Part shown: positions 1 through 64,000 of the stretch, piece after piece
How the letters are laid out: every line of letters starts with the position of its first letter
Position numbering within the stretch: the first letter of the stretch is position 1
NCBI GenBank assembly: GCA_017557865.1
Contig: JAFYXW010000001.1
Location: 62,001-126,000 of the forward strand
Reading direction: 5' to 3'
Length of the DNA: 64,000 nt
Source of the DNA: Candidatus Saccharimonadota bacterium
GTDB lineage: Bacteria > Patescibacteriota > Saccharimonadia > Saccharimonadales > Saccharimonadaceae
Translations under genes and position numbers: made by a program
Notes under the pieces: model-generated
What the model saw: the letters and a program-made list of their open reading frames with translations, nothing else
The model's database searches: none
Told to the model about the DNA's origin: nothing

Positions 1-407
1 AAATCTACAGCGTCGCGAGTAATCAAAGTCATTTTTTCGGCAGATTTAAGGGCGCGAGCTACAGCCAGCCCGGTAATCGAATTCTTGGAAATGTCGCCAA
101 TGACTAAATTAAAATCTGCATCATTAAGGGCGTCGCTTAATCCTTCGCCGCTGAAAGAACCAGCGTCGGTTGATGGTAAGAAAACAAAATTAGGCAGTGG
201 TGGCAGCTGGTTTTTTAGAGCGTCCGGTAAAATTACATTTATAGTCTCTACTGGATATTTTTCCCCCATGAACTCAGCTGTTTTTACGGGCACACGAAAA
301 TTTTGCCCATTCCCACCGATGATATTTACTGCGCCCTGTTTCCGTTCCGGAATATTCCAAGTAAGGTCTTCGCTTGGTCTCGCGGTGATTTTATTAAAAT
401 AATCCAT
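1..407 (-). CDS. Ribokinase-fold protein, probable ADP-dependent NAD(P)H-hydrate dehydratase (partial, cut by window edge)
   Basis: Reading the minus strand from an ATG at 407 gives 135 residues that run off the left edge. Visible stretches include KQGAVNIIGGNGQNFRVP near residue 23 and NLVIGDISKNSITGLAVARA near residue 100, which resemble the nucleotide-binding ribokinase fold of the YjeF C-terminal/NnrD repair enzymes that dehydrate damaged NAD(P)H hydrates. Its ATG shares one base with the stop of the exonuclease III gene (TAATG), so it is probably translationally coupled to it. The catalytic C-terminal half lies outside the window, so another ribokinase-like enzyme is possible. Confidence 0.6.
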   Translation of the reverse strand, partial: MDYFNKITARPSEDLTWNIPERKQGAVNIIGGNGQNFRVPVKTAEFMGEKYPVETINVILPDALKNQLPPLPNFVFLPSTDAGSFSGEGLSDALNDADFNLVIGDISKNSITGLAVARALKSAEKMTLITRDAVD

Positions 408-1210
408 TAAAACTCCAAATCTATACTAATTGGACAATGGTCTGAACCTTCGATCTCTTCATGAATCTCGGCAGACTTTAAATGTGGTAAAAGCGACTTT
501 GAAATAAAGAAATAATCAATGCGCCAGCCGATGTTGCGAACCCTGGCCATATTGCGCCAAGTCCACCAAGTGTAGCGTCCGGTTTCGTCTGGATGAAGTG
601 CGCGGAAAGTATCCACAAAACCAGCATTAATAATATTGTCGATACCTTGTCTCTCTTCTTTGGTGTAGCCAGCGTTTTCTTCGTTGTCTTTTGGTCTAGC
701 CAAATCAATTTCAGTGTGTGCTGCATTGAAATCACCACATACTACCACCGGCTTGTTCTTTTCCAAATCCTTGATGTATTTTAGAAATGCTGGATCCCAG
801 AGTTTTTCGCGTAGCTTCAAGCGCGTTAGCTCATGTTTACTGTTTGGTGTGTATACGGTTACTAGATAATACTCCGGAAATTCCGCTGTGAGCACGCGGC
901 CCTCAGTTAGAGCGCTGCCGTGCTGGTCTTCTTCCCAGTTGTAGCCAATGTTAATGCTATCGTCAAAACCATAAGAAACGGAAAGTGGCTTGATTTTGGT
1001 AAAAATCGCCGTACCGGAATAGCCAGGCCTCACAGCCGAGTTCCATAGCTCTTCATATTCTGGTAAATCAATTTCAGCTTGGCCTTGCTTGGCCTTGGTT
1101 TCTTGGATACAAACAATGTCTGGTTTTTCTGCGCTGATAAAACTCTGTAAAGCACCTTTATTAATTACGGCGCGGAGCCCATTTACGTTCCAAGAATAAA
1201 TTTTAGGCAT
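407..1210 (-). CDS. xth: Exodeoxyribonuclease III
   Basis: AP endonuclease and 3'-5' exonuclease of base-excision repair, 267 residues, a normal length for the family. Metal and catalytic residues are visible in IYSWNVNGLR, CIQETKAKQ, VVCGDFNAAHTEIDLA and the terminal GSDHCPI. An upstream in-frame ATG at 1225 was not used because AGAGGA, a good ribosome-binding site, lies just before the ATG at 1210. The gene overlaps the end of smpB by 8 bp and shares its stop with the next gene's start. Probably transcribed from the smpB promoter. Confidence 0.95.
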   Translation of the reverse strand: MPKIYSWNVNGLRAVINKGALQSFISAEKPDIVCIQETKAKQGQAEIDLPEYEELWNSAVRPGYSGTAIFTKIKPLSVSYGFDDSINIGYNWEEDQHGSALTEGRVLTAEFPEYYLVTVYTPNSKHELTRLKLREKLWDPAFLKYIKDLEKNKPVVVCGDFNAAHTEIDLARPKDNEENAGYTKEERQGIDNIINAGFVDTFRALHPDETGRYTWWTWRNMARVRNIGWRIDYFFISKSLLPHLKSAEIHEEIEGSDHCPISIDLEF

Positions 1211-1619
1211 AACGTCCTCTTTCAAAATCGCGCTTTTTGATGGTTTCGCGCTTGTCGTATTTCTTTTTACCTTTACCTACAGCAATCACCAGTTTGATAT
1301 GCCTGTCGCCGCCAAGTAGTCTTACCGGCACAATAGTAGAGCCAGCTACCTTTTCGCGCATAAGAGCTGCAATTTGTTTTTTGGTTGCGAGGAGCTTAAT
1401 ATTTCTCGCCGTGTCTGCACCGAGCGTTAAATTATTTAGCCACAATTCTCCCCCTCGGATTGTTACAAAAGACCCCTTTAGTTGCACGTGATGGTCGCGA
1501 ATTGAGCGAACTTCATCACCAGACAAACTCATCCCAGCAACAAGCTCGTCGCCGAGCTGATAATCATAATGCGCTCTGCGGTTTACTGTCACCATATCTG
1601 GGGCTTTTTGCTTTTTCAT
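1203..1619 (-). CDS. smpB: SsrA-binding protein SmpB
   Basis: Partner of tmRNA in trans-translation, rescuing stalled ribosomes. 138 residues, slightly shorter than usual (about 150). The family signature is clear: NRRAHYDYQ near the start, SLSGDEVRSIRDHHVQLKGSF, then the basic tail KYDKRETIKKRDFERGR. TATAAT lies exactly 6 nt before the ATG with no separate Shine-Dalgarno site, which points to a leaderless transcript. First gene of a run with xth and the NAD(P)H-repair-like gene. No tmRNA gene is seen in the window. Confidence 0.96.
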   Translation of the reverse strand: MKKQKAPDMVTVNRRAHYDYQLGDELVAGMSLSGDEVRSIRDHHVQLKGSFVTIRGGELWLNNLTLGADTARNIKLLATKKQIAALMREKVAGSTIVPVRLLGGDRHIKLVIAVGKGKKKYDKRETIKKRDFERGRYA

Positions 1620-1625
1620 ACCCCT

Positions 1626-1631
1626 ATTATA
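1626..1631 (-). promoter_or_regulatory. -10 element of a leaderless smpB transcript
   Basis: TATAAT on the minus strand, with 6 nt to the ATG at 1619. Transcription would start at or next to the start codon. Confidence 0.65.
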
Positions 1632-1634
1632 CCA

Positions 1635-4600
1635 CTAATTTACCTTAACTTTGTCTTCGCCCAGCAAATCACGAAGTTTGGCTAGGAGCTCGTCGCTCGC
1701 ATCAACTTTAAATGGCATTCTTAGTGGTTTTTTCTCGGTGCCATCCTTTATAACCAGAACGACTTCCTGCACGCCAATATGAATGTCCGCTAGGCGCCGA
1801 ATTGCTGTCAGCATTTCGGTGTCATTCGGGTTTTCAATCAAAAGATACAGTCTTTCCTTTCTAGGATCTTTTGGTGGTTCCTTGATGCTGCCGAGTGGGG
1901 CTTCTAGTTTTGTTCCGGTAGATTGATAATTCTCTAGTACTTCATCCGAGATTAACTCAACGCTTTCGGCCAGCAGTTTAACATCGGAAGTGATATTCCC
2001 TTGTTTGTCTGTTGCGTTAACTCTACCTTGCACACGCACTACATTATCTACTACAAGCTTAGCGCCGTGCTCAGCGAATACGGTTGGAAAAACAATAAAT
2101 TCAACTTCGTCAGATTTATTTTCAATTTTAACGAAGGCCATTTTGTCACCTTTTTTCGTTAGGATAGTGCGCACCGCAGTGATGATACCACCAATAGTGA
2201 TATTCTTGTTATTATATTCTGCCGATACATAGCTCATTGGGTGAGTTTGTTCTTCGAAATACGTGTCATATTTATCAAGTGGATGAGCAGAAAGATATAG
2301 TCCCATTAAATCGCGTTCCCACATGAGCTGCTCTTTTTCTGGATATTGAGTCGGTGCTGGTTTAATGTCTACTTCTGGTACCATACCGGCTTCGCCCATC
2401 ATACCGAAGAGATCTGTTTGCCCAGTGCCTACATCTTTCTGACACTTTGCTCCATAAGCTTGGATCGCTTCAAGATTAAAGAGGAGGTCGGACCTCGAGC
2501 CAAAACTATCAAACGCGCCGGTCTTAATTGCTGCCTCCCAAGATTTCTTATTGAATTTGGTTGAATCCACGCGTTTAGCAAAATCACAAATCGACTTAAA
2601 CGGACCGTTTTTATCACGTTCTGGAATCACAATTTCCTCTACTAGAGATTTGCCCATATTCTTGATACCAGAAAGTCCAAACCGAATCGTCTTTTTCCCG
2701 CCTACAATACCGAAATCGCCATAAGATTGGTTGATATCTGGGCCAAGTACTTTTAATCCCATGCGTTTACACTCGGCAATTTCGATGGCGAGACGATCAG
2801 TCCAGCGCATGTCGGCCGTCATAAGGGCTGCCATGAATGCGTCTGGATAGTGTGCCTTTAAGTAGGCTGTCCAATAAGCGATAAGGGCGTAACACGCGGC
2901 GTGAGACTTGTTAAAACAATAGTTTGCAAATTCTAGTAGCTGGCTCCAGAAAGTTTCAGCAATTTCCTCGGTGGCACCACCAATTTCGACAGCGCCCTTA
3001 ATAAATTCTGGCTTCACCTTTTTCATAAGGTCAATCTTCTTCTTGCCTACTGCTTTACGCAGGGTGTCTGCCTGACCACCGGTAAAGCCACACCATTCCT
3101 TCGAAATCTGCATGAACTGCTCTTGGTAAATCATAATACCGTAGGTATTTTTTAGAGAGTTTTCGAGTCCTGGGTGAAGGTATGTGATTGGCTCTTCGCC
3201 ATGTTTACGTTTAATAAACGAATCGATAAACTGCATTGGGCCCGGACGATACAAGGCCACCATAGCGATGATATCTTCAAAAGTTGAAGCTTTCAAATCC
3301 TTGAGATAACGTTTCATACCGGCAGACTCCAGCTGGAACACGCCAGTCGTTTCGGCGCGTTGCAAAAGAGCGTAGGTTTCTGGGTCATCGAGCGGCAGTT
3401 TAGAAAGGTCGATATCATCATGATAGACTTTACGAACCATACGGAGCGCGTTATTAATTACCGACAAGTTTGAGAGGCCAAGAAAGTCCATCTTAAGAAG
3501 CCCTAGCTCTTCTACTTGTCCCATTGGGAACTGTGCGGCAATTGGGCCTTTGGCCGAAACTTCAAGCGGCAAGAATTTTACCAAATCGTCTGGAGCGATG
3601 ATTACGCCACAGGCATGCACACCATGGTTCCTGATAGTTCCCTCGAGCCGGGATGCAAAATCAATTACTTCTTTAGAAACTGGGTTAGTTTCGTACTCTT
3701 GTTTTAGATCCGGTACATCTTTGATTGCGTCAGCAAGTTTTACGTGATGACCTTGCACTGGGTCTGGTACCATTTTGGCGAGCCTATCAGCGTCTGCATA
3801 TGGAACTTCAAGTACGCGCGCAACATCACGCACGGCGTTTTTAGCCATCATTTTACCAAACGTAGCAATATTGGAAACACGGTCAAAGCCATATTTATTT
3901 GAACAATACTCAATTACTTCGTCACGGCGTGTATCCTGGATATCGGTATCGATATCAGGCATCGAAATACGGTCTGGGTTTAAGAAACGCTCAAAGAGTA
4001 GATCGTATTTTAGTGGATCGAGTTCGGTAATATGAAGTGCATAGGCCAAAATTGAACCCGCTGCAGAGCCACGGCCTGGTCCATACACAATACGCTGTGC
4101 TTTACCCCAGTTAATAAAGTCTTGCACGATTAGGAAGTACCCATTGTAGCCCATTTTGTCTACCACAGATAGCTCATAATCGATGCGCGGCAAAATCTTA
4201 TGCAGCTCATCGCGGTCTTTGTCGACTTTTTCTAGGATTTTACGGCATTCTGCCACAGATAATTTTTCGGTGTCTTTTAGCTCTTTCCCGCCATAGCGAT
4301 AAACCAAGCCCTGGAAAACCAATTTGTCTAGGAAAGTTTTTTCGTCTTCGCCGTCTGGTACTGGAAACTTTGGAATCAAGATTCGTCCAAGTTGCAAATC
4401 TACATTGCATCTGTCGGCAATCTTTTTGGTATTTAATACTGCTTCAGGACAAGTATCCTGCCAGTGGTCGATAATCTCCTCGGATGACACCACGTGTAGA
4501 TCGAAATCTCTTAATGTCATGCGATTCTTGTCGGATAGATTCGCTGCTGTACCGATACAAAGCAAAACTTCGTGTGCGTCCTGGTCCTCTTTTTTGAGAT

Positions 4601-5255
4601 AGTGCGCGTCGCAAGTTACTACAATTGGAAGACCGAGTTCTTTGTAGTGGGCCATATGCCAGTCGTTGACTTTTTTCTGCTCGGCCGAATGAGAAGACGA
4701 TTTTGGATGTCCATGGTCTTGCATCTCAAGATAAAATCTATCTTTAAATACATTACGATACCAATCAATTAGTTCTAGTGCCCTTTTATCATCGTCGGCA
4801 CGGATTGCTTCAGAAATTTCCGAGCCCATACAACCAGAAAGACAAATAATCCCCTCGTTGTATTTTTCAAGCTCCTCGTGATCCGTACGCGGTTTATAAT
4901 ACTTGCCCTGTACCTCAGCGTTACTCATAATACGACATAAGTTTTCGAACCCTTGATTGTTCATCGCAATCAAAGTGATATGAAATCTCTGCTTGTCGTG
5001 AGCCGGATCTTTGTCGGTCATTTTGCGCGCAGCAACATAAGCCTCTAATCCAAGTAGAGGCTTAATCCCGGCAGCATTACATTCCTTGTAAAGCTCCACG
5101 AGTGCACTCATGGTACCGTGGTCGGTCACTGCCACAGCTTCCATGCCATCATCTTTAACAAAGTTTACCAGTTCGGGAACTTTTGTTAGCCCATCAAGAA
5201 GTGAGTAATGCGTGTGGTTGTGAAGATGTACAAAATCACTACGCTTCAGTTGCAT
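1635..5255 (-). CDS. dnaE: DNA polymerase III alpha subunit
   Basis: Replicative polymerase catalytic subunit, 1206 residues, full length for DnaE1. A PHP domain begins the protein (HLHNHTHYSLLDGL near residue 10). The polymerase core holds GPGRGSAAGS near 395, the catalytic aspartates in MPDIDTDIQD near 437, and NKSHAACYALIAYWTAYLK near 790. A tandem HhH region and an OB fold (ITIGGIITAVRTILTKKGDK) follow near 1040. Its ATG overlaps the stop of the upstream 65-residue gene (TAATG). The small membrane proteins upstream probably share its transcript for compactness rather than function. Confidence 0.97.
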   Translation of the reverse strand: MQLKRSDFVHLHNHTHYSLLDGLTKVPELVNFVKDDGMEAVAVTDHGTMSALVELYKECNAAGIKPLLGLEAYVAARKMTDKDPAHDKQRFHITLIAMNNQGFENLCRIMSNAEVQGKYYKPRTDHEELEKYNEGIICLSGCMGSEISEAIRADDDKRALELIDWYRNVFKDRFYLEMQDHGHPKSSSHSAEQKKVNDWHMAHYKELGLPIVVTCDAHYLKKEDQDAHEVLLCIGTAANLSDKNRMTLRDFDLHVVSSEEIIDHWQDTCPEAVLNTKKIADRCNVDLQLGRILIPKFPVPDGEDEKTFLDKLVFQGLVYRYGGKELKDTEKLSVAECRKILEKVDKDRDELHKILPRIDYELSVVDKMGYNGYFLIVQDFINWGKAQRIVYGPGRGSAAGSILAYALHITELDPLKYDLLFERFLNPDRISMPDIDTDIQDTRRDEVIEYCSNKYGFDRVSNIATFGKMMAKNAVRDVARVLEVPYADADRLAKMVPDPVQGHHVKLADAIKDVPDLKQEYETNPVSKEVIDFASRLEGTIRNHGVHACGVIIAPDDLVKFLPLEVSAKGPIAAQFPMGQVEELGLLKMDFLGLSNLSVINNALRMVRKVYHDDIDLSKLPLDDPETYALLQRAETTGVFQLESAGMKRYLKDLKASTFEDIIAMVALYRPGPMQFIDSFIKRKHGEEPITYLHPGLENSLKNTYGIMIYQEQFMQISKEWCGFTGGQADTLRKAVGKKKIDLMKKVKPEFIKGAVEIGGATEEIAETFWSQLLEFANYCFNKSHAACYALIAYWTAYLKAHYPDAFMAALMTADMRWTDRLAIEIAECKRMGLKVLGPDINQSYGDFGIVGGKKTIRFGLSGIKNMGKSLVEEIVIPERDKNGPFKSICDFAKRVDSTKFNKKSWEAAIKTGAFDSFGSRSDLLFNLEAIQAYGAKCQKDVGTGQTDLFGMMGEAGMVPEVDIKPAPTQYPEKEQLMWERDLMGLYLSAHPLDKYDTYFEEQTHPMSYVSAEYNNKNITIGGIITAVRTILTKKGDKMAFVKIENKSDEVEFIVFPTVFAEHGAKLVVDNVVRVQGRVNATDKQGNITSDVKLLAESVELISDEVLENYQSTGTKLEAPLGSIKEPPKDPRKERLYLLIENPNDTEMLTAIRRLADIHIGVQEVVLVIKDGTEKKPLRMPFKVDASDELLAKLRDLLGEDKVKVN

Positions 5256-5452
5256 TACTTAGTACTTTTCGGCTTTACTGCTTCTTTTTTCTCAGTTTTC
5301 TTTTCGCACTTGCAATCTTTGCACTTGCCGTCTTTGCACTTGCTATCGCAGGCTTTTTTGGAAATGAATTTGCCAGCAACTGCCCCTGCGGCTGCACCCA
5401 AGAGCGCGCCTAGGAAGAATTTACCTGCTCCGCCTTTATTTTTCTCCGTCAT
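5255..5452 (-). CDS. Small glycine-rich membrane protein with Cys-Lys repeats (YtxH-like)
   Basis: 65 residues. A Gly/Ala-rich hydrophobic segment (FFLGALLGAAAGAVAGKF, residues 12-29) is followed by a Cys/Lys tail with the repeat KCKDGKCKDCKCEKK. The layout resembles YtxH-type stress proteins, but the cysteine pattern is not typical and could bind metal. It overlaps the upstream gene by 17 bp and dnaE by one base, so it sits inside an operon. No function can be assigned from sequence alone. Confidence 0.7.
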   Translation of the reverse strand: MTEKNKGGAGKFFLGALLGAAAGAVAGKFISKKACDSKCKDGKCKDCKCEKKTEKKEAVKPKSTK

Positions 5453-5726
5453 CTTTTTTCTCCTTTTCTTCTTTTACTTTTTCCTTTAGTTTTGGGTTAA
5501 TGTACTTGTCCACGAACATTTGGATTGTCCCACCAAAAGCAGTCATACCTTTGATGTTATTGACGATCCCGTTTGTGTTCTTGGCGATATCTTGGCCTTC
5601 TACTACGACCTTTTTAACTTCCTTACTAAGACCAATGAGCTTTACTAATAGCACTATACCTACTATAAGGAAGATAAAAAGCGTAACACTGAGTATTACG
5701 ACCAATATCCATTCTGCTACATCCAT
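5436..5726 (-). CDS. Single-pass membrane protein, DUF948/YtxG-like
   Basis: 96 residues. One N-terminal transmembrane segment (about residues 5-30, WILVVILSVTLFIFLIVGIV) is followed by an amphipathic helical stretch and a Lys/Glu-rich tail. The pairing with a YtxH-like protein just downstream (17-bp overlap) matches the ytxG-ytxH pairing known in Firmicutes, which supports both calls. Its start overlaps the stop of the GalU-like gene by one base. Function unknown, probably envelope-associated. Confidence 0.7.
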   Translation of the reverse strand: MDVAEWILVVILSVTLFIFLIVGIVLLVKLIGLSKEVKKVVVEGQDIAKNTNGIVNNIKGMTAFGGTIQMFVDKYINPKLKEKVKEEKEKKDDGEK

Positions 5727-6613
5727 TATTTGTTCTCCTTTAGTTTATTATAACATTCTTCAATATCTTTTGCGTAATCCGAATATTTCATTGAGTATTC
5801 TAAGTGTGCTAGGAAGTAGTTCTTTGGATCGCCAGTGGTAATCCATTTGCCTTCGCTGCGGGTGACAAGAACGTCGCCTTTCTCTGCTAGCTTGGTAATA
5901 GCATCAGTAGTCCAGAGCTCACCGTCTTTACCAGTATTGGATGGTACGAGATAGTCGAAAATTTCTGGAGTAAGCAAGTAGCGACCATAAGAAGCAAGAT
6001 TGCTTGGAGATTCTTCTTTTGTCTCTGGTTTTTCTACGATATGCGAAAGTTTATTGCCTTCCTTCATGGCAATCATACCGTACTTGTTCCAGACCTCTTC
6101 TGGCATTTCCTGCCCAGCAATGATGGCTTTTACGCCCGGGTTCTTTTCATAATCATCTACGAGGGTTTTTACGTCGCTTGAGCCAAGGATGATGTCATCG
6201 CTATAAAGTACCGCAAAAGCTTCTTCGTCTTTGACGAACTCTTTGGCTGACACAATTGGCGAACCATTACCGTATGGCAAGCTTGCGTCTTGTTCGATTA
6301 CAGTAATCTTTGGAAAATTCAAAACTTCTTCGACTGGCTCAAAACGTTTAGACTTGCCTTGCTTGTCTAGAAGCGCCTTAACGTTCTCGGCTTTGTTATG
6401 AAAATAATCGTCATAAATATCACGCGCCATTGAGTTTGGCGTAGCCACAATAATGATTTCTTCGATCCCGGCTTTTACGCACTCTTCTACGCATAATTGC
6501 ATTACCGGTTTTGCACCAATTGGAATCATGGCTTTTGGAATAGTTTTGGTGATTGGTAGATATCTACTAGCGAACCCCGCATCTGTAATGATAGCTTTCT
6601 TAACAGCTGACAT
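5726..6613 (-). CDS. galU: GalU-like sugar-1-phosphate nucleotidyltransferase (UTP-glucose-1-phosphate uridylyltransferase family)
   Basis: 295 residues, usual for GalU. The family scaffold is clear: KAIITDAGFASRYLPITKTI at the N-terminus, PKAMIPIGAKPVMQ, ASLPYGNGSPI, and WITTGDPKNYFLAHLEYS near the end. The G-loop is altered: most GalU proteins have G-x-G-T-R, here it reads AGFASR. LPDD is also replaced by YSDD. It likely makes UDP-glucose or another NDP-sugar for envelope glycans, but the substrate is uncertain. AAGGAGGT lies upstream of the ATG, with TATAAT at 6637-6642. Confidence 0.82.
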   Translation of the reverse strand: MSAVKKAIITDAGFASRYLPITKTIPKAMIPIGAKPVMQLCVEECVKAGIEEIIIVATPNSMARDIYDDYFHNKAENVKALLDKQGKSKRFEPVEEVLNFPKITVIEQDASLPYGNGSPIVSAKEFVKDEEAFAVLYSDDIILGSSDVKTLVDDYEKNPGVKAIIAGQEMPEEVWNKYGMIAMKEGNKLSHIVEKPETKEESPSNLASYGRYLLTPEIFDYLVPSNTGKDGELWTTDAITKLAEKGDVLVTRSEGKWITTGDPKNYFLAHLEYSMKYSDYAKDIEECYNKLKENK

Positions 6614-6657
6614 AAAATAAACCTCCTTGAGCTTTAATTATAACACAGAAATAAGTA

Positions 6658-6704
6658 TTTTTATTAGTATAAAAATAACAATGAACAAGTCAAACTAATA
6701 AAAA
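6658..6704 (-). terminator. AT-rich inverted repeat between the HdeD-like gene and galU
   Basis: TTTTTATTAGT and ACTAATAAAAA are 11-bp complementary arms around a 25-nt loop, just after the HdeD-like stop. It could terminate that gene. The loop also holds TTGACT on the minus strand (6688-6693), a possible -35 for galU. Confidence 0.45.
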
Positions 6705-6708
6705 TATC

Positions 6709-7317
6709 TTATTTCTTTTTCTTTGCTGTAGTTTTAGTTTTACGGGATTGTTTTCTGGCAATTTTATCTTCGATTTCTTGTGCTTTGTTGTGTACGCCAT
6801 AAATCAAGCTAGTTACGCCAACTAGTAGTAGATATGCGCCAAAGAAGCGGATGAAGGTGGTAATTTCAAAGTTACCAGCGTTCAAGATTACGGTACCAAG
6901 TATACAGCCAATAATACCGGCCAAGACACGGATAAATCTGTCGGTTGGATCCACAGTGGAAAGGAATCCATGGAAGATGTCGATGATACCAGAAACGATT
7001 GTGTAGACCGAAAGAATAACTGTGCAGATGGTAAGATCGCCATTGCCCCAGAACAAAAGTGCTAGAGCGGCTGCTACGTCCACCACTGCGTCGAGCACGG
7101 AGTTGAACCAACCGTGTTTCTTTGTAGAAGCGTAAAGCGCACCGATAGAATCGATGATGCCCATCAGGAGCAAGAATACGCTAATAACCGCAATGGTTTG
7201 TCCAATGTCCGTCATAATCCCGAATAAAGCGATAAAACCAAAAATCGCCGCGAGACCGCCACGAACCAAAAACACCATCCAGTGTTTATCTATAAATCTT
7301 CTATTAATATGTGCCAT
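6709..7317 (-). CDS. HdeD/DUF308-family multi-pass membrane protein
   Basis: 202 residues with about six hydrophobic segments arranged as repeated pairs (for example FGFIALFGIMTDIGQTIAVI and LVGVTSLIYGV) and a Lys-rich cytoplasmic tail (KTKTTAKKKK). The topology and repeat spacing match HdeD-like DUF308 proteins, which are linked to acid or envelope stress in other bacteria; the role here is unknown. It has its own TATAAT (7347-7352), overlapping the end of the FemAB cluster, and a weak terminator downstream. Confidence 0.75.
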   Translation of the reverse strand: MAHINRRFIDKHWMVFLVRGGLAAIFGFIALFGIMTDIGQTIAVISVFLLLMGIIDSIGALYASTKKHGWFNSVLDAVVDVAAALALLFWGNGDLTICTVILSVYTIVSGIIDIFHGFLSTVDPTDRFIRVLAGIIGCILGTVILNAGNFEITTFIRFFGAYLLLVGVTSLIYGVHNKAQEIEDKIARKQSRKTKTTAKKKK

Positions 7318-7352
7318 ATTTACCCTTTTTTAAAATGCTTATGTATATTATA

Positions 7353-8369
7353 TCATACATGGCGAATTTTTTTGCGGGCAGTTTCAACAATCTTGGTTAA
7401 TTGATATTTAACTGGGTTTAGAACCATGTCGTGTGCTGGCGTATATTTTAGTTCTTCGCAGCCAAATGAGCGTTTGAATTCGGATACGCCAAAGAAGCGG
7501 TGAGACTTTTCTTCTAGGCCAACAATTCCCCACAAGTTGTAGCGGATAATTCCGCGGTTTCTAGCTTCTTTCATGGCCTCCATGTGCAGAAGCGGGGCGG
7601 CAGAATACTTAGTGCCAAGATCAGACGATACACCATAATGATAGCTTGCTTCTGGGCCGTAAAAAATCATAAAGTTCATGGCGAGAATCTCGCCGTCTTT
7701 CTTTGCAGTATACATCAAAACTTCGTCGTTCTTTGCGAAGGCTTCAAATTGTTTGGTTAGAAAGCTCTCCGAGAAAGCCACAAAGCCCTGACGTTTAGCG
7801 TGCTTTACTTCTAGGTTATAAAAAGTTTTTACGATGGCCGGGTCTTTAGAAACCTCAATCTTAATCTCGGCTTTTTCGGCTTTCCGGAGTTTGCGGCGGA
7901 AGCCCTGCGATGCATCTTTCAAGATTTCTTCTTCAGATTTAGTTAAATCTAGTACCCCAGCATATTCTACGGACAAATACATTGGCGCTTTCTTTAGGCC
8001 CATTTCGCGCATTAACTCCAAGGATTTGCTAGACAATGGTAGCTGAGGACGTACGCGTACAAAAGCGCAGCCTAAGTTTTTGCCAACTGTGCGAATATCG
8101 TCAAAAACAAACTTTACTAATTTTTTGTTGCCAAAATCCATGATTGGACCGCCGGCGATTGCCATATAAGTACCGCGCTTAGCGGTTTCCACTACGCCAG
8201 CATAGGCTGCGATGATTTTGTCGCCTTCTTTTACTAGGCGCCGTACGATTTTTTTACCACGGCTCTTATGAAACTCGTAAAAATCCCACGACTGCAAAAA
8301 GTTTGCTTCTTTGTGTGACGCAACAAATCCGTCCCACTCTTCCCTTGTTTCACCTTCGACTATGTTCAT
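7353..8369 (-). CDS. FemAB-family peptidoglycan branching aminoacyltransferase (copy 2)
   Basis: 338 residues with the double-GNAT FemX/FemAB fold. These enzymes add amino acids from aminoacyl-tRNA to the stem peptide of lipid-linked peptidoglycan precursor. Visible are ANFLQSWDFYEFHKSRGKK at the start, FVRVRPQLPL, a helical-arm-like region (DASQGFRRKLRKAEKAEIKI), and YNLWGIVG near 285. It overlaps the upstream FemAB paralog by 4 bp (ATGA). The two share YMxIxxGPxxDx, NLWGI and a basic ARKKxRH tail, so they arose by tandem duplication. Confidence 0.9.
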   Translation of the reverse strand: MNIVEGETREEWDGFVASHKEANFLQSWDFYEFHKSRGKKIVRRLVKEGDKIIAAYAGVVETAKRGTYMAIAGGPIMDFGNKKLVKFVFDDIRTVGKNLGCAFVRVRPQLPLSSKSLELMREMGLKKAPMYLSVEYAGVLDLTKSEEEILKDASQGFRRKLRKAEKAEIKIEVSKDPAIVKTFYNLEVKHAKRQGFVAFSESFLTKQFEAFAKNDEVLMYTAKKDGEILAMNFMIFYGPEASYHYGVSSDLGTKYSAAPLLHMEAMKEARNRGIIRYNLWGIVGLEEKSHRFFGVSEFKRSFGCEELKYTPAHDMVLNPVKYQLTKIVETARKKIRHV

Positions 8370-9340
8370 AGATGCCTCTTTTTCTTACGTGCTTTTTCGA
8401 CGATTAGATTTTTTAGATATTTTCCGCGCGATATAACTAGGTCATGCGCAGGCACAAATTCTACAACATTATCCGAAAAACCAGTCTTAAAGGTAGTAAC
8501 GCCGGCATAGCGGTGATTTGGTTGACCGGCTGGCGCAATGCCCCACAAATTGAATCTTTCGTACCCAGCATTCTTGGCGTCTTTAATTGCTTGCCAAAGC
8601 AGAGCGTAGGCGCCCGGTAGCTTGCGGTTTAGTAATGTTGAAGCTGCTTCATAATAATCTGCTTCTTTGCCACTACCAATTACCAACCCGTAAGCAATCT
8701 TTTCGCCTTCAGCTGTTTCGGCTACGTAAATTTTGGCGTTTTCACCATAAGCTTCGCGTTCTGCTTCTAGAGTTTTGGCACTTGGCGGTACAAAATTCTG
8801 GCGGTGCGCAGTTTTAACCTGCTCAGCATGAAACTCGTCGAATATTTCCTTAGAATTGCTAGATGTGACTTTAATCCCGAGTTTGTCAGCCCGACGTACC
8901 TCGTAGCGCGTTTGTCTACGCATCTCGGCTAAAATTACATCCTCAGGTTTTGTCAGGTCTACAATTACGGTATGCTCGGCAGCTAGGTGCATTGGCGATT
9001 CTTTAAGCCCTAAGTCTTCCAAAAGTTTGAGATTCTCTTTTGTTGCCAAAAGTTGCGGGCGAATTCTTACAAAACCGCATTTTTCGGCCTTGGCAATTTC
9101 CGCAATTCTCGTCATGGCTTCGCGCACTAATTTTTTGTTCTTCCAATCAATCAAAGGTCCGCACGGGATGGACATATAGCGGCCGCGCTTGGCGTTATGA
9201 ACTACCATTAGAGCGCGCCCTAAGTTGCCGAAATCCTCTGTTATTACGGTGTTGCCTAAAATCTCGTTAACCCTACCATACTCTGGTGATTGTAACAGAT
9301 TTGCTTCTGGAAATTTTGCAACAATTTCTTCCCAACCCAT
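8366..9340 (-). CDS. FemAB-family peptidoglycan branching aminoacyltransferase (copy 1)
   Basis: 324 residues, paralog of the downstream gene. Matching landmarks are ANLLQSPEYGRVNEILGN, RYMSIPCGPLIDW, FVRIRPQLLATKENL, RRQTRYEVRRADKLGIKVTS and RFNLWGIAPAGQPNHRYAGV. Two FemAB proteins in tandem suggest a two-residue crossbridge added stepwise. Its ATG overlaps the DegT-like stop by one base (TAATG), placing it in the five-gene wall cluster. No tRNA dedicated to wall synthesis is seen here. Confidence 0.9.
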   Translation of the reverse strand: MGWEEIVAKFPEANLLQSPEYGRVNEILGNTVITEDFGNLGRALMVVHNAKRGRYMSIPCGPLIDWKNKKLVREAMTRIAEIAKAEKCGFVRIRPQLLATKENLKLLEDLGLKESPMHLAAEHTVIVDLTKPEDVILAEMRRQTRYEVRRADKLGIKVTSSNSKEIFDEFHAEQVKTAHRQNFVPPSAKTLEAEREAYGENAKIYVAETAEGEKIAYGLVIGSGKEADYYEAASTLLNRKLPGAYALLWQAIKDAKNAGYERFNLWGIAPAGQPNHRYAGVTTFKTGFSDNVVEFVPAHDLVISRGKYLKNLIVEKARKKKRHL

Positions 9341-10428
9341 TATGCTTTCTCCACATATTTTTTAATAATATCCATTGCCGGAGCGAGTTCTTCTTCGCTA
9401 TAAAACTTTGGCACGTTAATAATCTTGCTTGCTACCTCTACGGCTACCGGGCAAGAATCTTCTGGGAAGCCTACCTTTTCGTAGTAGCGCTCTGGCGATA
9501 CGGGCTTCTCGTACCAAAAACCTTCAAAGTAATATCCGGCTTCAGCCAGCTCTTTTAAGAGTTCGTCGCGTTTTTCTACTAAATAAAAGTCGCGAATTGT
9601 GCCCTCGCCTTCCTTGTCTAGAAGTTCCAATTGGCGGAGCGCACGTCTAGCTTCAAACTTAGAAATTTTGCGGTTCATTTCTAATTTGTTATCGGCAGAT
9701 TTTTGAACCCAGTGGATCAAAACCAAGAATTTCATGAATGCCCCGCCGGCGTGGATATGTGCTAGCCCGCGCGACATTGCGCCAAACATTGGATAGAACC
9801 TTTCACGTAAAGCATCGGAACGGCGTGGTTTTAATCTTGGGGCGGCGATTTTTGGCATTTTGTCGCGGAAAATTACGGCTCCACCCGAAATCGTATCGAT
9901 AGATTTATCTTTTCCAAATGAGAGCGCCGTTGCTACGCCTACCGTGCCCGCCTCGCGACCATCGGCATATTTTACGCCGGTACAATGTGCCAAATCTTCA
10001 ATAATCTTAACGTCATTCTCTTCTGCCCATTTTTCAATTGCCTTGATGTCTACCACGTTGCCAAGCGTATTTTGAATAATAATTCCATCCGCTTTTAGAT
10101 CTTTGATGGTCTCAACTGTAAAGTTTAAAGTCTTTTTGTCGATGTCGGCAAATACCGGTTCCATTCCCGCAGCTTTTACCGCTTCGTATACGGCATAGCA
10201 AGTAAACCCATTTACAATTACACGGGAGCCTTTTTCTAGATTAACTCTAAGCGCCAAAGCCAAAGCCGAACGCCCATTTTTGGTGAGCATTGCTCGGCCT
10301 TCGTACTTTTTCTCTAGAAAATCCGTCAAATCTTCGCAGTCGCTTTTTAGACCAATAGAAAAAGTGTGCGCTAGGCGTTCTTTTCTACTGTAATTTGCGG
10401 CTGCACCTAAAAAGTATAGTTTTTTCAC
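9340..10428 (-). CDS. DegT/DnrJ/EryC1-like PLP-dependent aminotransferase
   Basis: 362 residues, aspartate-aminotransferase fold. Signs are GFTCYAVYEAVKAAGMEPVF, the cofactor-pocket stretch KIIEDLAHCTGVKYADG, and ALSFGKDKSIDTISGGA, where the lysine should hold PLP. DegT enzymes usually aminate nucleotide-linked ketosugars. Its place between a hydrolase (4-bp overlap) and two FemAB genes suggests an amino group installed on a wall precursor or glycan. The N-terminal 35 residues are atypical for the family, and the substrate is unknown. Confidence 0.8.
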   Translation of the reverse strand: MKKLYFLGAAANYSRKERLAHTFSIGLKSDCEDLTDFLEKKYEGRAMLTKNGRSALALALRVNLEKGSRVIVNGFTCYAVYEAVKAAGMEPVFADIDKKTLNFTVETIKDLKADGIIIQNTLGNVVDIKAIEKWAEENDVKIIEDLAHCTGVKYADGREAGTVGVATALSFGKDKSIDTISGGAVIFRDKMPKIAAPRLKPRRSDALRERFYPMFGAMSRGLAHIHAGGAFMKFLVLIHWVQKSADNKLEMNRKISKFEARRALRQLELLDKEGEGTIRDFYLVEKRDELLKELAEAGYYFEGFWYEKPVSPERYYEKVGFPEDSCPVAVEVASKIINVPKFYSEEELAPAMDIIKKYVEKA

Positions 10429-11105
10429 TTCTTCATCCTCGAGATTAAGGCCATAATCGCACGCGCCAACTCGTCTGGACTAGAGATGTATGGTGCATGA
10501 GTCCAATTTGCATAAAATTTTAGTTCAGCGTTTGGCAAGCTTTCGTACATTTTGGTAGCTTGTCGCGGTGGTGTCGTAGTGTCCTTTTTACCCCACAAAA
10601 TAAATGTCTTTGTCGTGACTTTTTTAAAGTCTAGATCTTTGTCGCTTGAAAGCATGTTTGCCAAGGTCTCTTTCATGTTCTTTGGTGCCTTGGAGTAATC
10701 CGTCGAGCCAGTGAGTTTATGAAAAGCCTTGTCCACCAAGGTTATTTTTTTGAGTGGCTTGCCAACTTTGGCTATTTTCTCAACAATTTTCTTTTTGACG
10801 GTTGGTTCATATACGCCAGCACTGTCTAGCAAAATCAGATATTTTAGCTTCTCTGGGTTTTTGGCGCAGAGGTTTAATAGAATTCTGCCACCATTAGAAT
10901 GTCCAAGCGCTACTGCCCCGTCAGGAATATTTTGGTCGGCCCACTTTACATAGTCGTCAATCGTAAAGACTTTTTTACTTTCCTCGGTCAAACCAGGTAC
11001 GTGTAGCATCTTTACATCTATACTATTTTCGCGCAAAATCTCCAAAGTCTTTTTCCATGGTTCTACCGTGTAAGTCCATCCGTGGATAATATAGAGATCA
11101 GCCAT
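10425..11105 (-). CDS. Alpha/beta hydrolase
   Basis: 226 residues. The nucleophile elbow is GHSNGG near residue 71, the oxyanion region is LYIIHGW at the start, FILWGKKDTTTPP supplies the acid region near 170, and NWTHAPYIS the histidine near 205. The ATG at 11105, preceded by GGGGG, is preferred over the TTG three bases earlier. It overlaps the Mur ligase end by 8 bp and the DegT gene by 4 bp. A role in trimming or transferring an acyl or amino acid group in the same pathway is inference only. Confidence 0.82.
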   Translation of the reverse strand: MADLYIIHGWTYTVEPWKKTLEILRENSIDVKMLHVPGLTEESKKVFTIDDYVKWADQNIPDGAVALGHSNGGRILLNLCAKNPEKLKYLILLDSAGVYEPTVKKKIVEKIAKVGKPLKKITLVDKAFHKLTGSTDYSKAPKNMKETLANMLSSDKDLDFKKVTTKTFILWGKKDTTTPPRQATKMYESLPNAELKFYANWTHAPYISSPDELARAIMALISRMKK

Positions 11106-12369
11106 CAAGCCCCCAACTCTTGCGGCGTGCTACCGCAGCTTTCTCGCGTCGGCAAAGCTTCTTGGCGTCTTTTGGATTTTTTAGTAACTTTTCGATGATC
11201 CATTCTAGATACTGACTACCCTTAAAGATAATCGTTTCCTTGCCAGTAGTGCGTTTTTCTAGGTATTCCAAGGCTTTTCTTGGATCCGTCGTGGCTACCG
11301 CCGAAATGCCAAGTTCCTTTAGTTTTGGCGCCGTGTATTTCTTGGTGCGACGACCTACCAAGATGACTTTTTCTGGTTTTACATCGGCAATCAGCTCGGC
11401 TAGTTTTTCGTGTTCTTGCTTTTCGATTGAGCCCTGGTCAACAATGTCGCCAATTACTAGCCACTTGTGTTCTGCATGCATGCGCTTGGCCATATCAAGA
11501 GTAGAAGTCATCGAAATTATATGTGCGTTGTAGCTACTATCAACGATATCGATGCCCTTTTTGCCCTTAAAGTAAGAGCTACGGCCTGGTGCCATTTTTA
11601 CGTCTGAAAAGTCTGCCTTAAATGGCATTTTCAAATATTCCATCAAATCTTGCAAAACCAATAGATGGAATGTAAGGTCTTTTGGTTCTGGATGATTAAA
11701 GTGGAAGGTAGTATCGCCATAGGTAAAATCGGTAGAATCGGCATAAACCACGTATTTTTTGATTTTGGTCTTATCGATTGGAATAACCTTGGCTTTAATT
11801 CCCTGAGTGGCGGCCACCATCATCTTGGAATTAGCGTCAATATATACGCGTTTGCTTGTATTCTGTGGCAAAGTAGCGAATTCGGCCGTGATTGCCTCGC
11901 CTAGAGTATCAAAACGTCCTTCCTCGACTTCTTTTTCAAATTGTACGGCATGGGAAAGACCGATTGACACCCAGATAGTTACCTCTGGTTTTAGCCATTT
12001 CGCCAAAAACTCTGCCTCATGTGGGCGCTCGCCGTCAATTTCTACTACATAAAACTTCTCTTTGTGTCGGCAAAACCAAGATTTTAGCGGCGCAGCAATA
12101 AATAGATAAATCCAACGAAGTTTAGAACCGCGGATGCCCTTTAGATTTAGAATATCAAAAGATACACCAAAAGCCGAATTAGCATCGTGCGAATAATGCG
12201 CTTTTTTACCCATCTCATGTTCTACCAGATGGAGCATGGTAGTTTTGCCCGCCGAACCAGTAATAGCGATTACCCGAGGTTGCCACCTCTTTAGTGATCG
12301 GCTTGCAAAATGGCGAAAATATCTCGCCGCGGCGAAATAAAAGCGCTTTTTAAACTTAGCAAAGCTCAT
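11098..12369 (-). CDS. Mur ligase family protein, MurF-like but without the N-terminal substrate domain
   Basis: 423 residues. The ATP-binding loop VIAITGSAGKTT starts near residue 33, followed by YVVEIDGERPHEAEFL and the C-terminal ligase domain (SSYNAHIISM, KWLVIGDIVDQGSIEKQEH). MurF normally carries a UDP-sugar-binding domain before the ATPase; here only about 30 basic and aromatic residues precede it, so the substrate may be bound differently. First gene of the overlapping wall cluster. TATAAT lies exactly 6 nt before the ATG, so the message is probably leaderless. Confidence 0.85.
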   Translation of the reverse strand: MSFAKFKKRFYFAAARYFRHFASRSLKRWQPRVIAITGSAGKTTMLHLVEHEMGKKAHYSHDANSAFGVSFDILNLKGIRGSKLRWIYLFIAAPLKSWFCRHKEKFYVVEIDGERPHEAEFLAKWLKPEVTIWVSIGLSHAVQFEKEVEEGRFDTLGEAITAEFATLPQNTSKRVYIDANSKMMVAATQGIKAKVIPIDKTKIKKYVVYADSTDFTYGDTTFHFNHPEPKDLTFHLLVLQDLMEYLKMPFKADFSDVKMAPGRSSYFKGKKGIDIVDSSYNAHIISMTSTLDMAKRMHAEHKWLVIGDIVDQGSIEKQEHEKLAELIADVKPEKVILVGRRTKKYTAPKLKELGISAVATTDPRKALEYLEKRTTGKETIIFKGSQYLEWIIEKLLKNPKDAKKLCRREKAAVARRKSWGLDG

Positions 12370-12375
12370 AAAAAT

Positions 12376-12381
12376 ATTATA
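12376..12381 (-). promoter_or_regulatory. -10 element of the leaderless wall-cluster transcript
   Basis: TATAAT on the minus strand, 6 nt before the Mur ligase ATG at 12369. The rpsJ terminator occupies the -35 region. Confidence 0.65.
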
Positions 12382-12383
12382 TC

Positions 12384-12410
12384 AAAAAATCCCCCAAATG
12401 GGGGATTTTT
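12384..12410 (-). terminator. Intrinsic terminator of rpsJ
   Basis: ATCCCCC / GGGGGAT stem with a 4-nt loop, flanked by A and T runs on both sides, 7 nt after the rpsJ stop. It looks functional in both directions. Confidence 0.9.
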
Positions 12411-12416
12411 GTTGTG

Positions 12417-12743
12417 TTACATCTTGATTTCGGCATCTACGCCAGCTGGAAGGGAGAGGTTTTGCAAGCTCTCGATAGTCTTTGGGTTGGCGTTAGAGAT
12501 ATCGATAAGGCGTTTGTGAACTTTCATCTCGAAAGCTTCACCACCAGTCTTATAGACATGTGGGGACTTTACTACGGTAAAGGTGCTGCGCTTGGTTGGT
12601 AGTGGGATTGGGCCACTTACAGATGCACCAGTACGGATAGCGGTGTCTACGATTTGACGTGCGCTTTGATCAATCACGCGATGATCATAAGCTTTGAGGC
12701 GGATGCGGATCTTTAGACCCTCATCTTTTTTGGCTTCTGCCAT
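12417..12743 (-). CDS. rpsJ: 30S ribosomal protein uS10
   Basis: 108 residues, normal length. The core [20 protein letters not shown], then [14 protein letters not shown] and [18 protein letters not shown], identify S10, which also acts in antitermination as NusE. It stands alone, with its own promoter, a structured leader and a terminator, whereas S10 normally heads the large S10-spc ribosomal operon. GAAAGGAACC upstream of the ATG serves as the ribosome-binding site. Confidence 0.97.
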
Positions 12744-12849
12744 AAATTGGTTCCTTTCTTGCCTGATAACCTCGAAAGAATGGAGTTTTTCAGGCTTGAT
12801 ATTAATTATATTATCTTTTCATTATAGCACACTTTGGCTGGAAAATCAA
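12744..12849 (-). promoter_or_regulatory. rpsJ promoter and structured 5' leader
   Basis: TTGATT (12844-12849), 17 bp, then TATAAT (12821-12826) with a TGC extension. The leader of about 70 nt contains GCCTGA...TCAGGC complementary arms that enclose about 23 nt just before the ribosome-binding site. This could be a site for autoregulation, but no known leader motif is recognised. Confidence 0.65.
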
Positions 12850-12857
12850 GATTACCC

Positions 12858-13139
12858 CTATTTTCGCTTTTCAGCAAATTTGCGAACCTCGCAATAATAG
12901 TAGGCGTTTCCGATCATAAAGACTGTAATGAAGATAAAGAAAGTCGCAAGAGTCGGGTAGAATAGTTCCAAACTAGAATCATAGAAACTTACCGCTACTA
13001 AGCCAATTAGGGCTAAAAAGGCGACAAATGGCACGAAATAAGCAATAAAAAACACTGTACGCCCGTACAAGGTGCAAGCAAAATCCCGAAACAGACCGCG
13101 CATCTCCTTTACATCCAAGTCATAAATATTCTTTGACAT
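12858..13139 (-). CDS. Two-pass membrane protein, unknown
   Basis: 93 residues with two transmembrane segments (FFIAYFVPFVAFLALIGLVA and LATFFIFITVFMIGNAYYY) and a basic end (VRKFAEKRK). The ATG at 13139 is preferred over an upstream one at 13175 because AAGGAG lies just before it and the upstream extension would overlap the DUF167 gene. TATAAT occurs at 13163-13168, so it may be transcribed on its own. No family recognised. Confidence 0.7.
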   Translation of the reverse strand: MSKNIYDLDVKEMRGLFRDFACTLYGRTVFFIAYFVPFVAFLALIGLVAVSFYDSSLELFYPTLATFFIFITVFMIGNAYYYCEVRKFAEKRK

Positions 13140-13175
13140 ATTACTCCTTATGCTTATAAAAACATTATAACACAA

Positions 13176-13394
13176 TTAAAATTCAATGGTTTTGGTATGC
13201 GATTTAGCACCCCTTTTAATCTGGATGCTGGTTTTTGGCACATCAAAATGTTTGGCTAGAATTTTTAGGAGTGCAGTGTTAGCCTCGCCATCGTGTGGCT
13301 TAGCGCGAAGGTACACCGTTAGCTCACCGGGCCCGGTCTCAATGATTTTTTCTTGGCTAGTACCTGGTTTTACGGTGACTAAATATTCTGCCAT
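13176..13394 (-). CDS. DUF167 (YggU) family protein
   Basis: 72 residues. The family core is plain: VTVKPGTSQEKI at the start, then LRAKPHDGEANTALLKILA and IQIKRGAKSHTKTIEF at the end. DUF167 proteins are small soluble alpha/beta proteins of unknown role. The gene starts one base after the lysS stop, so the two are co-transcribed. Confidence 0.88.
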   Translation of the reverse strand: MAEYLVTVKPGTSQEKIIETGPGELTVYLRAKPHDGEANTALLKILAKHFDVPKTSIQIKRGAKSHTKTIEF

Positions 13395-13395
13395 C

Positions 13396-14847
13396 TTAAT
13401 CTTCTTTAGATTTCATGGTTGGGAATGGTACGGCTTCCCTGCCTGGTACACCTTCAAGCAACCAGAAGTTGCGCTCGCTATTGCCCCAACCACAGGCTGG
13501 TGGCATACCGTATTCTAGCATCTCGACAAAGTCCATATCTAGCATCTGAGCTTCTTCGTCGCCGGCATCACGCGCAGCTTGTTGTTCTTCGAAGCGGCCT
13601 AATTGGTCTAGTGGGTCGTTCAATTCCGAGAAACCGTTGCCCATCTCGGTGCCAGCAATAATTGGATGAAACCTCTCTGTTACGAGTGGATTTTCTGGTG
13701 ATTTTTTCGCAAGTGGCGAAAGGCTAAGCGGCTCTTCGATTAACCAGTATGGGCCAGCCGAAGTTTTGCGGATTAATTTCCAAACGTGGTCGATTAGATG
13801 TGGTGTGGTCATATCGAAGTTAGATTCAACTCCATTTTCTTTGAGAATTCGGATTAATTGTTCGCGATCTGGGTTAAACACATCTACGCCAAATTTTTCA
13901 CGGAGAAGATCAGAATATTTTACGCGCGGCCATTCGCAGTCGAGGTTGATTTCAAAGCCACCTACGTTAAACTGTAAAGTGCCCCAAGTTTCCTTACAGA
14001 CGTATTTGATCATTTCTTCATAAAACTTCATACCGTCTTCGTAGTTTTCATATGCAGCATAAGCTTCGAATGCAATATGTTCTGGCAAATGTTCGTCGTC
14101 TACACCCTCATTCCTAAACCTTGGGCCAATATCGTAAACTTTTTCAAAACCACCGCCGAGCAAACGCTTCAACGGTAGCTCGTGTGAAATACGTAGGTAA
14201 AAATCTTCATCGAGCGCATTCATGTGGGTGGTAAATGGGGTTGCGTCAGCACCACCGGTGGTGTGCTCAAGCACAGGGATATTGATTTCGGTGTAGCCAT
14301 GTGCATTCATGAAATCGCGCGTAGCCTGCCAAAACTTGGAGCGGCGCACTAGCCTTTCGCGCACCTCTGGGTTTACATTCATATCTACATAGCGACGGCG
14401 ATAACGCTCTTCTTTGTTGGTGAACTTCTCTGGCAATGGGCGAAGGGTTTTGGTCAAAATTCGTACAAAATCTGAAAAGACCGAAATTTCACCAGTTTGG
14501 GATTTGTCTACTGTGCCGGTTGCCTCGATAAAGTCGCCAATATCAAGTAATCTCACGTCTTTAGCCCCAAGTAAACCTGCTGGGGTTTCTTCGTTTGAGG
14601 CTTTCATAAAAATTTGGACTTCGCCAAAATAATCGCGTACTTTCAAAAAGACTAATTTACCAAAAGATCGAATTGCGACAATTCGCCCCGCAATAGTTAC
14701 CTCTTGCCCCTGTTTTTCATCAAAATGATTGATGATTTCAGAGATTTTGGTATTGCGGTGGCTCTTGGATGGATATGGCTCAATCCCGCGCTCCCGCAGT
14801 TCTTCTAATTTTTTTAATCTTTCGTTTCTATAGTCTTCAAGTAACAT
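13396..14847 (-). CDS. lysS: Lysyl-tRNA synthetase, class II
   Basis: 483 residues, normal length. An N-terminal OB fold (VTIAGRIVAIRSFGKLVFLK, about 50-70) binds the anticodon. The class II core carries YDIGPRFRNEGVDDEHLPEH (motif 2) and GNGFSELNDPLDQLGRFEEQ. Motif 3, normally GLGLGIDR, reads CGWGNSER here; the arginine is kept but the loop is atypical. TATAAT lies exactly 6 nt before the ATG, so the transcript is probably leaderless. DUF167 follows after one base. Confidence 0.95.
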   Translation of the reverse strand: MLLEDYRNERLKKLEELRERGIEPYPSKSHRNTKISEIINHFDEKQGQEVTIAGRIVAIRSFGKLVFLKVRDYFGEVQIFMKASNEETPAGLLGAKDVRLLDIGDFIEATGTVDKSQTGEISVFSDFVRILTKTLRPLPEKFTNKEERYRRRYVDMNVNPEVRERLVRRSKFWQATRDFMNAHGYTEINIPVLEHTTGGADATPFTTHMNALDEDFYLRISHELPLKRLLGGGFEKVYDIGPRFRNEGVDDEHLPEHIAFEAYAAYENYEDGMKFYEEMIKYVCKETWGTLQFNVGGFEINLDCEWPRVKYSDLLREKFGVDVFNPDREQLIRILKENGVESNFDMTTPHLIDHVWKLIRKTSAGPYWLIEEPLSLSPLAKKSPENPLVTERFHPIIAGTEMGNGFSELNDPLDQLGRFEEQQAARDAGDEEAQMLDMDFVEMLEYGMPPACGWGNSERNFWLLEGVPGREAVPFPTMKSKED

Positions 14848-14853
14848 AAAGTA

Positions 14854-14859
14854 ATTATA
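14854..14859 (-). promoter_or_regulatory. -10 element of a leaderless lysS transcript
   Basis: TATAAT on the minus strand, 6 nt before the ATG at 14847. Confidence 0.65.
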
Positions 14860-14916
14860 ACAGATTAAGTAAAATAAGCAAATTCTTCGCGGTTCACTTC
14901 GCGCCGGGATATTTTT

Positions 14917-15363
14917 TTACTTAATCTCTACAATCTTTACTTTTTTACCATTGAAGTCGAAAGTCTCACCGGACTTGCGGCCAAAAATTGCTTTACCAAT
15001 TGGGGATTTATCCGAAATTTTACCCTCGAGTGGGTTTGCTTCGGTTGGGCCAACCAAGGTATATTCTACCTTTTTACCGCCCATATCTAGAGACACTGTT
15101 GCACCAAGTACAACTTTATCCTTTTTACCACCTTTAATAATCTTGGCATTCTTTAAAATCTCTTGGATTTCTAGAATTCGCCCCTCGGCGATTTTTTGTT
15201 CGTTTCTGGCTGAGCTGTATTCTTCATTTTCGGACAAATCACCAAAAGCACGTGCAGTTGCAATGCGTTCAGCAATTTCTGGACGGCCAGAAATAAGCTG
15301 TTTTAGCTCTTCTTCTAACTCTTTTTTACCCTCAGCGGTAAGATTAATGCTTTTCTTAATCAT
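14917..15363 (-). CDS. greA: Transcription elongation factor GreA
   Basis: 148 residues, slightly short for GreA (about 158). The coiled-coil N-terminal domain has RIATARAFGDLSENEEYSSA with the acidic tip residues that stimulate transcript cleavage by RNA polymerase. The FKBP-like C-terminal domain has ISDKSPIGKAIFGRKSGETF. It lies between proS and lysS on the same strand. A short GC-rich hairpin (CGCG...CGCG, about 14889-14906) follows its stop. Confidence 0.95.
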   Translation of the reverse strand: MIKKSINLTAEGKKELEEELKQLISGRPEIAERIATARAFGDLSENEEYSSARNEQKIAEGRILEIQEILKNAKIIKGGKKDKVVLGATVSLDMGGKKVEYTLVGPTEANPLEGKISDKSPIGKAIFGRKSGETFDFNGKKVKIVEIK

Positions 15364-15407
15364 TTTTGATGCTCCACTAAATGCTCTTTAAATATACAGA
15401 ATAATAA

Positions 15408-16643
15408 CTATCTAGTCAAGAGGTTTTTTAGTTCGTCCAAACTGATTAGTTTGGTCTCGCCACTCTTTCGGTCGGCAATTTCTACGGCGCCTTCGGCCAA
15501 AGTTTTGTCGGAAATTACAATTCTTTCTGGGATACCCATTAGATCGGCGTCGGCAAATTTTTCGCCCGGGCGCACATCGCGGTCGTCAAAGAGAATCTTT
15601 TCTTCGTTTCCGGCATAGATTTCATCAGCTACGCGGGTGCCTTCTGTGCCAATAGCTACAAGATAATATTGGTATGGCGCAACTTCTTTTGGCCAGACCA
15701 AGCCCTTGTCATCGGCAAATTTTTCGGCGATTACGCCCATCACACGAGATACACCGATGCCATAGCAACCCATATAAACTTCGCGCATCGAGTTGGATTC
15801 ATCGACAAATTTTAGCCCCAAAGGCTCGGAGTACTTGAATTTGAGCTTAAAGATGTTGCCTACTTCGGCAGCAGTGGTTTCTTTGAAGTTTTCGCCAGTT
15901 ACCCCAAGGTCAGCCAAAACTTCATCGTTATAGACCTCTTTGTTTAAAACCACAGATTTGTCGGCGTTGTAATAAACCGTATCTTCGCCCACTGGCAAAA
16001 AGGTTTGATATTCGTGCGAGTACTTCGAAAAGATACCACCAGAGGCAAAAGTCTCAAAAGTCTCATCGCCGATGCCGAGACGATTAAAGATGCGGTCATA
16101 TGCGCCCTCTACTTTAGCATAAAAATCGTTCAAATCCTCTTCAGAGGTGTGGAAACTATACAGATCTTTCATCAAGAATTCACGTCCGCGCAAAATCCCC
16201 GATTTGGCGCGAAGCTCGTTCCTGAATTTAGTTTGGAACTGATAAACCGAAAGTGGCAAATCTTTGTAGCTAGAGATATAACTCTTTAGCATATTGGTGA
16301 TTGGTTCTTCGTGTGTAGGGGCCAACCCTAAAACGCCACCAGAGGAGAGCTCGGTCTTAAACCAAATATCTACCTCTTGATCCGAAAAACGACCAGTTTT
16401 CTCCCATGGTTCTGGGTTCTGGAGAGCAGACATTTGGATTTCTTGGCAATCCAGTTTGTTTAGCTCTTCCCTGATAATATTTTTGATATTCTCAATTACG
16501 CGAAGCCCGAGCGGCAAAAAATCGTACACGCCGGCCATCTCTTTGTGGACGTAGCCCGCGCGGGTAAGAAGCGCGCCATTTCTAGCGGTTTCATCTTTTG
16601 GCGCATCGCGCAAAGTCTTGATAAAAGATTTCGATAGTTTCAT
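15408..16643 (-). CDS. proS: Prolyl-tRNA synthetase, short form without insertion domain
   Basis: 411 residues; bacterial ProRS is usually near 570. Class II motifs are present: TRAGYVHKEMAGVYDFLPLG, FRNELRAKSGILRGREFLMK (motif 2), and CYGIGVSRVMGVIAEK (motif 3). The insertion domain that clears mischarged Ala-tRNAPro is missing: after KDLYSFHTSEEDLNDFY the sequence returns quickly to motif 3. The ATG at 16643 is used; the 14-residue upstream extension is not homologous. TATAAT lies 7 nt before it, so the transcript is close to leaderless. Confidence 0.95.
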   Translation of the reverse strand: MKLSKSFIKTLRDAPKDETARNGALLTRAGYVHKEMAGVYDFLPLGLRVIENIKNIIREELNKLDCQEIQMSALQNPEPWEKTGRFSDQEVDIWFKTELSSGGVLGLAPTHEEPITNMLKSYISSYKDLPLSVYQFQTKFRNELRAKSGILRGREFLMKDLYSFHTSEEDLNDFYAKVEGAYDRIFNRLGIGDETFETFASGGIFSKYSHEYQTFLPVGEDTVYYNADKSVVLNKEVYNDEVLADLGVTGENFKETTAAEVGNIFKLKFKYSEPLGLKFVDESNSMREVYMGCYGIGVSRVMGVIAEKFADDKGLVWPKEVAPYQYYLVAIGTEGTRVADEIYAGNEEKILFDDRDVRPGEKFADADLMGIPERIVISDKTLAEGAVEIADRKSGETKLISLDELKNLLTR

Positions 16644-16650
16644 ATTTCCT

Positions 16651-16656
16651 ATTATA
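16651..16656 (-). promoter_or_regulatory. -10 element of proS
   Basis: TATAAT on the minus strand, 7 nt before the ATG at 16643. It lies back to back with the amylase promoter. Confidence 0.6.
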
Positions 16657-16670
16657 TCACACTTACGGAC

Positions 16671-16699
16671 TTGAAAAATAAGCAAAAGTATGATATAAT
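16671..16699 (+). promoter_or_regulatory. Promoter of the amylase gene
   Basis: TTGAAA, 17 bp, TATAAT. About 80 nt of leader lies between the -10 and the start codon. Confidence 0.75.
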
Positions 16700-16785
16700 A
16701 TAGGTATGTATGCTTTTTGTGTACATAATCCTAGTAAATTAAATAAAAGAGGTTGTCGAAGAGAAAGACACAGAGGAGGTGTAAT

Positions 16786-17985
16786 ATGGCAACAAATAAA
16801 GTTTTAATGTATCAGATGTACCCCATGTGCTGGGGAAGCCTTAAGAACATGGAGGCTCATCTCCGTAAGGTGAAAGAGCTCGGCTGCACTCACGTGTGGC
16901 TGTCGCCGTTTTTCGTTAGTCCTGGTTTCGACCATGGCTACGATGTCTCAGATTACTGTGACGTTGACGAAAAATACGGTTCATTGCGCGATTTTGACAG
17001 CTTTGTTAAAAAAGCGCATTCTTTCAAGCTTAAAGTGGTTCTTGACCTCGTCATGAACCACACGTCTACATTCCATAGCTGGCTGAACGACTACCCGGAT
17101 TTCTATATCTGGGCAGACGAGCCCAACGCCTGGACAAACTGGTTTGACGGCCAGTCTGCGTGGACCAAACATGCTGGCAAGGACAAATACTTCTGCCACA
17201 TGTTCTCGGCCGAGCAGGCGGACCTTAACTGGTTCCCGGACGGAGAGCATATCAATGAGCAGCTCGTGTCTGCATTCCAGAGCGTTGTTTCCTTCTGGGA
17301 AGAACGTGGCGTAGACGGTTTCCGTCTTGACGCTATCCAGGCAATTAACAAGGACTTCGAAAAAGAGGAGCTGAGCCTCGGTGATATGTTAATCGGTGAC
17401 AAAGCCTGCAAAGTGATCAACGCGGTGTTCCCTGATAAGGATGCCCAGTTTATCCTGGCGGAATGTCTTGACGTGAGTCCTCGCGGCGACGCGGTAAGAT
17501 ATTATTTAGAGAACAGCAATATTTCTTGCTGTAATAATATCCTACTGAAAGACTCAATCAGTGACGGCCTGATTTCTTTCATGGAGAAGGCATATGAATA
17601 TTGCCAGATCCCGGGCTTCATGTTAGAACTGGAGTCTCATGACTCACCTCGTTTTACGAGCCGCAGTCATCTGGACGGTAAAGGTGTCTTCCAGTTTATG
17701 TTCACGACCCCTACAAACTTCATCTGTTTGTATAACGGTCAGGAGCTGGGCCTTAAAAACCCTACCAAGGAAGAACTGCCGGACGCTAAATTGCTTCATC
17801 TGGACGTACAGTCCAAAATGCGCTATGATGCCGGCGAGCCTATGAGCGCTATAAGACCGCTCTCTAGGGCAAACGCCAGGGTTAAATACCCGACAAAAGA
17901 ATGGACCCGTCAGGCTGCCTTGCCGAATAGCGCTCTCCTTTGGTGCAAATACTACACCAAGGAGTGGAAGAACCGCAAAAAATAA
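16786..17985 (+). CDS. Alpha-amylase family glycoside hydrolase (GH13)
   Basis: 399 residues, intracellular (no signal peptide), acting on alpha-glucans or maltodextrins. The GH13 conserved regions appear in order: KVVLDLVMNHTS, GVDGFRLDAI with the nucleophile Asp, FILAECLD with the acid/base Glu, and ELESHDSPRF with the third carboxylate. A strong site GAGGAGGT decides the ATG at 16786 over an ATG at 16753. Codon choice is richer in GC-ending codons than in neighbouring genes, and it has its own promoter and terminator, which suggests recent acquisition. Confidence 0.9.
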   Translation: MATNKVLMYQMYPMCWGSLKNMEAHLRKVKELGCTHVWLSPFFVSPGFDHGYDVSDYCDVDEKYGSLRDFDSFVKKAHSFKLKVVLDLVMNHTSTFHSWLNDYPDFYIWADEPNAWTNWFDGQSAWTKHAGKDKYFCHMFSAEQADLNWFPDGEHINEQLVSAFQSVVSFWEERGVDGFRLDAIQAINKDFEKEELSLGDMLIGDKACKVINAVFPDKDAQFILAECLDVSPRGDAVRYYLENSNISCCNNILLKDSISDGLISFMEKAYEYCQIPGFMLELESHDSPRFTSRSHLDGKGVFQFMFTTPTNFICLYNGQELGLKNPTKEELPDAKLLHLDVQSKMRYDAGEPMSAIRPLSRANARVKYPTKEWTRQAALPNSALLWCKYYTKEWKNRKK

Positions 17986-17998
17986 AACTCTGCACCTT

Positions 17999-18029
17999 AA
18001 AAGCTCCCTCATTTGGGAGCTTTTTCATG
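17999..18029 (+). terminator. Terminator after the amylase gene
   Basis: AAAAGCTCCC / GGGAGCTTTT stem followed by TTTTT, between the converging amylase and CPBP protease genes; usable by both. Confidence 0.9.
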
Positions 18030-18030
18030 C

Positions 18031-18792
18031 TTAAACCATTCCAACCACGTAGAGCAAATAAAACGCAATGCCGTTTTTTAGAATGTGCGTCAAAATACCC
18101 GCATAAATGGTACCGGTAACTTCGCGAAGAGCACATAGGACCACAGACAAGCAAAACACGTCTACCGCCACGTTCCACTGCAAATGCACTAGCCCAAACA
18201 GCGCCGATACCAGAAGCGAAGACAAAATAATAGACCAAACATTATTCATCACCGATGCGGTATCTTCGCGCAGCCTTCCATATAACCAGCCCCGAAAGAT
18301 GATTTCCTCCGCAATTGGCGCAACTACCACTAAGGTTATAAAAGCAATCACGCGGTCCACGCCGTTCAAGAGTAAGCCAAAGCCCACGTCTTGTACTTCT
18401 TCGGCATTAAACCAACTAAAATTCGTAAAAAGCCAAGTTGCCGCACCGGCCAAAATCAAAGCCAAGATATACCCTACCGGTGCCAGCCCGATATCGGTCC
18501 AAGTAGGCAGATCTTTTAGCCCTAAACTTTCACGGTTTACTTTCCATTTAGGAAAGAGTTTTCGTGGTACCAAAACAATGATTAAAAGCGCCAACCCGTA
18601 AGACAAAGCCGAGTAAATCGCCGACCATACGACCGTATTAAAAGTCTCACGCCCGAGGATAAAGTATAGCAAATACCCAATAACAAATTCCACGGCGATT
18701 GTTACGACAAGCACCCACAAAAGAGCCAGAAATACCAAAAGAACGAGTCTTAGCCATTTGTTTTTCGGCAATTTAGACGGCGCTTCTTTCAT
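18031..18792 (-). CDS. CPBP-family intramembrane metalloprotease
   Basis: 253 residues, about seven hydrophobic segments. The CPBP/Abi signature is present: VVAPIAEEIIFRGWLYGRLR with the EExxxR motif, then LFGLVHLQWN with the second-motif histidine. These proteases cleave CaaX-processed or other membrane proteins, and some give bacteriocin immunity. It lies 9 bp after rseP, another intramembrane protease, in the same direction, and is probably co-transcribed with it. Confidence 0.9.
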   Translation of the reverse strand: MKEAPSKLPKNKWLRLVLLVFLALLWVLVVTIAVEFVIGYLLYFILGRETFNTVVWSAIYSALSYGLALLIIVLVPRKLFPKWKVNRESLGLKDLPTWTDIGLAPVGYILALILAGAATWLFTNFSWFNAEEVQDVGFGLLLNGVDRVIAFITLVVVAPIAEEIIFRGWLYGRLREDTASVMNNVWSIILSSLLVSALFGLVHLQWNVAVDVFCLSVVLCALREVTGTIYAGILTHILKNGIAFYLLYVVGMV

Positions 18793-18801
18793 TTTTTACC
18801 T

Positions 18802-20055
18802 CTAGAAAAACCTAATAATATCTAAAATTGTTACGATAAAGATGAGCGCGAGTAGTACCATAAAGGCGCGAGTCACAATCTTTTCTTCGGTTTCTTTGGT
18901 GAGTTTTTTCTTACGGAGTTTATAAATTGCGATTAAGAGCCACCTGCCGCCATCAAGCGCTGGAATTGGTAAAACGTTCATACAGGCCAGTGACACCGAG
19001 ATTAGAGCCGCGAGGAACGCCAAGTTTGCTGGGCCGGCCGCGGTAAACGATGGGAAAAGCACCCCAATAATCCCGACTGGGCCAGATACCGAATCGCCCA
19101 CTTCGGAAATTGCTTGCTGCCCGTTTTCGCGGACTTCGGAATCTGGGCTAAATTGTGAACCGATGCCGGAAATCAAATTCCAAAGCATTTGCCCTACGCC
19201 CTTGAAGGTTTCGCCGGTGAGCTGCGCGGTGAGCCCCACACCCACGATTGGCGCAGACCAGGTAGAATAGGTTAAAGTCTGCGTAGTTTTCATGGTGACG
19301 CCCAAAAGATAATCCGAGCCCGCTTCATTTAATGTGGCCACGGCCTGAATCGGCTTTTTGCAAACGCAGTCGACATCGATTGAGGCCGGACAAATGCAGT
19401 GGCTATCATCGTAATAGGTACGTTCCAAAATATAGGTCACTTCCTCGCCGGCATGCTCACTGTTGTAATCGGTGATTTCACTAGAATGGTAAAAGGGTTG
19501 TCCATCTACATTCAGAATCAAGTCGCCCGCTTTCATCCCGGCGGCTTCAGCCGGCGAGCCTTCGGCTACCGACGTAATTTCTACCGGTACCGCCTCAACT
19601 CTAATATCTGTTGGCAAAGAAAATTGGTTGTCTAGAAATTCTGGCATCCCCGTCCAGGCTAGTACCGTAAAGATAATAATTGCCGCTAGCCAGTTCATCG
19701 CCACGCCACCAAACAAAATCTTGGTTTTAGCCCAAAAACTAGCCTTACCAAAGGTCCCTGGGCGAGTGTCAGACGCTGATTCCCCGTCCATTTGGCAAAA
19801 ACCACCAATCGGCAGCCAGTTTAAACTAAAAACCAAACCTTCTTGCGGTTTCTTCCAATCTTTTTTAGGAATTCTCTGCCATTTTTTGGTTTTAGGGTCT
19901 TTTACCCAGGCAATCGCCCTCGGCGGAAAACAAATTCCAAACTCTAGAACCCTTACGCCGCTTAGGCGGGCCATTATAAAATGTCCAAACTCGTGCGCTG
20001 TCACTAGCGCCATCAAAACTAGCAAACCAACAATAACGCCAATGAATATATCCAT
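18802..20055 (-). CDS. rseP: Site-2 intramembrane zinc protease (RseP family)
   Basis: 417 residues. Zinc motif AHEFGHFIMARLSGVRVLEF lies near residue 20, a single PDZ domain (ITSVAEGSPAEAAGMKAGDL) near 165, and the third ligand motif NVLPIPALDGGRWL near 365, within four membrane spans. It probably performs the second cut in regulated intramembrane proteolysis. It carries an uncommon cysteine-rich insertion after the PDZ domain (HCICPASIDVDCVCKK), facing the outside. TATAAT lies exactly 6 nt before the ATG; the uppS stop is 15 bp upstream. Confidence 0.95.
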   Translation of the reverse strand: MDIFIGVIVGLLVLMALVTAHEFGHFIMARLSGVRVLEFGICFPPRAIAWVKDPKTKKWQRIPKKDWKKPQEGLVFSLNWLPIGGFCQMDGESASDTRPGTFGKASFWAKTKILFGGVAMNWLAAIIIFTVLAWTGMPEFLDNQFSLPTDIRVEAVPVEITSVAEGSPAEAAGMKAGDLILNVDGQPFYHSSEITDYNSEHAGEEVTYILERTYYDDSHCICPASIDVDCVCKKPIQAVATLNEAGSDYLLGVTMKTTQTLTYSTWSAPIVGVGLTAQLTGETFKGVGQMLWNLISGIGSQFSPDSEVRENGQQAISEVGDSVSGPVGIIGVLFPSFTAAGPANLAFLAALISVSLACMNVLPIPALDGGRWLLIAIYKLRKKKLTKETEEKIVTRAFMVLLALIFIVTILDIIRFF

Positions 20056-20061
20056 AAGCCT

Positions 20062-20067
20062 ATTATA
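20062..20067 (-). promoter_or_regulatory. -10 element of a leaderless rseP transcript
   Basis: TATAAT on the minus strand with a TGC extension, 6 nt before the ATG at 20055. Confidence 0.65.
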
Positions 20068-20070
20068 GCA

Positions 20071-20745
20071 CTATTTACCGAATCTACGGTTGCGGTTTTC
20101 GTATTCTTTGATAATTACGTCAATATCTTCGGCTACAATTTCTGGGAAGAATTTCTCCATAAAGAAAAACTCTGCATAAGACGAGCGCCAAAGCATAAAG
20201 CCGGAGATACGTTCTTCGCCACTAGTACGAACCACCATGTCTACATCTGGAATTTCTGGGTGGTACAAGTGTTTTCTAATGGTCTCTGGTGTAATTTCGC
20301 CTTCTACTTCAGCTGCAATCGTAGCAGCATCGGCGATTTCTAGCTCGCCACCATAGTTGAAGCAAACTCCCATGGTGATACCAGTACAATTTTCGGTGAT
20401 TTTTTCAGCCTTTTCAAGCAACGCGATGAGTTTTGGATCAACGTTCTTTTTGGAGCCAAGAATTACGAGCTTGCCATTCTTTTTGGCGAGCTTTTTGGCG
20501 AGTCCCACCATTTTTAGCTCGATCAGCTTCATTAGATAGTTAACTTCCTCAGCAGAACGGTTCCAGTTTTCGGTACTAAATACATAAAATGTAATAAATG
20601 GGATTCCGGCCTCGTCGGCGGCAAAAACCATTGTTTCAATTGCGTCCAAACCTTTTTTGTGCCCCTCGATGGTTGGCAAACCTTGGGCTTTAGCCCAGCG
20701 ACGATTCCCGTCGCAAATTACCCCTAAATGTTTTAACTCTGTCAT
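20071..20745 (-). CDS. uppS: Isoprenyl transferase (undecaprenyl diphosphate synthase family)
   Basis: 224 residues. The cis-prenyltransferase regions are clear: VICDGNRRWAKAQGLP with the catalytic Asp, FSTENWNRSAEEVNYLM, VVRTSGEERISGFMLWRSSY, and an acidic end. It makes the polyprenyl carrier lipid for peptidoglycan and glycans at the membrane. It starts 2 bp after frr, a common pairing (frr-uppS). The family is usually about 250 residues, so this one is compact. Confidence 0.95.
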   Translation of the reverse strand: MTELKHLGVICDGNRRWAKAQGLPTIEGHKKGLDAIETMVFAADEAGIPFITFYVFSTENWNRSAEEVNYLMKLIELKMVGLAKKLAKKNGKLVILGSKKNVDPKLIALLEKAEKITENCTGITMGVCFNYGGELEIADAATIAAEVEGEITPETIRKHLYHPEIPDVDMVVRTSGEERISGFMLWRSSYAEFFFMEKFFPEIVAEDIDVIIKEYENRNRRFGK

Positions 20746-20747
20746 AA

Positions 20748-21293
20748 TTACAACTTCATTATTTCTTCGGATTTGGTCTTAAATTCCGCATCCACTTTAT
20801 CATTGAATTCTTTGGTGAGATCTTCAATCTCTTTTTCGGCACGTTTTTTCACGTCCTCGCTCATTTCCTCAGCGATTTTGACAGCTTTTCTAGCATCTTC
20901 ACGAATGTTCCTGAGTGCTACTTTGGCATTTTCCACTTTTGCCGAAGCGTTTTTGACAATTTCTTTGCGGCGTTCCTCGGTAAGAGCTGGGATTGGCACG
21001 CGGATTACACGGCCATCATCGGCTGGGTTTAGACCCAAAGACTGGTCGGCACGGATTGCGTTAGCGATAGCCTGAATGTTGGATGGGTCAAATGGCGTTA
21101 CTACTAGAAGAGTTGCGTCAGCTGCGGTGATATTTGCAACTTGGTTTAGAGGCATATATTGCCCATAAACTTCAGCTTTAATTCCAGAAAGCATGTCAGG
21201 GTGTGCACGTCCAGTGCGCACTTTTTTCATCTCTTCTTTAAAACGATTGATGACCTCTTCCATTTTTTTGCGGTCTTCGTTCGTGTCGAACAT
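20748..21293 (-). CDS. frr: Ribosome recycling factor
   Basis: 181 residues, normal length. Three-helix-bundle landmarks are RTGRAHPDMLSGIKAEVYGQ, VVTPFDPSNIQAIANAIRA and IPALTEERRKEIVKNASAK. It splits post-termination ribosomes with EF-G. pyrH, usually found between tsf and frr, is absent here. The ribosome-binding site AAGGAG is inside an inverted repeat with the upstream spacer (21297-21340), so translation from a read-through message would be hindered. Confidence 0.97.
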   Translation of the reverse strand: MFDTNEDRKKMEEVINRFKEEMKKVRTGRAHPDMLSGIKAEVYGQYMPLNQVANITAADATLLVVTPFDPSNIQAIANAIRADQSLGLNPADDGRVIRVPIPALTEERRKEIVKNASAKVENAKVALRNIREDARKAVKIAEEMSEDVKKRAEKEIEDLTKEFNDKVDAEFKTKSEEIMKL

Positions 21294-21296
21294 AAA

Positions 21297-21340
21297 AAAC
21301 TCCTTAATTATACTTTAATTATAGCATAGTTAAGGAGTTT
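21297..21340 (-). promoter_or_regulatory. Inverted repeat that pairs the frr ribosome-binding site, with a promoter in its loop
   Basis: AAACTCCTTAA and TTAAGGAGTTT are perfect 11-bp arms around a 22-nt loop between tsf and frr. The second arm contains the frr Shine-Dalgarno site. The loop holds TGCTATAAT (-10 at 21318-21323), so a transcript starting there would lack the first arm and keep the site free. The stem followed by TTTTTT could also terminate read-through from tsf. Confidence 0.7.
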
Positions 21341-21345
21341 ATAAA

Positions 21346-21936
21346 TTATTCTGTTACACCAAGTTCAATACGTTTGAATTGACGAACAGTGATGTTTTCA
21401 CCAGTTTTTGCAATAGCTTCCTTGATGAATTGCTCTACGGTCTTGGTGTCATCCAAGATGTACGGTTGATTCATGAGAACCTTGTCAGAGAAAGCTTTCT
21501 TAGCTTGGCCTGCAAGAATTTGTTCTTTCATGTTTTCTGGACCCTTGAAGTTGGCCTCAAGTTCTTTCATCTTTGCAGCTTTTACATCTTCTGGAATATC
21601 GTCTTCAGAAACGTAAAGTGGGTTCATCGAAGCAACTTGCATAGCGATTTGGTGAGCGAGAGTTTTAAACTCATCGGTCTTTGCTACGAAAGAAGTTTCA
21701 CAGTTTACTTCTACGATTGCGCCAAGGCGGCCGTCGTGGATGTAAGCATCAATTACACCTTCGCGAGTTTCGCGATCGCCACGTTTCTCTGCTTTGGTAA
21801 GACCTTTTTTACGCATAGCTTCAAGAGCTTTATCAAAGTCACCATCAGCTTCAACGAGAGCTTTTTTAGCGTCGGTAAGACCAACACCAGAGAGCTCTTT
21901 TAGCTTTTTAATTTGTTCAATTGAAATTTCAGCCAT
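21346..21936 (-). CDS. tsf: Elongation factor Ts
   Basis: 196 residues, a short EF-Ts (as in Thermus, with one rather than two core subdomains). The UBA-like N-terminus has LKELSGVGLTDAKKALVEAD, and the core has VNCETSFVAKTDEFKTLAH, which contacts EF-Tu for nucleotide exchange. The ATG has AGGAGG upstream. It follows rpsB by 32 bp in the usual rpsB-tsf order. Confidence 0.97.
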   Translation of the reverse strand: MAEISIEQIKKLKELSGVGLTDAKKALVEADGDFDKALEAMRKKGLTKAEKRGDRETREGVIDAYIHDGRLGAIVEVNCETSFVAKTDEFKTLAHQIAMQVASMNPLYVSEDDIPEDVKAAKMKELEANFKGPENMKEQILAGQAKKAFSDKVLMNQPYILDDTKTVEQFIKEAIAKTGENITVRQFKRIELGVTE

Positions 21937-21968
21937 AGTTTATGCCTCCTAATATTTAGTTTACGCAA

Positions 21969-22655
21969 TTATTTTTTGCCTTCTTTGATAGCTTCAACGA
22001 AGTAATCAAGAATGAGCTTGGTAGCTTTGATCGCATCATCGTTTGCTGGAATGACGTAGTCAATGTTGGTTGGGTCTACGTTAGTATCGGTGATTGCAAA
22101 TACAGGGATTTTTAGACCGTTAGCTTCTTTGATTGCATTCTTGTCTTCGATTGCATCTACAACGATGATTGCAGCTGGTTGCTCGGTCATGTCTTTGATG
22201 CCACCGTAGCGTTCGTTAAGAAGATCAATCTCTTCTTGGAATCTTTGAACTTCAAGTTTGGAGTAGCGATTTTCAAGTTCGCCAGAAGCCATGCGGCGTT
22301 CCAAATCTTTAAGTTTTTTGATTTGGCGGTTTACAGTCTCTACGTTAGTGAGTGTACCACCAACCCAACGTACAGTTACGTAAGGCATTTCTACAGACTC
22401 TGCAGCTTCTTTTACAGCGTCTTTCATTTGTTTTTTGGTACCAACAAAGAGAATCTTTTTGCCGCCCTTCACGATTTCAGTGATTTTTGGAAGAGCTACG
22501 TCTAGACCTTCTACAGTCTTCTCTAGGTTGATAATGTGTCCATCCCCGCGTTTGCTGTGGATGTATGGCGCCATCTTTGGGTGCCAGCGGCTCGTCTTGT
22601 GCCCAAAATGTGCGCCAGCTTCGAGCAGAGCTTTCATATCAGCTTTTACAGCCAT
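21969..22655 (-). CDS. rpsB: 30S ribosomal protein uS2
   Basis: 228 residues. Typical stretches are LLEAGAHFGHKTSRWHPKMA, LFVGTKKQMKDAVKEAAE, VRWVGGTLTN, and AITDTNVDPTNIDYVIPAND. Its promoter (22742-22770) is divergent from and overlaps that of the ClpP-like gene. The leader holds TTTTTGGG...CCCAAAAA complementary arms, a possible S2 autoregulatory element. Confidence 0.97.
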   Translation of the reverse strand: MAVKADMKALLEAGAHFGHKTSRWHPKMAPYIHSKRGDGHIINLEKTVEGLDVALPKITEIVKGGKKILFVGTKKQMKDAVKEAAESVEMPYVTVRWVGGTLTNVETVNRQIKKLKDLERRMASGELENRYSKLEVQRFQEEIDLLNERYGGIKDMTEQPAAIIVVDAIEDKNAIKEANGLKIPVFAITDTNVDPTNIDYVIPANDDAIKATKLILDYFVEAIKEGKK

Positions 22656-22659
22656 ATGA

Positions 22660-22770
22660 TTTCCTTTCTCTTCGTTTTTGGGTCCAAAGCTTATGCCAGG
22701 AAATCTCCCAAAAACTGCTTCATTAAATTAATAATGAAGTTATTATACCACACATGCTTGCATATTACAA
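22660..22770 (-). promoter_or_regulatory. rpsB promoter and leader with hairpins
   Basis: TTGTAA (22765-22770), 17 bp, TATAAT (22742-22747) with a TGG extension. The leader then has CTTCATTA/TAATGAAG near its 5' end, followed by TTTTTGGG and CCCAAAAA arms around about 24 nt, then AGAAAGGAAA before the ATG. Confidence 0.65.
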
Positions 22771-22786
22771 GTGGATAGAGTAAAAT
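22758..22786 (+). promoter_or_regulatory. Promoter of the ClpP-like gene
   Basis: TTGCAT, 17 bp, TAAAAT. It overlaps the rpsB promoter on the other strand by 13 bp, so the two cannot be fully occupied at once. Confidence 0.6.
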
Positions 22787-22832
22787 GAAATCTCACGCAG
22801 TTGTAAATTAAAAATAGAAAGGGGGACACAAA

Positions 22833-23465
22833 ATGGATGATAAACTTTTGAAATCTCTTTGCCGTGACATGGAAGACTATAACATGGTCAAAGAAGTCGA
22901 AAAACGTAGGCTCTGGTTGGTGCGAACCATAGAGTGGATTGAAACAGAAGAGGCTGGCAATCAGTATATGTCTGCTACTGCATGGGTTGCTCAGCAGATT
23001 ATGAGATTTAATCGCGAAGACATGGGCAAGCCTATTGGTGAAAGAAAACCGATTATTCTTTATATTAATTGCCCTGGTGGAGATTCATATGAAGGCCTTA
23101 TGCTGATTTCTGCGATAGAGCTCAGCAAAACTCCTATTTACACCGTGGTGGTTGGGAAGAGTTGTTCGATGGCTTTTCTGATTGGCCTCTGTGGCGATTA
23201 TCGCCTGGCTTTTCCTAATGCGATTTTTCTGCTTCATGATGGCCAGGTGTCTGTTGATGGCACTACTGGCAAAGTAAATGACACGATAGAATTCTATAAA
23301 AAAATGGAAACCGAATTTTTCAAAAAGCTGGTTTTAAAACATAGTCATATGAAGTCCAAAGATTATAATAAGATAAAGGACGTAGAATATTATATGACGG
23401 CCAAGGAGGCTTTGTAATGGGGTTTTATAGATGAAATCGTGGCGGATATTGATGACATTTTGTGA
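22833..23465 (+). pseudogene. ClpP-like serine protease interrupted by one in-frame stop near its C-terminus
   Basis: Residues 1-194 form a ClpP/crotonase-fold protease with an apparently intact triad: Ser112 in GKSCSMAF, His135 in FLLHDG, and Asp183 in KDVEYYMTA. Translation stops at a TAA (23415-23417) right after TAKEAL. The same frame continues with WGFIDEIVADIDDIL to a TGA at 23463-23465, exactly the tail ClpP proteins normally have after the -KEA- motif. One nonsense base therefore removes 15 residues. A GGGGGACA site precedes the ATG. It may be a fresh pseudogene, a shortened active protein, or read through. Confidence 0.75.
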
Positions 23466-23474
23466 TTTTCTCGG

Positions 23475-23502
23475 GCGGTCCTAAACACAAGGACCGCTTT
23501 TT
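23475..23502 (+). terminator. Terminator after the ClpP-like gene
   Basis: GCGGTCCT / AGGACCGC stem with a 7-nt loop, then TTTTTCTTT. It lies after the distal TGA (23465) rather than the TAA, supporting the longer original gene. Confidence 0.9.
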
Positions 23503-23503
23503 C

Positions 23504-23532
23504 TTTACATTTTGATTAATCTCTGATATAAT
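23504..23532 (+). promoter_or_regulatory. Promoter of rpmE
   Basis: TTTACA, 17 bp, TATAAT, ending 11 nt before the start codon, so the leader is only a few nucleotides. Confidence 0.7.
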
Positions 23533-23543
23533 AGTTCGCAATT

Positions 23544-23876
23544 ATGAGTAAAAAAGAATTACATCCTAAAGATTACCGTGACGTCGTTTTTATGGACGAA
23601 GCCGCAAAGTTTTCGTTTTTGACTAAATCTACTGCCAAGAGCGAAGAAACCATCAAATGGGAAGATGGTAAAGAATATCCACTAGTAAAGGTACAAATCT
23701 CTTCTAAGAGCCACCCATTCTTTACTGGCGAAGAGAAGATTATCGATACCGAGGGTCGCGTAGACCGCTTCAAGGCTCGCGCCAAGAAGGCAGAAGCCAT
23801 GAAGGCTGCTTTATCTAGCAAGGCTAAAAAAGCTCAAAAAGAAGCCGAGAAAAAAGCCAAAGCAGACGAAAAGTAA
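23544..23876 (+). CDS. rpmE: 50S ribosomal protein bL31 (type B-like) with charged C-terminal extension
   Basis: 110 residues. The L31 core is [20 protein letters not shown], then [20 protein letters not shown] and [10 protein letters not shown], without the zinc-binding cysteines of the C-plus form. L31 proteins are normally 70-90 residues. The extra 25 at the end are Lys/Ala/Glu-rich ([19 protein letters not shown]) and would form a basic helix on the ribosome surface. Single-gene unit with its own promoter and terminator. Confidence 0.93.
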
Positions 23877-23881
23877 TCAAC

Positions 23882-23912
23882 AAAAAAGACTGGCCAAAAG
23901 CCAGTCTTTTTT
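23882..23912. terminator. Bidirectional terminator after rpmE
   Basis: AAAAAAGACTGG and CCAGTCTTTTTT arms, between the convergent rpmE and the surface protein gene. Confidence 0.92.
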
Positions 23913-23916
23913 CATG

Positions 23917-24792
23917 TTATCTTTTATTTTTGCGATCTTTTGCGACTACCCAAATTGCGATAAAGCTAAATCCTAGAAACGCGATGAGGCCGGTAATCAA
24001 ATAATCTTCCTTTGAAATGTTGGTGCCAATAAAGAAACTACCAGTGTCTGGAGCTGGGGTTGGCTCGTAACGGTAAGTGTTAGTATAAGTGTCGCCGATT
24101 TTTAGTCCAGTGGCAGCGCTAAAGGCTGTAGTTTTGATGGTATATTGCCCGCCAGGAAGCCCTGCCATTGGTAATTCAATGCGATTGGTAGGTGTAGTTA
24201 CATGAATAGGAGATTGTGGCGTGATGAGCTCGCCGTTCTCCGAGTAAATTTCCACATCAAGAGTGCCTACGATGGCTGGATCGTAGTGTAGATTTAGATA
24301 AGTTAGGCCAGTGTTTGGATCTTCTTCCACGTCCGTGTAGATAGACGTATAATTAAACTTCGTTAGGCCAATATCAAATATGCCGCCATGTCCGGTGCCG
24401 GTAACCTTCACCAAGAATTCACCGTAGCCGTAGGCGCCAAGGTCTAGGTTGTAGCTTTCACTGCCTGGTGCATAATCTGGGTTGTAGGTTGCTACTACAC
24501 CAAGGTCGTGCTCTACGCCATCAAGGTCGGTATAAACTAATTCCACGGTAACCGTCTCAACGTTCTCGTAGTTAAAATTGACGCTCGTGCTTGGCGAAAC
24601 AAAAATCTCGTCGTTGGCCGGGCTAGTAATATCTATATTTGGCTCGGTCCCAATTACCCTTAATATTATGGTGTCTGTCACCGTTGTCGCTGCGGATGCG
24701 TTTGGCCCAGGCAATCCGGCAGCAAAAAAGGTCATTGCGATAACCAGCGCAAGGCTGATCAGACCAAGAACCTTCTTTCTCATCTTTTTCAT
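23917..24792 (-). CDS. Secreted surface protein with C-terminal PDTG-like anchor
   Basis: 291 residues. A signal peptide (VLGLISLALVIAMTFFAAG, about 8-26) precedes an all-beta extracellular region with Ig-like traits (IDITSPANDEIFVSPSTSV, and FLVKVTGTGHG). It ends with APDTGSFF, a transmembrane segment (LITGLIAFLGFSFIAIWVV) and KDRKNKR. This order resembles a sortase-type sorting signal, although the first residue of the motif is not Leu. Likely displayed on the cell surface with the next gene upstream, a similar envelope protein. Confidence 0.78.
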   Translation of the reverse strand: MKKMRKKVLGLISLALVIAMTFFAAGLPGPNASAATTVTDTIILRVIGTEPNIDITSPANDEIFVSPSTSVNFNYENVETVTVELVYTDLDGVEHDLGVVATYNPDYAPGSESYNLDLGAYGYGEFLVKVTGTGHGGIFDIGLTKFNYTSIYTDVEEDPNTGLTYLNLHYDPAIVGTLDVEIYSENGELITPQSPIHVTTPTNRIELPMAGLPGGQYTIKTTAFSAATGLKIGDTYTNTYRYEPTPAPDTGSFFIGTNISKEDYLITGLIAFLGFSFIAIWVVAKDRKNKR

Positions 24793-24849
24793 GCTCTACA
24801 CTCTTGTTTATGTTTGATGTTTATTTTGGTCTCGTAAAGCTCGCAGTTA

Positions 24850-25800
24850 TTATTCTTTACGTTTCCTTACCGCCATTATAACGCATATGGTTATAATTGT
24901 CAAGAGCAAAAATACTACAATTATCGCCGTTGGCGACAAAATTACCACTAGGCTCGTGATAGTCTGTTCTTGGTCGTCGGCATAGGTTGTCCAGGACACG
25001 TTAAAAATGCCAAATCCTGGTGTATTTTCCCAAGCGTCAGAGACCACTCGCTCCGTATCCGGCAAAACCAAAATCGAAGCCTGGTCGGAGGAAGTCTTGT
25101 ATGCAACGTTTCCAAAAATGTCTTTTACTTCCATTATTCCGGCCGCCGCAAAGTCAACGTTGCCATAGTTTTTTACGACAGTGCTGGCGTTTACGCATCT
25201 TTTGGTGCTGCCGTCTTCTGCGGTTAGAATCTGGTTAATCTTCATCTCGCCGATTTCGGCGTAGCGTGCAGTTTTTCCGTCAGCCACCCCATAGATAATC
25301 ATGCCTGGGCTAGCGTTGGCCCTTACGCCGCTCCCGCCTTCTTCGGTAATGGTTCTGGCAAACAGCACCGCATACTGGCCACCAGACGGAATATTGCTTG
25401 GTGTTGAAATGCGGTATTTAATTGCTACTGTGGTATGCGGTTTGGCCACGAACTCCGCCGTGGTTACATATTCCCCATCCAGGTTTTTGAAAGTAATCCA
25501 TTTGGTTATCTGGGTATGCAAAGTTTCTTCGGTAAAATTCAGCTGATAATCATCGCTTCCCTCTTTTTTGACGTAAGAATATGGTGAAGCGTAAATCTCG
25601 AACTCCATATCCTCATCGCCGTCGTTGGTGATGTTGAAAATATCCTCATATACTTCGTTTGGCTTTAGGACCAAAGTTTTTGTGACAGGGCTAATACTGA
25701 TGCTGGTGCCACTGTCTGCATTTGCAATGCCTACCGGCGAAAGCGCCAAGCCGAGTGTGGCCAAAACTAAACCGATCAGAAACTTTTTTACACACTCCAT
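24850..25800 (-). CDS. Secreted membrane-anchored protein, DUF916/WxL-interacting-like
   Basis: 316 residues. Signal peptide at 5-28 (FLIGLVLATLGLALSPVGIA), then beta-rich domains (ISPVTKTLVLKPNEVYEDIF, YRISTPSNIPSGGQYAVLFA), and a C-terminal transmembrane helix (TAIIVVFLLLTIITICVIMA) with KRKE. The pattern of repeated beta-sandwich domains matches DUF916-type surface proteins of Gram-positives. It shares the minus strand with the PDTG-like protein 57 bp downstream, probably one transcript. Confidence 0.75.
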   Translation of the reverse strand: MECVKKFLIGLVLATLGLALSPVGIANADSGTSISISPVTKTLVLKPNEVYEDIFNITNDGDEDMEFEIYASPYSYVKKEGSDDYQLNFTEETLHTQITKWITFKNLDGEYVTTAEFVAKPHTTVAIKYRISTPSNIPSGGQYAVLFARTITEEGGSGVRANASPGMIIYGVADGKTARYAEIGEMKINQILTAEDGSTKRCVNASTVVKNYGNVDFAAAGIMEVKDIFGNVAYKTSSDQASILVLPDTERVVSDAWENTPGFGIFNVSWTTYADDQEQTITSLVVILSPTAIIVVFLLLTIITICVIMAVRKRKE

Positions 25801-25846
25801 AATATCTTTGATTGTACCACAGTTCCCCTAAAAATGAAAAGGTAGC

Positions 25847-25875
25847 TTGACTATTTTAAACATATGTGGTATAAT
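25847..25875 (+). promoter_or_regulatory. Promoter of the 25947 gene
   Basis: TTGACT, 17 bp, TATAAT with a TGG extension, followed by a 70-nt leader ending in AGGAGGG. Confidence 0.75.
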
Positions 25876-25946
25876 ATACGTATGGGGGCGTTTTCGCTCT
25901 TTAAAATTTTTTGGTTAGAAAAAGAATCATATAGGAGGGTAAAAAT

Positions 25947-26555
25947 ATGATTACAGAATTACGTTATAATACTCTTTGGCCAGACAATGTCTTGTACAAA
26001 GAGGAGGCCGACGTTATAGTCGCAGTTATCCAAGAGGTGATGGAGAAAGAAGAGATTATGCAACTCGGAAGTTGCTTCGCGCTTTATGGCGTACGCCGCG
26101 AAAAAATAAGACAACCGAAAGAAATGATAGTTGTCAACTTCGCTAGCCGATACACCGCGCTCACTAGTGCTCTTCTAGAGGAAGTCTCCCCATGGAGTAA
26201 TGACAGACCCACAGGGATAGTGGACAGCCCTTGGAATTGTTGCAATGATTATTTAGTCTTACGAACAAGGTGCGGCTGTTTCACGGCTACTCTTCATACT
26301 ATTACAAAAACAACCGCAAAAAAGAGAGCAGCTCTCTATGCTGCTTTAGCTTTGGTATTCTCGCAACTGAGAAAAGACTACGAGGACGAGATACTCGATT
26401 CCGGCGTAAAAAAAATCCTGGAGGAAAACAAGAATCCGGACATAAAGAAGGTCCGTGAGTTTGTAGACAGGATATTCGAAACAGAGGAACTTCCCGAAAT
26501 CCAGAAATGGAGAGAGTGGTACACTCAGAATGGACCAAGGGGCTACTTCTTCTAG
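25947..26555 (+). CDS. Unrecognised soluble protein, Cys-containing
   Basis: 202 residues, no family recognised. The N-terminal half holds cysteines in QLGSCFALYGVRR, SPWNCCNDYLVLR and TRCGCFTATLH. The C-terminal half is helical and charged (VKKILEENKNPDIKKVREFV). No signal peptide or membrane segment. AGGAGGG before the ATG, its own promoter and terminator, and base use unlike the housekeeping genes mark it as a stand-alone accessory gene. It could belong to a mobile or defence cargo, but nothing in the sequence shows this. Confidence 0.65.
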   Translation: MITELRYNTLWPDNVLYKEEADVIVAVIQEVMEKEEIMQLGSCFALYGVRREKIRQPKEMIVVNFASRYTALTSALLEEVSPWSNDRPTGIVDSPWNCCNDYLVLRTRCGCFTATLHTITKTTAKKRAALYAALALVFSQLRKDYEDEILDSGVKKILEENKNPDIKKVREFVDRIFETEELPEIQKWREWYTQNGPRGYFF

Positions 26556-26573
26556 GAGCTCCTTCTAACCACA

Positions 26574-26602
26574 AAACCACCTTTTTAAAAGGTGGTTTTT
26601 TA
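26574..26602 (+). terminator. Terminator after the 25947 gene
   Basis: AAAACCACCTTTT / AAAAGGTGGTTTT stem then TTATT. Confidence 0.9.
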
Positions 26603-26630
26603 TTGGCAATCGTGTAGTTAAGCCCCCTGA

Positions 26631-26657
26631 AAAAACCACCTAATTTTAGGTGGTTTT
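26631..26657 (-). terminator. Terminator of the paralog-pair operon
   Basis: AAAACCACCTAA / TTAGGTGGTTTT stem, T-rich on the minus strand. Its outer stem repeats that of the facing terminator 57 bp away (AAAACCACCT). Confidence 0.85.
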
Positions 26658-26661
26658 ATCA

Positions 26662-27243
26662 TTAAAGTTCTCTTACAATTTTCCTACAGTATTCGATGCC
26701 TTTTTCTGCATAAATCCTGTTTTCTCCGAGGTTTAGATTTAGGCGTTCGTTGAAATCCTGAACGGGCTCTTTCCATTTGTCGCCAATTTGGCTGCTATGA
26801 AGAATCCCTACTGTTCGATCGGCCTTGATAGGGCGATAAACGCCATCGGTACAGGCCTCATCCAAAACCATAAACGGCCATACGGCAATAATTATTTGTG
26901 GCTTATGCCAGTATGGGTCGTTCTTCTCTTCTTCCCCATAGCGTTCGTCATTGGCCAGACGGTAAAACGCATAGCCGAGGTCACCAGACTTCTCGTTCAT
27001 TGCATAGCATCCTATTAGGAATTCTTCTACCAATTGTTTCTCGTAACCAGTCGACCCTGAACCTTTCCATCTAAAACCATGTCCGTAGCCCTTAAATGAA
27101 CCATCATCCATTACAAAAATGTTGCCTCTAAACAGACGGGACTGATGAGTTTCGCCGGTAAGAATAGTGATTCCGTTCATCCCGTATTTGACACGATCGC
27201 GAATTAGTATTTGTTCTCTTGTAGAATCAAAATTCGTGCTCAT
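26662..27243 (-). CDS. Unknown protein, paralog of the adjacent upstream gene (second of pair)
   Basis: 193 residues, no known family. It shares an ordered set of motifs with its neighbour: LFRGNIFVMDDGSFKGYGHG, then VEEFLIGCYAMNE, GYAFYRLANDERYG, and IYAEKGIEYCRKI at the end. Soluble, rich in aromatic residues and glycine, without signal or membrane segments. Its start overlaps the stop of its partner by 4 bp (ATGA), so the two are translated together and likely form a pair or complex. Confidence 0.7.
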   Translation of the reverse strand: MSTNFDSTREQILIRDRVKYGMNGITILTGETHQSRLFRGNIFVMDDGSFKGYGHGFRWKGSGSTGYEKQLVEEFLIGCYAMNEKSGDLGYAFYRLANDERYGEEEKNDPYWHKPQIIIAVWPFMVLDEACTDGVYRPIKADRTVGILHSSQIGDKWKEPVQDFNERLNLNLGENRIYAEKGIEYCRKIVREL

Positions 27244-27755
27244 TTTTTACCCCCTTTTCCCGCGCGAAGACCAAGCATCCTTTTGCAATATTTAACGCCA
27301 TTTTCTGCAAATATTTTATTGTTGCAGACATCACGTTTTAGTTGTTTGAACCCATCGATGGGATCTCCAAACTCATTGTCTTGGCGACCGAATTGAACTT
27401 TCACACGATCAGGATCTTTTCCAAAATAACTTCCGTTGGGGTCGGCGTCGATTACGAGCCAATGGCCTAAAAGGTTGTCATATAACTTCCCTTCGTGACC
27501 GTACGGATCATAGCTATAATTTTGCTCAGGTGCCTCGTTGGCCAATAAATAAAAAGCATAATCGTCCTTATTCCAAGCGCCAATTAAGAATTCGGGAACC
27601 CATTTGTCGTCACCTTCTCCGCAGTACCCCTGGCTTCTGTGACCTTTTCCATAGCCCTTCATTGATCCATCACTGGAAAAACAAACGTTCCCCCTGAATA
27701 AAATTAATCCGCTAGGACTGGAAATTGTAATACTATTTGTAACGTCCGTGCACAT
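27240..27755 (-). CDS. Unknown protein, paralog of the adjacent downstream gene (first of pair)
   Basis: 171 residues. The shared core is LFRGNVCFSSDGSMKGYGKG, then VPEFLIGAWNKDDYAFYLLA and IFAENGVKYCKRMLG. Between them the two proteins differ, which suggests a common fold with separate specificity. The ATG at 27755, preceded by GGGAGG, is preferred to a GTG nine bases upstream. Promoter TTGACA-N17-TATGCT at 27791-27819. No function can be assigned. Confidence 0.7.
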   Translation of the reverse strand: MCTDVTNSITISSPSGLILFRGNVCFSSDGSMKGYGKGHRSQGYCGEGDDKWVPEFLIGAWNKDDYAFYLLANEAPEQNYSYDPYGHEGKLYDNLLGHWLVIDADPNGSYFGKDPDRVKVQFGRQDNEFGDPIDGFKQLKRDVCNNKIFAENGVKYCKRMLGLRAGKGGKK

Positions 27756-27790
27756 TTTTCTCACCTCCCTTGTGCATATTTAATATTTTA

Positions 27791-27819
27791 AGCATAACAT
27801 TAAACACAAGATTTGTCAA
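27791..27819 (-). promoter_or_regulatory. Promoter of the paralog pair
   Basis: TTGACA (27814-27819), 17 bp, TATGCT (27791-27796), on the minus strand. Confidence 0.65.
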
Positions 27820-27832
27820 GGTAACCAGAAAT

Positions 27833-27952
27833 GACTAGACGTCGCTTTTGCTTCGCAAAAGCTCTCCAGACTGCCTTGCTCGAAAGAAGAAAAGCAAGCT
27901 TTTCTTCTTTGCTCGCTTCGTTGTCTGGACGAACTAACGTTCGCGTCTAGTC
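27833..27952. repeat. Complex nested palindrome downstream of tRNA-Leu(GAG)
   Basis: Outer arms GACTAGACG / CGTCTAGTC enclose three hairpins: GCTTTTGC..GCAAAAGC, CCAGAC..GTCTGG around AAGAAAAGC..GCTTTTCTT, and CGAAC..GTTCG. The outer arm repeats GTCTAGTC, found in the T-arm of the adjacent tRNA gene. With the tRNA, this explains most of the 369-bp stretch (27756-28124) without a protein gene. Confidence 0.75.
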
Positions 27953-27967
27953 TAGACCGAATTATGA

Positions 27968-28000
27968 ATAAAAAATAATGCCCTTTGGGCATTCTTTTTT
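27968..28000 (-). terminator. Terminator of tRNA-Leu(GAG)
   Basis: Stem GAATGCCC / GGGCATT followed by a T run on the minus strand, right after the tRNA end. Confidence 0.9.
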
Positions 28001-28005
28001 ATTCA

Positions 28006-28096
28006 TGGTGCGCCTGACTAGACTCGAACTAGCACAGCCGTGAATCTGGCCACTACCACCTCAAGGTAGCGTGTCTACCAATTCCACCACAGGCGC
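28006..28096 (-). tRNA. tRNA-Leu (anticodon GAG)
   Basis: 91 nt with encoded CCA. Acceptor GCGCCTG / CAGGCGC, anticodon stem CTACC/GGTAG with loop TTGAGGT (anticodon GAG), a long variable arm as expected of tRNA-Leu, and a T-arm with GTTCGAG. Reads CUC/CUU codons. Confidence 0.96.
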
Positions 28097-28124
28097 ATAG
28101 AATTATTATATCATATTTTTTAAA

Positions 28125-29861
28125 TTATGGGGTTTTGTTTTTTGTGCCTTTTTCGGAGGCCCAGTTTGTAACGTCCACAAATCTATCGAGCGCTGTTACT
28201 AATCTGACATCATTGCCAAAGGTTCGTACGTTTTTGCTATAAAGATAAGTCAAGTTTGCCTGATATAAACCAATTGCCGGAACGTCGCTTACCCAGTATT
28301 CTAGGAACGACTCATATTTACGCGTGCGAAGCTCATCGTCCAAGGACTCACGTGCGCCCACCAAAAGGTCGTCCACCAAGGTATTACGATAGTTCGATAG
28401 GTTTAGGCCCGTCGTAGAAGCTTGTGAAGAGTGATAATATGGCAACGGATCCGGGTCAGCTCCAAGCTCAATCTCGTAAACCAAAATGTCATAATTACGC
28501 CTAGAAATAATATTTGTCACAAATTCCTGAGTTTCGCTATAAGTGATTACTTCGCTTTCAATACCAAGCGCGCGAAGCTCTTCGGAAAGTGCCGTCGCTA
28601 CTTGTGGCAAGTTACCAGAATTCACCGTTGTGACATTTAAGCTTAGCGTGTTTTCGCCCTTGATTTCGGCAATTTTAGCGGCGCTTGCTTCGTAGTCTCT
28701 CTCTGGTAAACTTGGATATTTATCCAGTTTAATCTGCGCATCAGTAATCGGATAATTTAGTGGTGTATTGTCCGGCGCGGCCTCACGAATTTTGCTTATA
28801 TCGATACCCTTGCGGATCGCTACCCGGAGCTCTTTGTTTTTGAGCGCGCCATTTTTGAGGTTAAAGAAGATGAATGCGCCCCAGTCGATGCCACTTTCCT
28901 TTTTGAGGTATTGTCCGGTTGCGAGTTCTTCGGCTTCGTTTTCGTCGAACTCGGCCGTGGCTGTAACTACACCAGATCTTACCGCTCTTTTCACGGCCTC
29001 TTTGTCTTCGTAAGTGTGAACTGCAAAACTGTTTAATAGCGGTTTACCTAGATAATAATTTGGATTTCCCGAAAGATAAATTACGCGCTCTACATCGGAA
29101 GTAGTAGTTTGGGTAGCGTTCAAAGTAAACGGACCAGAAGTTACCGGCGTAATCGAAAAGTCATCTTCTACCAAAGTCCTTGGCGAGGCATCTTCGAGCT
29201 CATGTTTTGGTACCACTGGAATGTCTAGCAAAGAGATAAAATCAGCGTAGGCGGACGGCAAAGTAAAGACAATCTCGTTATTTTCATTTTGGCTAATTTT
29301 AACACCAGCCAGTTTGGCATCGTAAATAGAGTTTACGAGTGGGTTTTGGACTAATTCCAAAGTAAACATCACGTCGTCCACGGTTAAATCTTCGCCATCA
29401 GACCATTTAATTCCGCTTTTTAAGCCCATTGTCCAAACCCGGCCGTCTTCGCTTGGCGTTACATACTCGGCTAGTCCCATGCCCGGGTGGCCAGAATAAT
29501 CATTTTTTACCAACGTAGCAAACATTAGCCTACTTAGGACTTGTTCGCTACTAGTCATTGCAAAAAGTGGGTTCATGGAGTTGACCGCACCAACAGTTGC
29601 CTCAGTATAAGTACCACCGGCGATAAATACATCTTCAGAATAAGAACTAGCAAACCAAAAAGCCTGCGCTGAGGCCAGCATAATCAAGGCTGCCGCAAGA
29701 AGACACCATTCAAAAATGAGTAACTTAATGTTGCCAATATGGCTAACCCTAGCAAAAACATTTTCTTTAATATGTTCTTTGCTTTCCTCGCGGGCTTTTT
29801 CGGACGCACGCGAGAATTTCTTTACAAACTTTTGCCCACGCTTTTTGAGAGAATCTTTCAT
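28125..29861 (-). CDS. Membrane-anchored extracellular solute-binding protein, family 5 (OppA-like)
   Basis: 578 residues. A basic cytoplasmic N-terminus of about 48 residues and a transmembrane helix (IFEWCLLAAALIMLASAQAF, about 48-68) replace the usual lipoprotein signal. The SBP family 5 domain follows: LSRLMFATLVKNDYSGHPGM, SDGEDLTVDDVMFTLELVQN and VTSGPFTLN. It should bind peptides or similar ligands for uptake, which fits a host-dependent organism, but no ABC permease genes are adjacent. Next to secG, probably only for compactness. Confidence 0.85.
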   Translation of the reverse strand: MKDSLKKRGQKFVKKFSRASEKAREESKEHIKENVFARVSHIGNIKLLIFEWCLLAAALIMLASAQAFWFASSYSEDVFIAGGTYTEATVGAVNSMNPLFAMTSSEQVLSRLMFATLVKNDYSGHPGMGLAEYVTPSEDGRVWTMGLKSGIKWSDGEDLTVDDVMFTLELVQNPLVNSIYDAKLAGVKISQNENNEIVFTLPSAYADFISLLDIPVVPKHELEDASPRTLVEDDFSITPVTSGPFTLNATQTTTSDVERVIYLSGNPNYYLGKPLLNSFAVHTYEDKEAVKRAVRSGVVTATAEFDENEAEELATGQYLKKESGIDWGAFIFFNLKNGALKNKELRVAIRKGIDISKIREAAPDNTPLNYPITDAQIKLDKYPSLPERDYEASAAKIAEIKGENTLSLNVTTVNSGNLPQVATALSEELRALGIESEVITYSETQEFVTNIISRRNYDILVYEIELGADPDPLPYYHSSQASTTGLNLSNYRNTLVDDLLVGARESLDDELRTRKYESFLEYWVSDVPAIGLYQANLTYLYSKNVRTFGNDVRLVTALDRFVDVTNWASEKGTKNKTP

Positions 29862-29862
29862 A

Positions 29863-30090
29863 TTATGCCGGAATTAATAGTAGCCCCAAAATAGATAATA
29901 CAAATACTACTGCAAACACAATAGTAGCAATAAACATCGATTTTTCGAGGCCGCGACGAGTGGTGTATAGCTCACCAGAGCTGCCAAAACCAGCGCCAAG
30001 AGAAGCGCCGCGTTGTTGTAGCAAAATCAAAAGAATGGTCAGAATTGCGGAAACAAAAGTCGTAACTTGTAGAAAATCACCTAAATTCAT
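29863..30090 (-). CDS. secG: Preprotein translocase subunit SecG
   Basis: 75 residues with two transmembrane segments. The motif LLILLQQRGASLGAGFGSS, followed by TTRRGLEKSMFIATIVFAVV, is the SecG signature (the QxGxxxGxG region between helices and the GxEK of the second). It is an auxiliary part of the SecYEG export channel. It lies 16 bp after uvrC and one base before the OppA-like gene. Confidence 0.95.
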   Translation of the reverse strand: MNLGDFLQVTTFVSAILTILLILLQQRGASLGAGFGSSGELYTTRRGLEKSMFIATIVFAVVFVLSILGLLLIPA

Positions 30091-30106
30091 AAAATAACTC
30101 CTACAT

Positions 30107-31453
30107 CTACTTTAGCATAGATTTTCGTTTGAGTAAAGAATGATAGATTATCGCAAACCGGTGTGCTTCCTCGTCGATGCGCGCGATCAAACGCGCAATG
30201 TGAGAACTATTTGATAATTCCAAATATCTCATTCCGGGGCCGCGTCGCTCGCTCCCGTCGCCACGGGGCTCGCGCGCTAATTCTCGCCTTGCCAGGCTCC
30301 GAAATGCCCCGGAATTGAGATATTCTGGAACTATCAACTTCACTCCCGCGTTGCGCGAGTGGTCGCCAGACTTGTCGCGGCCGATAACTGGAATGCCAAG
30401 ATCTTTTACGAGCGGCAAGATGGCGTTTACTTGAGTGGTACCGCCGTCCAAAATTATGAGATCTGGATATTCCCACTCGGTATGTTTTAGCCGGCGGGTG
30501 ATTACTTCTTGCATGCTTTTTAGGTCGTCGTTTGTGGACGTTCTAATTTTGAACTTGCGGTATTCAGAGCGGGCGGACGCACCGTTAATAAACACTACCA
30601 TGCTCGCCACCGTGTTGGTGCCGGATTGATGCGAAATATCATAACCCTCGATTCGGCGTGGCGGTTTTTCTAAGCCAAGCATGTTTTGTAATTGCCTCAA
30701 GGCTTGATCAGAAGAAATATCCAGAAATTCTTTATCCGAAAAAACGATTTTTTTCTTTAATTCTTTTAGACCAAACAATTGATCTCTAGCTTCGGCCGCC
30801 AGTTCGTAATTTCCCTTTGACGCCTCGTCTAGCATGGTCTTCTCGAGATCACGAAGCAACTTTTCGCGGTCTCCTTCTAGGTAGCGAATCAGCTTCTTTA
30901 GGTTTCTTTTGTAGTCTTTTGGCTCGCACTTATTTATCTCTATGCCTGGAGTTAACCCTAGATCTGTATCCAAAGTCTTTTTACCGGTATAAGGTTTGGT
31001 GTAGTACGGAAAAATGTGACGCAAAATTCTGACCGACTTCTCTACGGACGATTTTCCATAAAATGGTCCAATATAAGTAGCCTTGTCATCCACTGGATTT
31101 CTAGTAAAAGTAATATATGGAATCTCGTTATTCATATCAATCCGTACATAGCTTACGGTCTTGTCATCGCGAAGTAAAATGTTCCATTTTGGCATGTAAC
31201 GCTTAATCATTTCAGATTCCAAAAACAACGCATCCATTTCGGTATCAACCGTAATCCAATCAGTATCAGCAATTTCGGCAACCAGAGCTTTGGTCTTTGG
31301 ATCTTTTTTTGTATTGTGAAAATACTGTCTGACCCGGTTTTTTAGGACTGCCGCTTTGCCAACATAAATAATTTCGCCGGCCGCGTTTTTGTGAAAATAA
31401 ACTCCCGGGAGTGCCGGAAGTTTATTTAGTTTTTGTTTTAGAAGGTTATTCAT
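30107..31453 (-). CDS. uvrC: Excinuclease ABC subunit C, lacking the C-terminal HhH domain and carrying a palindromic insert
   Basis: 448 residues; UvrC is usually about 600. A GIY-YIG nuclease domain (LPALPGVYFHKNAAGEIIYV) starts the protein, a UVR motif follows near 210, and the RNase H-like 5' nuclease domain has GYDISHQSGTNTVASMVVF, LIILDGGTTQVNA and ARIDEEAHRFA. The protein ends soon after, without the tandem helix-hairpin-helix that binds DNA. About residues 375-405 are a GC-rich palindromic insert, in frame. TATAAT lies exactly 6 nt before the ATG. Confidence 0.93.
   Translation of the reverse strand: MNNLLKQKLNKLPALPGVYFHKNAAGEIIYVGKAAVLKNRVRQYFHNTKKDPKTKALVAEIADTDWITVDTEMDALFLESEMIKRYMPKWNILLRDDKTVSYVRIDMNNEIPYITFTRNPVDDKATYIGPFYGKSSVEKSVRILRHIFPYYTKPYTGKKTLDTDLGLTPGIEINKCEPKDYKRNLKKLIRYLEGDREKLLRDLEKTMLDEASKGNYELAAEARDQLFGLKELKKKIVFSDKEFLDISSDQALRQLQNMLGLEKPPRRIEGYDISHQSGTNTVASMVVFINGASARSEYRKFKIRTSTNDDLKSMQEVITRRLKHTEWEYPDLIILDGGTTQVNAILPLVKDLGIPVIGRDKSGDHSRNAGVKLIVPEYLNSGAFRSLARRELAREPRGDGSERRGPGMRYLELSNSSHIARLIARIDEEAHRFAIIYHSLLKRKSMLK
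30211..30337 (-). repeat. Palindromic element copy inside uvrC
   Basis: Imperfect arms of 30-32 nt (30211-30240 and 30306-30337; inner ends ATTCCGGGGC and GCCCCGGAAT) flank a 65-nt GC-rich core. On the coding strand the core reads ARRELAREPRGDGSERR. Its sequence CTCGCCTTGCCAGGCTCCG on the plus strand recurs exactly in the second obgE copy. Confidence 0.85.
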
Positions 31454-31459
31454 CTTCTA

Positions 31460-31465
31460 ATTATA
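31460..31465 (-). promoter_or_regulatory. -10 element of a leaderless uvrC-secG transcript
   Basis: TATAAT on the minus strand, 6 nt before the ATG at 31453. Confidence 0.65.
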
Positions 31466-31491
31466 TCACAAAACTTATGTTTTGTAAAGAT

Positions 31492-32694
31492 TTACAGAGA
31501 AAAGACGAAGTCGTCATCTTCTACAGTTTCATAGCTAGAAAACCCGCCGAAGGTTTGGAGAAGATCGGTTAGGTATTCAGATGCTTCTAGATAGGAGCTT
31601 GGAGCTTCTACTGTAACTGTCCCAGGATAAGAAATCGAGAGGTCAGCAACTAGGTTGATCGCCTCAGCTGAGAAGTAAAGGCGAGTGAAGTTGTTGTTGT
31701 TATCAATTTCAGCATAAACAACTGGGAAGTTTTTGAATACTTCTTCTAGATCGGCTGCAGTGACGTTTTTATTTGTTGCAGTGTCGCCGACACAAGCTTT
31801 CAAATCATTAGCAAAGGCAGAAGTTTGCATAGCGTTAGCAAAGTTTGCCATTTTGTCGAAGTCGAGACCAAGTTTATAGATAGTGTCTTTTTTCTTGGTG
31901 ATAGGAATGTTTTCGGTGGAGTAAGTTACGAATGAATTGTCTTTGTAAAGCTTTGCGATGTCGTCACCGTATTTAGAAGCGCTAGACATAGCATCGATTA
32001 AACATTGTGAAGTGTTATCGGTGACATTGCTGCCAATACCGCTAAATTCGCTAGAATCAATATGGAGCCATTCGCCTTCGATGTTGCTAATGAGTGCAAA
32101 TTGGCTACCTGCGCCTTCCATCATTTGATCGATCAAAGCATCGCAATCCATTTCGTCACAATCGATGCCATTTTCTTCAAGCATGGTCATCATTAAATCG
32201 GTGATAGAATCGGTAACACCATCAATTTTGATGAACATTTTGTCCTTAGAAACGGTTCTTTCGTCAAAAGTGAAGTTTAGATCCATACCGCCAAGCGAGG
32301 CGTCTACGTCTGCAGTGATGGAATTTGTCATCGAAGCAGTGTTTATTTTAGCATCCAAAGTCAAACTGACACCGCCAAAGGCTGAACTGTCATCACCGGC
32401 AGCGGTAATTGTGCCGCTGATCGCATAGTCTTTGGCTTCGCCAGAAATCACCTTGGCGATAGCAGCTGGCACTGCATCGGCTGATTTGTTGAAGACAAAT
32501 AACACCAAAACTGCTGCTACTGCCCCGCCAATCAATACGATTAGGCCGATAATTAGGCTAACGATAAGGCCAGTCTTTTTCTTTTTTGGAACCACTGGCT
32601 CTGAGACTGACTCAGCTACTGGCGCTGGTGCTACTGGTTCAGCGGCCGGAGCTGGATTGAGTGGGTTTGGTGTTCCCACAGAATTGTCATTCAT
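31492..32694 (-). CDS. Single-pass membrane protein with Pro/Ala-rich cytoplasmic tail and extracellular domain
   Basis: 400 residues. A Pro/Ala/Val-rich N-terminal tail (NPAPAAEPVAPAPVAESV) and KKKK precede one transmembrane helix (LIVSLIIGLIVLIGGAVAAV, about 43-62). An extracellular region of about 330 residues follows with repeated beta-strand patterns (DYAISGTITAAGDDSSAFGG, FTFDERTVSKDKMFIKIDG) and two close CD-rich turns (ENGIDCDEMDCDALI). The region is reminiscent of lipoproteins built from LolA-like beta sheets. Function unknown. Confidence 0.7.
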   Translation of the reverse strand: MNDNSVGTPNPLNPAPAAEPVAPAPVAESVSEPVVPKKKKTGLIVSLIIGLIVLIGGAVAAVLVLFVFNKSADAVPAAIAKVISGEAKDYAISGTITAAGDDSSAFGGVSLTLDAKINTASMTNSITADVDASLGGMDLNFTFDERTVSKDKMFIKIDGVTDSITDLMMTMLEENGIDCDEMDCDALIDQMMEGAGSQFALISNIEGEWLHIDSSEFSGIGSNVTDNTSQCLIDAMSSASKYGDDIAKLYKDNSFVTYSTENIPITKKKDTIYKLGLDFDKMANFANAMQTSAFANDLKACVGDTATNKNVTAADLEEVFKNFPVVYAEIDNNNNFTRLYFSAEAINLVADLSISYPGTVTVEAPSSYLEASEYLTDLLQTFGGFSSYETVEDDDFVFSL

Positions 32695-32754
32695 AAAAAT
32701 AACTCCTTATTTAGTAATACTTATGTTTATCATAACACAAAACGAATTATTTGT

Positions 32755-32760
32755 TATAAT
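32755..32760 (+). promoter_or_regulatory. -10 element of a leaderless eno transcript
   Basis: TATAAT, 6 nt before the ATG at 32767. Confidence 0.65.
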
Positions 32761-32766
32761 ATTCTT

Positions 32767-34041
32767 ATGGATAATTTTGTGATTTCTAATATTAAAGCAA
32801 GGCAAGTTTTGGATTCACGTGGTAACCCTACCGTAGAAGCAGAAGTTTATTTAGAAGGTGGCGGTTTTGGCCGCGCTATTGTTCCGTCTGGCGCTTCTAC
32901 TGGTACTCTAGAGGCCTTGGAGCTTCGCGACAAAGACGAAACTCGCTTTGGTGGTAAAGGTGTATTAAAAGCGGTTTGGAATGTAAATTCCAAAATCAAA
33001 GATATCCTAGTTGGCAACACTTCCGATCCTACTATCGTAGACCAAATCATGTTAGACCTAGACGGTACTGACAATAAATCCAACCTTGGTGCCAATGCGA
33101 TTTTGGCCGTTTCTCTCGCTAATGCCAAAGCTAACGCCACGGCAAATCGCATGCCTTTCTATAAGTACATTGCTTCCCTTGCCGGCACCGAAGACGAAAT
33201 GTCTATTCCGATGCCAATGATGAACGTAATGAACGGTGGCGAACATGCTTCCTGGGCCACTGATTTTCAGGAATATATGATTATCCCGCGTGGCGCTGGT
33301 AATATTGCTGACGCTGTACGTATGGGCGCCGAAGTATTCCATGCGTTAAAGGATGTTCTAAAAGAACGCGATTATCCTACTACTGTTGGTGATGAAGGTG
33401 GTTATGCTCCGCGCGTACGCGAAGGTGACAACGAGCCTCTAGAATGCATTAAACTAGCCGTTGAAAAAGCTGGTTACAAATTTGGCGAAGATATCGCTAT
33501 CGCCATGGATATTGCCGCCTCCGAATTTTATGATCAGGATCACTATGTACTAAAAACCAACGGCGATTGGAAGTCTGCCGACGATATGATTAACTGGTAC
33601 ACTTGGATTATCGACAATTATCCAGTTATTTCTATAGAGGATGGCCTTGCCGAAAACGATTGGGCTAACTGGAAAATCATGACCGACCGTCTTGGTAAAC
33701 GCTGTCAACTCGTGGGTGATGATTTGTTTGTGACCAACACCAAATTACTCGAAAGAGGCATCAAAGAAGGTGTGGCTAACGCGATTTTGATTAAGCCAAA
33801 CCAAATCGGCTCGCTTACAGAAACTATCAACGCAGTCTTGATGGCCAAAAAGGCTGGCTACAATACTATTATGTCGCATCGTTCCGGCGAAACCGAAGAT
33901 GTTTCAATTTCTCACCTTGCCGTGGGTCTTGGCACCGGCCAAATCAAGACCGGTTCTCTTTCTCGTTCCGAACGTATTGCCAAATACAATGAATTAATTA
34001 GAATTGCCGATACTAATTCCCAGCTTGGGCTATGGCACTAG
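32767..34041 (+). CDS. eno: Enolase
   Basis: 424 residues, normal length. It converts 2-phosphoglycerate to phosphoenolpyruvate in lower glycolysis. Catalytic and metal residues are visible in IAIAMDIAASEF, SIEDGLAENDWANW, LVGDDLFVTN, ILIKPNQIGSLTE and SHRSGETED. It faces the gap-rpiB-rpe-pfkB-LOG operon, and its 3' end overlaps the LOG gene by 29 bp on the opposite strand, with no terminator visible between them. Leaderless promoter. Confidence 0.97.
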   Translation: MDNFVISNIKARQVLDSRGNPTVEAEVYLEGGGFGRAIVPSGASTGTLEALELRDKDETRFGGKGVLKAVWNVNSKIKDILVGNTSDPTIVDQIMLDLDGTDNKSNLGANAILAVSLANAKANATANRMPFYKYIASLAGTEDEMSIPMPMMNVMNGGEHASWATDFQEYMIIPRGAGNIADAVRMGAEVFHALKDVLKERDYPTTVGDEGGYAPRVREGDNEPLECIKLAVEKAGYKFGEDIAIAMDIAASEFYDQDHYVLKTNGDWKSADDMINWYTWIIDNYPVISIEDGLAENDWANWKIMTDRLGKRCQLVGDDLFVTNTKLLERGIKEGVANAILIKPNQIGSLTETINAVLMAKKAGYNTIMSHRSGETEDVSISHLAVGLGTGQIKTGSLSRSERIAKYNELIRIADTNSQLGLWH

Positions 34042-34729
34042 CTTCGCGAAAACCATCATAAAAGTTTTCGGAAATTTTTGGATGTCCAATTTTGTTGGCG
34101 GCTTCTACGACGTCTTCAATATTGTCAGTGATTTTGAAAATCTTAGAATCTTCTTCGGCCACCATTTTAAGATCTAGCATAGCTTGGATTGCCGCATCAA
34201 AGCTGCGCCAATATTTAGAACCAACCAGGAATACTGGCATTTTTGGCATTTTCTTTTCCTGCATCAAACATAGCACTTCCCAAAGTTCATCCATGGTGCC
34301 GTAACCGCCCGGGAAGAATACGAAAATTTTAGAAGCCATAGCTAGAGAAACTTTGCGAGCAAAGAAATATTCAAAAGTAATACAATCGGTAAGATATGGG
34401 TTTGGGAATTGTTCATGTGCAAGCGTAATGTTTAGGCCAATAGTGCGGCCGCCAATTTCGTATGCACCGTGGGATGCAGCTTCCATAATACCAGGACCAC
34501 CGCCAGAAACCACTGGGTGTCCGTTCTCCGCGAGCCTATGGCCTAGTTCATAAGCCATCTTACAATATTCGTTGTCTTGCGGTAATCTTGCAGAGCCAAA
34601 ACAGGTGACGCCCTGTGGGAAGGAACGGATAGTTCTAAGGCCCATTAAAAGGTCTTTGTTGTATGCGTTTGCACGTTCAAGATCGGCAATGGAAAGTTTT
34701 TCTAGAATTTCTTTTTCTTGCGGTAACAT
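34013..34729 (-). CDS. LOG-family nucleoside 5'-monophosphate phosphoribohydrolase
   Basis: 238 residues. The lysine-decarboxylase-like LOG motif is present as PVVSGGGPGIMEAASHGAYE and PGGYGTMDELWEVLC (PGGxGTxxE). LOG enzymes release the base and ribose 5-phosphate from nucleoside monophosphates; some act in cytokinin-like or stress metabolism. Last gene of an operon with a sugar kinase, ribulose-phosphate epimerase and ribose-5-phosphate isomerase, so ribose salvage is a plausible role. The C-terminus overlaps eno by 29 bp. Confidence 0.88.
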   Translation of the reverse strand: MLPQEKEILEKLSIADLERANAYNKDLLMGLRTIRSFPQGVTCFGSARLPQDNEYCKMAYELGHRLAENGHPVVSGGGPGIMEAASHGAYEIGGRTIGLNITLAHEQFPNPYLTDCITFEYFFARKVSLAMASKIFVFFPGGYGTMDELWEVLCLMQEKKMPKMPVFLVGSKYWRSFDAAIQAMLDLKMVAEEDSKIFKITDNIEDVVEAANKIGHPKISENFYDGFREASAIAQAGN

Positions 34730-34737
34730 ATTTCTCC

Positions 34738-35700
34738 TTATATTTTTTGAATTGGCATCATGTGCAGCTGTTCGGCATTTGTAAGGGCGCCGCGGTTCGC
34801 TCCGATTTTTGATACGACCGCCGTTGAATTTGCCGAAGCAAAGATGAGCGAGTTCTTAAACGAGCGTCCAGCGGCAAAATGTGCCAAGAATCCAGAACCA
34901 AAAGCGTCGCCAGCACCAGTAGCATCTTTTACTTTGGTATCTTCATAAATTCCAAAGCGGTAAGACTCCTTGCCGTTCGATGCGATACCGCCCATCGCGC
35001 CATCTGTGATAATTACGGTTTCAACATAGTTATTTAAATGATAAAGTAGTTCCGTCAAAACTACGCCAGGGACAATTTTGGCTGCTTCGGACTTGTTTAC
35101 AAGAAGCACATCTACATCGCTAAGTAGCCCAATCAACTTTTTGGTGTTTTCGAGCTCTTTCCCGCCAGGATTAAACATGATTTTTACGCCGAGTTCTTTG
35201 GCTTTTTCAAAGAAACGAAGTAGCGTATCCATGTCGCCACGAAGCGTCGTAACGTATAGCCAATCCGGCTGAATCAAATCTAGATCATCTTCCGAAAAAT
35301 TATTAAATTTTTCAGAAGCCCCGCGGTAAGTCAAAATCGTTCTTTCGCCATGTACCGAATCTAGCAAAATAATGGACGTGCCAGTGGCCTTGGTGCTAAT
35401 GAAATTTAGGTAGCTAGTATCAACATTTTCACGGTCTAGAACCTTGGTAATTGCATTGCCGGCCGAATCTTTAGCGATATTGCTAATCAAAACTGCTTCA
35501 TGACCATGACGTGAAAAAGTAATAGCAGAGTTAACACCGCCGCCGCCAACTTCATAAGATAATTTATCGATATCCACTTTGGACCCAACCAAAATTTCGC
35601 CAAAAATTGCATCGCCACCAATTTGGGTTGGCGCGAGGTCGTCATGATCGATTAAATAAATGTCTTGAAGGGCTGAGCCAAGCGAAACGATTCTTGCCAT
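34738..35700 (-). CDS. PfkB-family carbohydrate/nucleoside kinase
   Basis: 320 residues. The ribokinase-family signatures are EVGGGGVNSAITFSRHGHEA near 50 and KDATGAGDAFGSGFLAHFAA near 260, where the Asp is the catalytic base. The substrate could be ribose, fructose phosphate or a nucleoside; the operon with rpiB, rpe and LOG favours a pentose or nucleoside. Overlaps rpe by one base (TAATG), 8 bp before LOG. Confidence 0.88.
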   Translation of the reverse strand: MARIVSLGSALQDIYLIDHDDLAPTQIGGDAIFGEILVGSKVDIDKLSYEVGGGGVNSAITFSRHGHEAVLISNIAKDSAGNAITKVLDRENVDTSYLNFISTKATGTSIILLDSVHGERTILTYRGASEKFNNFSEDDLDLIQPDWLYVTTLRGDMDTLLRFFEKAKELGVKIMFNPGGKELENTKKLIGLLSDVDVLLVNKSEAAKIVPGVVLTELLYHLNNYVETVIITDGAMGGIASNGKESYRFGIYEDTKVKDATGAGDAFGSGFLAHFAAGRSFKNSLIFASANSTAVVSKIGANRGALTNAEQLHMMPIQKI

Positions 35701-36356
35701 TATAGTACTACTCCGTTTTTATCGATTTCTGCGACCAACTCCTGGAATACTTCGGCAGGGTTTTCGGCAGTAGAAATTGCCGAACCGACGTTAATTACAT
35801 CCAGATCAGCGTGTGCTAAAGCACGAATATTAGACATATTGGCGCCGCCGTCCCAAGCAATTTCTAGTTCTGGTTTCATATTGCGGATTAGCGGGATTTT
35901 TTCCATTTGCATCAAATCGGCTTGAGCACCTTGAAGCCCAAGCTGCCCGGCGAAAATCAAAACATGATCTACCATATCAATGTATGGTTTGACGGTACCA
36001 GGAAAAGTAGATGGAAGTAGCGCTAGCCCGGTCTTAATGCCTTTTTCTTTGAGCGCGTTAAAACACGGGGTTAAATCTTCGCTGGCTTCAGCGTGCAAAA
36101 TACAAAGTGATGGATTAAGTTTTAGAATTGTATCCATGTGTTGGGAAGGATAGGCTGCCATCAAATGTAAATCTGCCTCCCAGTTTTTCGGCCACCATAT
36201 ATTAGTAATATCGAGAGTTTCGTTTGGAGTAAAAATACCGTCGGTTACGTCGATTTGCACGCGCCTAGTAAACACATTAATACGTTCAGCTTGCAAGCGA
36301 TAATCTTTTTTGTTGTTGACAGTAATTGTTGGCACGATTGATACTTGCCTAATCAT
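35700..36356 (-). CDS. rpe: Ribulose-phosphate 3-epimerase family protein
   Basis: 218 residues, TIM barrel. It resembles Rpe in RRVQIDVTDGIFTPNETLDI (core Asp and metal-binding), ADLHLMAAYPSQHMDTI and LEIAWDGGANMSNIRALAHA. The usual HxDxMDG is reduced to QIDVTDG, and the catalytic region is atypical, so the substrate assignment to ribulose 5-phosphate is likely rather than certain. It overlaps rpiB by 8 bp. Confidence 0.82.
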   Translation of the reverse strand: MIRQVSIVPTITVNNKKDYRLQAERINVFTRRVQIDVTDGIFTPNETLDITNIWWPKNWEADLHLMAAYPSQHMDTILKLNPSLCILHAEASEDLTPCFNALKEKGIKTGLALLPSTFPGTVKPYIDMVDHVLIFAGQLGLQGAQADLMQMEKIPLIRNMKPELEIAWDGGANMSNIRALAHADLDVINVGSAISTAENPAEVFQELVAEIDKNGVVL

Positions 36357-36798
36357 AATCTTCCCTTTCGTCTAAACGATTAATGCGCCTTACGCGGCGT
36401 TCTAAATTTGTAAAATCAGTCCCCAAAAATTTAGTAACAATATTTTTGGCTTTTTCAAAATCGGTGAAGCGCGCCGAAAGACAAAGGACGTTGGCGTCAT
36501 CGTGTTCGCGTGCGAGCACGGCGTCTTCTTCGCTACCACAATGCGCTGCCCGAATCATTTTAAAACGATTGGCCTGGATGGTAACGCCGTGTGCAGAGTC
36601 GCAAATCAAGATGCCAACCGAACCGCGGTTTTCGCGCACGTTCTTGGCTACTTTAATAGCTGGGTCGTTGAAATCATCACCTTCGCGATATTCAAAGGCG
36701 CCTTCGTCGGTAACGTCGTCGCCACGAGCTCGCAAAAAATCTACTAACTGGTTTTTTAACTCAAACCCGTGATAGTCCGCACCCACGTAGATTTCCAT
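36349..36798 (-). CDS. rpiB: Ribose-5-phosphate isomerase B
   Basis: 149 residues. RpiB landmarks: YVGADYHGFELKNQLVDFLR at the start, GILICDSAHGVTIQANRFKM (where the usual catalytic Cys region GICGTGxG is changed to ICDSAHG), and HDDANVLCLSARFT near 100. It interconverts ribose and ribulose 5-phosphates. Its start overlaps the gap stop by one base. Confidence 0.88.
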   Translation of the reverse strand: MEIYVGADYHGFELKNQLVDFLRARGDDVTDEGAFEYREGDDFNDPAIKVAKNVRENRGSVGILICDSAHGVTIQANRFKMIRAAHCGSEEDAVLAREHDDANVLCLSARFTDFEKAKNIVTKFLGTDFTNLERRVRRINRLDEREDYD

Positions 36799-37802
36799 TA
36801 TGCACCTTTCCCAAAATCGACTGTTAATTCTACCAAGCGGTTAGAATAACCCCACTCGTTGTCATACCAAGCTACAACTTTTACCATGTTGCCACCCACT
36901 ACATCGATAAGTGGCAAATCTACGATACAGGAATGTGGATCGCCGATAAAATCGCTCGATACAAGTTCTTCTTTGGTTACGCCAAGAATACCTTCGTAGT
37001 ATGGTTCCTTGGCCACTTTTTCAAATAGTTTGGTGAGTTCTTCTTTGGTTGTGTCGCGTTTTAATACTGCGGTAATATCAGAAAGCGAAACTACTGGAGT
37101 AGGTACACGTACAGAAAGGCCATTGAATTTACCTTCTAGTGACGGAATGGTCTTAGCAGCTGCCTTGGACGCACCAGTGGTGGTCGGTACGATGTTTTCG
37201 GCAGCGCTTCTAGCTTCGCGGAGGTCTTTGGCTGGAGCATCGAGAATTCTTTGTGAACCAGTGTAGGAATGCACTGTGGTCATCATGGCTTTTTCGATGC
37301 CGAATTCATTTTCTAGAACTTTCATAATTGGTGCAATACAGTTGGTGGTGCAGGATGCATTGGAAACAATTTCGTCTTTGTCGTCTACGATTTCTTCGTT
37401 TACGCCTAGTACTACAGTTTTTGCACCTTCGCCTTTGGCTGGAGCTGAAATTACAACTTTTTTCGCGCCGGCTGTGATATGCGCGCGAGCATCTTCTGGT
37501 TTAGTAAAGAAGCCGGTAGATTCGATTACTACATCCACACCGAGTTTTTTCCATGGCAAATTGGCTGGATCTTTTTCGGCATATACTGGGATTTCGCGAG
37601 TATTTACGATAATCGAGTTTTCACCAGCTTTCACATTTTTTTCGTATGTGCCATAAGATGAATCGTGTTTTAAAAGATGTGCCAAAGTTTTGGCGTCGGT
37701 AATATCATTGATAGCAACGACTTCTACGTCGCGTCTATCCAATAAAATTTTGAGAGCGTTGCGGCCGATTCTGCCAAAGCCGTTAATTGCAACTTTTACC
37801 AT
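36798..37802 (-). CDS. gap: Glyceraldehyde-3-phosphate dehydrogenase, type I
   Basis: 334 residues, normal length. NAD-binding start VKVAINGFGRIGRNALKI, active-site SNASCTTNCIAPI near 150, HSYTGSQRILDAP and the closing WYDNEWGYSNRLVEL. It is the first gene of a five-gene operon that continues with rpiB, rpe, pfkB and LOG. AGGAGG precedes the ATG, and TGCTATAAT lies in the 5' region near 37834-37842. It links triose phosphates to lower glycolysis (eno nearby). Confidence 0.97.
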   Translation of the reverse strand: MVKVAINGFGRIGRNALKILLDRRDVEVVAINDITDAKTLAHLLKHDSSYGTYEKNVKAGENSIIVNTREIPVYAEKDPANLPWKKLGVDVVIESTGFFTKPEDARAHITAGAKKVVISAPAKGEGAKTVVLGVNEEIVDDKDEIVSNASCTTNCIAPIMKVLENEFGIEKAMMTTVHSYTGSQRILDAPAKDLREARSAAENIVPTTTGASKAAAKTIPSLEGKFNGLSVRVPTPVVSLSDITAVLKRDTTKEELTKLFEKVAKEPYYEGILGVTKEELVSSDFIGDPHSCIVDLPLIDVVGGNMVKVVAWYDNEWGYSNRLVELTVDFGKGA

Positions 37803-37858
37803 TTAAAAAACCTCCTAATATACTTACGTTTATTATAGCATACTATGAATGAAAACGA

Positions 37859-37976
37859 ACAACAAAAAACTACCTTCGAGGAGTGTCCGCGACTAACGAG
37901 GAGCGGTTTAAGCGCCGGTCCGCCTGTAACGACAGGCCGGACCAAGCGTCTCCGAAAAGGTAGTTTTTGTTGTTTG
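37859..37976 (-). terminator. rpsG terminator with a palindromic element in its loop
   Basis: Arms AACAACAAAAA(A)CTACCTT... and ...AAGGTAGTTTTTGTTGTT close immediately after the rpsG stop (37977), with a T run on the minus strand. The loop (about 66 nt) is not a normal short loop but a GC-rich element related to those in obgE and mnmA; it contains the hairpin CCTGTAACGACAGG. Confidence 0.85.
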
Positions 37977-38453
37977 TTAGCGTGCAAAATGAGCAAATGC
38001 TCTGTTTGCCTCAGCCATACGATGGCAATCTTCTTTCTTCTTGAAAGCTGCACCAGTTTCGTTGTAGGCATCGACAATTTCTGCTTCAAGACGCTTTGCG
38101 TATGGCATGCCACCGCGTGCGCGAGCAGATTGTACTAACCATGAAAAGGCAAAGTGAAGTTGGCGGTGACCAGAAATTGGAAATGGAATCTGGTAGTTTG
38201 CACCACCGACACGGCGAGACTTAACTTCAAAGTCTGGAGAAACGTTAGAAATAGCTTTTTCAAGTACTTCTACTGGGTTTTCAGATTTAAGTTTCTTAGC
38301 AGCGCCTTCGATTGCAGCGTATACTGCACGTTCAGCAGCTTGCTTTTTGCCGTCGAGCATAGACTTGTTGATGAGTCTTTGCACTAGCATGGATTGATAT
38401 TTGCGATCTGGAGAAACTTTACGTTCCAAAGATTTAGTAGTTTTACGTGGCAT
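37977..38453 (-). CDS. rpsG: 30S ribosomal protein uS7
   Basis: 158 residues, normal length. Landmarks: YQSMLVQRLINKSMLDGKKQ, NVSPDFEVKSRRVGGANYQI, and MPYAKRLEAEIVDAYNETGA. It nucleates the 30S head. It starts 2 bp after rpsL (usual str-operon order), but fusA and tuf do not follow; the transcript ends at a terminator carrying a palindromic element. Confidence 0.97.
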   Translation of the reverse strand: MPRKTTKSLERKVSPDRKYQSMLVQRLINKSMLDGKKQAAERAVYAAIEGAAKKLKSENPVEVLEKAISNVSPDFEVKSRRVGGANYQIPFPISGHRQLHFAFSWLVQSARARGGMPYAKRLEAEIVDAYNETGAAFKKKEDCHRMAEANRAFAHFAR

Positions 38454-38455
38454 AA

Positions 38456-38869
38456 TTACTTATCCTCCTTCTTCGCACCATACTTAGAACGACCTTGTTT
38501 GCGGCCGTTTACACCTTGGAGATCCAAGGTACCACGTACGATGTGATAACGCACACCTGGAAGATCTGGTACACGACCACCACGTACTAGCACAACTGCG
38601 TGCTCCTGGAGGTTGTGGCCTTCACCACCAATATATGCCCAAACTTCTTGACCGTTAGTAAGACGAACACGTGCAACTTTACGCATAGCGGAGTTTGGTT
38701 TCTTTGGTGTCTTGGTAGTAACTTTAATACAAACACCACGCTTCAAAGGCGCAGCTTTCTCGTAGCGCTTGGTCTTCAAAGTGTTGATAATGGAGCCAAG
38801 GGCAGGAGATTTGGATTTTCTTGCAGCCTTTTTGCGAGGCTTGCGAATCAACTGATTAATAGTTGGCAT
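38456..38869 (-). CDS. rpsL: 30S ribosomal protein uS12
   Basis: 137 residues. The invariant decoding-centre stretches are [20 protein letters not shown] and [20 protein letters not shown]; the streptomycin-relevant lysines appear unchanged. The basic N-terminus ([20 protein letters not shown]) is typical. It leads the rpsL-rpsG pair behind a structured leader. Confidence 0.98.
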
Positions 38870-38958
38870 TAAAATTTATCCTTATATTTAATAATATATT
38901 GCCTTGTTTGCTGTACAGCAATAACAAACAAGATGAAACTCTTTAACTAATTATAGCA
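38870..38958 (-). promoter_or_regulatory. rpsL promoter and hairpin leader
   Basis: TGCTATAAT near the tig stop, then a leader with CTTGTTTG / CAAACAAG arms around a 14-nt loop containing GCTGTACAGC. AAGGAT precedes the ATG. It could be a ribosomal-protein binding leader; no known class is recognised. Confidence 0.6.
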
Positions 38959-40236
38959 CTATTTGTTTACTTTTACAAGATAATTCAAGGTCTCTTCAAT
39001 AATCATACGATTTTTAATATCCATCTTTACGTTTGGATCTTTTAGAGACTTGATGGCTTCTGGAGATTTTTTGTAAACCTCTTTAAGTTCGTTGATTTTT
39101 GCCATTACCAAATCGTCTGATACAGTGATCTTTTCGTTAACGGCAAGAGTTTGAAGTGCGAGAGAAGCTTTTACGCGCATTTCGGCGACCTTTTTGGCTT
39201 CCTTTTCCCAGTTTTCTTCAGTTTCGCCAGCGCGCTTCAAATAATCTTCAAAGCTCATACCTTGTGTTGCAGCGTTTCGGGTAATATCGTCCTTAATCAT
39301 GCGCAATTGGTCGTTGATCAAAATTTCTGGAGCAGGAATAGTGGATTTTTTAACCAAAGCTTGAACGAGCTCGTCTTTGTACTTTTCGTTTAATTGGTGC
39401 TCGTTTTGGAGAGACAAATTCTTTTTGATGTCGGCCTTCAAATCGGCGAGAGTCTTGAATGGGCCACATTTCTTGGCCATTTTGTCGTCAATTTCTGGTT
39501 TTACGATTTCGTTTACTTGTTTCAACAAAACTTCGAAGACAGTTTTGGCACCAGCCAAATCTTTTACGCCATAATCTTTTGGAAAAGTGAGTGGAAGTTC
39601 AAACTTATCGCCAACTTCATGTCCAACGATGCCGTCCTCAAAGCCCGGGATAAAGCTTTTTGAGCCAAGCTCCAAGTGATAATCTTTGGCGGAGCCGCCA
39701 TCAAATGGAGTGCCGTCTTTTTTGCCAACAAAGTCGATAATTACTTCGTCGCCAAGTTTAGCAGCACGCTTTACAACTTTTTTCTCGGCAAAAGAATTAG
39801 CAAGATTTTCTAGCACGTTTTTGATGTCAGTTTCAGAAACTTTTGCTTTTGGTTTTTTAACACCAAGTTTTTTGAAATCGCCAAGCTTTACTTCTGGGAT
39901 AATGTCGGCGGTTGCAGTGTATTCGGCCATTTCGCCTGGTACATATTTGGTGACATTTATGCTTGGCATTACAAGTGGAGATTTTTTGTTCTCATCAAAG
40001 GCATTGATGACAGTAGTGCGAACAGCGATATCGATTGTCTCGGCATTAAGTTCATTTTCTGGAATGAATTTCTTAGCAACATCTGCTGGCACTTTGCCCT
40101 GGCGAAAACCGCTAACCTTGATTTCTTTGGATAGTTTTTCAATTGCCTTTTCTTCGGCAGCTTTTAGATCATTAGCGTCTAGGGTTACAGTAATTTCTAC
40201 ACGCGAATCGGAAAGTTTTTTAGACTTTGTTTTCAT
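38959..40236 (-). CDS. tig: Trigger factor
   Basis: 425 residues, full three-domain chaperone. The ribosome-binding domain has EIKVSGFRQGKVPADVAKKF (the GFRxGKxP motif at the tunnel exit). A PPIase FKBP domain has GDEVIIDFVGKKDGTPFDGG near 160, and a helical C-terminal domain follows. It folds nascent chains at the ribosome. AGGAG lies 7 nt before the ATG, with TATAAT further upstream at the end of the FAD oxidase gene. Confidence 0.97.
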   Translation of the reverse strand: MKTKSKKLSDSRVEITVTLDANDLKAAEEKAIEKLSKEIKVSGFRQGKVPADVAKKFIPENELNAETIDIAVRTTVINAFDENKKSPLVMPSINVTKYVPGEMAEYTATADIIPEVKLGDFKKLGVKKPKAKVSETDIKNVLENLANSFAEKKVVKRAAKLGDEVIIDFVGKKDGTPFDGGSAKDYHLELGSKSFIPGFEDGIVGHEVGDKFELPLTFPKDYGVKDLAGAKTVFEVLLKQVNEIVKPEIDDKMAKKCGPFKTLADLKADIKKNLSLQNEHQLNEKYKDELVQALVKKSTIPAPEILINDQLRMIKDDITRNAATQGMSFEDYLKRAGETEENWEKEAKKVAEMRVKASLALQTLAVNEKITVSDDLVMAKINELKEVYKKSPEAIKSLKDPNVKMDIKNRMIIEETLNYLVKVNK

Positions 40237-40260
40237 AAATACTCCTATATATTATTTATA

Positions 40261-41841
40261 TTATATCATAATCTTCGGTGAACCGGTAGTGCGGAAATGG
40301 TTCAAGGTATAACGTGAATCGGCACCTAACTTAGCGTCTGGGTTTACGATGTCGTAACGATCAAAAATGGCTTTAATTTCTAGGTAAAAATCTTTTCTTC
40401 CTGCTGGCATTTCGCTATTTGTAACCAACGCTTTTACCCTACCCTCTGGGCTCCCGCCGGCAAGAGACCCGCCTTGCCGCTTGATAATATATGCCCCCGC
40501 CCGGAGGAAAGCCATGGCTTTTTTATTAAAATCTTCTTCTGTCGGGTCAAAAATTGGCCTCAAGTTATAGTTTGCGGAAGTATAAGACCCGTAAAGCGCT
40601 AGATCTAGGCCTAGTTTTTCGCGTAAAATTTCCAAGTCTTCTGCTAGTCCGGCCAAATTTTCTTTCGGCACATAAAAATCGGTAAGAAGTGGTACCCGCT
40701 CGCCATTTTTTGGACAATATAGATAGCTCGTTAAGGCGTTCTCCAGTTCCTCAAATGATATTTTCGAGTTCGTATCGTCTACTATGATTTGGGTATTTCT
40801 AGGCAGCATCTTTTTTAGGTTTAGTATTTTTTTGGCACAGTTTCGCTTGTCGAATTTAGCGGTCACTACGTAGCCGTCTTCCAACTTCTTAGTAATAGCG
40901 TTAAATTTCTTGCCAGTTTCTTCAGCTGTTTTAATAATGTTGGCATCGTACAAATTAATTTCGCGCGGGTTTAACTTGCTTGCAAAATCCAAAAACTTGC
41001 TAGCCGCTTTAAAACTATCAAAGGATGCTACTACTCGGCTGGCTGGTTTTTTAATTGGTATGGCCCTCAAAATCACTTCCGAAATGATACCAAGCGTTCC
41101 CTCTGCGCCAAAAACTAGTGGCATCAAATCCATCGTATTTCGACGCTTAATATAAATAACATTTGAATAACCAGAAAGGCTTCTCGGAGTTTTTTTGATT
41201 TCATTAAGGAGCGTTTCGTTTGCTTCTAGTACTTTTTTGATTTTGCGGTAAATGTCTCCTTCCAGAGTTTTTTCGCTGGTTTTTCGCTTAATCCAGCGAG
41301 CATTAAAGCGGTCGGTTTGTAAACATTCGCCGTTAGGGAGCACGATTTCTATACGCTCGACATAATTCATAATGCCGCCATATTTACCAGCAGAATCGTC
41401 TGCCGGACAATTGGAAATTAGCCCGCCGATAGTTTCAAAATCGTGGCCGGAAATCGGGACAGTTAATCCGTTCATCGATAAAGCAGTATTTAGTTCTTTT
41501 AAGGTAATACCCGCTTGTACGCGTACGAGGCGTTCGCGTCGATCCGCTTCAAGTAGTTTGTTGAGTTTTTCGGTAGAAATTACCAAGCCTCTTGAAAGAT
41601 CGGCGCCCATTTCGTCGAGGCCCGAACCGTAAGCCGTCACAGGAATCTTAATATCTTTAGCAGCCAGCTGATAGCAAAAACGCATTAGCCGGCAAATATC
41701 ATCAGTAGATTCTGGAAAAGCTACCGCGCGCGGTTTGATTTTTAGGACCGAACGGTCCGTAGAATATGTTTCCAAGACTTCGGGAGAATCAAAAACATTG
41801 CCAACAATCAACTGGTTTAAGTATCTAGCAATTTCTCCCAT
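40261..41841 (-). CDS. FAD-linked oxidase (D-lactate dehydrogenase/GlcD-like)
   Basis: 526 residues. The FAD-binding PCMH domain has VTAYGSGLDEMGADLSRGLV, ETIGGLISNCPADDSAGKYG and VERIEIVLPNGE. The C-terminal half is the oxidase cap (VFGAEGTLGIISEVILRAIP). It probably oxidises a 2-hydroxy acid such as D-lactate. The start at 41841 is chosen because an upstream frame to 42057 merely translates the tRNA-Leu gene. TATAAT at 41851-41856 leaves almost no leader. The usual cap motif with HGDG near the end reads GGSPEGR here. Confidence 0.85.
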   Translation of the reverse strand: MGEIARYLNQLIVGNVFDSPEVLETYSTDRSVLKIKPRAVAFPESTDDICRLMRFCYQLAAKDIKIPVTAYGSGLDEMGADLSRGLVISTEKLNKLLEADRRERLVRVQAGITLKELNTALSMNGLTVPISGHDFETIGGLISNCPADDSAGKYGGIMNYVERIEIVLPNGECLQTDRFNARWIKRKTSEKTLEGDIYRKIKKVLEANETLLNEIKKTPRSLSGYSNVIYIKRRNTMDLMPLVFGAEGTLGIISEVILRAIPIKKPASRVVASFDSFKAASKFLDFASKLNPREINLYDANIIKTAEETGKKFNAITKKLEDGYVVTAKFDKRNCAKKILNLKKMLPRNTQIIVDDTNSKISFEELENALTSYLYCPKNGERVPLLTDFYVPKENLAGLAEDLEILREKLGLDLALYGSYTSANYNLRPIFDPTEEDFNKKAMAFLRAGAYIIKRQGGSLAGGSPEGRVKALVTNSEMPAGRKDFYLEIKAIFDRYDIVNPDAKLGADSRYTLNHFRTTGSPKIMI

Positions 41842-41861
41842 CCTGCTTATGATTATAGCAC

Positions 41862-41890
41862 AAAAAATCCAAAGCAAGCTTTGGATTTGT
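41862..41890 (-). terminator. Second terminator downstream of tRNA-Leu(UAG)
   Basis: AAATCCAAAG / CTTTGGATTT stem followed by TTTTTT on the minus strand. Confidence 0.85.
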
Positions 41891-41901
41891 TTTCGGCTCC
41901 T

Positions 41902-41922
41902 TGGTGCCCGAGACAGGACTTG
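41902..41922 (-). repeat. Duplicate of the tRNA-Leu(UAG) 3' end
   Basis: 21 nt identical to the tRNA 3' end including CCA (41979-41999), 77 bp away. It is joined to a small palindrome (GGACTTG..CAAGTCC at 41916-41941) whose arm comes from the tRNA T-arm. Confidence 0.9.
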
Positions 41923-41947
41923 CTCGCGAAGCGTCAAGTCCCCAAAC

Positions 41948-41970
41948 AAAAAAGTGCCTCTGGAGGCGCT
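41948..41970 (-). terminator. First terminator of tRNA-Leu(UAG)
   Basis: GCGCCTC / GAGGCAC stem with a 2-nt tip, then TTTTTTG on the minus strand, 9 nt after the tRNA. Confidence 0.85.
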
Positions 41971-41978
41971 TAATGTAA

Positions 41979-42063
41979 TGGTGCCCGAGACAGGACTTGA
42001 ACCTGCACACCAAACGGCATATGCTCCTAAGGCATACGTGTATACCAATTTCACCACTCGGGC
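41979..42063 (-). tRNA. tRNA-Leu (anticodon UAG)
   Basis: 85 nt with encoded CCA. Acceptor GCCCGAG / CTCGGGC, anticodon stem TATGC/GCATA with loop CTTAGGA (anticodon UAG), variable arm, and T-arm GGTTCAAGTCC. Reads CUN codons, mainly CUA. Confidence 0.96.
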
Positions 42064-42076
42064 TCGCTACGCTCGC

Positions 42077-42137
42077 CCGCGCTTCGCGAACGGGCTCTCT
42101 ATAAGCTTCGTTCCAATCCGCGCTTCGCGAACGGGCT
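42077..42137. repeat. Direct repeat upstream of tRNA-Leu(UAG)
   Basis: CCGCGCTTCGCGAACGGGCT occurs at 42077-42096 and 42118-42137, 41 bp apart. Each unit contains the palindrome CGCGCTTCGCG-like core and ends in the same GCCCG as the tRNA 5' end read on the minus strand. Confidence 0.85.
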
Positions 42138-42211
42138 TTCTTAAAGTACCTTTTCATTATATCATAAAATATCAAAAAAGCGAGGGGTTTTGCCGCCTCG
42201 CTTTTTATTAA

Positions 42212-42625
42212 TTACTGTTCACGTTTTGCCATAGCGGCCGAAGCGCCAAAAGTAGTTAAAGCGCCTAGCACCAATGCTAGTGGCAAAAGGTCTTCTGGGC
42301 CAGTAGTTGGCAAATCAGAAGCGCCAGAAATTACAACTGGGGTATCATTCGTAGTTGTAGAAAGCGTACCCACGGTTTCAGAAGATTTGTTCTCTTCGGT
42401 CTCGGTGGTTTTTTCTTCGGTTTTCTCGGTTTCAGATTCGTTGGTGTTTTCTTCAGCGAAAATAAATTCGGAATTTACACCTTCGGTAACCTTGTTAGAA
42501 CCGGCTTTTTTAGTTGCAACTACTACGATTGCCACGATTAAGATCAAAATGAGCACTACCGTAGCGATTGCAAACGTAATCAAACGGCGGCGTTCCTTTT
42601 TTTCAGCTTCATCTTGATAATACAT
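42212..42625 (-). CDS. LPxTG-type surface protein with an extra N-terminal transmembrane helix
   Basis: 137 residues. An N-terminal helix (LITFAIATVVLILILIVAIV, about 15-34) is followed by a Glu/Thr/Ser-rich low-complexity region and the C-terminal sorting signal SDLPTTGPEDLLPLALVLGA, a hydrophobic stretch and KREQ. This is a textbook sortase signal (LPTTG). A sortase would be needed elsewhere in the genome. The acidic, threonine-rich middle suggests a flexible, possibly glycosylated spacer on the cell surface. AAGGAG precedes the ATG. Confidence 0.85.
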   Translation of the reverse strand: MYYQDEAEKKERRRLITFAIATVVLILILIVAIVVVATKKAGSNKVTEGVNSEFIFAEENTNESETEKTEEKTTETEENKSSETVGTLSTTTNDTPVVISGASDLPTTGPEDLLPLALVLGALTTFGASAAMAKREQ

Positions 42626-42689
42626 AGTTAATAAAACTCCTTATTCCCTAATTATATCACACTTTTGCTAAAAAAGCAATATTATTTTG

Positions 42690-43205
42690 TTAAGCATAAA
42701 AAGAAAGAGTAGCTCCAGCGTATTTGCGTGAATCTTGGAGCTCTAAACCTGTAATTTCCGGGGCTTCACCAGGGTGAGAAAGTACCATAATTCCATTCTT
42801 CGCTAGATTTTTAGCCAATAATTCGATATCTTCTGGGACAAATTTGTCATATGGTGGATCTAGCAAGATTACATCAAATTTTTCCTCAGTTGCATATTTA
42901 GAAGCGTCGTCAGTAATCACTTCACCTTGGGCACCAAGAGTGCGAAGATTTTCACGAATAATCCGTGCTGCGTTCGCATTTTTCTCTATAAAAACAGCTT
43001 TTAAAGCCCCGCGCGAAAGTGCTTCTATCCCAAGCGCGCCAGAGCCAGCATATGCATCGAGCACTGTAGCTTCGTTTAGATAACTAGAAATCTTATTAAA
43101 AAGCGCTAACCTTTCTCTTTCGCCCATAGGATGGGTGCCTTCACCAGGGGTAAGAATAGAACGCCCACGATAGATTCCAGATGTAATTTTGACGCTGTTT
43201 TTCAT
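42690..43205 (-). CDS. rsmD: 16S rRNA (guanine(966)-N(2))-methyltransferase
   Basis: 171 residues, Rossmann methyltransferase. It shows ITSGIYRGRSILTPGEGTHP at the start, LDAYAGSGALGIEALSRGAL for SAM binding, and the amino-methyltransferase motif VILLDPPYDKF. It modifies G966 of 16S rRNA. It follows recG by one base in the trmD-recG-rsmD run, an order also seen in other bacteria (recG-rsmD-coaD), but coaD is absent. Confidence 0.94.
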   Translation of the reverse strand: MKNSVKITSGIYRGRSILTPGEGTHPMGERERLALFNKISSYLNEATVLDAYAGSGALGIEALSRGALKAVFIEKNANAARIIRENLRTLGAQGEVITDDASKYATEEKFDVILLDPPYDKFVPEDIELLAKNLAKNGIMVLSHPGEAPEITGLELQDSRKYAGATLSFYA

Positions 43206-43206
43206 A

Positions 43207-45222
43207 TTAATTTAGGGTAGTTATTTGTTGATAACGGGCAATTCCTGCCATTAATTCTTTATATTTTAACATATTTTCTGGATTTTTCAAGAAATCCGCC
43301 ACGTCTACTTGCGCACGGTGAATTAGCTTTGTATCAGAGAGGGTAGCGATGCGAAGATCCAGGGCTCCATGCTGCAAAGCCCCATAGATCTCGCCTGGGC
43401 CACGTAGCTTCAAGTCTACCTCCGCTAAATAAAAACCGTCATTAGAGTTTTCTAGTTCAACTAGACGTCTAGATGGACGGTTATCGCCAGAGGTTAAAAG
43501 ATAGCAAAATGAAGCTTTTGAGCCACGTCCAACTCGGCCCCGCAATTGATGTAACTGCGCCAAACCGTAATTTTCGGCATCTTCTATCGCCATCAGAGTA
43601 GCATTTGGTACATCTACGCCCACTTCTATCACTGTGGTAGAAACTAAAACCTGGATCTCGCCCAAGGCGAATTTTTCCATAATCTCGTCTTTTTCGGCTG
43701 GTTTCATCCGCCCATGCAAATACTCCACCCGTGCGTTCGGAAAAATTCCACGAAGCTTCTCGGAGCGTGATTTTACAGAGGTAGTTTCTGTGCGCGGATC
43801 GTCGTCAATTGCCTTACAAACCCAATAGACTTGCTGCCCGGCAGAGATTACCTCTTGTATTTTTGGATAAAGCGACGCTTTGGTTTCTACCTCTGTCAAA
43901 ATCTCTGTTTTGATTGGTTGCCGCCCTTTAGGTAGCTCGTTCAAAATTGAAACATCAAGGTCACCAAAAACCGTGAGTTGGAGTGATCTTGGGATAGGGG
44001 TCGCCGTCATCGCCAAAAGATGTGGAGCCAGCCCACTAGGAGATTTGAGTAATAGTTTTTGCCTCTGTTCCACGCCAAAACGGTGCTGCTCGTCAATCAC
44101 AGCTAACCCTAGGGCTTTAAACTCTGTATCATCGGTAAGTAGTGCGTGCGTACCGACGACAAAATCTATCTTGCCCTCGCGAATATCGGATTTTAGGGCG
44201 GTTTTTCCCTTTGTCGCGCCAGTTAGAAGCGCCACTTTTACCCCATATGGTGCCAAAGTTTTAGACAAATTTTCATAATGTTGAGTGGCCAGAATCGCAG
44301 TTGGCGCGAGCAACGCTACCTGTGCCCCACCAAGAATAGCCTCGTACGCCGCCATCGCCGCCACCATGGTCTTACCAGAGCCCACATCTCCCTGCAAAAG
44401 CCGGTTCATTGGGGTCTCTTTCTCCATATCCTTTATAATTTCCCACGCGGCTTTTTTCTGTGCGCCAGTCAAAGTAAACGGTAGATTTTTTACAAATTCC
44501 TGGATTTTTTCTTGATTAAACGGGATTTTTACCGATCTTAGCTTATCGTTTTCGGATTTGTTTAATTTTGCGGCCAAAATCAGTTCAAAAAGCTCTTCGT
44601 AAGCCAGGTAATCTCGCGCCTCCTTAACATTTTTCTCGGATTCCGGAAAATGTGCGGAAAACAAGGCGTTCTTACGCGTTCCAGATTTTACAGTAGGGAG
44701 AAAATCAGGGATTTCGGCAAAAAGGTTGCGCGAATTATTAGCCAGACGCTTAAAATCAGAGGACTTAATACGCCCGTGAGCTACATAGACCGGGCTAAGG
44801 CCCGAATGCGTATCTACGTCGTCTACCTCGGCGGCGGATGGCGACATCAAGCAAAAACGCCCGTTTTTAAGCTCGAAATTACCCGTAAAATAATATTCCT
44901 TCTCTGGCACGAATTGTTTCACGCGATAAGACTGATTAAACCACACCGCTTTTACAAAACCAGTATCGTCACGGATAATCCCCTCTGTAATAGTAAGCCT
45001 GCGACGGCGAGCGTGACGAGTGACTAGTGCTGTGATCCGCCCTTTTATCACTACTTTGCCCGGCTCCATTTCGGCGATCGTAGACGGGGCCGAGAAATTC
45101 TCGTAAGTTTTTGGTAAATTATAAAAAAAGTCGCGAATTGTCGAAATTCCGGCCTTTTTTAAGATTTCGGCGGTTTTTGGGCCGATGCCTTTTAGGTTCT
45201 CTACTGTGTCAAAGAGGTTCAT
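43207..45222 (-). CDS. recG: ATP-dependent DNA helicase RecG
   Basis: 671 residues, normal length. A wedge OB fold (VVIKGRITALVTRHARRRRL) begins it, then helicase motifs I (RLLQGDVGSGKTMVAAM), II (AVIDEQHRFG), III (LAMTATPIPRSLQLTVFGDL) and VI (QLRGRVGRGSKASFCYLLTS). It reverses stalled replication forks. The ATG at 45222, with GGGGAAGG before it and a 4-bp ATGA overlap with trmD, is preferred to the ATG at 45249. Confidence 0.97.
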   Translation of the reverse strand: MNLFDTVENLKGIGPKTAEILKKAGISTIRDFFYNLPKTYENFSAPSTIAEMEPGKVVIKGRITALVTRHARRRRLTITEGIIRDDTGFVKAVWFNQSYRVKQFVPEKEYYFTGNFELKNGRFCLMSPSAAEVDDVDTHSGLSPVYVAHGRIKSSDFKRLANNSRNLFAEIPDFLPTVKSGTRKNALFSAHFPESEKNVKEARDYLAYEELFELILAAKLNKSENDKLRSVKIPFNQEKIQEFVKNLPFTLTGAQKKAAWEIIKDMEKETPMNRLLQGDVGSGKTMVAAMAAYEAILGGAQVALLAPTAILATQHYENLSKTLAPYGVKVALLTGATKGKTALKSDIREGKIDFVVGTHALLTDDTEFKALGLAVIDEQHRFGVEQRQKLLLKSPSGLAPHLLAMTATPIPRSLQLTVFGDLDVSILNELPKGRQPIKTEILTEVETKASLYPKIQEVISAGQQVYWVCKAIDDDPRTETTSVKSRSEKLRGIFPNARVEYLHGRMKPAEKDEIMEKFALGEIQVLVSTTVIEVGVDVPNATLMAIEDAENYGLAQLHQLRGRVGRGSKASFCYLLTSGDNRPSRRLVELENSNDGFYLAEVDLKLRGPGEIYGALQHGALDLRIATLSDTKLIHRAQVDVADFLKNPENMLKYKELMAGIARYQQITTLN

Positions 45223-45866
45223 GCCTTCCCCGAGTGCTCTTCGCGCCATTTGGCGATTTCGCCATGGTTCCCAGAGAGCAAAATGTCAGGCACGGTCATC
45301 CCACGAAAATCGTAAGGCTTGGTATATTGTGGATATTCAAGATTATCGCCGTCTGAAAAGGATTCAACTAAGGCTGAGGTTTCTCCGCCTAGCACCCCTG
45401 GGATTAAACGCACGACTGAGTCTATGATAATGAGCGCTGGCAGTTCCCCGCCGGTCAGTACGTATTTGCCTAGCGAAACCTTGTAATCGACAATAGAGAG
45501 AATTCTTTCGTCGTACCCCTCGTAATGTGGGCACAAAATGATGTAATGAGCATCCTTTGCTAAACTCCTAGCCTTTTCTTGGTTCCAGATCTCGCCAACA
45601 GGGGTAGGCAAGATAACTTTTGCTTCTGGATCCTTGGCTTTTACAGACTCAACTGCGGCAAAAACCGGCTCACAGCGAAGTAACATCCCGTCCCCGCCGC
45701 CGTATGGTGTATCATCTACGGATTTATGCGGTCCCAGCCCAAAATCGCGCAAATTCACAAAATCAAACTTGGCTAGACCTTTGTCTACCGCTTTCCACAT
45801 CATCGAGGTCTTTAGATATGGTTCCAAAGCCTCCTGAAACAGCGTAATAATTGTGAATTTTATCAT
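45219..45866 (-). CDS. trmD: tRNA (guanine(37)-N(1))-methyltransferase
   Basis: 215 residues, SPOUT trefoil-knot fold. Landmarks: SVDDTPYGGGDGMLLRCEPV, CPHYEGYDERILSI, KVSLGKYVLTGGELPAL and SVVRLIPGVLG. It methylates G37 of tRNAs to prevent frameshifting. TATAAT lies 7 nt before the ATG (45874-45879), so it is close to leaderless. It heads trmD-recG-rsmD. Confidence 0.97.
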   Translation of the reverse strand: MIKFTIITLFQEALEPYLKTSMMWKAVDKGLAKFDFVNLRDFGLGPHKSVDDTPYGGGDGMLLRCEPVFAAVESVKAKDPEAKVILPTPVGEIWNQEKARSLAKDAHYIILCPHYEGYDERILSIVDYKVSLGKYVLTGGELPALIIIDSVVRLIPGVLGGETSALVESFSDGDNLEYPQYTKPYDFRGMTVPDILLSGNHGEIAKWREEHSGKA

Positions 45867-45886
45867 TCCCTTTATTATACCAGATA

Positions 45887-45915
45887 TTGACTTTTTTTGC
45901 TATGCGTGATATAAT
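45887..45915 (+). promoter_or_regulatory. Promoter of the 45958 gene
   Basis: TTGACT, 17 bp, TATAAT. It overlaps the trmD promoter region in the opposite direction. Confidence 0.7.
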
Positions 45916-45957
45916 AATAAGATACACCAAAAAAACCAAAGAGGGGAGGCGGTTTAG

Positions 45958-46350
45958 GTGAAAAAGAGAAAGCATCTTAAAAACGTCATTAAAATCATTG
46001 CTTTTATCATGATTTTTATAATGACAACGGTAACCATCGTACTGACTGTAAGCGCCACTAATAAGCGCGTTCTGTCAGTACAAGACGAGACTCAAAATGA
46101 GCTCGTCAAGAAATACGAGGCAAATGTTGAGCCAATTGTTGCTAATACGGAACTTCGTGAGATTATCGCGAAAAATCCGACAAAATTAGCTGAATACGTT
46201 CATATTACGGACGTGTTGTATGGCACAAATTTTTCGCTCGGAATGAGCGAGCAAACCCTCGCCCAAAAAATGATGTGTGATCCCGCTTTCATGGGGCAGG
46301 TGTCCGAAAGATATTTTAAATATCTTGACGAAAAATACACCACCCAATAA
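45958..46350 (+). CDS. Small secreted or membrane-anchored protein, unknown
   Basis: 130 residues from a GTG with GAGGGGAGG upstream. A basic start (KKRKHLKNVIK) and one hydrophobic helix (IAFIMIFIMTTVTIVLTVSA, about 13-32) serve as signal anchor. The remaining 95 residues are outside and soluble (VKKYEANVEPIVANTELREI; LAQKMMCDPAFMGQVSERYF). No family recognised. Its own promoter, strong ribosome-binding site and terminator follow the accessory-gene pattern. Confidence 0.7.
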   Translation: MKKRKHLKNVIKIIAFIMIFIMTTVTIVLTVSATNKRVLSVQDETQNELVKKYEANVEPIVANTELREIIAKNPTKLAEYVHITDVLYGTNFSLGMSEQTLAQKMMCDPAFMGQVSERYFKYLDEKYTTQ

Positions 46351-46385
46351 GAGGGACGATACTAATATTAGCACTTCTTTCTCTT

Positions 46386-46422
46386 CACCCCACGGCTAAA
46401 TAAGGGCCGTGGGGGCTTTTTT
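46386..46422 (+). terminator. Terminator after the 45958 gene
   Basis: CCCCACGGC / GCCGTGGGG stem with a 9-nt loop, then GCTTTTTT. Confidence 0.93.
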
Positions 46423-46425
46423 GTC

Positions 46426-46581
46426 AAAAAAAAGAGACGTCTTGCGACTCGTCTCTTTTTCGCGCTGATGCGCGCCCACCCTGGGGCACATTGGTTTGTT
46501 TTAATCCGCTGTTTTTGTTTTAATGTAAGTCTCCACACTCCACTAATTACTCAGTGGAACCCCTGTGAAGCGTATCAGCTT
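46426..46581 (-). ncRNA. Probable small structured RNA, about 150 nt, class not recognised
   Basis: On the minus strand a consensus promoter (TTGACA-N17-TATTAT, 46588-46616) precedes about 150 nt without a usable reading frame and a strong terminator (AAAGAGACG / CGTCTCTTT, 46431-46458, with an 8-T run). Complementary segments within it include CTGAT/ATCAG closing the ends, CCACT/AGTGG, and ACATT/AATGT. 6S RNA or another housekeeping RNA is possible; the SRP RNA tip motif is not seen. It fills most of the 353-bp gap between flanking genes. Confidence 0.6.
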
Positions 46582-46587
46582 ATGTTT

Positions 46588-46616
46588 ATAATAAAGCATA
46601 AACGCGAACTTGTCAA
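46588..46616 (-). promoter_or_regulatory. Promoter of the putative small RNA
   Basis: TTGACA (46611-46616), 17 bp, TATTAT (46588-46593), on the minus strand. Confidence 0.65.
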
Positions 46617-46703
46617 CACTTTTATTTTTACAAAAAATATGTTATAATATGTACAGTACTTTGAGAATTTGGGAGAATAATTGACTGTTAAGGGGGTGTG
46701 AAA

Positions 46704-47282
46704 ATGGACTACAGTATAAAAATTCCTGTTAAAATTGAAACGATTGATTTCGTCCGTAACAACCGCAAAGGGTGGACCAGAGAACAGCTTATCGCACTTG
46801 GAAGGAACCCGTTAGTTCTTCCTCTTGAAAGTGATACTAAATGGCGCTTTGATTATATGGCTGGTCTTAGAAAAGCCGGGTACATCAAAAAAGTAAACAG
46901 AAAAGTGTTGGCTGTTTATTATCTATATGTAGCAGTTTTTATGGTGGATACCCACCTAGGCTGGCAATTCCCGGGCGTGAGTTACCAAGGAATGTTTTTA
47001 AATTCGGCTCAAATCAATAAAGCTTATGACGAATTAGAAAATGAAGGCGCAGATGAAGCCTATCAAAACATGATAGAAATCATCGACGCGTATTTGCCCG
47101 AAAACCAAGCCGAAGTCATCAAAACCAGATATGGTTTTAAAGACGGAAAGTTCTACCGAAGCTACAAAAGATTAAGTAAAAATATGCCAGAATGTTATCA
47201 ATTTGGTGAAACTAATTTAAAAAGGTTGGAAAAACTAGGTTTAAATAAACTCAAAAAAGTTCTACCAGAACCCAAAGTATAA
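46704..47282 (+). CDS. Unknown protein with a sigma-70 region 4-like C-terminal domain
   Basis: 192 residues. The last 65 (LPENQAEVIKTRYGFKDGKF ... LKRLEKLGLNKLKKVL) match the layout of sigma region 4: L-P-x-x-x-x-x-V-I-x-x-R-Y-G, a variable glycine turn, and a recognition-helix end R-L-E-x-x-x-L-x-K-L. The N-terminus (VRNNRKGWTREQLIALGRNP) has no sigma region 2, so it would not be a complete sigma factor. AGGGGG before the ATG at 46704; TATAAT at 46643-46648. Probably a DNA-binding regulator, but this is inference. Confidence 0.6.
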   Translation: MDYSIKIPVKIETIDFVRNNRKGWTREQLIALGRNPLVLPLESDTKWRFDYMAGLRKAGYIKKVNRKVLAVYYLYVAVFMVDTHLGWQFPGVSYQGMFLNSAQINKAYDELENEGADEAYQNMIEIIDAYLPENQAEVIKTRYGFKDGKFYRSYKRLSKNMPECYQFGETNLKRLEKLGLNKLKKVLPEPKV

Positions 47283-47288
47283 ATGATT

Positions 47289-47310
47289 GCCCTGCGTATG
47301 CAGGGCTTTC
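47289..47310 (+). terminator. Weak terminator after the sigma4-like gene
   Basis: GCCCTGC / GCAGGGC stem with a 4-nt loop, then TTTCTCTT, just upstream of the obgE promoter. Confidence 0.7.
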
Positions 47311-47326
47311 TCTTGCCAAAACTTAA

Positions 47327-48772
<1,446 letters not shown>

Positions 48773-49903
48773 TTAATAAATATAATTGAAGTTGCCAACG
48801 TGAGAAGCTGGAATAGTAGCTTCGGTTACTACGCTCCAACCGGCGTAGTTCATTTCTTGAATTACAATTGAACCATCACCATTAAGGGCGATTACTACGC
48901 CGACGTGACCATAACCGCCACCACCATATGGAGTCTGGAAGACTGCGCCAACGGCCGGAGTATTGCCGACGCCGCGATAAGCATAAGATATATTCCAGTA
49001 ACCAGCGTTACCAGTAGCACCGCCCGCCAACTTGCCAAGCGACCGTGGATCGGTAGCGCGCCAATACCAGGCATACCAAGTACAGTTGCCTCTGTAGCCT
49101 GGGTTATGTTCCGAAGGTGGCAAATAATTGCCGTCAGGAACATAAAAGTTAGTAGCAATTGTTGTAATATTTTGGCGGCTGGAAGATGAACCTAGATAGG
49201 TATAAGTGTAGTTATAGGTTGGTACTGGCGCTACATATTCTGGGCGTTCAGTCTCCGGCAAGCTACCACCACTAATCAAGATTCTCATCCCTTCGCTAAT
49301 CCCGGATGCCTCAAGGTCGTTAAACGCGATAACTTCCGCTACAGTAGAACCATATTTCCCTACGATTCCCTCGATGGTATCACCAGATTTTACAGTATAA
49401 ACAATACCAGGTTTGCTTGGTACATAAAGCACATCTCCTGCCGATACAGCAGTAGTCTTTTTGCCGTTACTCCAACGGATTTGGTCTGTAGAAACGCCAT
49501 ATTTGGCCGCAATCGCTTCCATGCTCTCGCCTTCCTGGACTACATATTCTACCACGCCACGCGATGTAACGATATTTGTAATTGGTGGCTTCTCTGGTTT
49601 GTTAGGAGAAATTTGCCCAACCGCATACATCGAAGATGCGATCACGTAGTTGGAGGCCACGTTACTAGCGCTAGCGAGGTTCAAAGCATCAGAAACACTG
49701 GCCACTGTATAAAGGCCAGACAACTGATCTACAGAGATCTTGTAGTTTTCTTCTGCAAAAGCATCAAGACTAAGGCTTACGCCAGAGGTATACTTATTAA
49801 TAGAACCTACGGCTACTACAGCAAGAGTAATTGCCCCTGTTAAAATATAAGGCAATATTTTTCTAAACTTACGAAGATCAATCTTATTCTTTTTTTTCAT
49901 CAT
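48773..49903 (-). CDS. Secreted LysM-CHAP peptidoglycan hydrolase
   Basis: 376 residues. Signal/anchor segment (ILPYILTGAITLAVVAVGSI, about 15-34), two LysM domains (VEYVVQEGESMEAIAAKYGV and IVYTVKSGDTIEGIVGKYGS), then a CHAP domain with the catalytic Cys in RGNCTWYAWYWRA and His in GYGHVGVVIAL. It binds and cleaves cell-wall peptidoglycan, its own or possibly that of a host bacterium. It directly abuts the obgE stop on the opposite strand and overlaps the RuvX-MltG gene by 4 bp. Confidence 0.93.
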   Translation of the reverse strand: MMKKKNKIDLRKFRKILPYILTGAITLAVVAVGSINKYTSGVSLSLDAFAEENYKISVDQLSGLYTVASVSDALNLASASNVASNYVIASSMYAVGQISPNKPEKPPITNIVTSRGVVEYVVQEGESMEAIAAKYGVSTDQIRWSNGKKTTAVSAGDVLYVPSKPGIVYTVKSGDTIEGIVGKYGSTVAEVIAFNDLEASGISEGMRILISGGSLPETERPEYVAPVPTYNYTYTYLGSSSSRQNITTIATNFYVPDGNYLPPSEHNPGYRGNCTWYAWYWRATDPRSLGKLAGGATGNAGYWNISYAYRGVGNTPAVGAVFQTPYGGGGYGHVGVVIALNGDGSIVIQEMNYAGWSVVTEATIPASHVGNFNYIY

Positions 49904-51336
49904 AGTGATATATCACAGAGGGTTTGGCAATGTAGGTAAATGTTCTGATTATGCTCTGCCTCTGTATAACTATAATACATCACGCCGTCGTCTCCTGTCA
50001 AGAAATAGAGATAAGCGGTTCCCGTTGGGTTAGCTACGGCAAGTAAAGCCGAAATTCCAGGGTTCGAGATTGGCCCACAAGGTAAGCCACCATAAATACG
50101 TGTGTTATAACAAGAATCTACCGTTAGAGCAGACTGGTTGTCTGTATATTTTTCCCTGTCTGGATCTACTACATCAAGTGCATAAGACACCGTCACGTCA
50201 CTGCCTAGTGGTATACCACTGCTTAGACGTGTCAAAAATACTTGTGCTACCGTTGGCATTTCCAAGGCAGGAGCCTCTTTTTGCACCACCGAAGCAAGTG
50301 TAATTCCCTCAAACAAAGAAAGCCCACGCCCTGCATATGCATTTATTAAATCGTTTTCGTTAATAACTTTTTCTGTCCCTTCCAAAAACTTGGTAATAAC
50401 ATCTTCGACCGAAGAATCAGCGTAAAACTCGTGAGTCTCACCAAAAAGATATCCTTCCAGAGTGGCTCCCACCGGGCGGTCAGCTAGAAAAGCAAAATCA
50501 TAAGTTGTGTTAAAGGCTTTTTCTACCTCGGCGAGAGTATAGTTTTTAAACATTTCGCCCTCGGTGTCACCGCCATTACGGTCTACTTCTAAGAGGTGTC
50601 GTTTGATATCGAAGATGGTTTCGCCAGGAAGGATCGTAAACTGAAAAGTTTTCGCATGCATCTCGGCTTCGATACGAGCATTTTCTTCTTCTCTTTGCCA
50701 GCGGATATAGTCGCGCACTTTAAGTACGGCTGTAACGCCAAGAAGTATTACGATTACAATAATTGGAATTCCAAAAACGGTCCATTTCTTGACTTTGCTC
50801 ACAGCTTTTTTGCTTTTGAGCTTGATTTTGTCAGATTCCTTCTTGGTTTTTGCTACGATTTCTTGCTGAATGCGCTCGGCTTCATTTGCTGGTTCGGCCT
50901 GTTTGCTTTCGGCACGGGCGGCCCGGAGTGTGTCCGCGTTAAAGTTTTCAACAAAATCTTGAAGAATAATCGTGGCAGCTTCTGCATCGATTTCCCACTT
51001 TTCGTAGCGCCCTTTGCGTTTCTTTAGTCTTTCTTCAGCTACAACGGAAGTCAGCGATTCGTCTTGGAATCTAATTCTGGCTCCTGGAATTTTTTCAGCC
51101 AAAGTCTTGGCAAAATTGCGCACATACATAGATTGTGCAGTTTCGTTGCCTTCGTTGCTGCGCGGCAGACCCAGCACAAAAATATTGGTATTATTTAATT
51201 CGCAGAGTTTAGCGAGCTTACCCCACTCGCTACCATCAACGTTAAAGGTTCCAACTGGTACCGAAATTTTTACACTCGTATCTACTTTGGCTACGCCAAT
51301 ACGCTTTTCGCCTACGTCTAATCCAATAATCTTCAC
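49900..51336 (-). CDS. RuvX (YqgF)-MltG fusion: Holliday-junction resolvase-like domain plus endolytic murein transglycosylase
   Basis: 478 residues. Residues 1-135 are YqgF/RuvX: IIGLDVGEKRIGVAKVDTS, FVLGLPRSNEGNETAQSM and FQDESLTSVVAEERL. A charged linker and transmembrane helix (FGIPIIVIVILLGVTAVLKV, about 192-212) lead to an extracellular MltG domain: VGATLEGYLFGETHEFY, LASVVQKEAPALEMP with the catalytic Glu, SCYNTRIYGGLPCGPISNPG, and YTEAEHNQN. One continuous frame with no internal start signal was found between the parts. MltG cuts nascent glycan strands. It sits in an envelope operon, 4 bp from the LysM-CHAP gene. Confidence 0.88.
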   Translation of the reverse strand: MKIIGLDVGEKRIGVAKVDTSVKISVPVGTFNVDGSEWGKLAKLCELNNTNIFVLGLPRSNEGNETAQSMYVRNFAKTLAEKIPGARIRFQDESLTSVVAEERLKKRKGRYEKWEIDAEAATIILQDFVENFNADTLRAARAESKQAEPANEAERIQQEIVAKTKKESDKIKLKSKKAVSKVKKWTVFGIPIIVIVILLGVTAVLKVRDYIRWQREEENARIEAEMHAKTFQFTILPGETIFDIKRHLLEVDRNGGDTEGEMFKNYTLAEVEKAFNTTYDFAFLADRPVGATLEGYLFGETHEFYADSSVEDVITKFLEGTEKVINENDLINAYAGRGLSLFEGITLASVVQKEAPALEMPTVAQVFLTRLSSGIPLGSDVTVSYALDVVDPDREKYTDNQSALTVDSCYNTRIYGGLPCGPISNPGISALLAVANPTGTAYLYFLTGDDGVMYYSYTEAEHNQNIYLHCQTLCDISL

Positions 51337-51340
51337 TGGA

Positions 51341-53035
51341 TTACTCCTCGGCGTTAATATCTAATATTACAGTGATTTTATTTGGGTCGCCTGGTACAGA
51401 AGATACCCATGGATAAGATTTATCAATCGTAACGCTACCAATACCATTGATGTCTTTGAGGTCGTGTTGGACTTCACCAAAACCTTTACCCTTGGCAATT
51501 TCAACTACATCGTTTTCGGTAACTTTAGGACCAGAAGTATAAGAAGTTTTGATTTTGCCAGTAAAGCCGCCATCGGTTTCGGTAAAGTTTTCTACAAATG
51601 GGTCGTTCATCTTATAAATCTTGAAGTTGTCCGCTAGTTGAGCCTCTTTACCAATAAATTCTTCTACTTTGGTTTTATCAATTAAGAAAATCGTATCAGT
51701 GATTTTTACAGTGATAGATGGCTTGTCGGTGCCACTAACTTGTTCGCCTACTGCAGGAGTAGAAACTACGTCGCCCATAGTTTGTTTAAAGCTAGTATCG
51801 ATTACAAAAGCATCGTCTTCCAAAGTGTCCAAGAGTTTTTTCTTGTATTCCTCTTCGCTGCCGGTTGTGAGCTTTTCTTTGGCAGCTTTGACGTCGTCTT
51901 CAGAAACTACGGTAACTAGGTTATCGGTACCGCCAGCCATGGCTACGTCAGAATAAACTAGTACGTTTGCCGTAGATTTCCAGCCTGCGCTCGATGCAGC
52001 GATGTTGTATTTCTCGCCTGGTTCAGACGCGGTAACATTAACGCGCCCAGAAATTCTACAAGACATATTGCTAATATTGGCAGTGTTTGAACCGGCTTCG
52101 CACTTAGAGATGGTGCCATCCCACGACAAGCTGGTGGCTTCATCGGCGGTGTATACTAATTCGTTAATGGTGAATTTATCGCCAGCATTTACGCTAATGA
52201 TTCCTTCTTTCACGAAGTAGGCTTCGATCACAACTGAACCTTTGGCCTTTTCACCAATATTCTTTTTACCAGTGGCGTCAAATTCAACTTTGACTTCGTT
52301 TTCAATTTTCTTTTCTTCTAGATAGAACTTGCCTGCGTCCACATTTTCATCGGCCAAGGTGCGAGTAAAGGTTGCATTTTTAGAAAAGTTGCTAGCAGTA
52401 GTGCGTACTTTTACTGTGATAGTTACTGCTGGAGCAATTACAAAGGCCCAAACTAGGAATAGAATCAAAAGTATAGCGCCGATAATCCCACCAATAGCGA
52501 GTGGCTTGTGGGCTTTAAACCATGCTAATGAAAACTTTTTAACGTTTTTTGCAGCTTCCTTGCCTTTTTCTTTGGCTTCGCTTAGTTTTTCCTTGCCTTT
52601 TTCTTTCAGGTCTTTTTCAGATTTTTCAGAGTCTTCTTTTTCTTCCTTTTCTTCTTTCTCTTCTTCTTTTTCTTCGGTTTCTTCAGTTTTTTCGCCTTCT
52701 TCTGGTTCTTCTACAACGTCTTCTTTTACCGTTTCCCCTTCTTCTTTATCTTCAAGAAAAGTTGGCACGGTTGGTGCGGTTTGTAAGTTTTTAGTCACAG
52801 GAATCTTGGTAGCAGCAGCAAGTTTAATAATGGACGGATCGGTAGTAACTAGCACTACGGTCTTGTCTGAAGCAAACCCGGCTTTGGCGATCAACTTAAT
52901 GTTTACCACACTACGAAATACGCCGGCTTTTTTTGGTGGGACCAATGCTACAATTTTTTCTTTTGTATTTTCAATCTTGGTAATGATATCAGTGATATCA
53001 TCCTCTGGCTCAATATAAACGACGTCTTTATTCAT
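51341..53035 (-). CDS. Large single-pass membrane protein with a baseplate-J-like extracellular region, CPR-type
   Basis: 564 residues. A cytoplasmic domain (TKEKIVALVPPKKAGVFRSV, about 24-43) leads into a long Glu/Lys-rich low-complexity segment (about 95-150), a transmembrane helix (IGGIIGAILLILFLVWAFVI, about 180-200) and a beta-rich extracellular region (GSVVIEAYFVKEGIISVNAG, EPGEKYNIAASSAGW). Similar proteins are annotated in Patescibacteria as baseplate J/gp47-like; a role in surface structures is likely but unproven. It lies 5 bp upstream of the RuvX-MltG gene. Confidence 0.78.
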   Translation of the reverse strand: MNKDVVYIEPEDDITDIITKIENTKEKIVALVPPKKAGVFRSVVNIKLIAKAGFASDKTVVLVTTDPSIIKLAAATKIPVTKNLQTAPTVPTFLEDKEEGETVKEDVVEEPEEGEKTEETEEKEEEKEEKEEKEDSEKSEKDLKEKGKEKLSEAKEKGKEAAKNVKKFSLAWFKAHKPLAIGGIIGAILLILFLVWAFVIAPAVTITVKVRTTASNFSKNATFTRTLADENVDAGKFYLEEKKIENEVKVEFDATGKKNIGEKAKGSVVIEAYFVKEGIISVNAGDKFTINELVYTADEATSLSWDGTISKCEAGSNTANISNMSCRISGRVNVTASEPGEKYNIAASSAGWKSTANVLVYSDVAMAGGTDNLVTVVSEDDVKAAKEKLTTGSEEEYKKKLLDTLEDDAFVIDTSFKQTMGDVVSTPAVGEQVSGTDKPSITVKITDTIFLIDKTKVEEFIGKEAQLADNFKIYKMNDPFVENFTETDGGFTGKIKTSYTSGPKVTENDVVEIAKGKGFGEVQHDLKDINGIGSVTIDKSYPWVSSVPGDPNKITVILDINAEE

Positions 53036-53084
53036 GTTTTAATTTTAGCACATTTTTAAAAGCTTGTGTTAAAATAAATATAGG

Positions 53085-54440
53085 ATGAGTCTTTTTAAGC
53101 GCGACAAAACTTCTACCTCGGATAATGGCGGCCAAGCCAATTTAGCTCGGCTTGCCCTTAATTCTATTCACGATGGAGTCATGATTACCGACAAATCAGG
53201 CGTGGTTAAATTTATCAACCCTGCCGCAATCGCTATGACCGAGTGCGGTTCTTTCGAAAACGCCACTGGGCTTAGCTACAATATGCTTATCCGTTTGCAG
53301 TCCAAAGAGGGCCGCGAACTTTCAGAAAACGAAAATCCCCTAGTCCAAGCCATGAACACCAACCAGCCTTTGGAACACTTTGTAGCTTGTCTTATTGGTG
53401 TTTCGTCCGGCAAAGTTATTCCAATCGCTCTTTCTGTTACTCCGGCCGACGATGGTCAGGGCGACCGTGTTATTACTTTTCGCAATGTAACTAAAGAACT
53501 CGCTGAAGAAGGCGAACAGGCCGAATTTATTTCTACGGCCTCTCATGAAATGCGCACGCCGGTTGCTACTATCGACGGCTATCTTTCCTTAGCTTTAAAT
53601 CCGCAAACTGCTACTATTGACGAGCGCGCCCGCGGCTACTTAAGCGCCGCGCAAGCCGCTTCTAAACACCTTGGTAAACTCTTTCAGGACTTACTTGATG
53701 TCACCAAATTAGACGATGGTCGCATCCGACCACACCTTATGCCGATGGAAATGGTTGGCGCCATTAAGCAAATTTCTGATGCTCACGCCATGCGTGCCGC
53801 CGAGGCCAAAATTAACTATCGCTTTGGTTCGGACGATCCATCCGCCTTTAGTAATGCTCGTCATTTGGAACAGGTAGTTTATGGTTTTGTGGACCCAGAT
53901 TTCTTGCGCGAAATCATGGACAATCTTATCGACAATGCTATTAAATATACACCTACTGGCGGTTCGATTTATGTCAATGTGCGTGGCGATGGTGACCGGG
54001 TCCTCATTAATGTTACCGACACCGGCATTGGTATTTCGTCCGAAGATATTGGTCATATTTTCCAAAAATTCTATCGTGCAGACAATAGTGATACTCGCGA
54101 AATTGGTGGCACCGGTCTAGGCCTATATCTTGTTAAACAACGCGTAGAGTCTATGGGCGGCCGCGTTTGGGCCGAATCCGGTTTTGGTGAAGGCTCCACC
54201 TTCTTTGTATCTTTGCCTCGCATTACTGGCGAAGAATATGAAAAACGCATGATTGTAATCCGTAATCAACAGGCTTTGCAAGCACAAGCCGCGGCTCCTG
54301 CGCCAGTTCAGCCTGCTCCAGCAGCTACGCCACCAGCACCGCCTGTTGCACCCGTTTCGCCGCCGGTAGCACCACCGGCACCCACTCAGCCACAAACTCA
54401 ACCACAACAAAATATTAACCAAAATGGAGGAACAAGATGA
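53085..54440 (+). CDS. PAS-domain sensor histidine kinase, cytosolic, with Pro/Ala-rich tail
   Basis: 451 residues without a transmembrane segment. PAS domain about 25-140 (GVMITDKSGVVKFINPAAIA), HisKA with phospho-acceptor His154 (ISTASHEMRTPVATIDGYLS), and HATPase with N box (REIMDNLIDNAIKYTPTGGS), DTGIGISSEDIGHIFQKFYR and GGTGLGLYLVKQRVESMGG. The last 55 residues are Pro/Ala-rich (APAPVQPAPAATPPAPPVAP). It overlaps the response regulator gene by 4 bp, so the two form a cognate pair. Confidence 0.93.
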   Translation: MSLFKRDKTSTSDNGGQANLARLALNSIHDGVMITDKSGVVKFINPAAIAMTECGSFENATGLSYNMLIRLQSKEGRELSENENPLVQAMNTNQPLEHFVACLIGVSSGKVIPIALSVTPADDGQGDRVITFRNVTKELAEEGEQAEFISTASHEMRTPVATIDGYLSLALNPQTATIDERARGYLSAAQAASKHLGKLFQDLLDVTKLDDGRIRPHLMPMEMVGAIKQISDAHAMRAAEAKINYRFGSDDPSAFSNARHLEQVVYGFVDPDFLREIMDNLIDNAIKYTPTGGSIYVNVRGDGDRVLINVTDTGIGISSEDIGHIFQKFYRADNSDTREIGGTGLGLYLVKQRVESMGGRVWAESGFGEGSTFFVSLPRITGEEYEKRMIVIRNQQALQAQAAAPAPVQPAPAATPPAPPVAPVSPPVAPPAPTQPQTQPQQNINQNGGTR

Positions 54441-54985
54441 AAGTAATGGTAGTAGAAGACGACGCGGCGCTCCGTGAAATCTACAGTATCCGTATTACCG
54501 CTGAAGGCTACGAAGTAGTCTCTGCGGGCGATGGCGAGGAAGCTCTTGCCGTGGCTGTCCGTGAAAAACCGGATCTTATCCTTTCTGATGTCATGATGCC
54601 AAAAATCTCTGGGTTCGATATGCTCGATATTCTTCGTGCTACTCCAGAAACCGCCAACATCAAGGTAGTAATGATGACCGCACTTTCTTCAGACGATCAG
54701 CGTGCTCGTGGCGAACGCCTTGGTGCAGACCGCTATTTGGTTAAATCACAAGTTGGTATTGAAGATGTCGTTAATACAATTCACGAAGTATTAGGTGATA
54801 AGGCTGCTGCTCCAGCCCCAGCACCTGCCGCTCCTGCACCAACACCTGCTCCAGCCCCAGCTCCGGAACCTGCGGCACCAGTAGCCCCTGCAGCTCCGAT
54901 GGCTCCAGCTCCAGCGCCATCTCCAGTAGCAGCTCCACAGGTAGTAGACAATGGACCAATCCCTCCAGCCACTCCGGCTCAATAA
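54437..54985 (+). CDS. Single-domain response regulator with Pro/Ala-rich tail
   Basis: 182 residues. The REC domain has VVEDDAALR (acid pair), the phospho-acceptor Asp51 in ILSDVMMPKISGFDML, Thr in MMTALSSD and Lys103 in RYLVKSQVG. No DNA-binding or other output domain follows; instead residues 124-182 are Ala/Pro-rich (APAPAPAAPAPTPAPAPAPE) like the tail of the partner kinase. It probably signals through protein contact rather than direct DNA binding. It overlaps the next gene by 35 bp. Confidence 0.93.
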   Translation: MKVMVVEDDAALREIYSIRITAEGYEVVSAGDGEEALAVAVREKPDLILSDVMMPKISGFDMLDILRATPETANIKVVMMTALSSDDQRARGERLGADRYLVKSQVGIEDVVNTIHEVLGDKAAAPAPAPAAPAPTPAPAPAPEPAAPVAPAAPMAPAPAPSPVAAPQVVDNGPIPPATPAQ

Positions 54986-55631
54986 ATTTTTAGCAGAACG
55001 CCTTGGCGTTTCGCGTCGCGAAGCCGACGAACTCATTGCCGCCGGCAAAATTTTAGTAGACGATAAGCCGGCTATTCTAGGGGCCCGCATTGACAAAAGT
55101 AGCAAAGTGTGCTATAATAAAAAGATAATACCGTTCCAAACGGATTTCTTGTATATCGCGATGAATAAGCCTGTAGGCTATGTTTGCTCGCGCCGTGCCC
55201 AAGGCAATGCCCCAACCCTCTATAAATTGCTGCCAAAAGAATACCAGAAACTAAAAACCGTTGGCCGCCTCGACAAAGATAGCTCCGGCCTAATTTTACT
55301 TACCAATGATGGTGATTTTGCTTTTCAAATGACGCACCCAAAATTCCATAAAGAAAAAATCTATGAAGTCGAACTAAATAAACCTTTGGGGCCATTACAC
55401 CAACAAATGATTTCGGACTTCGGCGTAATGCTCGAAGACGGCCCTAGCAAGTTCACGGTGATCCATGAGGATAACAAGTATACAGTGATTCTTTCTGAAG
55501 GCCGTAATCGCCAAATCCGCCGTACTTTCGCGGCGCTCGGATATAGAGTAACAAAACTCCACCGTACTCAATTTGGTAAGTACCAGCTCTCAGGTTTACA
55601 ACCTGGAAAATGTGCTATAATTAAACCATGA
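54951..55631 (+). CDS. Pseudouridine synthase, RsuA/RluB family
   Basis: 226 residues. An S4 RNA-binding domain (LRLNKFLAERLGVSRREADE) precedes the catalytic domain with VGRLDKDSSGLILLTNDGDF (catalytic Asp) and SEGRNRQIRRTFAALGYRVT. It modifies a uridine in rRNA (RluB/RsuA/RluE group; which site cannot be told). The first residues overlap the response regulator tail by 35 bp, in a different frame. The next gene overlaps its end by 4 bp. Confidence 0.92.
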   Translation: MDQSLQPLRLNKFLAERLGVSRREADELIAAGKILVDDKPAILGARIDKSSKVCYNKKIIPFQTDFLYIAMNKPVGYVCSRRAQGNAPTLYKLLPKEYQKLKTVGRLDKDSSGLILLTNDGDFAFQMTHPKFHKEKIYEVELNKPLGPLHQQMISDFGVMLEDGPSKFTVIHEDNKYTVILSEGRNRQIRRTFAALGYRVTKLHRTQFGKYQLSGLQPGKCAIIKP

Positions 55632-56851
55632 ACACTATCCTTGGGCTTGATATTGGTACGGAATTTGTCAAAGCCGTGCTTGCGCGCCCAGATAAAAAAG
55701 GCAAACTCGAGGTTCTCGGCATTGGTAAGGCCAAACAAGCTGAGGGCAGTATGTTTGCTGGTGCTGTAGCGGATATTCCGGCCGTCGTAGCTACATGCGA
55801 AGAAGCATTAAGCGAAGCCGAAAAACAATCCGGCGTACGAGCTAATACTACTGTAGTCGGGATTGCCGGCGAACTGGTTAAAGGCAACACTACGACCGTT
55901 AATTACACCCGCAAAAATTCCAACAAGCCGATTTCTGAAGCCGAAATGAACGAGATTATCAAAAAAGTTCAACAGAAATCCGGCGAAGTTGCCAGAAAAA
56001 CCGTCGCTATCGAAACCGGCAACGACAACGTAGAAGTTCGCCTAATCAATTCTGCCATTGTTTCCCTCACGATCGATGGCTACAAAATCTCTAACCCGGT
56101 CGGGTTTAAAGGTTCAGAACTATCGATTCAGTTTTATACCGCTTTTGCGCCAATGATTCATGTCGCAGCTATCGAAAAAGTTTGTGCCGAGCTAAATCTA
56201 GATCTTCTTACGGTTGCCGTTGAGCCATTTGCGGTTTGTCGTGCATGTCTTGGCGATGATCTCGACACTAACCTTTCTGCTATTGTAATGGATATTGGTG
56301 GTGGCACTACTGATGTTGCCGTTATAGAAGACGGTGGTGTCGAGGGCACCAAAATGTTTTCCATTGGCGGCCGTAGTTTTACTCACCAAGTCGCTGAGTC
56401 GCTAGGCCTTGATGCCGAAACCGCCGAAGAAAAAAAGCTTGCCTTTGATTCTGGCGATTTGGACGACCGCGAAAAAGCACGGGTAGAAACAGCACTTTCT
56501 CGTAATCTATCAGTTTGGTTTACCGGCGTAGAAGTTGCTCTGGAAGATTTTGGCGCCGACGGTTCGTTGCCACGCAGTGTGTTGCTTTGTGGCGGTGGTG
56601 CTAGTTTGTCTCTTCTTCAAGAAAGCTTAGCGATTTCGGATTGGTACAAAAATCTCGCCTTCTCTCGTCGTCCAGTTATTCATCTAATCGATGTTGCCGA
56701 CCTCCCAGATTATATTTTGCCAAAAGATAGTGGTCTAGATCACTCTTATGCTACGGCACTTGGGCTTCTTCGCGTTGGCGTAGACACTCTTGCTGGCGCC
56801 CCAGAAGAAAACAAGCTCCGCGCCAAAATAGCTAAACTATTGCAAAACTAA
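55628..56851 (+). CDS. FtsA/PilM-like actin-fold ATPase
   Basis: 407 residues. The actin-family phosphate and adenosine loops are ILGLDIGTEFVKAVLARPDK, AIVMDIGGGTTDVAVIEDGG and SVLLCGGGASLSLLQESLAI; an SHS2-type subdomain lies between. FtsA tethers FtsZ to the membrane in division; PilM is the type IV pilus counterpart. The C-terminus lacks an obvious FtsA amphipathic membrane helix (it ends KLRAKIAKLLQN, which could be a short one). No ftsZ or pil genes lie nearby, so either role is possible. Confidence 0.78.
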   Translation: MNTILGLDIGTEFVKAVLARPDKKGKLEVLGIGKAKQAEGSMFAGAVADIPAVVATCEEALSEAEKQSGVRANTTVVGIAGELVKGNTTTVNYTRKNSNKPISEAEMNEIIKKVQQKSGEVARKTVAIETGNDNVEVRLINSAIVSLTIDGYKISNPVGFKGSELSIQFYTAFAPMIHVAAIEKVCAELNLDLLTVAVEPFAVCRACLGDDLDTNLSAIVMDIGGGTTDVAVIEDGGVEGTKMFSIGGRSFTHQVAESLGLDAETAEEKKLAFDSGDLDDREKARVETALSRNLSVWFTGVEVALEDFGADGSLPRSVLLCGGGASLSLLQESLAISDWYKNLAFSRRPVIHLIDVADLPDYILPKDSGLDHSYATALGLLRVGVDTLAGAPEENKLRAKIAKLLQN

Positions 56852-58723
56852 TTATTCTAGCACAGCTTTAATACGGCGAATGCCGGCGGCAGAAGATTCT
56901 TCTTTTTTGATTACAAATTTACCGAGTACACCAGTATGTTCTACGTGTGGGCCACCACAAACCTCGCGCGAAATTGGGTTATCAAAATCGCCGATCGTGT
57001 AAACTTTAAGGACGTCTGGATACTTATCCCAGAATTGTCCGTGCGCCTTCAAAGTATCGCGTGCATAAGCTTTGTCATATTCGTCAAACACGACTGGAAG
57101 ATCCGCGGCAATCCACTCGTTGACTTGGTTTTCTACTGCTGCGATTTCTTCGTCGGTGAGTTTATGGTCGACGTTAAAATCAAAACGCACTCTCTCGGCG
57201 GTAATGTTAGAACCTTTCTGGCAAATGTCAGGAGAAACGTGTTTTTGTAACGCGGCAAGCAGCAAGTGTGTTGCAGTGTGATATTTTACGGTTTGTTCGC
57301 CGTGGTCTTCGAGGCCTCCTTTAAACATACCTTTGGATGCGGTCTGTGAGCGTTCGCGTTGTTCTTTCAAAGCGGCTTCAAATTCATCACGATAGTTTTC
57401 GGATAATTTAATTCCCTCGCGGAAACATTCTTCTACAGAAAGTTCAAATGGGAAGCCGTAGGTATCCTGGAGCTTAAATAAATCGGTGCCGTTTAGCGAA
57501 TCGCCCATTTTATGAAGCTCTTTTAAGCCCTTGTTCAAAGTCTGGCGGAAGGCATTTTCTTCTTTTAGCATCACCTTCAAGGCATCTTCACGGTGAGTCA
57601 GAATCGAATCTGGTAACTCTCTATAGTTAGCGGATACAATTGGCACAATCTCGGCCAAGAAGTTAGAAGAAATACCAAGATCTAGTGCGCGCAAAATCGC
57701 ACGGCGAAGTAATCTTCTCATGGCGTAGCCGTGAGCTTTGTTGGACGGGATTAAGCCTTGCGCAGCCAAAAGATATGCGCCACGGATATGGTCGGCAATC
57801 ACGCGCATTTCGTCGGTGTTGTTATCATAAGACTTGCCGGAAATTTCTTCAAGCTTGTCGATAATTGGCTTCATTAACGAAGTGCGAAATACGTCAAAGC
57901 TTCCGATCGCGGCAGCAGCGATGCGCTCAAGCCCGCCACCAAAGTCAACGTTCTTCTTTTCTAGTTCAACAAACGAACCGTCTTCGGCGCGGCGATATTG
58001 CATAAAGACTTGGTTGCCGATTTCCATAAATCTAGCACCATCAGACGCTGGGTGAGCGAGACCGTATTTCTCGACATCTTGTTTGTCTTCGCCAAAATCA
58101 TAAAATACCTCGGAGTCTGGACCGCAAGGGTCGCCAATTGGCGTAGAATCACAGCCACCGCCACGGCTCCACCAGTTTTCATGGTCATCATAAAAGAAGA
58201 TGTGCTCGCCCGGAAGAATTCCGCGCTTGTCGCCATCTTTTGCCGAACCGATTTCGACAATTTTTGCTTCCACCCCGGCTTCGGCAAACACTTTTTGCCA
58301 AATCTCGGCCGCCTCGGTGTCTTTTGGAATACCATATTTTTCGTTGCCGATAAAACAAGTTACATAAATTTTGGCTGGATCTAGACCGACTTCATGAGTT
58401 AAGAATTCAAAGAAATTGCGAATTTGCTCTTCTTTGAAGTAATCGCCCAGGCTCCAGTTGCCAAGCATTTCAAACACGGTAGTGTGACGCGGGTCGCCCA
58501 CATCCTCGATATCTTGCAAACGTAGACACGGCTGGCTGTCGGCGAGTCTAGTGCCGTCCTTGTGTTCTTTGCCAAGTAGATATGGCAAAAGTGGCTGCAT
58601 ACCAGCGCCGGTAAAAAGTGTAGTCGGGTCATTTTCGAGCACCAAAGGTGCCGGCTGAATAATTGTGTGGCCTTTTTTCACTTGAAAATCTAAGAATTTT
58701 TGTCTAATTTCGTTTGCATCCAT
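56852..58723 (-). CDS. alaS: Alanyl-tRNA synthetase, short form without C-Ala domain
   Basis: 623 residues; the usual AlaRS has about 875. The class II core is complete (IRQKFLDFQVKKGHTIIQPA, FFYDDHENWWSRGGG, GGGLERIAAAAIGSFDVFRT), as is the tRNA-recognition region. The editing domain keeps both zinc-binding parts: HTATHLLLAALQKHV and CGGPHVEHTG. The protein ends directly after the editing core (IRRIKAVLE), so the C-Ala tRNA-elbow-binding domain is missing. Start chosen at 58723. TATAAT lies 7 nt upstream, so the transcript is near leaderless. Its stop abuts the FtsA-like stop. Confidence 0.96.
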   Translation of the reverse strand: MDANEIRQKFLDFQVKKGHTIIQPAPLVLENDPTTLFTGAGMQPLLPYLLGKEHKDGTRLADSQPCLRLQDIEDVGDPRHTTVFEMLGNWSLGDYFKEEQIRNFFEFLTHEVGLDPAKIYVTCFIGNEKYGIPKDTEAAEIWQKVFAEAGVEAKIVEIGSAKDGDKRGILPGEHIFFYDDHENWWSRGGGCDSTPIGDPCGPDSEVFYDFGEDKQDVEKYGLAHPASDGARFMEIGNQVFMQYRRAEDGSFVELEKKNVDFGGGLERIAAAAIGSFDVFRTSLMKPIIDKLEEISGKSYDNNTDEMRVIADHIRGAYLLAAQGLIPSNKAHGYAMRRLLRRAILRALDLGISSNFLAEIVPIVSANYRELPDSILTHREDALKVMLKEENAFRQTLNKGLKELHKMGDSLNGTDLFKLQDTYGFPFELSVEECFREGIKLSENYRDEFEAALKEQRERSQTASKGMFKGGLEDHGEQTVKYHTATHLLLAALQKHVSPDICQKGSNITAERVRFDFNVDHKLTDEEIAAVENQVNEWIAADLPVVFDEYDKAYARDTLKAHGQFWDKYPDVLKVYTIGDFDNPISREVCGGPHVEHTGVLGKFVIKKEESSAAGIRRIKAVLE

Positions 58724-58752
58724 AGAGAAAATTATACCATATAAAACCACTC

Positions 58753-58781
58753 TTGACCATCTTTAAAAATGATAGTAAAAT
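58753..58781 (+). promoter_or_regulatory. Promoter of the 58810 gene
   Basis: TTGACC, 17 bp, TAAAAT, with AAAGGA just before the start codon. Confidence 0.6.
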
Positions 58782-58809
58782 AATCATAAGAACTATCGAA
58801 AGGACAAAA

Positions 58810-58998
58810 ATGGCACAAGCAAAAAAGAAAACTGCGACTAGAACCGCAAAAAAGACCACCGCAAAGAAAGCCTGCGGCAAGAAATGCGCTTACAAATCCC
58901 TTAGCGGCACCGAAAAATTCCACGCCTGCTTTATCTTGGCAATGGCACTAATTGCTGGTATCCTACTCGCCGCCAACGTAGCAATCATGGTTGCGTAA
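58810..58998 (+). CDS. Small Lys/Thr-rich single-pass membrane protein
   Basis: 62 residues. The basic, Ala/Thr/Lys-rich N-terminus (QAKKKTATRTAKKTTAKKA) resembles histone-like tails that could touch DNA or RNA; it is followed by CGKKC and one transmembrane helix (FILAMALIAGILLAANVAIM). The ATG at 58810 with AAAGGA is chosen over one at 58753. Own promoter and terminator. No known family; function unknown. Confidence 0.68.
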   Translation: MAQAKKKTATRTAKKTTAKKACGKKCAYKSLSGTEKFHACFILAMALIAGILLAANVAIMVA

Positions 58999-58999
58999 T

Positions 59000-59028
59000 A
59001 AAAAAGACCCCTCACGGGGTTCTTTTTT
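59000..59028. terminator. Bidirectional terminator between the 58810 gene and mnmA
   Basis: AAAAAAGACCCC / GGGGTTCTTTTTT arms around a 4-nt loop. It overlaps the last codons of mnmA. Confidence 0.9.
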
Positions 59029-60151
59029 ATGCAATAATTCCGCCGCCAAGGCAGACTTCGTCGTCGTATAACACTGCGGACTGACCACTGGCAGGACGCT
59101 TGATTTCGTTTTCAAAAAATAAAGATTCGCCATTGAATTTGGCTGGGATAAGTGGAGCACGATGACGGAGGCGGACCGATACGCTCCATTCTCGACACGC
59201 TTCGTCGCGCCCGTCGTTACGGGGCTCCTCGCTAACTCGCTCCCCGTTGGTCGCGAAATGTCTCGAATGAACCGTATCGGTCCGTATGAATACGTCGCGA
59301 AGCTCCAATTTGTCTGTCCAAATGTGAGAATCGTTTAAGTTTTTGGAAACGTAAACAATATTCTTGTCGAGGTTTTTGTCCACGACATAATACGGCAAAC
59401 CATCGTTTACCTCGCCGGAAATACCAGACAGATAGAGTCCGTGGCGTTGGCCGATAGTATAAAAGATAGCGCCTTCATGGTAGCCTAGCACTTTCTCGGT
59501 CTCCACCTCGCGGATTTCACCGGGTTTAATATCTATATATTCTTTCAAAAAATCTTTCATCCCTACTTCGCCCACAAAACATACACCCATGGATTCTTTT
59601 TTGTAGGCATTATGAAGGCCTTTTTCTTCGGCTAGCTTTTTTACGTCTGGTTTTAACATATCGCCAATTGGGAAAAGGGTATGTTTTAAAGATTCATTAG
59701 AAATTCTGTAAAGAAAATAGGTTTGGTCTTTATTCTCATCGACCGCTCGCAAGAGCTGGCCGTCTTTCACCCTAGCATAATGGCCGGTGGCAATATAATC
59801 TGCGCCACGCTCCATTGCTTTTTCAAAGAAGAGTTTAAATTTAATCTCTTGGTTGCACATCACGTCCGGATTTGGAGTGTTTCCCTTTTTAAACTCATCA
59901 AGCATATATTCCACGACTTTTTCGCGGTAGGCATCTTCAAAATCCCAAACTTCAAATGGAATGCCGAGCTTTACGGCTACACGCTTAGCATCGGCAAGGT
60001 CCTCTGCCCAAGGACATCTCATACCCGGCAGGTCTTTGGACCAGTTTTTCATATAAACACCAGTTACGTCATAGCCCTGTTCTTTTAAAAGCAAAGCCGA
60101 AACAGACGAATCCACCCCGCCACTCATACCGACAAAAACTTTTTTACCCAT
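59027..60151 (-). CDS. mnmA: tRNA-specific 2-thiouridylase MnmA, with a palindromic insert
   Basis: 374 residues. The PP-loop (VGMSGGVDSSVSALLLKEQG), catalytic cysteines (NPDVMCNQEIKF and MGVCFVGEVGM) and GQRHGLYLSG are intact. It thiolates U34 of tRNA with sulfur from the adjacent cysteine desulfurase. About 29 residues in the C-terminal barrel (ATNGERVSEEPRNDGRDEA) come from a palindromic element in frame. The start at 60151 is supported by the PP-loop position. It overlaps iscS by 8 bp. Confidence 0.95.
   Translation of the reverse strand: MGKKVFVGMSGGVDSSVSALLLKEQGYDVTGVYMKNWSKDLPGMRCPWAEDLADAKRVAVKLGIPFEVWDFEDAYREKVVEYMLDEFKKGNTPNPDVMCNQEIKFKLFFEKAMERGADYIATGHYARVKDGQLLRAVDENKDQTYFLYRISNESLKHTLFPIGDMLKPDVKKLAEEKGLHNAYKKESMGVCFVGEVGMKDFLKEYIDIKPGEIREVETEKVLGYHEGAIFYTIGQRHGLYLSGISGEVNDGLPYYVVDKNLDKNIVYVSKNLNDSHIWTDKLELRDVFIRTDTVHSRHFATNGERVSEEPRNDGRDEACREWSVSVRLRHRAPLIPAKFNGESLFFENEIKRPASGQSAVLYDDEVCLGGGIIA
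59172..59284 (-). repeat. Palindromic element copy inside mnmA
   Basis: 26-nt arms (59172-59197 and 59259-59284, a few mismatches) flank a 61-nt core. Start-to-start distance is 87 nt, 29 codons. The core holds the hairpin CCCGTCGTTACGGG. Confidence 0.88.
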
Positions 60152-61274
60152 TAATGCGTGCCTTTTCCGAAGCCACTGCTTCATTAATGAGCTTGGCTGC
60201 TTCATGAATCTGCTCTTCGTCGTTGGTCTCACCAAGAGTTAAGCGAAGTGATCCTGTGATCTGAGAATCGGAAAGCCCAAGCGCGGTCAGTACGTGCGAT
60301 TTTAGCCCCTTTGAAGCGGCACAAGCAGCACCGGTAGAAACATATACACCCTTGTCTTCCAAAAGATAAATCAACCTCTCTGCGTCGATGCCGTCAAAAC
60401 ATAGCACCACAAAGTTATCGAGGGCATGTTTTTTATTAACAAGTTCATAATCTTTGATTTCGGAAAGTAGGATTTTGCGAAGATTGGCATATTTTTTGCG
60501 GTTGCCGTTTAGATGTTCTTTCGCCTCGGAAATAGCCTTAGCAAAACCAATTACGCCCGGCACGTTTTCAGTTCCAGCGCGAAGGCCCTTTTCTTGTCCG
60601 CCGCCGTAGCTAACCGGCGACAACTTAACATCATGAGAAACATACAAAGCGCCCACGCCCTTAGGTCCATATACTTTGGCTGCATTTAAAGTCAAAAGGT
60701 CTACACCGAGTCTAGCTACGCTAATATCAAGAAGATTTAATGCCTGCGAAGCATCAGAGTGAAGATAGAGCGGAGTTTTGACGCCGCGTTTTAGTCTATC
60801 GAATTTAACGTCGCGAATCACGCCGGCGATTTCGGACAACGGTTGAATTACGCCGATTTCATTGTTGGCAAGAGCAACAGAAATAAGAACTACATCGTCA
60901 GAAATTTTGGCTTTCAAATCATCCATGTCGATTAGGCCATTTGACAGAACGCGAATTGACTTTCCATCATATTGTTCAGCGACTTTGCGCACAGAGTCAT
61001 GCTCCGTTTCTAGATATAATACTTTGCCATCGCCGACTGCAGAGAAAGCCAAATTATTCGCTTCGGTCGCGCCAGCCGTAATTACTAAATCAGTTGCCTT
61101 AGCACCAATCGCGTGCGCGATTTCGCCTTTTGCCGCCTCATATTCGGCAGCAACTTTTTTGGCAGGCAGATACGCCGCGGAAGGATTAAAAAACTGGTCC
61201 GTAAAATACGGTTCCATCGTCTTCAAAACTTTGGACGACACCGGTGTCGCCGCAGCGTGATCTAAATAAATCAT
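60144..61274 (-). CDS. iscS: Cysteine desulfurase (IscS/NifS family)
   Basis: 376 residues. PLP enzyme with MIYLDHAAATPVSSKVLK, HSDASQALNLLDISV, LNAAKVYGPKGVGALYV (the PLP lysine) and the active-site Cys loop STGAACAASKGLKSHVL. It supplies persulfide sulfur, here most directly to MnmA, with which it overlaps by 8 bp. No iscU or other Fe-S genes are adjacent. The upstream in-frame extension to 61388 is not homologous. TATAAT lies exactly 6 nt before the ATG. Confidence 0.96.
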   Translation of the reverse strand: MIYLDHAAATPVSSKVLKTMEPYFTDQFFNPSAAYLPAKKVAAEYEAAKGEIAHAIGAKATDLVITAGATEANNLAFSAVGDGKVLYLETEHDSVRKVAEQYDGKSIRVLSNGLIDMDDLKAKISDDVVLISVALANNEIGVIQPLSEIAGVIRDVKFDRLKRGVKTPLYLHSDASQALNLLDISVARLGVDLLTLNAAKVYGPKGVGALYVSHDVKLSPVSYGGGQEKGLRAGTENVPGVIGFAKAISEAKEHLNGNRKKYANLRKILLSEIKDYELVNKKHALDNFVVLCFDGIDAERLIYLLEDKGVYVSTGAACAASKGLKSHVLTALGLSDSQITGSLRLTLGETNDEEQIHEAAKLINEAVASEKARING

Positions 61275-61280
61275 AATAAT

Positions 61281-61286
61281 ATTATA
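61281..61286 (-). promoter_or_regulatory. -10 element of a leaderless iscS-mnmA transcript
   Basis: TATAAT on the minus strand, 6 nt before the ATG at 61274. Confidence 0.65.
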
Positions 61287-61338
61287 ACATAATTTGGCAA
61301 AAATAAAAACGCCACCGTTTAAAGTGACGTTTAAATGT

Positions 61339-61764
61339 TTAGTGTTTGCTTGGAGGGTTAATAATGAAGCTTGAATCCAAATAGTCACCTAGGCTTTTCC
61401 AACTCGTAATATTTTCGTTATTTTTTACGATATCCTTAATTCTCTTTTTTAAGTCCTCTTCTATTTCCTCCGGGGAAAGGCCTGTCCGAAATCCACCATA
61501 ATGATAGTACGCGTCATAATTGAACCACCTGTTGTTAGTTCGCCAACCCTCTTCATGAAGCACAATATCTTCCGCCGGCAAGTAAACATCGCAATACTCA
61601 TTATCTTCGTAAAAATAAATCTTGTAGGCATCATTAACCATCTTGGATTGGTCTTCTTCAAGCTCATCAATTTCTTCCTGCAATTTGTCTAATTCGTCTT
61701 CTTTTGCTTTAATTTTCTTTTCTAACCCTTCGTACTCTGCCCTTTTTTCTCCAATCGAAATCAT
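61339..61764 (-). CDS. Coiled-coil protein, unknown
   Basis: 141 residues. Residues 6-45 form a strong coiled coil (EYEGLEKKIKAKEDELDKLQ, then EEIDELEED). A Tyr/Trp/Asp-rich middle follows (WRTNNRWFNYDAYYHYGGFR) and a helical end. No signal peptide. The ATG at 61764 is set by GAGGAGG eight bases upstream. TATAAT lies on the minus strand near 61812-61820. It follows the accessory-gene pattern; no family is recognised. Confidence 0.68.
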   Translation of the reverse strand: MISIGEKRAEYEGLEKKIKAKEDELDKLQEEIDELEEDQSKMVNDAYKIYFYEDNEYCDVYLPAEDIVLHEEGWRTNNRWFNYDAYYHYGGFRTGLSPEEIEEDLKKRIKDIVKNNENITSWKSLGDYLDSSFIINPPSKH

Positions 61765-61847
61765 ACTACGGCCTCCTCTCATATAAAAGTTCTTAACATC
61801 GGTTACAGGGATATTATAACATAATTCACAAAAAAATAAAAACGCTA

Positions 61848-61875
61848 TTGCAAAAACAAATAATTATGTTATAAA
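61848..61875 (+). promoter_or_regulatory. Promoter of the MFS transporter gene
   Basis: TTGCAA, 16 bp, TATAAA, followed by GGAGGAG just before the ATG. Confidence 0.55.
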
Positions 61876-61891
61876 AATAATTGGAGGAGTC

Positions 61892-63091
61892 ATGAAAAAG
61901 TCACAGCTAATAAAAGACGCCAAAAGAAATCTTAGGCTGGTGATGGCAGAATCTACGGTCACCGCTGCGCTTTTGTGTATGGCGGTCATGACCCCATTCT
62001 TTAATTCGATCGGTTTGAACAATGAGCAAATTTCCCTTACTCAAGTTATTTTTACGATTGTAGTCTTGGTTCTTAACATTCCAACCGGTTACATTGCAGA
62101 CCGCATTAGCCGCAAATGGGCCAACATTATCGGCGATTTTGTTGCCGGTATAGCTTTGCTTTTCTATGCGACAATCGGTAGTTTTATGGGCGCTGTAATC
62201 TGTGAAATCGTCATTGGTGTGGCTAAAGCCCTTAGTGGCGGCGTGGACCAAAGCTTGCTCAAACACTTTTCTGGAAAACTCGCCGAAGCCACCAACGAAT
62301 CCGAAAGCAGAATCCTAAAATCCAAAACCGCCAAACTTCAGGTGGCAAGATTTGCCTGCAACATTGTCCTCCTCGCTCTCGGTGGCCCAATTGGCGCCAT
62401 TGATCTTCGCCTTGCTATCGCACTTTCTAGTGTAAACCAGTTCGTTGGCGGTATCATCAGCTTTTTCATAGATGATGACAGTGAAAAGTTGGTCCCAACC
62501 CACAAAAACCCGATGAAAGACATGGCACGCGTTACCAAAAATGCGCTGAAACTAAAACCGCTTCGCTGGAGGATTTTTGCCTATGCAGTCAGCAAAGAAA
62601 TGACACACGGTATTGTCTGGATTGTCACGCCACTCTTTATGCAGGCCGGCGTGCCGCTCTCTGTTGTCTCTCTGGCATGGGCTTTTAATGCTGCATCGGC
62701 CATGGTTGGTGCTGAGCTTGCCAGAAGATTTAGTCACAAACTTACTGACGCCCAGACCCTTGCCCTTCCAACAGCTCTGATGGTAGTTAGTATGTTAGTA
62801 ATGGGGATAAACCTCAATATTATCACGGTGTGGTTTTATATTTTGATGGGTATTGTTCAGGGGTGGGTTGCTGGCACGGTTAGCCCGATGGTCCAAAGAT
62901 ACACTAAGCCAAGCGAGCAAACCTCTGTTTTGTCTCTAGCTATGGTTATTTCCTCGCTTCTCTATATTCCTGTCGTCTGGCTTATCGGCTATGTGGCTGA
63001 TATGCGCCTAGAATATGGCCTTTTTGCTACCATCGCCATCTTTCTACCTCTAAGCATTATCACAATCCTAAAGATAAAAAAGAACGCCTAA
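61892..63091 (+). CDS. Major facilitator superfamily transporter
   Basis: 399 residues, about 12 transmembrane segments. The loop 2-3 motif of the family is visible as GYIADRISRKWANIIGDFVA (G-x-x-x-D-R-x-x-R-K). A central cytoplasmic loop separates two six-helix halves. The substrate cannot be inferred; it could be a drug, peptide or metabolite exchanger. TGGAGGAG lies 5 nt before the ATG. Confidence 0.88.
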   Translation: MKKSQLIKDAKRNLRLVMAESTVTAALLCMAVMTPFFNSIGLNNEQISLTQVIFTIVVLVLNIPTGYIADRISRKWANIIGDFVAGIALLFYATIGSFMGAVICEIVIGVAKALSGGVDQSLLKHFSGKLAEATNESESRILKSKTAKLQVARFACNIVLLALGGPIGAIDLRLAIALSSVNQFVGGIISFFIDDDSEKLVPTHKNPMKDMARVTKNALKLKPLRWRIFAYAVSKEMTHGIVWIVTPLFMQAGVPLSVVSLAWAFNAASAMVGAELARRFSHKLTDAQTLALPTALMVVSMLVMGINLNIITVWFYILMGIVQGWVAGTVSPMVQRYTKPSEQTSVLSLAMVISSLLYIPVVWLIGYVADMRLEYGLFATIAIFLPLSIITILKIKKNA

Positions 63092-63104
63092 CCCCATATA
63101 TCTA

Positions 63105-63133
63105 TTGACTTTTTATTCCGTTTATGCTATAAT
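63105..63133 (+). promoter_or_regulatory. Promoter of the 63198 gene, copy 1 of a repeated promoter/leader
   Basis: TTGACT, 17 bp, TATAAT with a TGC extension. The region around it (ATTGACTTTTT, TTTATGCTATAATTGA, GGTATAC, TTAACAA) recurs at 63924-63974. Confidence 0.85.
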
Positions 63134-63197
63134 TGAAGGTATACATTAACAATTCGTTGTTCAGAAGAGAAAGAAAAGTCACAGGAGGAATAGTTCT

Positions 63198-63572
63198 ATG
63201 AAGAAGAAAAGAATAGTTTTTGTAGCATTGATGGCAACTAGTTTGGCTATTAACATTGCGTTAACCACCTTATTGATTCTGTCGCGCGTAGATTATGAAC
63301 ATTTGAGCACAAAATTTGGGGTAGTTGAAGCAGAAAGAGACGCTTTAAAAGCAGAAGCACGTGATGCTTCTGAAGAAGCAGAGGCCGCCTGGTGGCTTTT
63401 TGGCTACGTGATGGAGAATTTCGTTGATGAGAATAAACTCAGCCCGTCAAACGACATGTCAGACCCGGGATTCTCGGGCCCTGATGGAGGGGAAGTTTAC
63501 GTTGAAAAACAGGTAGACGCGAAAAAATACCCAATGATAGACCCGCCGTCGGATCGTAGGAATGATTATTAA
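63198..63572 (+). CDS. Small signal-anchored extracytoplasmic protein, unknown
   Basis: 124 residues. A basic start and hydrophobic helix (IVFVALMATSLAINIALTTL, about 6-25) form a signal anchor. A helical acidic stretch (KAEARDASEEAEAAWWLFGY) and a Pro/Asp/Gly-rich tail (DMSDPGFSGPDGGEVYVEKQ) follow. CAGGAGGA precedes the ATG. It shares its layout with the 45958 gene (short signal anchor plus about 100 exported residues), but no sequence similarity is evident. Function unknown. Confidence 0.68.
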   Translation: MKKKRIVFVALMATSLAINIALTTLLILSRVDYEHLSTKFGVVEAERDALKAEARDASEEAEAAWWLFGYVMENFVDENKLSPSNDMSDPGFSGPDGGEVYVEKQVDAKKYPMIDPPSDRRNDY

Positions 63573-63583
63573 GGAGGAAAACT

Positions 63584-63871
63584 ATGGATAACGGAATTGA
63601 AACAGTAGAAGAAGTAATGAGGGCAAAAAAGAAATTTCTGGAATTGTCAGAGAGTGCATCTCTAGAAGACTTCAAAAAAGAAGCTTCAAAGTATTTTGAC
63701 GAAAAAGAAAAAAAATACGAAGATGCAATCGATTTCGGGTTTGACTACACGGTGATTGTTGTAGCAGGAATAATGCAGAAACGAATCAAAGTGCGTCGTG
63801 AACGCATGGAAACCGCTACCACGCCGAAAGAGGCATACGAAGGTATGTTCTCGCCAGTAGACGAAAATTAA
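63584..63871 (+). CDS. Small soluble charged protein, unknown
   Basis: 95 residues, mostly helical and charged (ETVEEVMRAKKKFLELSESA; FKKEASKYFDEKEKKYEDAI), with a hydrophobic middle strand (YTVIVVAGIMQ). No signal or membrane helix is certain. It starts 11 bp after the 63198 gene with AAGGAGGA upstream, so the two are one operon closed by the terminator at 63882-63913. No family recognised. Confidence 0.66.
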   Translation: MDNGIETVEEVMRAKKKFLELSESASLEDFKKEASKYFDEKEKKYEDAIDFGFDYTVIVVAGIMQKRIKVRRERMETATTPKEAYEGMFSPVDEN

Positions 63872-63881
63872 ATAATGTTTA

Positions 63882-63913
63882 TAAACCCCGGAGCAATCCG
63901 GGGTTTAATTTTT
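63882..63913 (+). terminator. Terminator after the 63584 gene
   Basis: TAAACCCCGGA / TCCGGGGTTTA stem with a 4-nt loop, followed by ATTTTT. Confidence 0.92.
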
Positions 63914-63924
63914 AGGGGTAAATA

Positions 63925-63953
63925 TTGACTTTTTAAGGTGTTTATGCTATAAT
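63925..63953 (+). promoter_or_regulatory. Promoter copy 2, for a gene beyond the window edge
   Basis: TTGACT, 17 bp, TATAAT with a TGC extension; nearly the same sequence and leader start as at 63105. The leader has CCCCGTTGGGG and runs out of the window. Confidence 0.85.
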
Positions 63954-64000
63954 TGAGGTATACGTTAACAAACATTCTCCCCGTTGGGGGCAAGAGAAAG

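Follow-up and report, generated by a model that had tools for sequence, protein, structure and literature searches.

A short palindromic element as the loop of a putative rpsG terminator and as an in-frame insert in a genus of Saccharibacteria

Why would a stem that looks like the terminator of rpsG close on a 66-nt loop with structure of its own, and which is older, the stem or what it encloses? The question is raised by the spacer between rpsG and gap in the stretch of DNA analysed here (64,000 nt, hereafter the window), which is part of a 694-kb genome in 24 contigs (G000). The host, a Saccharibacterium from the ruminant gut, belongs to the same genus as Candidatus Nanosyncoccus alces; the uvrC matches of the window are named Saccharibacteria, many of them from the ruminant gut, with Candidatus Nanosyncoccus alces among them. 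Short palindromic repeats that reside in frame in protein genes and in the spacers of one genus are known as Rickettsia palindromic elements (RPE), and REP/BIME sequences are short palindromes in many copies whose RAYT proteins are Y1 transposases. Literature searches aimed at Saccharibacteria and the Candidate Phyla Radiation gave no report of the family described here. We consider it moderately probable, as one joint explanation, that the rpsG hairpin is an intrinsic terminator whose loop is a palindromic element, non-coding and about 65-90 nt long, and that template switching (or recombination) extends and corrects the arms and flips the cores. The family to which it belongs occupies long hairpins at their tips, both in terminators and as in-frame inserts in variable protein regions. 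About 100 related genomes supply natural filled, empty and flipped alleles of the one element family. A long-standing puzzle, the spread of small palindromes in the absence of a transposase, thereby becomes directly testable, as does template switching as a builder and keeper of hairpins. The family also points to a route by which, in the reduced genomes of Saccharibacteria, terminators may come to large structured loops and proteins to in-frame linkers. The relatives known by name are nearly all metagenome assemblies, and the sites and genomes compared are not independent of each other.

The rpsG hairpin and its repeat family

On the rpsG strand the stem begins at the stop codon and has T6 at its end, the T run itself being paired. 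The inner arms (37865-37883 and 37950-37968) are 19 nt long and 84% complementary with a spacer of 66 nt, and the outer arms (37854-37868 and 37964-37978) are 15 nt long and 93% complementary. For a 136-nt stretch the predicted fold reaches -57.5 kcal/mol (z -6.0) on the rpsG strand and -63.6 kcal/mol (z -7.5) on the opposite one, and none of 200 dinucleotide shuffles was as stable in either case. The original prediction had taken the outer arms for a terminator stem with a T run, and the inverted repeats, stable folds and T6 agree with a terminator-like stem, the whole of which spans 37854-37978 (Table 1). The 66 nt between its arms are far from the short loop of an ordinary intrinsic terminator, and a terminator scan restricted to loops of 3-8 made no call there. 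An Rfam 15 scan of the window matched two tRNAs only, with no known structured RNA family at the element, and a known Rfam RNA was rejected on these grounds.

Table 1. Positions in the window of the rpsG-gap hairpin, its parts and neighbours, and of further copies of the family
Feature	Position	Strand	Basis and remarks
Whole hairpin	37854-37978		Terminator-like stem 3' of rpsG, loop replaced by the element; inverted repeats and folds
Arm distal to rpsG, locus-specific	37854-37883	-	3' stem half on the rpsG strand, including T6
Arm proximal to rpsG, locus-specific	37950-37978	-	Overlaps the rpsG stop codon
Mobile core (CCGCGACTAACGAGGAGCGG... subtype)	37880-37953	+	95% identical to the C12:5750 copy; model R1 match 37887-37950, 58.6 bits
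Core hairpin A	37887-37906	+	Predicted fold
Core hairpin B, tip CCTGTAACGACAGG	about 37912-37949	+	Predicted fold and consensus pairs
rpsG (S7), upstream gene	37977-38453	-	ORF of 158 aa; name recognised from sequence and earlier note
gap (glyceraldehyde-3-phosphate dehydrogenase), downstream gene	36798-37802	-	ORF of 334 aa; function recognised from sequence
uvrC coding copy	30238-30301	-	In frame, own arms; model match 77.3 bits
obgE copy, C-terminal part	48415-48478	-	In frame; model match 76.8 bits
Second, weaker obgE copy	47661-47723	+	Model match 33.1 bits; 26-nt arms 47634-47659 and 47721-47746, 92% complementary
Copy in 403-aa open frame (L030)	59196-59256	-	Model match 42.5 bits; arms 59172-59197 and 59259-59284

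The loop is, as had been proposed, a member of a repeat family. In the same genome it is 95% identical over 95 nt to a copy at C12:5750, between what we take to be rnpA-like and rpmH-like sequence, and 87% identical over 54 nt to a copy at C19:7022, which lies in frame within a presumably RNA-methyltransferase-like gene. A covariance model built from seven copies, which we used for searches of the genome, the genus and the phylum, also matches it. The innermost stem, GAGGAG/CTCC, is common to the rpsG and C12 copies and hence is part of the element. In the predicted fold the core consists of two hairpins on a short closing stem, and adding the outer arms produces a Y-shaped three-way junction. 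The earlier reading of hairpin structure inside the loop therefore stands, with two hairpins in place of one.

The model finds 16 copies in the window's own genome. They are mostly within genes: 11 lie inside open frames of 258-818 aa, with at least 42 aa of frame on either side, and three of the five intergenic copies have at least five T at the arm (run lengths by eye). The family is found in either orientation, and the copies in uvrC, obgE and further places form another subtype than those at rpsG, C12 and C19. At least one copy is present in 90 of 99 genomes of the genus. A draw of 379 genomes from the phylum gave four with a match, three of them members of the genus and one from the same family; outside the genus this amounts to 1 of 376, under strict filters that may lose weak matches.

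Two minor observations may be added. Besides the two different copies of the family in obgE of the window, further hairpin-like inserts occur in the C-terminal region of this gene elsewhere (L094, L110, L111). In L003, L013, L016 and L093 the tip of core hairpin B carries a nested mini-hairpin unit, CCCCTTGGGACGCG; in L015 the related unit belongs to core hairpin A.

Filled and empty sites in terminators and genes

We compared 81 regions 3' of rpsG (the window and 80 relatives). The model found a core in 12 of them, and L105 has a related core, visible by eye, that the model missed. These cores are in either orientation and of either subtype, mostly between AACAAAAAATACCTT / AAGGTATTTTTTGTT-type arms. 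Of the other 69 regions, 32 gave a call in a simple scan for hairpins with a short loop and a T run; by inspection, 15 of these calls are ordinary terminators, in 11 the hairpin covers the gap promoter region and 6 lie within larger hairpins. Core-free plain terminators are found after rpsG in further species, L112, L122, L130 and L165 among them, with GGGGTATTTTT(T)GTTGC as the 3' half in L112 and L130. In L135, the same ATACCTTT/AAAGGTATTTTTT arms enclose a short loop and no core.

The cleanest filled and empty terminators are found at G118:C2:281748, where G118 reads ...AAAAAGTACC[element]GGTGGTAATTTTTTG... and G046 has an ordinary short-loop terminator, AAAAATGCACCGAAAGGTGCATTTTTTG, with flanks 87-90% identical between the two. 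The terminator stem can therefore exist without the element, which sits within its loop. Insertion into a pre-existing loop is thus supported at terminators. The original prediction had held the terminator to be older than the element, and both the G046/G118 pair and the core-free rpsG terminators of other species argue for that order. It had also named the contrary case, in which the arms occur only together with the core; L135, with its arms around a short loop, speaks against it.

Other hairpins were seen in the rpsG-gap spacer. In L113, L116, L117, L149, L150 and L159 the terminator holds a different, larger nested hairpin family (CACGTCATACGCTGG...CGTCAGGAATATACGTG). Another nested family, in L107, L148, L151 and L166, looks wrapped around an innermost hairpin that resembles a terminator; in three of these four the innermost hairpin is AAAAAATCTCC...GGAGATTTTTT. 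In 11 species (L108, L110, L115, L125, L132, L133, L137, L140, L146, L155 and L161) a hairpin with T6 lies directly before the gap ribosome-binding site and includes a TATAAT-like box, an overlap of promoter and stem.

Within genes the element is likewise absent from orthologs. Among 52 uvrC alleles 11 are filled, 1 is degenerate and 40 are empty, and the reading frame is intact in all 11 filled alleles. The self-complementarity of the flanks has a median of 13.6 in filled (n = 11) and 6.0 in empty alleles (n = 40; p = 1.7e-5, uncorrected for kinship). The empty alleles, of which 39 of 40 were used, are close to random places in the same gene (medians 6.0 vs 5.8), and 18% of them exceed the 95th percentile of the same-gene background. 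All 11 filled alleles have the flank residues [RH]N[AV], but so do 10 of the 41 alleles without an intact element, which weakens the view that the right flank was copied over the left one. At the uvrC site of L105, a complete element is succeeded by an older, second one of which the right half is present, as if two alleles had been fused within the hairpin.

A second coding site lies in a gene that we take to be TlyA-like. Here G157 is filled with a 120-nt hairpin, and G055 and G161, which are 90-95% identical to G157 around the insertion, have 15 other nucleotides and neither arm. At the two clean filled/empty sites (this one and G046/G118), whose flanks are rewritten, a direct duplication of the target is not evident by eye.

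These sites bear on the strongest rival, namely that the element everywhere enters only pre-existing stem-loops, with arms that in every case predate the core. It agrees with the plain terminators at orthologous positions and with the occupation of the rpsG terminator by several families across species. Within genes it can point to the uvrC of L167, which has 9-bp arms without a core, and to the empty TlyA-like site of G055, which could fold into a weak hairpin around the insertion point (-3.4 kcal/mol). However, empty uvrC alleles are near background complementarity and G055 and G161 lack the arms that flank the coding copy of G157, so that coding arms appear to arrive with or after the element. 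We therefore regard entry into existing hairpins at all sites as unlikely. The preference for hairpin tips that had been proposed at the outset agrees with the terminators (G046/G118) but, in that form, is not supported for the coding genes. For the coding copies the comparisons favour the other possibility raised then, that the target becomes a hairpin, and the higher flank complementarity of filled uvrC alleles fits it better.

Arms, inversions and turnover

We scored the pairing of left and right flank within each copy against 2000 mismatched pairings of unrelated copies. The 79 copies tested comprise 41 model matches, from the window together with 80 fetched stretches, and 40 further loci, less L053 and L054, which had wrong flank coordinates. 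A copy's own arms pair above the 99th percentile of mismatched pairings in 55 of the 79 copies, some of which are orthologous and hence not independent, and the median score is 15.8 within copies vs 2.5 for mismatched pairings. Most copies are flanked by inverted arms that vary from site to site, only the innermost few base pairs being common. In 14 ortholog comparisons, some of which share a site, we followed 490 arm pairs: 17 fell in gaps and 49 had changed, of which 33 were still paired, 10 through a change in each arm, and 16 were broken. The broken pairs suggest that arm correction is slow or partial, and 16 of 490 weakens the idea that pairing is perfectly maintained.

The core is also inverted in place. 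In four close species (G046, G118, G153 and G155; 90-93% identical) seven sites have the same core in at least two species, and four of these occur in both orientations: obg, G118:C2:185560, a site at about 34.7k of the window and G046:C3:40156. The remaining three are rpsG, G118:C2:181592 and G118:C4:96675. At G118:C2:185560 a 118-nt unit that takes in the arms is inverted between G118 and G153 at 98.3% identity, and its flanks align directly at 92-93%. The rpsG core has opposite orientations in the window and in its nearest relative, G169. No inversion was seen at three shared sites in the trio G055, G161 and G157. As putative traces of template switching, the inversions are the stronger and arm correction the weaker.

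Occupants also change between relatives. At G157:C2:3383, G157:C2:11722, and G153:C11:5230 and 8615, relatives hold other families or subtypes with other arms, which suggests hot spots with changing occupants. Such sites lend themselves to another explanation, in which hairpins and arms together are alleles moved between species by short-tract homologous recombination at fixed hot spots and new insertions are rare. It would account for the different occupants of one site as well as repeated insertion does, and it agrees with the locally raised divergence, since some of these sites lie next to sequence that diverges more than the remaining gene. It does not sit well with similar cores in unrelated genes with unrelated arms, or with the clean filled and empty sites, and as a general account we find it quite improbable.

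Proposed mechanism and comparison with known systems

In the explanation that we favour, the core would enter an already existing loop at terminators, and at coding sites the flanks would become complementary upon insertion or later. A DNA polymerase that switches template from one inverted arm to the other (or recombination between the two) would lengthen and correct the arms and flip the cores, which would allow a selfish core to retain its own hairpin. Turnover is probably also fed by recombination that exchanges short alleles between species. At rpsG, termination may have been retained because the stem and T run were retained. Template switching at inverted repeats is reported to homogenise arms and invert spacers (PMC8604942), and to act at imperfect inverted repeats, coding sequence included (PMC8604942, PMC8794818). 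A bolder version, possible though rather doubtful, is that of a transposase-free selfish core that owes its spread to errors of replication at hairpin tips, builds or extends and maintains its arms by template switching and flips in place, so that one mutational engine would underlie terminator hairpins and in-frame inserts across the genus.

A transposase-moved element of the classical MITE or REP-like type, with terminal repeats that do not vary, would likewise be short, palindromic, multicopy and almost restricted to one genus. However, the arms are site-specific beyond the innermost few base pairs, and a MITE with constant ends was rejected for this reason. Of the 99 genus genomes, 3 have Y1 transposases (PF01797), G000 not being one of them, and a REP/RAYT system was rejected given this near absence; unlike REP/BIME sequences, the copies of our genome are also mostly intragenic. 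Reverse transcriptase genes (one or more) occur in 60 of the 99 genomes and none was found in the window's own. Grouping the 99 genomes by their presence gave median copy numbers of 8 and 9 (p = 0.79), and an element driven by reverse transcriptase was rejected for lack of a link between the two. Neither enzyme class thus yielded a dedicated enzyme for the element. Taken together, we regard a transposase-moved element of the MITE or REP kind as very improbable. A functional regulatory RNA or conserved terminator design under selection, which could draw on the strong fold and on the preservation of the rpsG stem and T run in many species, is hardly credible for a family that occurs in both orientations, has 11 of its 16 own-genome copies in reading frames and is missing from many orthologs.

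The family has partial parallels elsewhere. Mitochondrial double-hairpin elements are also small double-hairpin units, described as mobile, and differ in being organellar; they are not known to have site-specific long arms. RPE resemble our family in their in-frame residence in protein genes, seen here in 11 of 16 own-genome copies and in the 11 of 11 filled uvrC alleles that remain open. The Saccharibacteria family differs from them in its site-specific long arms, its in-place core flips and its terminator-loop hosts. We call it RPE-like by described features. RPE lose repeat identity over time, as cited in PMC6649704. That paper describes coding palindromes of nematomorph mitochondria, in which the arms of intragenic inverted repeats stay complementary, with repeat conversion or template switching proposed as the cause; its abstract and discussion report no mobile core there, whereas the Saccharibacteria hairpins share one at the tip. 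Template-switch repeats are reported to show arm homogenisation and spacer inversion (PMC8604942, PMC8794818), and inversion of the spacer between the same arms is what we find at four of the seven sites in G046, G118, G153 and G155. The inverted spacers listed in one section of PMC8604942 measure 2-5 bp, whereas here the inverted spacer is a family member of about 65-100 nt.

Follow-up and report, generated by a model that had tools for sequence, protein, structure and literature searches.

A small, probably mobile hairpin element inserted in mnmA and other genes of Nanosyncoccus-type Saccharibacteria

An insert in mnmA and its sister copies

The window, by which we mean the whole 64-kb stretch of DNA that was analysed, belongs to a 694 kb genome and carries on its minus strand an mnmA gene whose protein matches the solved MnmA structures 9hlv, 2hma and 2der with E = 1e-87 or better. 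Within this gene, window positions 59172-59284 form an insert made of two inverted-repeat arms, 59172-59197 and 59259-59284, with 61 nt between them. The arms are 26 nt each and complementary at 22 of 26 positions (85%), the insert ranks second-strongest among the inverted repeats of the window, and the minus-strand reading frame of mnmA remains free of stops across it. The host gene, the parts of the insert and the sister copies found elsewhere in the window are as follows.

59027..60148 (end approximate), minus strand: mnmA (tRNA 2-thiouridylase), the host gene, ~373 aa, from its ORF and translation
59259..59284, minus strand: 5' (left) arm of the element, site-specific; inverted repeat, with a sequence unlike the arms of other copies
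59187..59259, minus strand: element core, a three-way junction; covariance model R1, cmsearch 29.5 bits, E = 6.8e-5
59236..59257, minus strand: hairpin P2 (TTCGC-GA-CC-AACG-GG-GA-GCGA) with a tandem G.A motif; from the minimum-energy fold, and the equivalent family helix covaries
59199..59232, minus strand: hairpin P3 with the conserved CCCGT-AACG-ACGGG tip; from the minimum-energy fold and the equivalent family helix
59172..59197, minus strand: 3' (right) arm of the element; its outer GGTCCGC is host V-R code, conserved in empty homologues such as L010
30230..30316, minus strand: sister copy inside uvrC, in frame; R1 95.4 bits, translation
37872..37959, plus strand: sister copy, intergenic; R1 31.7 bits
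47649..47731, plus strand: sister copy, obgE insert 1, in the frame of the mnmA copy; R1 35.0 bits, translation
48407..48493, minus strand: sister copy, obgE insert 2, element and gene on opposite strands; R1 84.2 bits, translation

The first-pass annotation of this DNA had described an mnmA insert with 26-nt arms and a 61-nt core of the same length as that of obgE insert 1, and the inverted-repeat coordinates confirmed this description: the inverted repeat of obgE insert 1 occupies 47634-47746 and is identical to the mnmA insert in geometry. The encoded peptide, ATNGERVSEEPRNDGRDEA, does resemble that of obgE insert 1, in equal frame and orientation, as had been proposed. Extra codons are likewise present, but their net number is 27-28 (81-84 nt) when counted against empty homologues, rather than the 29 given before; from block LELRDVF to block RLRHRAPL there are 53 residues here versus 25-26 in the empty homologues L010, L012, L016 and L057.

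Direct reading found the same mnmA loop filled in L007, L008, L009, L014, L017, L054, L055 and L056, and flank clustering assigned 13 copies to this C-terminal loop, with the core in both orientations. A second insertion hotspot in mnmA, near residue 157 and within HYARVKDGQ, was seen in L055, L056, L057 and L252, so that L055 and L056 carry elements at both hotspots.

A conserved core with a narrow distribution

A DNA search with a single copy returned few relatives because the arms differ between copies; a pattern for the P3 tip, followed by a covariance model, recovered the family. The model, built from 13 gapless copies, comprises an outer stem, P2 and P3, and 87% of its cells were paired, against 35-41% when the partner was slid by 1-3 columns. 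Changes on both sides were seen in 17 of 32 pairs; the P3-equivalent helix was 96% paired, with both-side changes in 8 of 15 pairs. The 244 distinct copies that we pooled have a common core and unlike arms, the core being a ~65 nt three-way junction (P2, P3 and tandem G.A motifs) that stands atop a stem of ~27 bp.

Some cores were longer by 30-36 nt (L056:518-640, L041:1477-1593, L046:1477-1593 and L141:1501-1620). A further small module, with CGCCCCTTGGGACGCG in common, lies in the P2 or P3 tip of L041, L046 and L056, apparently as a nested insertion inside the element.

Of 36 sampled genomes in the genus to which Candidatus Nanosyncoccus alces belongs, 34 had the family by the covariance model; 24 genomes of other families of the order had none. 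Among 393 genomes of the order, nearly all of the genomes compared being MAGs, it was carried by 76 from this genus and, more weakly, by 14 from two sister genera, and was absent from the other genera of the order sampled. When 84,980 species genomes were scanned with a sequence pattern, the 80 matches listed were all from Candidatus Saccharibacteria, many with rumen or gut sample names. Nothing in Rfam came close to a gathering score for the element, and the element was not found in the viral contigs searched. In our literature searches no paper linked Nanosyncoccus to palindromic sequences, and none on Saccharibacteria ranked among the best matches for insertions of hairpin or repeat elements. 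We regard this three-way-junction hairpin family as previously undescribed.

Arms and empty sites

The median arm score of the 244 copies was 18.4, compared with 4.0 for arms paired across different copies, which excludes chance as the source of an inverted repeat of the mnmA type. Arms stop sharply, at a median of 27.5 nt from the junction, with a match of ~0.3 beyond that point. Their mean complementarity is ~85%, and their sequences are unrelated between sites, even where the cores are nearly identical; the positions around the arm ends carry no more than 0.22 bit of information each.

For 50 copies we could compare an insert-free homologous allele, the best of these alleles being 75-87% identical. 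Empty sites in coding sequence held no prior inverted repeat (longest perfect repeat 4.1 bp versus 4.3 in the control, p = 0.50), and a pre-existing hairpin as the target of insertion was rejected for coding sites on this result. A few intergenic empty sites do hold an inverted repeat. In a comparison of L237:5654-5740 with the window, an intergenic copy occupies the place at which the relative bears a CCCC/GGGG-stemmed terminator hairpin, as though it had been put in the hairpin's stead. No direct target duplication flanking the arms was detected above the shifted control. The net insert had a median of 99 nt, and its length was divisible by 3 in 111 of 120 comparisons.

One arm was host-like and the other was not in 15 of the 50 copies (7 left, 8 right), while in 32 of the 50 the assignment of the host arm is ambiguous because even the nearest empty alleles are no closer than the identities given above. 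In L007, the conserved host sequence AAAGGATGTTTTCCTTCGGCTC, which encodes KDVFLRL, reappears downstream in mirrored form as GAGCGAAGGGAAACATCCTT; when L168 is set against L246, the left arm follows the code of the host and the new arm is the right one. As empty sites have no stem and one arm is new, we conclude that insertion, or a step that follows it, creates the outer stem, and does so from host sequence where this can be resolved.

Pairing is maintained on the element strand

We examined mismatches in the outer arm, defined as the part beyond the reach of the copy-finding covariance model. On the element strand these were G.U in 95 cases versus A.C in 23 (p = 1e-11), and G.U in 32 versus A.C in 10 when one copy per site was counted (p = 9e-4). 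Where genes run opposite to the element, the outer arms showed 48 G.U versus 4 A.C when read on the element strand; on the mRNA strand these copies gave 4 G.U versus 52 A.C. Were the host mRNA under constraint, the opposite ratio would be expected in such copies. Because the G.U bias persists in these opposite-strand genes, it is the element strand, rather than the host mRNA, whose pairing is constrained.

Bulges lying 12-22 nt out were on the left strand in 100 cases and on the right in 39. Among 39 pairs of probably orthologous inserts, 203 double complementary changes were counted versus 44 single ones, 30 of which were G.U. The G.U bias and the excess of double changes together indicate that the arms are kept paired and that this upkeep acts on a single strand. 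Template switching could contribute to the likeness of the arms, but it does not predict the strand preference.

Frames and orientations used within genes

By a codon-usage score, which makes the in-gene calls approximate, 128 of the 244 copies were in a gene, in frame and open, 4 were in frame with a stop and 12 lay on the same strand in another frame, giving 128:16 for in-frame open versus stopped or frame-changing in-gene copies. The remaining copies were intergenic or ambiguous, and many intergenic copies occupied terminator-like positions. At one intergenic site, represented by L073, L106, L167, L198 and L251, the arms are T-rich and the copy stands shortly upstream of a gene start, with a terminator-like look.

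The first-pass annotation had taken the repeated choice of one frame as a sign that the element is built for coding sequence, and had looked to a tally of frame and orientation over the in-gene copies. That tally revealed no orientation bias, with 63 copies in the same orientation as the gene and 51 opposite among 114 scorable copies, but it did reveal non-random frame usage: frames (+,0), (+,1), (+,2), (-,0), (-,1) and (-,2) were observed 32, 6, 25, 5, 29 and 17 times, respectively, against 18, 18, 14, 27, 22 and 16 expected under equal use of open frames (chi-square p = 6e-9). The copies in mnmA, obgE insert 1 and uvrC indeed share the commonest frame, which accounts for 28% of in-gene copies; a single genus-wide frame does not hold, and the strong form of the single-frame hypothesis was rejected, as four frames are common and both orientations occur. 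Two open frames were used far below expectation, one of which would encode a hydrophobic ..ALILALPRS.. peptide. This avoidance looks like the filtering of harmful or frame-breaking insertions, and selection against harmful peptides once insertion has occurred explains it better than does an element designed for coding sequence.

The insert in the MnmA protein

An AlphaFold model of MnmA, built from 32 family sequences, had a mean pLDDT of 86, and its sole run below 50 was residues 295-318, inside the insert. The model places this stretch in the C-terminal barrel, in the loop that joins strand 278-289 to strand 322-327, and the mnmA insert is best read as tolerated and, by this prediction, disordered. 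MnmA, ObgE, UvrC and other housekeeping proteins accept repeated loops of ~30 residues, and annotators should be cautious not to take such loops for functional domains.

Origin of the element

On balance, we favour the explanation that the mnmA insert is a copy of a small, non-coding, dispersed, probably mobile selfish hairpin element of Nanosyncoccus-type Saccharibacteria, the insertion of which copies one host flank inverted. We infer transposition from the dispersal of copies, and under the same explanation the element presumably contributes nothing that mnmA needs and is merely tolerated there. Insertion could begin with the core being joined to a host end, whereupon the self-complementary core ends would snap back and a polymerase would copy the adjoining host strand over ~18-20 nt to yield a second, inverted arm; this arm would then be joined to the other side with the loss of a few host bases. 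Selection would purge frame-breaking copies, so that the survivors would be floppy inserts of ~30 residues in tolerant surface loops. The arms would be kept paired if the element strand must fold, as ssDNA or RNA, to serve as a donor or for recognition, and template switching between the arms possibly assists this upkeep. More tentatively, the family may represent a new class of mobile element that has no outer ends of its own, in which a folded core makes a fixed-length stem by inverted copying of host DNA and the stem stays paired on the element strand.

Several points weigh against the favoured explanation: snap-back copying alone would not set bulges at repeated distances on one strand, the host arm is ambiguous in 32 of the 50 copies compared, and our searches for Y1 transposases and reverse transcriptases did not find a mobilising gene. 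A Y1 (HUH) transposase occurred in only 1 of the 36 genus genomes, one estimated to be 7% contaminated, and was rejected as a genus-wide partner, being essentially absent from the genus. Reverse transcriptase was detected in 23 of the 36 genus genomes (one below the curated cut-off) versus 1 of the 24 genomes of other families. It was missing from several copy-rich genomes, the source genome of the window included, and no element copies were found in the three genus reverse-transcriptase loci checked; reverse transcriptase is enriched in the genus but not tied to the copies or their number. Of the genus reverse-transcriptase loci L303:1249-2562 and L304:1087-2400, we take one to be DGR-like, beside a 318-aa ORF, and the other to be of Abi-type appearance.

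Alternatively, a bare GC-rich core might insert by any route and stall replication, after which quasi-palindrome correction, by ordinary replication template switching, would make and keep the arms by copying one flank onto the other and would sometimes flip the core. Template switching homogenises inverted-repeat arms and inverts spacers in coding genes (PMC8604942), and it creates and maintains hairpins (PMC8794818); the presence of both core orientations at the same sites and the predominance of double complementary changes agree with it. It predicts no strand preference, however, and the element-strand G.U excess holds regardless of gene direction; nor does it predict a fixed arm length, where the arms end sharply near 27 nt. 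It also leaves the left-strand bulge preference unexplained, and the spacer here is far longer than in known cases. We consider this alternative unlikely.

Rickettsia palindromic elements (RPEs) are taken to have a sequence that is shared over its whole length, arms included. They are short and palindromic, and lie in frame inside many housekeeping genes with one conserved encoded peptide (PMC10969869, a review). An RPE-like selfish repeat, in which a fixed palindrome spreads in frame and its arms have diverged with age, would fit inserts of ~110-150 nt that are palindromic and in frame in many unrelated housekeeping genes, as reviewed for RPEs (PMC10969869), where they are tolerated as extra peptide (here, 128 open versus 16). 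Judged through that review, the family differs from RPEs in its host-matched arms that are unlike at every site, its use of several frames and both orientations rather than one conserved peptide, its three-way-junction core and its phylum. Copies with near-identical cores share no arm sequence, yet their arms are still ~85% complementary, and in the clear cases one of the arms consists of host coding sequence, which together make an RPE-like origin quite improbable.

The attC sites of integrons have conserved cleavage (R/L) boxes. Their recombination uses the bottom strand, folded into hairpins with extra-helical bases (PMC3053210, PMC2117344 and PMC11641012), and the G.U bias and left-strand bulges of the present element would fit a similar structure-defined, strand-specific hairpin. 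A folded single strand might be moved by a dedicated recombinase that recognises the arms by their shape, a helix of ~27 bp that includes extra-helical bases; the folding of one particular strand, the constant length of the arms and the one-sided bulges all recall attC. The arm ends here have no conserved boxes, nor indeed conserved letters (the information content given above), the arms are not carried along whereas attC arms travel with the cassette, and no integrase is linked to the element, and we attach a similarly low probability to this origin.

Highly improbable is an RNA device in the host mRNA (a terminator, processing site, or pausing or bypass element) that selection would keep for what it does to the gene, for although the predicted fold of the mnmA segment is very stable (about -76 kcal/mol) and some intergenic copies lie on terminator-like hairpins, the strand test rejects mRNA-level selection, pairing being kept on the element strand even where the mRNA is the other strand, and bypass or excision needs no open frame, yet in-frame open copies prevail.

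Relation to known systems

In-frame palindromic inserts in essential genes have been described mainly from Rickettsiales; the family reported here is a second, unrelated case, in ultra-small symbiotic bacteria. We place the element among the protein-coding palindromic elements as a new variant, and see a real chance that it forms a class of its own. To our knowledge, no bacterial element copies its flank inverted to set a length during insertion, and such set-length copying, if true, would be a route of DNA insertion new for bacterial elements. The origin of these inserts is directly testable because hundreds of copies are at hand, together with empty alleles and cores in either orientation.

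The element resembles bacterial MITEs in being small, non-coding, dispersed and palindromic, but it has neither conserved terminal inverted repeats nor a direct target-site duplication. Bulged hairpins and strand-specific folding are shared with REP/REPIN sequences and their RAYT transposases, whereas Y1 transposase is essentially absent from the genus of the element. The intergenic L237 copy, in the position of a relative's terminator hairpin, recalls the stem-loop replacement of IS1272; here, however, coding empty sites have no prior inverted repeat and the element has no transposase gene.

In yeast, short fold-back inverted insertions arise when flanking DNA is copied by snap-back synthesis (PMC11724301). 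Such fold-back or template-switch hairpins are sporadic repair scars, whereas the stems of the present family always carry a conserved core at their tip and have arms of uniform length. Coding palindromes in Nematomorpha mitochondria, in which both arms encode conserved protein regions, are likewise coding sequence constrained by an inverted repeat, but the abstract of that report mentions no dispersed conserved core (PMC6649704).

Elsewhere in the window, at 42077-42146, two near-identical 29-nt repeats (CCGCGCTTCGCGAACGGGC...) adjoin a tRNA-Leu gene.
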